From contig JADFWU010000052.1 of NCBI GenBank assembly GCA_015234045.1, positions 1-21,601 of the forward strand: a stretch of 21,601 nt of DNA, written 5' to 3'. The DNA comes from Magnetococcales bacterium (lineage in GTDB: Bacteria; Pseudomonadota; Magnetococcia; Magnetococcales; JADFWU01). Made by a program: the position numbers and the translations under genes. This document shows positions 1-21,601 of the stretch, one piece after another (position 1 is the first letter of the stretch; every line of letters begins with the position of its first letter). The notes beneath the pieces are model-generated. The model saw only the letters and a program-made list of their open reading frames with translations, was not told the DNA's origin and did no database searches.

Positions 1-355
1 GAGCGGCCAGGAGATATTTCCCACAGGCTTTTGCTAAATCTACCCGGTTTTCCTCTGAGTTCATCCCAGAATCGGCCACGAACAGGGCACGGCTGAGGTT
101 CCACCCTTTGAGGTCATCCTTGATACGCTGGATTGTGGTGACATCCGAGGTGTTGCCCGGAAAAATCCAGCTACGAATCGGAAATCCTTCACTTGTGACA
201 GCCAAGGCGACAACTACTTGGACAGACCAACCGCCTTCCTTGGCGCGGCCATATTTTCGCAACTCTGTTTGGTTATCGTCGTCATCCTCGTAATCAATAG
301 AAAACGAAGCTGTAGTGGTGTCATAATATGCAATTATTTGATAAATAGCTGTTTT
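1..355 (-). pseudogene. IS1634/IS4-type transposase, internal fragment
   Basis: Read on the minus strand, the frame is open from about 355 to the window edge. It contains IYQIIAYYDTTTASFSIDYE, the first catalytic-Asp region of IS1634-like DDE transposases, and further on ALFVADSGMNSEEN, which resembles the second Asp region. An in-frame stop (356-358) lies just upstream of the conserved part, so the N-terminal half that such proteins (about 500 residues) carry is missing. The 3' part runs off the window. It abuts an IS66 fragment of opposite orientation, so I read it as a decayed, nested remnant. The family call rests on motif memory; IS4-superfamily is safer than a named IS. Confidence 0.72.
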
Positions 356-364
356 TCAGGATTG

Positions 365-657
365 TGTATCTACAGTTCCAAAACGGCAGTCAGAGACGCA
401 GCCAAGGTAAGCAAAAAGAAAAACACCAAGGCAGCATACGCTATCAAGTTAATTGGAAATTGTACGCTATTGAGAAACGGATTCGTGGACAGAATCCTAA
501 AGAACGTTTTATCGCACGTCAGAACGAGGTTCCTCCAATCCTGGCCAAGCTGAAAGCAAGGCTGGATGAGTGGCAGCCCAAAGCAGTTCCTTCGGCAACG
601 CTGAGTAAGGCTTTGAACTATCTTTCGGAACAGTGGCCACGATTGGTACGTTACCAA
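365..657 (+). pseudogene. IS66-family transposase (TnpC) fragment, frameshifted
   Basis: The downstream part encodes LYAIEKRIRGQNPKERFIAR, then EVPPILAKLKARLDEW and SKALNYLSEQWPRLVRY, which is the C-terminal third of the IS66 TnpC transposase. The matching upstream part (TAVRDAAKVSKKKNTKAAYA, IKLIGN) lies in the next frame. The two join if one A is restored near 452-456, so a single-base deletion has broken the frame. Both ends of the family protein are missing: there is no DDE core upstream, and homology stops near 657 before the usual end. No IS66 accessory genes or terminal repeats are visible. It is a dead relic inside mobile-element debris. Confidence 0.75.
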
Positions 658-692
658 GCCGACACAGCTATGTGGGTTCGATTCCCGACTAA

Positions 693-812
693 TACCCGAT
701 TCTTCCGGGCATGACATTACAGGCGGACTTTGTTACAGGGAATAAAACCATTATGGAGTATCTGTTCAAACCACTGTTTGCATCTGCTGCTCAGGCATTC
801 CGGGAGCGTTGA
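693..812 (+). pseudogene. HlyD-family type I secretion adaptor, C-terminal remnant
   Basis: The frame after the stop at 690-692 reads YPILPGMTLQADFVTGNKTI then MEYLFKPLFASAAQAFRER and TGA. This is the typical tail of HlyD-type membrane fusion proteins: the LxPGM strand, the A-D-I/F-V-T-G segment, then a hydrophobic LxPL/I helix ending in FRER. Only about 39 codons survive from a family of 380-480 residues, and no ABC transporter or TolC gene is nearby. The preceding sequence is IS66 debris, so insertion and deletion probably removed the rest. It is too short to act alone. Confidence 0.6.
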
Positions 813-1018
813 GTTGTCTCATGCCTTTTCTTGATCCCTCAGAGTCCGACTATTTGGTCAAAGCATTCCAGCTTCGACTCGCTCCAGCATTTATGTGTCC
901 GGAAAAGAAGGCCACTTCAATACACCTCTTCTCTTGCGCGAGAATCAGAACTCGAACGCTGCGTACTTTTGTGTCTAAAAACTCTTGCAACACCACTTGT
1001 TCAACACACAGCTATGAA
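813..1018. other. Gap with no recognised gene; 53-codon open frame on minus
   Basis: No RNA gene or known protein is visible. On the minus strand a frame is open from 1011 to a TAG at 850-852. It reads like protein (for example VRSVRVLILAQEKRCIEVAF), but it has no ATG near its opening and no ribosome site. It could be another decayed fragment of the debris at 1-812, or chance. I see no terminator hairpin after the SlyD-like gene here. Confidence 0.25.
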
Positions 1019-1531
1019 TCAAATAGGTACTTTGAGCAAATCGTTGATATCTGCTGCTTCCTCAACCACTGCTCCACCCGCTTCGATCTCCTCTTCAGTG
1101 GCATCACGCACGGTCAGTATCTCAAGTAAAAAGATGACATCTCTTCCGCTAAGCGGATTGTTGCCATCAACCGTCAGTGTTTTATCATCCATCCGTGTCA
1201 CGATAAAGTTCCGGGTTCCACCCAGCTCATTCTCCATGACGATGGTTGTGCCGATTTCTCGATATTCCTCAGGAACGTTCTCAATACGATCGGTAAAGAC
1301 TAACGACTCATCCCTAGGCCCATAGAGTTGCTTGGAATCAATAGGAACCTCAATCACATCACCCACAGACTTGCCTTCCAATTCTGCGGCAACGGCAGGT
1401 GCAAGTGTTTCGTTAACACCGTGGACATAGCCCAATGGAAACTCCACAGTCGTCAGTACAATCCCCGTTTTTCTATCGGTTACTTTGTATTTCAATTCAA
1501 CGAATTTATTGACTTGGATGGTTTCATTCAT
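1019..1531 (-). CDS. SlyD-type FKBP peptidyl-prolyl cis-trans isomerase
   Basis: A 170-residue protein with the layout of SlyD. An N-terminal FKBP half contains ELKYKVTDRKTGIVL and then the family's charged stretch ELEGKSVGDVIEVP and YGPRDESLV. An inserted insert-in-flap (chaperone) segment follows at about 75-125. The closing FKBP strand is LTVDGNNPLSGRDVIFLLEI followed by VRDATEEEIEAGG. SlyD proteins catalyse proline isomerisation and bind unfolded chains, and several help insert metals. The His/Cys-rich metal-binding tail of E. coli SlyD is absent, as in many short homologues; the tail here is acidic and hydrophobic. The ATG at 1531 lies 20 bases after the preceding gene with only a weak ribosome site, so translation may be coupled. 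Its position behind aprA suggests, by inference only, a role in maturing the enzyme. Confidence 0.85.
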   Translation of the reverse strand: MNETIQVNKFVELKYKVTDRKTGIVLTTVEFPLGYVHGVNETLAPAVAAELEGKSVGDVIEVPIDSKQLYGPRDESLVFTDRIENVPEEYREIGTTIVMENELGGTRNFIVTRMDDKTLTVDGNNPLSGRDVIFLLEILTVRDATEEEIEAGGAVVEEAADINDLLKVPI

Positions 1532-1551
1532 AGTGTGTTCGCACCAGTCGC

Positions 1552-1902
1552 TTAGAAAATGGACGCTGCAAAAATTTTGACCTCTTCCTTTTCATAACCA
1601 AGGACCAACCTGCCAAGCCACTCCCCTTCATTCTTGGTGCTCCGTTGGCGAAAAAGAACCGAAACATGTTCTCCACGACGGATGGTGCCAAGAACGTCAT
1701 ACTCTTCCGACAGGTTTTTAGTCAATGCACTGTGAGTGAACTGCTTACCCATCTCAACTTCGTTCAGACCAAGCAATAAGGAATAGGAAAAATGCCTGAC
1801 AAATTCTCCATAATCGCCCAAGTTGGAATATTTGATGAGGTGCTGCCACAAAGGATTTGCGATGGCTAAAATTTCGTCATCAGTTTTTTCAATGATATTC
1901 AT
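1552..1902 (-). CDS. Unrecognised 116-residue protein downstream of aprA
   Basis: I do not recognise this family. The protein is soluble, with no signal peptide, membrane segment or cysteine pair. Its N-terminal half looks helical (MNIIEKTDDEILAIANPLWQ, with SNLGDYGEFVRHFSYSLLLG at about 25-44). The C-terminal half looks like beta strands (YDVLGTIRRGEHVSVLFRQR, GEWLGRLVLGYEKEEVKIFA). That helix-then-sheet order resembles NTF2/SnoaL-like small folds, but this is a guess. The ATG at 1902 is preferred: it follows GGAAAGGGA at proper spacing, while a longer frame from 1968 would translate the terminator hairpin. It sits between the apr terminator and the SlyD-like gene, 20 bases from the latter, so these two form a small pair that could be read by apr read-through. 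Confidence 0.75.
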   Translation of the reverse strand: MNIIEKTDDEILAIANPLWQHLIKYSNLGDYGEFVRHFSYSLLLGLNEVEMGKQFTHSALTKNLSEEYDVLGTIRRGEHVSVLFRQRSTKNEGEWLGRLVLGYEKEEVKIFAASIF

Positions 1903-1941
1903 CCGTCCCTTTCCACTAAGAAAAAAGACCAGCCTTGCTTG

Positions 1942-1983
1942 AAAAAAAGGAAAAGACCAACACGCCAAGTGTTGATCTTTTCC
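1942..1983 (-). terminator. Intrinsic terminator after aprA
   Basis: Read on the minus strand, GGAAAAGATCAACACTTGGC and its mate GTGTTGGTCTTTTCC form a long stem (1949-1983) with one G-U or near-match, followed directly by seven T (1942-1948). It lies about 50 bases after the aprA stop and 40 bases before the next start. It should end most aprMBA transcripts and lower expression of the two genes behind it. Confidence 0.85.
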
Positions 1984-2031
1984 CTTTCAAACAAAACAGT
2001 CAGGTGTATCCAGGTCTAACCAACCCCTTAC

Positions 2032-3903
2032 CTACTCACCATCTTTACCTACCAGATGATAACAGGGTGCCTTCTCCATGGTGTATTCACCAGTTTTTGG
2101 ATCACGGCGAGAAACGGTCAGAACATGCCAATTCTCATCGTCCAACTTCATGCAGTCACCACGATAGTAGTACCCGGGCCAGCGGGTCTCTTTGCGGAAC
2201 AGCGTATGCTGGAAGACAGCCTCAGCAGAGAGATGACGATGCTTCAGTTCCCATGCACGCAACAACTCGTGAATGTCTTCAGCAGCAATCTTCTCAAGAT
2301 CCTCTTCAAGGATCTTCATCTTCATAAGACCAATATTGAGCAACTTCTCGTTGGTCATGTAACTTACTGTCACACCACCACAGTACTCATCCATCAGCTT
2401 CTGTAGACGGTCCAGACCCTGTCTCGGATTGATGTAGTTCGGATTAACCGAGCCCGCTACAATCTCGTTACGGTAGGTTGTGTAGTGCTCAAGCGGCTTG
2501 TAGATCTGCTTTCTGCGATCTTCAATCTGCTTTTGCGACACCACGATACCATCTGCTTTACCTTCATCAATGTACTTACACGCAGCCTTCGCGGCAAGAC
2601 GACCCTCAGTGAACGAGCCAGATGAAAAGGCATGCGGTGTACCACCAACAGCGTCACCAGCACCAAACAGACCTTCAACCGTAGTCATACGGTTGTAGCC
2701 CCAGAAATACTCTGGAGGAGATACATCTTCAGGTCCGGAGCACCAAGCACCACAACCGGTAGCATGGGAACCCATGACGTAGGGTTCTGATGTGGTCAGT
2801 TCCGGGTTCTGGTACTTAGGATCAACATCAGTGGCGGCCCACAACGTGGCCTGACCAACGGTCATACCCAGGAAGTTATGCCAGCCGATCTCTTCAAGAT
2901 GCGGATCTTGGAAAGCTTCCATAGTGACCATGTGAATGGGGCCTCGACCAGCATTCACCTCGGAGATGAAAGCGTGGTTACGAAGACAGGTCGGAATCGG
3001 TCGGTGAGACAGATGCGACGCTTCAGGATCAAGATATTCCTTGCCCACCATCTTCTGAAGTGAGGGGAACCAATTTGATTCATACTCTTGTCCGAGACCA
3101 TTCTGGGTGTAGGTCTTGAGATGCAAGAAGTACGCACCAACCGGACCGTAGCCATCTTTGAATCGGGCAAGAACGATCCTGTTCTCCATCTGTGTCATCT
3201 TCGCACCGGCATCAATCATCAGACCATAAGCTGATCCTGACGACCATGGCGCATACCAGACACGTCCAGCACCTTCACCAACAGAGCGCGGCTTGTAGAT
3301 ATTAGAAGCACCACCCGCACCAACGACAACAGTCTTAGACTTGAAGACATGGAAGTTGCCAGTACGAACGTTGAATCCTACGGCACCGGCAACCCGGTTT
3401 TCCTTGGACTCATCCATCAGCAGATGGGTGATACAAATACGGTTATACACCTTGTCAGCAGACTTGACGGCGGCTTCAGCCACGATGGGCTTGTAGGATT
3501 CACCGTGAATCATGATCTGCCATCTACCTTCACGCTGATAGCTACCCGTTTTTGGGTTGCGCATCAGGGGCAGGCCCCACTCTTCAAATTGATGAACAGT
3601 GGAATCAACATGGCGTGCCATATCAAACAACAGATCCTCACGCACCATACCCATCAGATCGATACGGGCATACCGGACATGATCTTCAGGGTTGTTCTCA
3701 CCCCAACGTGTGCCCATGTAGCAGTTGATCGCATACAAACCCTGGGCAACAGCACCGGAACGGTTGATGTTGGCTTTCTCGGCAATGACAATCTTTTTGT
3801 CCTGACCCCAGAATCTCGCTTCCCAAGCGGCCCCTGTACCACCCAGTCCTGCACCAGCGACCAGGATGTCGATACCATCTTCAATGATTGTTTCGAATGC
3901 CAT
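2032..3903 (-). CDS. aprA: Adenylylsulfate (APS) reductase, alpha subunit
   Basis: AprA is the FAD subunit of dissimilatory APS reductase. In sulphur oxidisers it works in the direction AMP + sulphite to APS, releasing two electrons in the cytoplasm. The 623 residues match the usual length. The N-terminus has the FAD dinucleotide fold (DILVAGAGLGGTGAAWEARF, about 12-31), then EKANINRSGAVAQGLYAINC, the characteristic AprA stretch. Other familiar blocks are WGLPLMRNPKTGSYQREGRW, VVVGAGGASNIYKPRSVGEG and FGAGDAVGGTPHAFSSGSFT near 420-440. The C-terminal helices contain LRAWELKHRHLSAEAV and RWPGYYYRGD. The ATG shares its A with the aprB stop (TGATG), and GGAG lies 10 bases before it, so translation is coupled. 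A terminator follows. The call is very secure; the oxidative direction is inferred from the aprM neighbour. Confidence 0.98.
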   Translation of the reverse strand: MAFETIIEDGIDILVAGAGLGGTGAAWEARFWGQDKKIVIAEKANINRSGAVAQGLYAINCYMGTRWGENNPEDHVRYARIDLMGMVREDLLFDMARHVDSTVHQFEEWGLPLMRNPKTGSYQREGRWQIMIHGESYKPIVAEAAVKSADKVYNRICITHLLMDESKENRVAGAVGFNVRTGNFHVFKSKTVVVGAGGASNIYKPRSVGEGAGRVWYAPWSSGSAYGLMIDAGAKMTQMENRIVLARFKDGYGPVGAYFLHLKTYTQNGLGQEYESNWFPSLQKMVGKEYLDPEASHLSHRPIPTCLRNHAFISEVNAGRGPIHMVTMEAFQDPHLEEIGWHNFLGMTVGQATLWAATDVDPKYQNPELTTSEPYVMGSHATGCGAWCSGPEDVSPPEYFWGYNRMTTVEGLFGAGDAVGGTPHAFSSGSFTEGRLAAKAACKYIDEGKADGIVVSQKQIEDRRKQIYKPLEHYTTYRNEIVAGSVNPNYINPRQGLDRLQKLMDEYCGGVTVSYMTNEKLLNIGLMKMKILEEDLEKIAAEDIHELLRAWELKHRHLSAEAVFQHTLFRKETRWPGYYYRGDCMKLDDENWHVLTVSRRDPKTGEYTMEKAPCYHLVGKDGE

Positions 3904-4385
3904 CAGTAGTACACTCCTTCCATCATTTTGAGGCCATTGGATTCCAAGGTATGGAGACCACCTTCATCCAGGCGGATATACTTGGGCTCGTTGTAGAGCA
4001 ATTCGCTGTTGCGCATTTCCTGGGAGGGTCCAGGCACGTCCTTGAGCTGAGGGATATGCTTACCCCAAGGCTTGGTAGTGATTGGCGCAAGCAGATTCAG
4101 GTCTTTCTTGCCGTTGCGGAACTTGATCCGCCAAGCAATAACACCCTTTTCTTCGTCACGAACCGCACGTACTGAGTGGCCCAGTGGAGCGAAGTCCGCA
4201 TAGCCACGTACATCAATAGCATTCATAGGACATGCTTTTACGCAGGAGTAACACTCCCAGCACATGTTTGGTTCAAGGTTGAAGGCACGCCGATAGGTCT
4301 TATCAATATGCATGATGTCTGATGGACAGATATCGACACAGTGTCCACAACCATCGCATCGGGTCATATAGGCGAACGTTGGCAT
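3903..4385 (-). CDS. aprB: Adenylylsulfate (APS) reductase, beta subunit
   Basis: AprB is the iron-sulphur subunit that carries electrons between the AprA flavin and the membrane. The 160 residues hold two [4Fe-4S] motifs: Cys10, Cys13, Cys16, Cys20-Pro (RCDGCGHCVDICP) and Cys42, Cys45, Cys48, Cys52-Pro (MCWECYSCVKACP). A beta segment follows (VRAVRDEEKGVIAWRIKFRN), then a tail that in known structures wraps around AprA. Length and motifs are standard and no key residue is missing. AGAGGA stands about six bases before the ATG. It lies 40 bases after aprM and overlaps the aprA start by one base, giving one operon. Confidence 0.98.
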   Translation of the reverse strand: MPTFAYMTRCDGCGHCVDICPSDIMHIDKTYRRAFNLEPNMCWECYSCVKACPMNAIDVRGYADFAPLGHSVRAVRDEEKGVIAWRIKFRNGKKDLNLLAPITTKPWGKHIPQLKDVPGPSQEMRNSELLYNEPKYIRLDEGGLHTLESNGLKMMEGVYY

Positions 4386-4425
4386 GGTATTCCTCTTTAA
4401 TTCACGTTAAATGGTTGGAACAGAT

Positions 4426-5277
4426 TTAGTAGTGGCGCGGCTTTTCACGCTTGATACCAAGCCCCATTGGTGGGGGGGTGCTACCCATATATTCTGGAAT
4501 ATCAGGAAATCTTTTTTGCAATTCTGGGTCTGTCAGTTCTTTCATTTCAGGCAGGTTCTCAAGTGAGCCATCGGCTTTGATGGTCCGCTTGTGGTAAGCA
4601 GCGGCTGGCTTGAAGAACATGTGGGCGAATTTCGACCACAACACACCGCCGAACAGAACCGTACTGGAGATCAGGAAGAGGATGAAAAATGCGGTTGTCC
4701 ATCCCTCTACGCCGGACGATTGCATCGCTGACCAGAGCAGTGCAAAGGTCGTTGTTCCGAGCAGAGACACGATAAACATGTCAGCACGAACCAGACGGAA
4801 TTTCCGATTACCTTCGGATGCCATATCAACCCGCAGGAAGAACCAGAAAACATAACCGCCCGCACAAACCATCAATGCACCGATGTGCCAAAGAACTGGC
4901 AGAATCTCAGGCGCTGGCTGACTTGGAGTCGGATATTTGAAGATCAGGAGCATGGTGGTCACGATGAAGGTGATGAAACCGTACATCTTGAACAGATGAG
5001 CGACCCGACGAAGCTGATTGCAGAACTCGGCAGACGTAAGAACGTCTACTAGAAGAGTCTGAACAGCAATTGAAACTTTGTCTCCACTGCTAAGTTCACG
5101 AACTCTGTTTTTCTTCGCCTTTTCCGCATTTTCGAAAAAATACTTGGCGCTTTTTTTGTGGATCATATCCAGCAGCGTTCCCCCAATTACCAGGAAAAGC
5201 ATCACGATCACATACGTCTGCATCGCAATGGGGGGGATGAGAGACGAAAGCTCGGAAAAAGGATTGTGTGCGAACAT
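4426..5277 (-). CDS. aprM: AprM, membrane partner of APS reductase
   Basis: AprM is a polytopic inner-membrane protein found next to aprBA in many sulphur oxidisers. It is thought to anchor AprAB and pass its electrons to the respiratory chain, the job QmoABC does in other lineages. The protein shows about five membrane segments: near 19-37 (TYVIVMLFLVIGGTLL), 97-115 (YGFITFIVTTMLLIF), 127-150 (LWHIGALMVCAGGYVFWFFL), 167-188 and 192-214 (FFILFLISSTVLFGGVLW). A charged cytoplasmic loop lies at 40-75, and a hydrophilic tail ends in PPPMGLGIKREKPRHY. The ATG at 5277 is chosen because GGAGGT lies seven bases upstream; a TTG at 5280 would add one residue. It is first in the aprMBA operon. The electron acceptor cannot be read from sequence. 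Confidence 0.9.
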   Translation of the reverse strand: MFAHNPFSELSSLIPPIAMQTYVIVMLFLVIGGTLLDMIHKKSAKYFFENAEKAKKNRVRELSSGDKVSIAVQTLLVDVLTSAEFCNQLRRVAHLFKMYGFITFIVTTMLLIFKYPTPSQPAPEILPVLWHIGALMVCAGGYVFWFFLRVDMASEGNRKFRLVRADMFIVSLLGTTTFALLWSAMQSSGVEGWTTAFFILFLISSTVLFGGVLWSKFAHMFFKPAAAYHKRTIKADGSLENLPEMKELTDPELQKRFPDIPEYMGSTPPPMGLGIKREKPRHY

Positions 5278-5342
5278 CAAGTTGACCTCCTGACGTGTTA
5301 ATCATCCAATTGGAATACTTCACTGTCCTACTAAGGAGCACG

Positions 5343-5371
5343 ATTATGAATTTTTTTAATTTAGTAAGCAA
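5343..5371 (-). promoter_or_regulatory. Candidate sigma-70 promoter of aprMBA
   Basis: On the minus strand TTGCTT (5371-5366), 17 bases, then CATAAT (5348-5343) resembles a -35/-10 pair; the -10 matches five of six. The spacer is A/T-rich. Transcription would start near 5336, leaving a leader of about 60 bases that ends in the strong GGAGGT site of aprM. This comes from pattern reading alone. Confidence 0.4.
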
Positions 5372-5899
5372 CCCCTCTATCAATTTTATATTTATAAACA
5401 TCGGTACGAGTCTGAGCTTCAGGAACCTGTCAGACCCCATAAAAGCCTCTTGTACCAGCGGATTACTTACACTTCATTGAAGCTTTTTCTCAGTCTGAGC
5501 ACTCACGATGACGACAATAATTCCATCTCCCATAGCGCATTCAGACACGTTTTCGATTAGGAAACCACCAATTTTAGCGTTTTGAAACGAACACCACCTT
5601 GTAAAAAACGAAAAACATTGGCATCCCCCGAAATCAAGCCAATAAATCTGTAGATTCTAAATCCTGATATTCTCTGTTTTCTAAGGGATTTTATTATTAT
5701 TTTGTGGACAGTGAGCAATGAAAACTGCTGCAATTCTGTCTGATTGGTTTGTGAAAGGTTGAAAAAGCCGCTTCAGGATGGAAGAATGTCGTTGACTGAT
5801 TTTTCACCCCCCTGGATTCAGTTCGTCTGTTTTTCCATGGTTGGTGATTATTTGCAAGTCTATCATGCAATGTCCGTCTTTCTTTGAAATAGGTGACTT
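5372..5899. other. Divergent control region between aprM and the 52-codon gene
   Basis: This long A/T-rich gap holds no recognisable gene. Visible structure includes an inverted repeat ATTGGC (5617-5622) with GCCAAT (5638-5643), 15 bases apart, and the 9-mer AGTCTGAGC repeated directly about 83 bases apart (near 5409 and 5492). A minimal frame of 14 codons (MKTAAILSDWFVKG, from about 5718) lacks a convincing ribosome site. The gap is large for a bacterial promoter region and probably carries regulator sites for the apr operon. I cannot assign a regulator. Confidence 0.35.
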
Positions 5900-6058
5900 A
5901 TGAGTGCGCAAAAAACCAGACCCAAAGTTCCTGAAGGCCGTACCGAATATCTGACGACTCGGCAGATGAAGCCTGATGAAAAGGGTTTCGTTGGTTACGA
6001 GACGATTTGGGTTCCAATGCAAAAGGTAGCCGATTACGTGACACCAAAACGTCCGTAA
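5900..6058 (+). CDS. Small protein of 52 residues, divergent from aprMBA
   Basis: An ATG at 5900 follows AGGTGA at about five bases spacing and opens a frame of 52 codons ending in TAA. The product is MSAQKTRPKVPEGRTEYLTT then RQMKPDEKGFVGYETIWVPM then QKVADYVTPKRP. It is soluble, basic and rich in Pro and Lys, with no membrane segment or cysteine. I do not recognise the family. The good ribosome site and the composition of the peptide support a real gene; a longer antisense frame over the same stretch (6022 to 5804) has no such support. It is transcribed away from the apr operon, so the two might share regulators, but a functional link is only a suggestion. Confidence 0.6.
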   Translation: MSAQKTRPKVPEGRTEYLTTRQMKPDEKGFVGYETIWVPMQKVADYVTPKRP

Positions 6059-6197
6059 AAAGCTTCTCGTTGTAATAAAGGGGTGTCAGGCGAGCCTAGC
6101 AAGTACTGATTAAGCAGATCAGTTCTTTTGGTTGTGTATCGGTGCTTTGAATTTTCTAAAAGTAGCGCTGTTGCCTGTTTCCTGTACGTACCAAGTT

Positions 6198-6228
6198 CTA
6201 GCTGCCGAGATCAATTTTCGGCGGCTAG
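6198..6228. other. Stem-loop between the 52-codon gene and the NnrS-like gene
   Basis: CTAGCTGCCGA (6198-6208) pairs with TCGGCGGCTAG (6218-6228) over 11 positions, one being a wobble on the plus strand, around a nine-base loop. It lies between two convergent genes but has no T run on either side, so it is not a classical intrinsic terminator. The rest of the gap 6059-6299 shows nothing further. Confidence 0.45.
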
Positions 6229-6299
6229 GCTTGTATGTGGACCATGCCTATCGCTCTGGACAGATCACACACCACATGATTTGCCCCAGACTGTGGTAA

Positions 6300-7460
6300 T
6301 CAATTGTGCTCAGTATGGCTTGAGCGAATCAAAGCGATAACAATTTGTACCAAAAACAGTGCCACACCGATGAGTGCCAAATCTGCGGCGTATGACACAC
6401 CAGCACTCATCAACAAACCACAAAACAAAAACAGGATGCTTCTAAACAGACCTCCAAAGGTCAAAATAGTTGAAGCGACTTTACGTGGCTTTAGCAGCAT
6501 GCCAGGCCACCACCACATCGGCAGCAGATGACTTAAAGCACCAATAATAAGCGGGATCAAAAAAACCACAAAGAAAAGTGGCAGACTGTCACTCGCAGCC
6601 ATGGTGCCCAACATGACCCAGACACCAGAAATCGCCATGACGACGATACCCGCCAGCACGCCTACAAGTGAGATTGCAACCTGTTTCTGCATCTGAAACG
6701 CATCCCGATGCCCTATTACACTCTTAAACAACCGAACCACCGGCACCAACCACAACACCATACCCACCCAGGAAAGCGGTCTCATCCATGCCGTGGCAAA
6801 GGTTGATATAACGGTACCAAGGATAGCAAACTTCCAATTTGTTCGCAGATGAATCAACGTGTTTGGGTCTTGATATCCAGCGACCGTAGGTAACAACAAT
6901 GGCAAGGTACCGAATACCGTCATACCAACAAATCCCAATAGATTAAAGTGCAGATGCAGGGTGCGAAACGCGACCCACTGCTCTGGTTTATTGACCGCAA
7001 CAAGAATCGTGACCTGTGACAAGATGAAAAAGATCAGAGCAACCTGATACCAACGCACACCAAAATTCGGTTGACCTAACATGTTTGCGACACGACGATG
7101 AATCCAAAAGAGCACGCCAGAAGCGGCAATAATGGCCGTGGGCGCTGCCAAGTTGATCCAGAACAGATCTGTCATTAATGCGTATACCAGCGTACCACCG
7201 GCCAATTGAGACAATAGGGGCAGAAGCCAAACACCTCCTGTTGCAGGCCGGCTTTGGGTCAAAGTGGGCACAAAATAGAGCATATTGCTTAAAATCAGCG
7301 GCAACAAACCTACTGCCATCACACCATGAAAGCGTGCTGCCCTTGGCAAATCATCAGCCAACGAACTCAAACTAAAAAAACTGACCAAAACAGTTATGGA
7401 TATAATTGTCAAAATGATTTGTTGATGAGGATTGCTATTCGTCAAACCGAGTGAAGACAT
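6300..7460 (-). CDS. Polytopic membrane protein, NnrS / haem-copper-oxidase-like
   Basis: A very hydrophobic protein of 386 residues with about ten to twelve membrane segments. The key block at about 164-192 is FRTLHLHFNLLGFVGMTVFG then TLPLLLPTV, with His169 and His171. An earlier related block near 44-67 (FHGVMAVGLLPLILSNMLYF then VPT) has His45, so an internal duplication is plausible. His-containing helices followed by G-T-L-P and P-T are seen in NnrS-like and cbb3-subunit-I-like membrane proteins that bind haem or copper, and I place it there loosely. NnrS proteins are linked to nitric oxide tolerance. The ATG at 7460 has AAGGTG five bases upstream. It follows ppnP on the same strand after a 141-base gap. 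No nor, nir or ccoN genes are beside it, so the physiological role is open. Confidence 0.55.
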   Translation of the reverse strand: MSSLGLTNSNPHQQIILTIISITVLVSFFSLSSLADDLPRAARFHGVMAVGLLPLILSNMLYFVPTLTQSRPATGGVWLLPLLSQLAGGTLVYALMTDLFWINLAAPTAIIAASGVLFWIHRRVANMLGQPNFGVRWYQVALIFFILSQVTILVAVNKPEQWVAFRTLHLHFNLLGFVGMTVFGTLPLLLPTVAGYQDPNTLIHLRTNWKFAILGTVISTFATAWMRPLSWVGMVLWLVPVVRLFKSVIGHRDAFQMQKQVAISLVGVLAGIVVMAISGVWVMLGTMAASDSLPLFFVVFLIPLIIGALSHLLPMWWWPGMLLKPRKVASTILTFGGLFRSILFLFCGLLMSAGVSYAADLALIGVALFLVQIVIALIRSSHTEHN

Positions 7461-7548
7461 GGTTCACCTTTGGGTCACACCATCCTGAAAAACAAAAGTG
7501 CCTTAGCCCTATATCATCCCAGTGTAGGATCTTTGTTTCCCAGTAATG

Positions 7549-7591
7549 CACAGAAAGTGGTGCGTGCTTATTGCACGTAACACTTTCTGTG
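7549..7591. other. Long 19-bp stem-loop between ppnP and the NnrS-like gene
   Basis: CACAGAAAGTGGTGCGTGC (7549-7567) and its near-complement GCACGTAACACTTTCTGTG (7573-7591) can pair over 19 positions with one mismatch and one G-U, around a five-base loop. It starts ten bases after the ppnP stop (minus strand). No T run follows in either direction, so it may block 3' exonucleases, weaken transcription into the next gene, or be a palindromic repeat. I found no second copy in the window. Confidence 0.6.
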
Positions 7592-7601
7592 ACACAGCTG
7601 A

Positions 7602-7883
7602 TTACTCATATGTGCAGAGATAAGCGGTATCGATTTCAACTTTAAGTTGAAATTTCTGATTAGCGTCTACTTTAAAAGAGTCATTTTGAGAAAAAGTCTG
7701 CCACGCTTCTTGCCCAGGTAACTTGACCGTTAACGCGCCACTGACAACAGTCATGGTCTCTTTCTGTGACGTGCCGAACTCATACTCACCTGGTGCCATA
7801 ACCCCAACGGTAGCTGGAAGTAATTTGGTTTGAAAACCGATAGATTTTACCGAACCATTAAAATATTCATTCACTTTAAACAT
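7602..7883 (-). CDS. ppnP: Pyrimidine/purine nucleoside phosphorylase PpnP
   Basis: A 93-residue single-domain cupin of the DUF1255/PpnP family (formerly YaiE). PpnP splits many purine and pyrimidine nucleosides with phosphate, giving base and ribose-1-phosphate. The sequence follows the family throughout: [13 protein letters not shown] at 6-18, [20 protein letters not shown] at about 27-46, then [24 protein letters not shown] and the closing AYLCTYE. Length equals the E. coli protein and nothing is missing. A GGAG stands about 11 bases before the ATG at 7883. It is 40 bases after yjdM on the same strand, so the two are probably co-transcribed. Confidence 0.95.
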
Positions 7884-7923
7884 GATATTTTCCGCTCCTT
7901 TCTTGGCTGACAGACGCTCTTTT

Positions 7924-8265
7924 CTACGCTTTCTTTACAAATTCAGACTTCAACATCATTGGTCCAATACCACTGATTTTACAATCAATATTGTGATCAC
8001 CATCTACAAGGCGATTGATTTTTACCTTAGTGCCGATTTTTGCCACAGTAGAGGTACCTTTCACCTTCAGATCTTTAATCAGAGTGACAAAGTCACCATC
8101 CTGAAGTGTATTGCCATTCGCATCTTTTACAACCATCTCATCACGTTCGGCAGATTCGGCACTGGGCGACCACTCATGTCCACACTCCGGGCAAACCAAA
8201 AGATTAAGTTCTTCATAAGTGTATACTGATTCACATTTGGGACAGGGAGGAAGCGTATTGCTCAT
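7924..8265 (-). CDS. yjdM: Zinc-ribbon protein YjdM (formerly called PhnA)
   Basis: A 113-residue protein of the YjdM/PhnA family. The N-terminus has a zinc ribbon, [14 protein letters not shown] then [11 protein letters not shown], with two Cys-x2-Cys pairs. The C-terminal SH3-like half reads [20 protein letters not shown] then [20 protein letters not shown] and ends in [10 protein letters not shown]. Despite the old name it has no shown role in phosphonoacetate breakdown; its function is unsettled. The ATG at 8265 has only a weak ribosome site (AAGATA). It heads the small group yjdM-ppnP, and its promoter should lie in the 8266-8421 stretch before the repeat element. Confidence 0.93.
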
Positions 8266-8289
8266 TATCTTATTCTTACCATTCTGTTA

Positions 8290-8316
8290 GCGCCTGTTCA
8301 GAACTTGGAGAGGCGC
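8290..8316. other. Small hairpin in the yjdM upstream region
   Basis: GCGCCT (8290-8295) and AGGCGC (8311-8316) form a perfect six-base stem with a 15-base loop, 25 bases upstream of the yjdM start. It has no T run. It could lie in the yjdM leader or be an operator. The remainder of 8266-8421 shows nothing I can name. Confidence 0.3.
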
Positions 8317-8421
8317 AGTGAAATAGGGCCGAAACGCAAAACTAAGGCCATTGATTTATAATAACAGGCCTGGGATCGTAGCTAATTCTAGAGTAGACAG
8401 ACAGGGTTTATTGCGTGTCGC

Positions 8422-8581
8422 ATAGTGGTTTCGATTCAAAATTAGACAATCATTCCCAATCTGAGTGGAGGACCTGGTGATGTTTTTGCGCCGCTTTTGA
8501 TATGCAAAGCAGATCATCAGAGCAAAAACATCACCAGAGCTGGAACGGCTGACTGTTCAAATTTAGACGAAATCACTCTAT
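8422..8581 (+). repeat. Interspersed MITE-like element, copy 1 of 3
   Basis: A 160-bp element. Its left end ATAGTGGTTTCGATTC is the imperfect inverted complement of the right end GACGAAATCACTCTAT. Inside, CTGGTGATGTTTTTGC (8474-8489) and GCAAAAACATCACCAG (8522-8537) pair perfectly over 16 positions around a 32-base loop. The same layout recurs at 13913 and 17176 in the same orientation. It has no open frame of note, so it would depend on a transposase elsewhere. It fills the gap between the glycosyltransferase stop and the yjdM upstream region. No target duplication is obvious. Confidence 0.9.
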
Positions 8582-8599
8582 CCGAGCAACATGGCTAAC

Positions 8600-9769
8600 C
8601 TATTGTGCGCTCAAACCACGGTAGTATTGCGCCATGCTCTGAGCGACAGAGTCAATGCCATAGTGCTGAACGATTTTATCTCTCGCATGCTGACCCATCT
8701 TTCGGAGTTGTTCAGGATTGGTGAATCCCTCAAGCACGGTTGAGATAACCGCTTCTGGCGTATGATCAGGAATAATCAAGCCATCTTTTCCCGGAGTAAC
8801 GATCTCTGGCATACCACCAACAGCGGTGATGGCTGCGGGTGTGCCAGTAGACATGCTTTCAAGGAGAACATAAGGGAAATTTTCCCAACGGGATGGAAAA
8901 ATAGCCAGGGATGCACGGTTATACCACTGAATTAACGACCGCCGTGAAACCATGTCAAAATGAAGTCGATTATGGAATTGATCGGGCACGATATTGAGTA
9001 TATGGCGTTTCCATGTAACACCCTCTTTATAGTCCGTATCGCCACCCAGAAATGTACAGCGCAACTTTGGCCGCTGCTCACAAAGAATCGGAAGAGCCTC
9101 AGCGATCAAGTCTACTCCTTTCAGATATTGCAATCGGCCGACATAGAGCAGATGATCGTCTTCCTTCAAGCTGGGATCAGGTGCAAACAGATCCGTATCA
9201 ATCGGATTGGGAATAACGGTAACCGGGCGACTATCCATAGAAAAAAGTTCAAATTGACGATCAACGAGTGCGCGACTTGGAGAGCTAAAATAGTCCGCCC
9301 GCTTCAATACTTGACGTTCTGCCCAATGGGTTGATTTATGTTTATTGGGTTGACCATTGATATGATCAATAAATTTTTTTGACAGATGAAAACGCACAAG
9401 AACAGGTGGTTTTTTTGTTTGAAAATGAACAAATAATGAGTCTGCATCACACTCTGCTGATTCAACCAGATCAAACTGCTCTGTTTTATAAATCTCTTTG
9501 AATTTTCGAGCGGCTGCATAAGAAAACGCGGGAAAATGCTGCTTAAAACGCCACATCAATGGCAGGCGTTCAAACAGATTATCAGGCAACACCCGATGAA
9601 CGGTTATACCATCCACTCGCTGTGTACTCTCTTTTTGCACGGCTTGACTGATCACAGTCACTTCAAAACCATGGGCAACCATACCTTGTGCAATTTCATG
9701 AACATATGTCGCTATTCCACCCCAATCGGTCTCTGGCGGATACTCTCTTGATATGTAACATATTTTCAT
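8600..9769 (-). CDS. Glycosyltransferase family 4, cytoplasmic
   Basis: A 389-residue GT-B-fold enzyme that would transfer a sugar from a nucleotide donor onto a growing surface glycan with retention of configuration. The N-terminal domain starts MKICYISREYPPETDWGGIA, the glycine-rich acceptor loop typical of GT4. The linker has VIPNPIDTDLFAPD (185-198), then LLYVGRLQYLKGVDLIAEAL. The donor site has the E-x7-E motif at Glu296 and Glu304 (WENFPYVLLE) followed by STGTPAAITAVGGMPEIV. No membrane segment or signal is present. The ATG at 9769 has no clear Shine-Dalgarno. It is divergent from the radical SAM gene across a 346-base gap, and the neighbouring sulfotransferase supports a glycan locus. 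The sugar and acceptor cannot be read. Confidence 0.92.
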   Translation of the reverse strand: MKICYISREYPPETDWGGIATYVHEIAQGMVAHGFEVTVISQAVQKESTQRVDGITVHRVLPDNLFERLPLMWRFKQHFPAFSYAAARKFKEIYKTEQFDLVESAECDADSLFVHFQTKKPPVLVRFHLSKKFIDHINGQPNKHKSTHWAERQVLKRADYFSSPSRALVDRQFELFSMDSRPVTVIPNPIDTDLFAPDPSLKEDDHLLYVGRLQYLKGVDLIAEALPILCEQRPKLRCTFLGGDTDYKEGVTWKRHILNIVPDQFHNRLHFDMVSRRSLIQWYNRASLAIFPSRWENFPYVLLESMSTGTPAAITAVGGMPEIVTPGKDGLIIPDHTPEAVISTVLEGFTNPEQLRKMGQHARDKIVQHYGIDSVAQSMAQYYRGLSAQ

Positions 9770-10115
9770 AAAACGAGCGCCTATTTACTGGCAATGAGGT
9801 AGCATTCTGGCGGAATTCACACCATGTCTTTCATCGTGAAACAACAGGCTTTCATTGTAAACGCTAGTGACCCTTAGATGCCAGATAGGATAAATTTTTG
9901 GCAGTCCCACCCATGTAAGCGAATCTACGCACTCATTCAGTGCTTCCAAAAGCCTCTATTTCGTGGTTAAATCAATGGGAATTCTGTTTTTCAAGCAAAG
10001 TACATATGTCCGTAACGCCATTGACACAGCGACTGGCTGGATTAATAACGCATCTCCTTAAGTCGATGAAGCACACACCATCACCCACTATTCACCCTCT
10101 GATTGAGCCTGAAAA
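9770..10115. other. Divergent intergenic region of the glycan locus
   Basis: This gap separates the minus-strand glycosyltransferase from the plus-strand radical SAM gene and should hold promoters for both. Apart from the plus-strand promoter candidate at 10021-10048 I see no repeat, RNA gene or clear operator. A plus frame runs through the right part (9940-10197) but has no family signature and overlaps the radical SAM start. Confidence 0.4.
10021..10048 (+). promoter_or_regulatory. Candidate promoter of the radical SAM-sulfotransferase operon
   Basis: TTGACA (10021-10026) is a perfect -35 box. After 16 bases comes TAATAA (10043-10048), a fair -10. The start would be near 10055, giving a leader of about 60 bases before the ATG at 10116. 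Position, strand and spacing fit; no binding data can be inferred. Confidence 0.45.
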
Positions 10116-11030
10116 ATGCCCCAATGGATTGATGATCTTTTTGCATGGTTATACCTCAAACCCTGGCCTATCTTCGGACGCAGGCATCCCTTTTTGAAAA
10201 AGGTACGCAAAAAAATCAATGCGATGATGTACCCAAAACGGGGCATTGCCTGGATACCACACAACCAGAGGATGGAGATCGAAATCATCACTGCCTGTAA
10301 CCTGAAATGTTACAGTTGCAACCGATCATCAACTCAAGCGCCCAGTGGAGAAATGATGTGCATGGAGCAGTTGCACAAGTTTCTTGAGGAGTCCAACAGA
10401 TTGAATTGGCCTTGGCGTCGATTGGCATTGATTGGTGGAGAACCAACAATACATCCAAAATTTAAAGAGATTGTTGATCTGTTTCAACCGTATATGGAAC
10501 AAAATCCTGAATGTTTTCTACAGGTGTCTACCAATGGTTACGGGAAAAAAGTAAAACAGAAAATCGCGGATCTGCCAGAGTGGGTTGTTTTGCAGAATAG
10601 TGAGAAACAGGGGTCAAATCAATCATTCGTAAGCTATAACGTGGCACCCTGTGATGTAGACGAGTATCAAAATACGGCTTTGGGACCATATTGTCTCGAG
10701 TATCATGAAGATCAGGCGGTTAAGGCCTGTGTTCTGGTGGAAGGATGTGGTATTGCCCTGACGCGCTATGGCTACTATGCCTGTGGTCCTGGTGCGAGTA
10801 TTGATCGTGTATTTGGCTTTAATATTGGCATCAAAAAATTGGAAGACGTAACCCATGAGAATTTCAAAAAACAGTTGAGATCACTCTGTAAATACTGCGG
10901 TCACTACAAGCATTCCGATATGAACCAGGAAGAGAAAGAGATTCTTCTTGAGACTGAAACCGTCTCATCCAGTTGGCGTAAGGCGTATGCTGATTACAAG
11001 CAGGAAAAACCCAAACTGGACCTCTATTAA
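10116..11030 (+). CDS. Radical SAM enzyme with Cys-rich (SPASM-like) C-terminus
   Basis: A 304-residue protein. The radical SAM cluster motif is Cys61-x3-Cys65-x2-Cys68 (ITACNLKCYSCNR), and GGEPT at 107-111 is the SAM-binding glycine loop. VSTNGYGKK near 137-145 is another core strand. The C-terminal part holds seven more cysteines (179, 193, 205, 211, 223, 258, 261, including CKYC), a pattern suited to an auxiliary iron-sulphur cluster as in SPASM or twitch domains. The substrate is unknown; its place in a glycan locus suggests sugar or lipid modification rather than peptide maturation, with no precursor peptide in view. The ATG directly follows an in-frame stop (10110-10112), so no longer start exists, and the ribosome site is poor. 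It precedes the next gene by about 20 bases, in one operon. Confidence 0.85.
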   Translation: MPQWIDDLFAWLYLKPWPIFGRRHPFLKKVRKKINAMMYPKRGIAWIPHNQRMEIEIITACNLKCYSCNRSSTQAPSGEMMCMEQLHKFLEESNRLNWPWRRLALIGGEPTIHPKFKEIVDLFQPYMEQNPECFLQVSTNGYGKKVKQKIADLPEWVVLQNSEKQGSNQSFVSYNVAPCDVDEYQNTALGPYCLEYHEDQAVKACVLVEGCGIALTRYGYYACGPGASIDRVFGFNIGIKKLEDVTHENFKKQLRSLCKYCGHYKHSDMNQEEKEILLETETVSSSWRKAYADYKQEKPKLDLY

Positions 11031-11050
11031 GAGATTGAGTGGTTGTCAAC

Positions 11051-12802
11051 ATGAGTGAACAATCGGAGCAATCAGCGCAAGCCATTGACCATTCAAAAAA
11101 CGGTGCGTCTGTTCGGAAACCGCTCCATATCGGTATTATTTTGCACGATACGCGATGGCAGCAATGGATCAGTTATTTGATTGACTCCTTGAACCAGGAT
11201 ATCAGATTTCAAGTCCTGGTACTCTTCGAAGGAACCGCTGAACAAACGAAACCTTTGGAGAATGCCTCTCAGAATAGGTCGGCTATTCAGCGACGACTGG
11301 ATAAGATAAGCCACCTTGTCATGTCACAGCCCAAAGGATCTGGCGGCCTATTCCGGCTACTCTTTTCTCTTTGGGATGAGCGAAATCATGGATCTCATCG
11401 GGATGCGCAAATTATTCAGCATCAGAGTACGCTTTCTTCTGACATTGCACAGATTCACATTCCCGAGACCGCTTCCCCTCAATTCTGGCGTGATTTGGTT
11501 ACTCAGCACCAACTGAACCTCTTATTGGAGCCCGAAAGCCCCAATCGTAACCGACATCAGAACCTGGGCCTGTCTCTGGGACACTGGTCCATACAGTTCA
11601 ATTATGGTTATCCCATCAGCCTTTACTGTCCAGTACTGAGCAAAACCCCGGTTAGTCACACCGATTTATTGATGGATATCGGGCTAACTACAGGCCCATT
11701 ACATTTACTTTCCCTTGATATTGCAACACATTTTCAATCTCCATGGCAAAATGAAAGCCGATGGTTATATCACGCTACAGGTATGATCATCCAAAAACTC
11801 CGCAGTGCGGCTCAAATTGATACAGCCGAATTCATCAACGCCCATAGTGATGCCACGCTGTCGGATAATACTCAGCGCCCTACGGTGCCAAGCGTGGAAC
11901 GGCTGACCTGGTATTCTCGGATGATGGGCTTTTTTCTCGCCAATCAACGCGTACAACGCAATCGCCGACACCATTACGAGCATTGGTCTTTATGGATTGG
12001 TCATGAAGAGCGCATACCGGATGATCTGAGCCAATTTAGTGAGATTATGCCACCAGCCGGACATTTTTGGGCTGATCCTTTTGTCATTGAGAAACACGGG
12101 GTTCACCATCTTTTTTTTGAGGATTATGACTACGCCACCAAAAAAGGGGTGATCTCCTATATTCAACTCGAAAAAAAGAGTATTGAACACAGTACACCCA
12201 TCACTGTTATGGAGAGTGAGCATCACCTCTCATTTCCATTTTTATTCAACCACAACAACGCACTACACATGGTGCCTGAATGTTCAGCATCGGGACGCAT
12301 TGAACTCTATCGCTGTACGCATTTTCCGAACGAGTGGACCTTACAGCGTGTGTTAATGGACAACGTGAGTGCCGCTGACACAGTGCTATTTTTTCATGAA
12401 TCGCGTTGGTGGTTATTTACCAACCTGGAGGTCTACCCTGATGCTTATCATCAGGATGGGCTATTCATATACCATGCTGATGATTTGATGTATGGCACCT
12501 GGCAAGCACATCCCGCGAATCCAGTGGTTTCGGATGTTCGTTTTGCCCGAGGAGCGGGTTCAATTTTCGAACAGGATGGCACTCTCTATCGTCCATCACA
12601 GGACAACTCGGAGACCTATGGCGGCGCACTGAATATTCAAAAGATTATTGAATTATCGCCCACTCGATATCGTGAACAGCATGTGAAGCGGTTTGCGCCC
12701 GATTGGCATGTTGGTTTGGCAGGCGTTCATACATATAATCAAGCAGGTGGTCTTACTGTCATTGATTCCAAGCAGTACAAAAAGAACAAAGCTCCTGTAT
12801 AG
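11051..12802 (+). CDS. Formyltransferase-like / GINT1-like beta-propeller protein
   Basis: A soluble protein of 583 residues with two parts. Residues 20-260 begin with RKPLHIGIILHDTRWQQWIS and resemble formyltransferase-like N-terminal domains, though the family N/H/D catalytic set is not clear to me. Residues about 310-575 form a propeller-like repeat region: GHFWADPFVIEKHGVHHLFF, FPFLFNHNNALHMVPE, RWWLFTNLEVYP, FARGAGSIFEQDGTLYRPSQ. This C-terminal pattern recalls bacterial proteins annotated as glucosamine inositolphosphorylceramide transferase (GINT1)-like, usually found in glycan clusters. The exact reaction is unproven. The ATG at 11051 is taken; a GTG at 11039 would add four residues. 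Neither has a strong ribosome site, and coupling to the preceding gene is likely. Confidence 0.62.
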   Translation: MSEQSEQSAQAIDHSKNGASVRKPLHIGIILHDTRWQQWISYLIDSLNQDIRFQVLVLFEGTAEQTKPLENASQNRSAIQRRLDKISHLVMSQPKGSGGLFRLLFSLWDERNHGSHRDAQIIQHQSTLSSDIAQIHIPETASPQFWRDLVTQHQLNLLLEPESPNRNRHQNLGLSLGHWSIQFNYGYPISLYCPVLSKTPVSHTDLLMDIGLTTGPLHLLSLDIATHFQSPWQNESRWLYHATGMIIQKLRSAAQIDTAEFINAHSDATLSDNTQRPTVPSVERLTWYSRMMGFFLANQRVQRNRRHHYEHWSLWIGHEERIPDDLSQFSEIMPPAGHFWADPFVIEKHGVHHLFFEDYDYATKKGVISYIQLEKKSIEHSTPITVMESEHHLSFPFLFNHNNALHMVPECSASGRIELYRCTHFPNEWTLQRVLMDNVSAADTVLFFHESRWWLFTNLEVYPDAYHQDGLFIYHADDLMYGTWQAHPANPVVSDVRFARGAGSIFEQDGTLYRPSQDNSETYGGALNIQKIIELSPTRYREQHVKRFAPDWHVGLAGVHTYNQAGGLTVIDSKQYKKNKAPV

Positions 12803-12895
12803 AGTTCGTTTTTATAAGGGTCGCGGAAAAAATTAATCGTCCCAAACACGTAAGATAGTGTTTCGTCCGATAGCGGATTGTAAGAGAGGCATGTT

Positions 12896-13828
12896 GTGGT
12901 AATCAAACCCAATTTTGTGATTATTGGTTCTGTTAAAGCGGGTACGACATCTCTGGTCCGCTATCTTCGTGAACACCCGGATATCTGTTTTTGCAATGCG
13001 GAATTACAGCTTTTTGCACCAGAATTTGCCAACCATCGGCGCATGATGGGTGTGACCGAGCAGATGAGCCGGGCATCCATTGAGAAATATTTTTCTGGCT
13101 TCGATGGACAGGATTATAAAATCTATGGAGAGAAATCCGCGCTGTATCTTTTATCTGATCACGGCGTAGAAAATATAATGAAGCACAACCCGGATGCCAA
13201 AATCGTTGCGATGATTCGCAATCCAGTGGACGTAGTAGAATCTTTTCACGCACAGCTACTTTTTGACACCAACGAGAATATCACTGACTTTTCCAAGGCC
13301 TGGGCATTACAGGATCAACGTGCAGAAGGCACCCATATCCCACCAGGCTGCCTGGAACCAGCACTATTGCAGTTGAAACGGGTTGGCGCATTAGGCACCC
13401 ACCTGGAACGCATGATGGCTATTGTTCCACAAGGACAGTATCATATTATTTTATTTGATGATTTTATCAAAGACACTCAAAAAGTCTACCAGGATGTACT
13501 GACTTTTTTAGATCTTCCTCAGGATGGGAAATCCGAGTTTCCACGTTTCAATCCACGAAAATTCAACAAATCATATTGGATAGCCCGTTTCACTCAACAT
13601 AGACCGCATTGGTTAAAGCGTCTGCAATTTTATCTAGGCTATTATCTGAGAAGACTCTCTCTTCCAACGGTAGATTTGGTATCCCTGCTCGCCAAGATGA
13701 ATCAGTCCAATAAAAAGCGGGCACCGTTATCCACTGAAGTTCGACAGCAACTCATTGAAGCGCTGAAACCTGAAATTGATAAGATTGCCCGAATCACGAA
13801 TCGCAATCTGGATCATTGGATGAAATAG
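12896..13828 (+). CDS. PAPS-dependent sulfotransferase
   Basis: A 310-residue cytosolic sulfotransferase that would move sulfate from PAPS to a hydroxyl or amine, probably on a glycan or glycolipid. The 5'-phosphosulfate loop is near the N-terminus: FVIIGSVKAGTTSLVRYL, with Lys14 and Thr17-Thr18. The 3'-phosphate site is AKIVAMIRNPVDVVESFHAQ (101-120), with Arg108 and Ser116. Other family features are YGEKSALYL near 77-85 and YHIILFDDFIKDTQKVYQDV then LTFLDLP. The length is normal for the heparan-sulfate-type group. The GTG at 12896 is chosen because GAGAGG lies about six bases upstream; the nearby ATG at 12891 is out of frame. It follows the GINT1-like gene after 93 bases. The substrate is unknown. 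Confidence 0.93.
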   Translation: MVIKPNFVIIGSVKAGTTSLVRYLREHPDICFCNAELQLFAPEFANHRRMMGVTEQMSRASIEKYFSGFDGQDYKIYGEKSALYLLSDHGVENIMKHNPDAKIVAMIRNPVDVVESFHAQLLFDTNENITDFSKAWALQDQRAEGTHIPPGCLEPALLQLKRVGALGTHLERMMAIVPQGQYHIILFDDFIKDTQKVYQDVLTFLDLPQDGKSEFPRFNPRKFNKSYWIARFTQHRPHWLKRLQFYLGYYLRRLSLPTVDLVSLLAKMNQSNKKRAPLSTEVRQQLIEALKPEIDKIARITNRNLDHWMK

Positions 13829-13912
13829 GAGACACGGAACCAATAAATTTCACATGTTTCCCTGGATAATCAATTAATTCCGTATTCCCATCCCCTACTC
13901 TCTCTCACTGTT

Positions 13913-14071
13913 ATAGTGATTTAGATCCAAAATTTGACAATAACTCACAACCTGATCGGAAGCCCTGGTGATGTTTTTGCGCCGCTTTTGATATGCGAAG
14001 CAGATCATTAGAGCAAAAATATCACCAGGGTTGGAACGGCTGACTGTTCAAATTTTAGACGAAACTACTGT
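13913..14071 (+). repeat. Interspersed MITE-like element, copy 2 of 3
   Basis: A 159-bp copy. The left end ATAGTGATTTAGATCC and the right end TTTTAGACGAAACTACTGT form the imperfect terminal inverted repeat. The inner arms are CCCTGGTGATGTTTTTGC (13963-13980) and GCAAAAATATCACCAGGG (14013-14030), 18 positions with one G-U (on plus RNA). It sits between the convergent sulfotransferase and phosphate transporter genes. The rest of the gap 13829-14153 contains no T-tailed hairpin, so the element's own stem may be the only strong structure ending either transcript. Confidence 0.9.
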
Positions 14072-14153
14072 GTTGAGGAAAGCAGGAGCAGAGATTATGC
14101 CTACTCGTCATATTAAACACACAAGGGCATATGCCATACCTCATTTTGAGACG

Positions 14154-16037
14154 CTAGTTAACCAAGGCTAGAGCTGGTCGGTCCGTTGCTGAAGCAACCC
14201 AAGAATGATCCGCTTGCTTATGGCTCTGGGAATGCTCAAGTACCAAACGAGCAACCCGCTCTGAAGCATGATGAATCCGACGTAGATTTTCCTGCACATC
14301 CGTCAACAGAGAAAATCTGCCAAGGTCATCGACTGCTGTATTGCCTTTCAATGCCTGTATCTGCTGGTGACGAATTTGATCATCCATAGCCGTGATTTTA
14401 TAGTTCAGATTGAGGGTTTTTTCAGCAGCTCTGGCATTGTCTGCATTGAAACTTGATGTTGCCGAACGGAAAACATCAAGAACCTGTTCATGGAACTTTC
14501 TCAAGCTGTTGATCTCGCTTTCAGAAAACGACTGTCCCTGTTTTTTGAGTCGTTTGGTAATGCGAAAAAGATTTTGAGAGATGATATCGCCAACGCTTTC
14601 CAACTCCACCAGGGTATTGGTAATTTTGGTGACATGTCGATTAATATCAACTGGTAAATTTCGACAGGAAAGTTCAGCCAGATAGTGGGTGAGCACCTTA
14701 AACATCTCATCCACCACATCATCCTGTTTACGTAGCGCACGCATCTGCTTTACATCGCCTTTGACAATGGCATTGAAAGCATCATCGGTCATTTGCTCCA
14801 ATAAAGCTGTCATATCAGCGACTTCGTGACGTACCACCTGAATAGCAGACTCAGGTGCAGCTGTTGCCACAGATTCAAGCGCTTCAGGCTGATAGCAACT
14901 GACAACAGGTTGTGGTGCTTCCACACTCTGCACAGCCGATTTTTCAGGAAGAACCCAATAACAGAAACGTGCGAACAATCCTGTTGCTGGCAAAAACACC
15001 AAAGCCAAACCAACATTGAACAAGGTGTGTGCATTGGCCACTTGACGCGGCAATGTGGCAGCAAGAAGCTCTTGTGGCGTAGCCAAAGACGTATCAGCTA
15101 CCGGAGAGATTGAGCGAACCAGGTCGGCAAATTGGGGAATAAACCCCACCACAAGTAAGGCACCAGCAATTTTAAAACTCACATGTGCCACAGCAACCCG
15201 AACAGCCTCACGTGGTTTTCCAATAGCTGCCAGGCCAGCGGTTACACAGGTGCCAATATTAGCACCAATGGTCATGGCAATACCGCCTTCCAAATCGATA
15301 AGACCATGCATGGCCAACACCAGAACAACACCCATGGTGGCTGCTGAGGCTTGAATCAATCCGGTAAAGAGTGTCGCTACCAGAATACCAATGACCGGAT
15401 TGGACACACTGGCCATGATATCAATAAAGGGTTGATAGCTCCTCAAAGGCTCCATGGCCAAGCTCATCTGACCCATACCAAAGAAAATAAGTCCCATACC
15501 CAAGATCAGCTTGCCGTACTGCTTCGCTTGTTCTGATCTACCTAAAAAGCTTAAAGCAAAACCTGATGTGATCAACAGAGGTGCCCACTTGGTCACCTTG
15601 AAAGCCACAATCTGGGTGGTGATGGTTGTGCCAATATCAGCACCCAAAATCACACCTAGTGTTTGTGCAAAAGTCATCAAACCAGCAGTGACAAAACCCA
15701 CCAACATCACTGTTGTGACCGATGAGGATTGAACCACGGCTGTCACAAATGTACCGGTGATCATACCCATCACACGATTGGAGGTGAGACGGCGCAATAA
15801 AGTGCTCATTCCATCGCCTGCAACGGCTTTTAGCGCACGATTCATCATCTCCATGCCAAACAGGAAGATAGATAATCCACCTAACAGGTGAATGGTCAAT
15901 GCGGTAAAGTCGATCTCACCAGCCACTGCCTCGACTGAGGCTCTGGCCAGTGCCGGTACACAGAGTCCTGCCATCATGGTCATGGCAAAGGCTGTGAGTG
16001 TCTTATATCGTCGTGGATGTTCTATGAGTCGTTTCAT
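14154..16037 (-). CDS. Na+/phosphate cotransporter family protein (NptA/PNaS), first copy
   Basis: A 627-residue inner-membrane protein of the Na/Pi-cotransporter II family, expected to import phosphate with sodium. The N-terminus (about 1-33, ending ALARA) looks like a signal peptide, unusual for the group. The inverted-repeat core follows: GGLSIFLFGMEMMNRALKAV (53-72), then the first signature TAVVQSSSVTTV with QSSS at 103-106, GADIGTTITTQ near 133-143, and the second half with LFTGLIQASAATMGVVLVL (Gln230-Ala-Ser-Ala in place of QSS) and GANIGTC. From about 395 the tail is a PhoU-like helical domain (VRHEVADMTALLEQMTDDAF, LVELESVGDIISQNL). AGGAG eight bases before the ATG supports the start. 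A second, divergent copy lies at 17465. The exact ion is inferred from the family. Confidence 0.92.
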   Translation of the reverse strand: MKRLIEHPRRYKTLTAFAMTMMAGLCVPALARASVEAVAGEIDFTALTIHLLGGLSIFLFGMEMMNRALKAVAGDGMSTLLRRLTSNRVMGMITGTFVTAVVQSSSVTTVMLVGFVTAGLMTFAQTLGVILGADIGTTITTQIVAFKVTKWAPLLITSGFALSFLGRSEQAKQYGKLILGMGLIFFGMGQMSLAMEPLRSYQPFIDIMASVSNPVIGILVATLFTGLIQASAATMGVVLVLAMHGLIDLEGGIAMTIGANIGTCVTAGLAAIGKPREAVRVAVAHVSFKIAGALLVVGFIPQFADLVRSISPVADTSLATPQELLAATLPRQVANAHTLFNVGLALVFLPATGLFARFCYWVLPEKSAVQSVEAPQPVVSCYQPEALESVATAAPESAIQVVRHEVADMTALLEQMTDDAFNAIVKGDVKQMRALRKQDDVVDEMFKVLTHYLAELSCRNLPVDINRHVTKITNTLVELESVGDIISQNLFRITKRLKKQGQSFSESEINSLRKFHEQVLDVFRSATSSFNADNARAAEKTLNLNYKITAMDDQIRHQQIQALKGNTAVDDLGRFSLLTDVQENLRRIHHASERVARLVLEHSQSHKQADHSWVASATDRPALALVN

Positions 16038-16058
16038 CCTATTGTCTCCTTAGTTCAA

Positions 16059-16076
16059 AATCTCAATTCCGAGATT
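16059..16076. other. Small palindrome in the leader of the first cotransporter
   Basis: AATCTC and GAGATT flank a six-base loop (16059-16076), about 22 bases upstream of the start codon and adjacent to the ribosome site AAGGAG. As an RNA hairpin it could affect translation. The stem is only six pairs. Confidence 0.25.
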
Positions 16077-16203
16077 ATGGGGTATTGCCTTTTTGGCTTG
16101 AATTCCCGTGAATTGCCTAAATGTTTAACTAAAGCCGCTGCATGTACGGTCAGTGACATATTCAGCGGACACCATGCATTTGATTCACACCATCTTAACT
16201 ATT

Positions 16204-16221
16204 CTGTCACACAATCGTCAT
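16204..16221 (+). promoter_or_regulatory. Pho-box-like site upstream of the first cotransporter
   Basis: CTGTCACACAATCGTCAT holds two heptamers, CTGTCAC and TCGTCAT, separated by four bases. That is the 11-base period of PhoB boxes (consensus CTGTCAT twice). It is 167 bases upstream of the minus-strand cotransporter but points along the plus strand, where a TTATAG follows 14 bases later. The orientation is wrong for a simple promoter of the transporter, so the role is uncertain. Confidence 0.4.
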
Positions 16222-16675
16222 AAATCAGCCCTGAATTATAGAGAGTAAGTTACAAAATGCCAGAAAAAAAAGCCAAATTGATCATTATTTCTTCAACATA
16301 AACATCTTAATATGCTGTTTTTATTTGATTATCACAAAACAGCAACAGAGCAAACAAGATTCATCCGATTCATTTGTTACGATATGATGACAAATTCTTG
16401 CAAATGTCATGCTAACCCAACAAATTCTTCATTTTTTCTTCACATTAATATCGGTGATTATGATGTTTTGATTGATTTTCAGCAGATTGGATCAGACTGG
16501 AGAGAGATGAAGCGCGTGATCTATGACAATGCTATTGCAGAAAACAGAGCGAAAATTTTCCTTAGGTACAAAAGTCACTCAACGACTTAACTCCCATACC
16601 TTTTACCAGCATGTCATGGTAACTATTTGTCACACCAGAAACTCTGGATGTGAGTGATGTCTTAATCAGGGTTTC
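16222..16675. other. A/T-rich intergenic stretch with repeated ATGTCATG motifs
   Basis: No supported gene lies here. ATGTCATGCTAAC (16404-16416) and ATGTCATGGTAAC (16611-16623) differ by one base and lie 207 bases apart; a related ATGTCATGTAAGT occurs at 19285 before the second cotransporter. A plus frame 16312-16590 (92 codons) has no ribosome site and no recognisable family, and I do not call it a gene. Confidence 0.35.
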
Positions 16676-16702
16676 ACAAAAGGTGTTCATTAATGAAGCA
16701 CC
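16676..16702 (-). terminator. Probable intrinsic terminator of arfB
   Basis: On the minus strand, six bases after the stop codon, GGTGCTTCATTAATGAACACC forms a stem (one bulged C) followed by TTTTG. The stem is short and A/T-rich, so strength is moderate. It would also separate arfB from the first cotransporter. Confidence 0.5.
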
Positions 16703-16707
16703 TTCCA

Positions 16708-17133
16708 TTACCCATCAATATCCGGCCCTTTACGGCGTAGTTTTTTCATCTTGGAACGGTGTCGTTTACCTTCTAACCGTTTTATTTTTGATCGGTAGCT
16801 TGGCCTGCTTTTTTTTCTCGTTTTTGGGCGTACAGTGGCTCTAGAAATCAGATCAATCAACCGAGTCAATGCCTCTTGCTTGTTGCGTTCCTGGCTTCTA
16901 GATTGTCGTGCGTCCAGCACCATGACACCGTCATTTGTCAGTCGGTTACCAGCCAATTTTTCCAAACGTTGTCTCACCTCATATGGCAAAGAGTGTGACC
17001 GCCGAACATCAAAACGCAACTGTACGGCAGTGGATACTTTATTGACATTCTGACCACCAGGGCCGGAAGCCCGCACAAAGGATATCTGGATTTCATCCTC
17101 GGATAGAGAGATCTTCTCATTGATATAGATCAT
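16708..17133 (-). CDS. arfB: Peptidyl-tRNA hydrolase ArfB (ribosome rescue)
   Basis: ArfB (YaeJ) releases ribosomes stalled on messages without a stop codon by hydrolysing the peptidyl-tRNA. The 141-residue protein has the release-factor catalytic loop, FVRASGPGGQNVNKVSTAVQ, with the GGQ at 26-28, then LRFDVRRSHSLPYEVRQRL and RLTNDGVMVLDARQSRSQ. The basic tail (RPKTRKKSRPSYRSKIKRLE, GKRHRSKMKKLRRKG) is the part that enters the empty mRNA channel. The start at 17133 (MIYINEKISLSEDEI) matches known family N-termini. The open frame continues to 17271, but those extra 46 codons come mostly from repeat copy 3 and are not part of the protein. The ribosome site is weak (GTAAGA). The start lies 42 bases from the repeat element, which may influence its promoter. 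Confidence 0.95.
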   Translation of the reverse strand: MIYINEKISLSEDEIQISFVRASGPGGQNVNKVSTAVQLRFDVRRSHSLPYEVRQRLEKLAGNRLTNDGVMVLDARQSRSQERNKQEALTRLIDLISRATVRPKTRKKSRPSYRSKIKRLEGKRHRSKMKKLRRKGPDIDG

Positions 17134-17175
17134 AGTCTTACAGACAACGTAATGATTGAATGGCTCCCATGTATT

Positions 17176-17334
17176 ATAGTGATTTCGATCCGAAATTAGA
17201 CAATGAACCACGACCTGAGTGGAAGCCCTGGTGATGTTTTTGCGCCGCTTTAGATATGAGAAGCAGATCATCAGAGCAAAAATATCACCAGGGCTGGAAC
17301 GGCTGACTGTTCAAATTTTAGACGAAACACCTAT
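17176..17334 (+). repeat. Interspersed MITE-like element, copy 3 of 3
   Basis: A 159-bp copy with the best-kept left end, ATAGTGATTTCGATCC then GAAATTAGACA, and right end TTTTAGACGAAACACCTAT. The inner arms are CCCTGGTGATGTTTTTGC (17226-17243) and GCAAAAATATCACCAGGG (17276-17293). It lies immediately upstream of arfB and downstream of the second cotransporter's terminator. The TAT/ATA at both outer edges fits a TA-rich target, but I cannot prove a duplication. Confidence 0.9.
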
Positions 17335-17343
17335 AACCAACGT

Positions 17344-17399
17344 GCCAACACAAACGCACCAACACAAACGCGTCAACACAAACGCACCAACACAAAATA
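17344..17399. repeat. Four tandem copies of a 14-bp unit
   Basis: The unit is ACCAACACAAACGC. Copies run 17344-17357 (GCC start), 17358-17371, 17372-17385 (GTC start) and 17386-17399 (decayed end CACAAAATA). It starts ten bases from repeat copy 3 and runs into the terminator of the second cotransporter. There are no unique spacers, so it is not CRISPR. Being 14 bp it would shift frame if translated, so it is noncoding. Confidence 0.85.
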
Positions 17400-17432
17400 A
17401 AAACACCCCGACTAAAGTATCAGCCGGGGCGT
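17394..17432 (-). terminator. Intrinsic terminator of the second cotransporter
   Basis: Read on the minus strand, CGCCCCGGCT pairs with AGTCGGGGTG (17431-17404) through two G-U wobbles around an eight-base loop. It is followed by TTTTTATTTTG. It begins about 33 bases after the stop codon at 17465. The G/C stem and T run make a good terminator. Confidence 0.8.
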
Positions 17433-17464
17433 TCTCATTCCAATAAGGATGTAAAGATTCTATA

Positions 17465-19246
17465 TCAGGAAGTAGCCAACATGGGTAAGCGTTCCATATC
17501 CATCGTATCTTCAATCCGGAGGCCCTGAGGCACATCCAGTAGAGTGATTGTTGCCATATCTAATAGTTTAATGCAGATATCATAGGCAAAAGCGCTGTCA
17601 TTCATAAGTGACGTAGCCATTTTATCTGTGATTAAACCATTCCTGATCAACCGATCCAATGTGCCATTGGCGACAATATCTCGATCTTCTATGTATGCAT
17701 ATGTCTCTTTTAGCTGAGAAGAAATGTCCCGAATATCGGCCCTATGATGAAGAATTGTACGCAAGATCTTAGCAATTTGAACACGGATTGCGTGATATTC
17801 AGACCGGATATATTCATTATCTGATTGCACAAAACTCAGTACATTCGCCTGCATATCCTGGGTATCTTTAATCACCTCAACAATATCACGATTCGCCAGT
17901 TTCACTTGATAGAGCAGTTGAATCTGATCCGAACTCATACGCGACTGCGCCCGGGTGGCAAAATCGATAATCTGACCATACAGTGATTTGATGCGCTGTT
18001 GATACAGAGTCAATAAATCCACTTTCTCAGTATAGATGGATTTAACAATAACATCATCCACTTCATGTTCTGATTGAAGATCATGCCGATGGAGCGCCAA
18101 TCCATGACAGATCAATTCCAAGGCATTTTCAAACAGGTGATGTGTTTCATTGAGAATGGCTTTGAGTGCAGTATCCGGCAACTCCAAGACTGAATCATTC
18201 AGATAGAGTGCTTGGCTGCTGGCAATTTCGCTACTGGGCAGTTTATTAGTCAGGACATCTGCCATTTTGGTAATAAATGGGATCATCACCAACACGCCAA
18301 CAGTATTGAACAGCGTATGAAATACCGCCAGTTTAAGTGTATGGTCATCCGCGGCAATGCCCAACATGGCACTCACCGTTTCCACTCCCCATAGAAACTG
18401 CTTGATAAAGACAATCGCTATCAAACCAGTGATCACGTTAAAGATAAGATGCGCGGCCGCCAGTCGCTTACCTGCGATATTGGCACTCAATGATCCAAGA
18501 ATAGCGGTAATGGTTGTTCCAATATTGGCACCAATAGCCAGTGCCAATGCATTTTCATAGGTCACCTGACCCGCAGCCAAGGCAGTAATGATCAACACCA
18601 AGGTGGCATGGCTGGATTGCATGACCACAGTGGCAAAAACGCCAATACCGGTAAAAACCAGTAATCCTTTAAAACCGATGATGGCATATTCTGCCAAATC
18701 AATCGTTTCTTTAAAGGAAGAGAATCCCTCTTTCATATAGTGGATGCCCAAGAACAGAAAGCCCATACCGGCTAGAACATAGCCAATCCCCTTCAAATTC
18801 TTGGAGTTCTGAAATACCAGAATAATACCAAACACCAACATAGGCATGGCATAGGCGGATATTTTAACCTTGAGACCAAAGGCCGCCACCAACCAAGCAC
18901 CGGTTGTGGTGCCAATATTCGCACCAAAGATAATACCAATGCCTGCCACTAAGGTGATTAATCCAGCGCTCAAAAAGGAAATGGTTATCACTGACACCAA
19001 GGAGCTGGATTGCATAAACGTGGTAGTAACCGTTCCGAAAGTGAGACTTTTCCAGAGCGTATTCGTGGAACGGGTCAGAAATTTCTCTAGGATTCCGCCG
19101 GTAAAAGCTTTGAAGCCTTCCTCAAGAAAGATCATGCCGAACAAAAAGATAGAGACACCAGCTGCAATCTCTTTAAAGTCTGGGCTCATCCAAAAACCAT
19201 AAGCCAACAGCGCAAAAATTGTTGGCAAAACAATACGGCGTATCAT
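17465..19246 (-). CDS. Na+/phosphate cotransporter family protein (NptA/PNaS), second copy
   Basis: A 593-residue membrane protein of the same family as the gene at 14154 but clearly divergent. The core starts AAGVSIFLFGMIFLEEGFKA, the first signature is TTTFMQSSSLVSV (QSSS 79-82), then GANIGTTTGAWLVAAFG. The second half has ATVVMQSSHATLVLII (Gln210-Ser-Ser-His) and GANIGTTITAILG. From about 345 a long helical PhoU-like tail follows (ALKAILNETHHLFENALELI, LLYQVKLANRDIVEVIKDTQ). The start ATG at 19246 is preferred since GGAG lies six bases upstream; the ATG at 19258 has its AGGAG only one base away. No signal peptide like that of the first copy is present. A terminator follows at 17432. Transport of phosphate is family-based inference. 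Confidence 0.9.
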   Translation of the reverse strand: MIRRIVLPTIFALLAYGFWMSPDFKEIAAGVSIFLFGMIFLEEGFKAFTGGILEKFLTRSTNTLWKSLTFGTVTTTFMQSSSLVSVITISFLSAGLITLVAGIGIIFGANIGTTTGAWLVAAFGLKVKISAYAMPMLVFGIILVFQNSKNLKGIGYVLAGMGFLFLGIHYMKEGFSSFKETIDLAEYAIIGFKGLLVFTGIGVFATVVMQSSHATLVLIITALAAGQVTYENALALAIGANIGTTITAILGSLSANIAGKRLAAAHLIFNVITGLIAIVFIKQFLWGVETVSAMLGIAADDHTLKLAVFHTLFNTVGVLVMIPFITKMADVLTNKLPSSEIASSQALYLNDSVLELPDTALKAILNETHHLFENALELICHGLALHRHDLQSEHEVDDVIVKSIYTEKVDLLTLYQQRIKSLYGQIIDFATRAQSRMSSDQIQLLYQVKLANRDIVEVIKDTQDMQANVLSFVQSDNEYIRSEYHAIRVQIAKILRTILHHRADIRDISSQLKETYAYIEDRDIVANGTLDRLIRNGLITDKMATSLMNDSAFAYDICIKLLDMATITLLDVPQGLRIEDTMDMERLPMLATS

Positions 19247-19284
19247 GACAGACTCCATGCTCCTGCTATCAAATATTCACAAAG

Positions 19285-19302
19285 ATGTCATGTAAGTATC
19301 AT
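19285..19302 (+). promoter_or_regulatory. Pho-box-like site upstream of the second cotransporter
   Basis: ATGTCATGTAAGTATCAT holds ATGTCAT and GTATCAT four bases apart, near the PhoB box pattern. Another ATGTCAT lies at 19316-19322. It is 39 bases upstream of the transporter start but reads along the plus strand, opposite to the gene. The match is weaker than at 16204. Confidence 0.3.
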
Positions 19303-19431
19303 ATTAATGAAGAACATGTCATCCCTGATACTGACATTTGATTGCCAGAATAGTCTGATACACCATACTGAAAAACCGTAATGCATTGTTTTTAAAAAGA
19401 CGTTTATTTAGAAAATATCGTCATTGATGTG

Positions 19432-21601
19432 TCATATCGGCTGGGTATGCCGACATTTGGGATATTCACTACAGCCCATGAATTGATTGCCCGCATTTTG
19501 GCCGCTCTTTGCTGTCCGTGTCAGCAAGTGACCACTTTTGCATTTTGGACAAGATGGACTATCGGCAGGTGGCGCAACCTCTGATCTGGGAATCGGTTTC
19601 CCCTGACTATCCGGCATTGTTGCCTTACAGGTTGGAAAAGTCGAACACCCCCAGAACCAACCGCGCTGACTCTGCCGACGGCACATCGGCTGCCCACACA
19701 CAGGACAGGGATACCGAGCATCCGGTGCAGCACCAGTACCTGGTTTACGCCGACCCGTCTTGACCATTGGCGAGGCAATACCCGCAAAGCTGTTGATTCC
19801 CCTGCTCTGCCGTGCTTTGACATTGGCGATCAACTTATTGATCCAGAGTACGGATTTATCCAAAAATTCGTCCAATGAGCCATCTGAATAGGCAATATCA
19901 TCCAGAACCTGTTCCCAAACAGCGGTCGTTGCCGGATCTGTTACACTGTGAGGCAGCACATCAACAAGCGCACGTCCTGCTGGCATGCTGACCAGGTTTT
20001 TCTTACCCTCCTTGGTGAGCAATTGGCGTTTGAGTAGATTTTCGATAATCGCAGCACGTGTTGCTTCGGTGCCAATTCCTGCGGTTTCGCGTAGGATCTT
20101 TCGCAAGCGTTGATCTTCCACCAATTTACCCACGTTTTTCATGGCTTGAATGAGTGTGCCCTCGGTATAGCGGTTGGGCGGTTTGGTTTTTTTGGATGCC
20201 AATTCGGCTTTTTCCACAGTAGTGGGTTCACCTTTTTTTACCAATGGCAACATGGGTTCTTGAGGGTCTTTGCCTCTCTTATCCACAGCACCCAGCACCT
20301 GTTTCCAACCTGAAACCCGCTCTACCCGTCCCGAGGTTCTGAACAGTTCATCCTTAACAACACTGCTGATCACGGTACGATCATATTCGAAATACGGGAA
20401 AAACTGCGCCAGATAGTGACGACGAATCAAATCATAGATCTGCACTTCATCCCGCGACATGCCACCGATACCGATCTGCGCCGCAGTGGGAATAATAGCA
20501 TGATGGGCGGTGATTTTTTTATCATTCCAGGCCCGAGATCGTATCGTTGGATCAGCAGACTGTACCAAACCAGACAGTGCGGCATCCGCATGCATCATGG
20601 CGTGTAGAACCTTCGGCACATCTGAAAATTGGCTTTTTGGCAGGAAACGACAATCCGTTCTGGGATAGGTGATGGCTTTGTGTTTCTCATACAGTGCCTG
20701 AGCCACTTCCAATGTTCTTTTGGCGCTCATACTCCAACGCTTGGATGCCTCTTGTTGAAGATTGGATAACGCCAACGGCAATGGCGGTGGCTCCTTCATG
20801 CGTTTTGTTTGCGCTTTACTGATCTGACCGGTCTGTCCCTGCACCTTTTGGATCACGGCCTTGGCAATTGTTTTATCCAGGCAACGCCCCTCCTCATCTG
20901 CATGCTTTTTTTTGGGAATCCATTTGGATTTAAACGCGCCATTCTCCACCCGAAAGTGACCGATAACATCGAAAAAATCCACAGGCTTAAAATTCTCAAT
21001 CAAACGATCTCGATCCACCACCAACTTCAATGTCGGCGTTTGTACCCGCCCTACCGTCAAGACACCATCATATCCACCTTGGCGACCAAGAATGGTGTAT
21101 GCACGAGATAAGTTCATGCCCACCAACCAATCAGACCGAGAACGGCCAAGCCCCGCCTGATAGAGAGACTCGGTTTTTTCACCCGGCAAAATTTGACTCA
21201 GTGCTTTTCGGATACTGGCATCATCCAAAGCGGATAACCACAAACGCGTGATCGGACCGCGATAACGGCAATACTCCAGCACCTCTCGACCAATGGTCTC
21301 ACCTTCCCGATCGGCATCAGTGGCCAACACCACCTCATGCACCCCTTTCAGAAGCCCTTTAACGATAGTGAGTTGTTTCTTGCCTCGGGTTGTGGCTTCC
21401 AGCTTCCATTGCTCAGGAATTAAGGGCAGTGTGTCGAGTCGCCACGACTTCCATTCAGGCTTATAGCCATCTGGCACCGTCATCTCCAAAAGATGGCCAA
21501 TACACCATGTGACACGCTTACCCTGACCCTCCAAATAACCATTACGCCGTGATGTAACTCCTAGCACTCGACCAATATCCCTGGCCTGCGAGGGTTTCTC
21601 A
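19432..21601 (-). CDS. topB: DNA topoisomerase III (5' end beyond the window)
   Basis: Type IA topoisomerase that relaxes and decatenates DNA by cutting one strand. The visible 722 residues start at EKPSQARDIGRVLGVTSRRN, the Glu of the Toprim motif, so only a few N-terminal residues are missing. Toprim's Asp pair is LATDADREGETIG. GRVQTPTLKLVVDRD and PLALSNLQQEASKRW are family blocks, and the catalytic tyrosine is in AITYPRTDCRFLP (about residue 312 here). GIGTEATRAAIIENL closes the core. The C-terminus adds two zinc ribbons, CPVCGQPMC with GCSTFPTC and CPKCKSGHLL with GCSEYPKC, making it longer than E. coli TopB (653). The stop is TGA at 19434-19432. No clear terminator follows. Topo III genes also ride on integrative elements, but no such genes are seen here. 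Confidence 0.96.
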   Translation of the reverse strand, partial: EKPSQARDIGRVLGVTSRRNGYLEGQGKRVTWCIGHLLEMTVPDGYKPEWKSWRLDTLPLIPEQWKLEATTRGKKQLTIVKGLLKGVHEVVLATDADREGETIGREVLEYCRYRGPITRLWLSALDDASIRKALSQILPGEKTESLYQAGLGRSRSDWLVGMNLSRAYTILGRQGGYDGVLTVGRVQTPTLKLVVDRDRLIENFKPVDFFDVIGHFRVENGAFKSKWIPKKKHADEEGRCLDKTIAKAVIQKVQGQTGQISKAQTKRMKEPPPLPLALSNLQQEASKRWSMSAKRTLEVAQALYEKHKAITYPRTDCRFLPKSQFSDVPKVLHAMMHADAALSGLVQSADPTIRSRAWNDKKITAHHAIIPTAAQIGIGGMSRDEVQIYDLIRRHYLAQFFPYFEYDRTVISSVVKDELFRTSGRVERVSGWKQVLGAVDKRGKDPQEPMLPLVKKGEPTTVEKAELASKKTKPPNRYTEGTLIQAMKNVGKLVEDQRLRKILRETAGIGTEATRAAIIENLLKRQLLTKEGKKNLVSMPAGRALVDVLPHSVTDPATTAVWEQVLDDIAYSDGSLDEFLDKSVLWINKLIANVKARQSRGINSFAGIASPMVKTGRRKPGTGAAPDARYPCPVCGQPMCRRQSQRGWFWGCSTFPTCKATMPDSQGKPIPRSEVAPPADSPSCPKCKSGHLLTRTAKSGQNAGNQFMGCSEYPKCRHTQPI

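Follow-up and report, generated by a model that had tools for sequence, protein, structure and literature searches.

A MITE family whose orientation follows GC skew in the draft genome of a Magnetococcales bacterium

MITE-1 is a family of small non-coding repeats in the draft genome of a Magnetococcales bacterium, and nearly all of its copies are oriented with the GC skew of the surrounding DNA. By this proxy, about 98% of the insertions are replication-oriented, a degree that seems exceptional next to the elements compared below. Small repeats of the MITE class are usually considered to be scattered without much preference for one orientation. The family was recognized in a window of 21,601 nucleotides, i.e. 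the whole stretch of DNA analysed, which represents the complete contig C65 of a 3.65-Mb draft genome in 117 contigs (numbered C). About 7% of the host genome is missing from the assembly. Among named proteins, the closest to its topoisomerase I come from Magnetococcales MAGs and share 65% identity with it.

Copies in the window and structure of MITE-1

A repeat search of the window identified three copies of one family on the same strand, with 83-100% identity over 155 nt. The original prediction had named three same-oriented repeats of about 160 bp, and its limits differ from the exact ones by only 1-2 bases. The common orientation was a mere description there and proved to be the most unusual property of MITE-1. 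All three copies lie on the plus strand, and their limits include the TA (or mutated TA) duplication. Copy 1 (8421-8580; hmm positions 2-157, 160 bits) is bounded by CA at 8421-8422, probably a mutated TA, and by TA at 8579-8580. Copy 2 (13912-14072; 1-157, 164 bits) starts with TA at 13912-13913 and ends with TG at 14071-14072, again probably a mutated TA. Copy 3 (17175-17335; 1-157, 176 bits) carries TA on both sides, at 17175-17176 and 17334-17335. Each copy occupies a gap between genes, which are named from their ORF translations. Copy 1 separates a putative PhnA-like gene from a putative glycosyltransferase gene, copy 2 lies between a predicted sulfotransferase-like gene and a predicted Na/Pi cotransporter gene, which are convergent, and copy 3 is found between a probable second Na/Pi cotransporter gene and a probable ArfB-like gene. 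An ORF start within copy 3 is an artefact of ORF calling, which extended the ArfB-like gene to its first upstream start codon.

The consensus, TA-TAGTGATTTCG...CGAAACCACTA-TA, comprises 161 bp including both TAs and 157 bp between the duplications. Outer inverted repeats of 28 bp are followed by unlike subterminal parts and then by a central inverted repeat. The terminal repeats are conserved among copies and imperfect, with 19/28 positions identical between left and right end. In copy 3, the left terminal repeat TATAGTGATTTCGATCCGAAATTAGACA (17175-17202, plus strand) resembles the left end of a resident IS630, and the right one (17308-17335) reads inward on the minus strand. The central inverted repeat spans 17224-17295, with arms of 20 bp at 17224-17243 and 17276-17295. 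The right subterminal part contains the block GGAACGGCTGACTGTTCAAA on the plus strand (8542-8561, 14033-14052 and 17296-17315 in copies 1 to 3), which is exact in all three copies. In the genome stretches, 10 copies lack the centre and represent a short form with a length of about 82 bp. A conserved ORF, a transposase gene or a recognisable protein is absent from both the 157-bp and the 82-bp form. On either strand, the full 161-nt consensus can form a single long hairpin that extends from end to end. An asymmetry between the hairpins of the two strands was discarded, the differences being small and the DNA and RNA parameters in conflict. A count of G-T versus A-C pairs was unusable because of its circularity, the structure being derived from one strand.

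The terminal repeats, the TA duplications, the lack of a gene, the hairpin formed by the whole unit and the genome-wide distribution support an assignment of the three repeats to a non-autonomous element of the IS630/Tc1 type. This agrees with the original prediction, which had also anticipated imperfect terminal repeats of about 27 bp, the conserved block and a non-coding, intergenic position. Its central palindrome exists, but with longer arms than the 16-18 bp proposed.

Distribution in the host genome

At up to three mismatches, the GGAACGGCTGACTGTTCAAA block occurs 121 times in the genome, 55 times on one strand and 66 times on the other, while the reversed control gave no occurrence. The host genome thus holds at least 121 copies. 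A profile search of the stretches fetched around copies detected 144 complete or partial copies in 116 clusters. Young copies have a median identity to the consensus of 94%. Contig C29 harbors a five-unit head-to-tail array with a period of 161 bp.

A search of 60 related genomes, none of them from the host's own family, and of plasmid and phage records detected no MITE-1 copy. An exact 22-mer had no match among 84,980 species genomes, a collection that may omit records near the host genome. A single viral match, located within a recombinase-like gene, was due to chance. Rfam models gave no match to the repeat at gathering score, and its reading as a known structured RNA was rejected. The suggestion that the family may be undescribed is in line with the missing matches in Rfam and in the collections searched. 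The genome copies called for by the original prediction are present, and a known structured RNA family devoid of terminal repeats was not encountered.

Orientation and GC skew

A MITE-1 copy on the plus strand coincides with a C-rich plus strand in the surrounding DNA, and within contigs nearly all copies point in the same direction. The tests cover the stretches fetched around copies, on unordered contigs. Initially, the sign of the orientation agreed with the skew in 21/21 regions, namely the window and twenty stretches of about 20 kb. Later tallies per copy yielded 118/122 and then 138/144 copies following the skew. For separable insertions with a clear skew, i.e. after merging copies less than 400 bp apart and excluding 11 clusters with an absolute skew below 0.025, agreement was observed in 103/105 cases (binomial p 2.7e-28). 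Both exceptions, C27:2-77 and C31:76-129, are located at contig edges. The latter is broken at position 104 and adjoins the apparent end of a group II intron. On C93, two opposite copies flank a local change of the skew; the skew fluctuates there, and the pair was not counted.

All short forms (10/10) fit the skew orientation, which places the orientation determinant in the outer 45 bp or so of each side. Young copies are oriented as strongly as diverged ones, suggesting an origin of the bias at insertion or close to it.

The G-rich strand is usually the leading strand. Here, GC skew is inferred to report the direction of replication, with the G-rich strand leading, as a proxy only and in a draft genome. 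The location of the gene rpoB on the G-rich strand points the same way, although it is confounded by coding skew. Provided that the G-rich strand leads, the fork would meet every MITE-1 copy right end first.

Two other kinds of elements served as controls, both in small samples. The second family, MITE-2, is inserted in the same DNA and agreed with the skew in 8/20 cases (Fisher test versus MITE-1, 5.7e-10). The left ends of the resident IS630 agreed in 3/7 cases (Fisher test versus MITE-1, 8e-5); those on C13, C32 and C70 agreed, and those on C107 (weak skew), C22, C106 and C77 disagreed. A related family with few copies, MITE-3, was found at C26:55837-55977, C55:28137-28260 and C84:32700.

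Insertion sites and putative mobiliser

Two nested insertions with a paralogous empty site demonstrate a duplication of the target TA. One MITE-1 copy is inserted within another at AAAAG-TA-TCACC (C63:10461-10776), and a second one within the unrelated MITE-2 at GTG-TA-CC (C62). Most copies have TA at both edges; in principle, one TA could be part of MITE-1 itself. The flanks exhibit only a weak, symmetric preference for TNNTANNA. Due to this symmetry, the target cannot set the orientation of MITE-1.

The resident IS630 has the left end TATAGTCATTCCAATCTAAAATCTAACA, 28 bp ahead of the start of a transposase with an HTH_Tnp_IS630 domain (C77). Six of the seven left ends are located at contig ends or within about 80 bases of them; the copy on C77 extends over 306 bases before the contig ends. 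Right ends were detected at other contig edges, and C90 carries a decayed copy in which a DDE_3 domain is recognizable. Evidently, the assembly broke within this multi-copy IS630. The transposase is known as N-terminal and decayed C-terminal pieces, none intact, the interior being lost at contig breaks. Between IS630 and MITE-1, 23/28 positions are alike in the left end and 19/28 in the right end. A relative of the same order carries a related IS630 in two frames with similar ends. A movement of MITE-1 in trans by the resident IS630 or a close relative is well supported by these sequence comparisons, but not proven. The original guess of an IS630/Tc1-type mobiliser gains from the TA duplication in the two nested insertions, the TNNTANNA target and the similar 28-bp ends of a multi-copy IS630. 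The search that it proposed for an insertion sequence with the same terminal repeats succeeded in part, as the ends are similar but not identical and an intact transposase was not assembled.

Origin of the polarity

In the proposed mechanism, the multi-copy IS630, whose 28-bp ends are similar, or a close relative of it would mobilise MITE-1 in trans, and new copies would enter TA dinucleotides in intergenic DNA. Insertion would be coupled to the moving fork in a polar manner, which is the least certain step. The two unlike ends may be told apart, e.g. by a factor with affinity for one of the subterminal 45-bp parts as well as for the replisome or the sliding clamp. The result would resemble that of Tn7 TnsE or IS200/IS605. 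As cited in PMC5371812 and PMC4549789, Gomez et al. 2014 reportedly describe IS families with a family-specific replication orientation and clamp-binding transposases. Replication-oriented insertion has been described for the TnsE pathway of Tn7 and for IS200/IS605 (PMC5371812), and several IS transposases bind the clamp (PMC5371812; PMC4549789). The absence of a bias in IS630 argues against a simple coupling at the level of its transposase; if this transposase moves MITE-1, the polarity must stem from the subterminal sequences of MITE-1 or from another, unseen transposase. It is fairly probable that the near-absolute fork orientation is imposed by the outer 45-bp ends of MITE-1 rather than by a transposase common to it and the unoriented IS630. 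These ends would act through polar, fork-coupled insertion or, in reversed copies, as a polar barrier to the fork. The more specific reading, a trans-mobilised IS630/Tc1-type element with polar, fork-coupled insertion, is given about even weight.

The pattern would equally be produced by a strong loss of wrong-way copies, and the match between IS630 and MITE-1 ends is good without being identical. Insertion in both directions, followed by loss of or selection against wrong-way copies, is the main alternative, though less likely. The cause may be a strand-specific instability of the hairpin or, most plausibly, a Tus/Ter-like polar barrier, in which a protein on the outer 45 bp would halt forks arriving from one side. 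Such a loss would bias the whole chromosome regardless of gene direction and would account for the unbiased IS630 and MITE-2, both lacking the subterminal sequences of MITE-1. The exception C31:76, broken and beside the intron end, fits as well. Several places contain half-elements with a break at positions 70-77, close to the hairpin apex; this suggests cleavage of the hairpin in vivo, which helps this explanation only slightly. However, a strong loss would be needed everywhere for a non-coding insertion as small as 82 bp, and the orientation is as strict in recent copies as in old ones, for which reasons fork-coupled insertion is preferred. Hairpin instability in particular is unlikely, since the DNA folds of the two strands are nearly equal (mean of -28.8 versus -27.2 kcal/mol) and the hairpin-prone MITE-2 is unbiased. 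For a polar barrier, neither a protein nor a motif was identified.

Other explanations are weaker. MITE-1 is unlikely to be an oriented chromosome mark comparable to KOPS, Chi or other polar motifs, with an orientation kept by a host role. Near-absolute polarity and many copies would suit such a mark, as would the lower number of private mutations per position in the right block (121-141; 0.38) than in the loop (0.91). The uneven spacing, which on C29 leaves tens of kb free of the element, the abundance of broken and tandem copies and the lack of the element in the 47 genomes of the same order searched all argue against a role of this kind. KOPS- or Chi-like skewed words within MITE-1 yielded nothing notable, and no 6-8-mer of it stood out among the strand-skewed words in the rest of the genome. 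An origin as a single-strand (HUH) element, either an IS200/IS605-derived PATE or a REP/REPIN, would offer a direct reason for the replication orientation and suits the hairpin structure, but it is very improbable. The Y1 transposase domain PF01797 had no match in the host genome, while five control genomes were positive; a search for the IS91-type domain PF04986 carries no weight, as no control genome was positive. TA on both sides, the TNNTANNA target and inverted ends resembling those of the DDE-type IS630 also conflict with such an origin. Least credible, to the point of being nearly discounted, is the idea that gene orientation or base composition produces the polarity as a side effect. 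Many bacteria show a loose association between genes and skew, but the G-rich strand carries only 54% of the ORF bases here, and 70/112 copies run against the local coding majority, whereas 118/122 follow the skew. MITE-2 is randomly oriented in the same DNA. The MITE-1 copies score far lower on the opposite strand (e.g. 97 versus 172 bits), so that the orientation calls are not an artefact of composition.

Significance and comparison with known systems

With the oriented MITE-1 and, in the same DNA, the unoriented MITE-2 and the likely parent IS630, nature has provided a clean experiment, in which the signal for fork direction must lie within about 90 bp of known sequence. The polarity could reveal a novel connection of the replisome with cut-and-paste transposition, or a novel polar fork obstacle. 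In practice, the orientation of MITE-1 may be a marker for ordering the contigs of draft genomes by replication direction.

In Streptococcus pneumoniae, the 107-bp RUP with IS630-Spn1 ends is, like MITE-1, non-autonomous, with IS630-type ends, a TA target and about 100 copies; it favours gaps between convergent genes (PMC3049150; PMC2229807). The share on the leading strand amounts to 60.8% for BOX, 60.9% for RUP and 63.3% for SPRITE in pneumococcus (PMC3049150). The RUP value mirrors the coding bias and contrasts with the 98% or so of MITE-1, although the hosts are unrelated and the elements are compared by description (PMC3049150). Correia/NEMIS elements of Neisseria occur in forms of about 107 and 155 bp, the longer one with a 50-bp internal segment, and MITE-1 in forms of about 82 and 157 bp (PMC2229807). 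Terminal repeats of about 24 bp and TA ends are further features likened by description to MITE-1, in a different host (PMC2229807). In the literature cited, a report on the orientation of Correia/NEMIS relative to replication was not found. IS200/IS605 elements also follow replication, but they use single-stranded DNA and a Y1 transposase without target duplication (PMC5371812). MITE-1 differs in its TA duplication and in a host genome in which a Y1 transposase was not found. Tn7 shares the replication-following orientation on its TnsE pathway (PMC5371812) and, unlike MITE-1, has a dedicated target selector.

MITE-2, the second MITE-like family of the genome and one of the controls for orientation, comprises elements of about 105-150 bp with the ends TTAGGCGTTACGCA... 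and the core GTCATTCCCGC. At least 20 copies were counted in the fetched DNA, and their orientation was random. Examples are located on contig C29 (fetched stretch L072:15486-15633) and on contig C58 (L108:2559-2675 and 2848-2956). Several copies of MITE-1, the non-autonomous IS630/Tc1-type element, adjoin MITE-2 or are located within it. A third, low-copy MITE-like element with the ends TATAGTCATTCC (C26:55837-55977; C55:28123-28260) is closer in its ends to IS630, the proposed mobiliser; its copy number is too low for an orientation test.

MITE-1 also occurs in tandem. Five units form a head-to-tail array with a period of 161 bp at C29:108825-109623 (L073). Private changes are common to three of the five units, which shows that the array expanded by duplication. 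At C58:21659-21798 (L109), the 34-bp right-end unit of MITE-1 is present in three tandem repeats. In the window, a ACAAACGCACCAAC-like 14-bp tandem repeat of about four units (17336-17391) begins exactly at the right edge of MITE-1 copy 3.

Half-elements of MITE-1 were found repeatedly, broken at positions 70-77 close to the hairpin apex and with the outer end intact. Right halves are located at C11:10438, C27:44661, C43:5432, C48:27310, C51:5525 and C88:10230, left halves at C26:52933 and C67:6788. The MITE-1 copy within C31:1-129 (L091) is one of the two wrong-way copies, the exceptions in the comparison with GC skew. The sequence immediately adjoining its MITE-1 position 104 resembles a group II intron 3' end.
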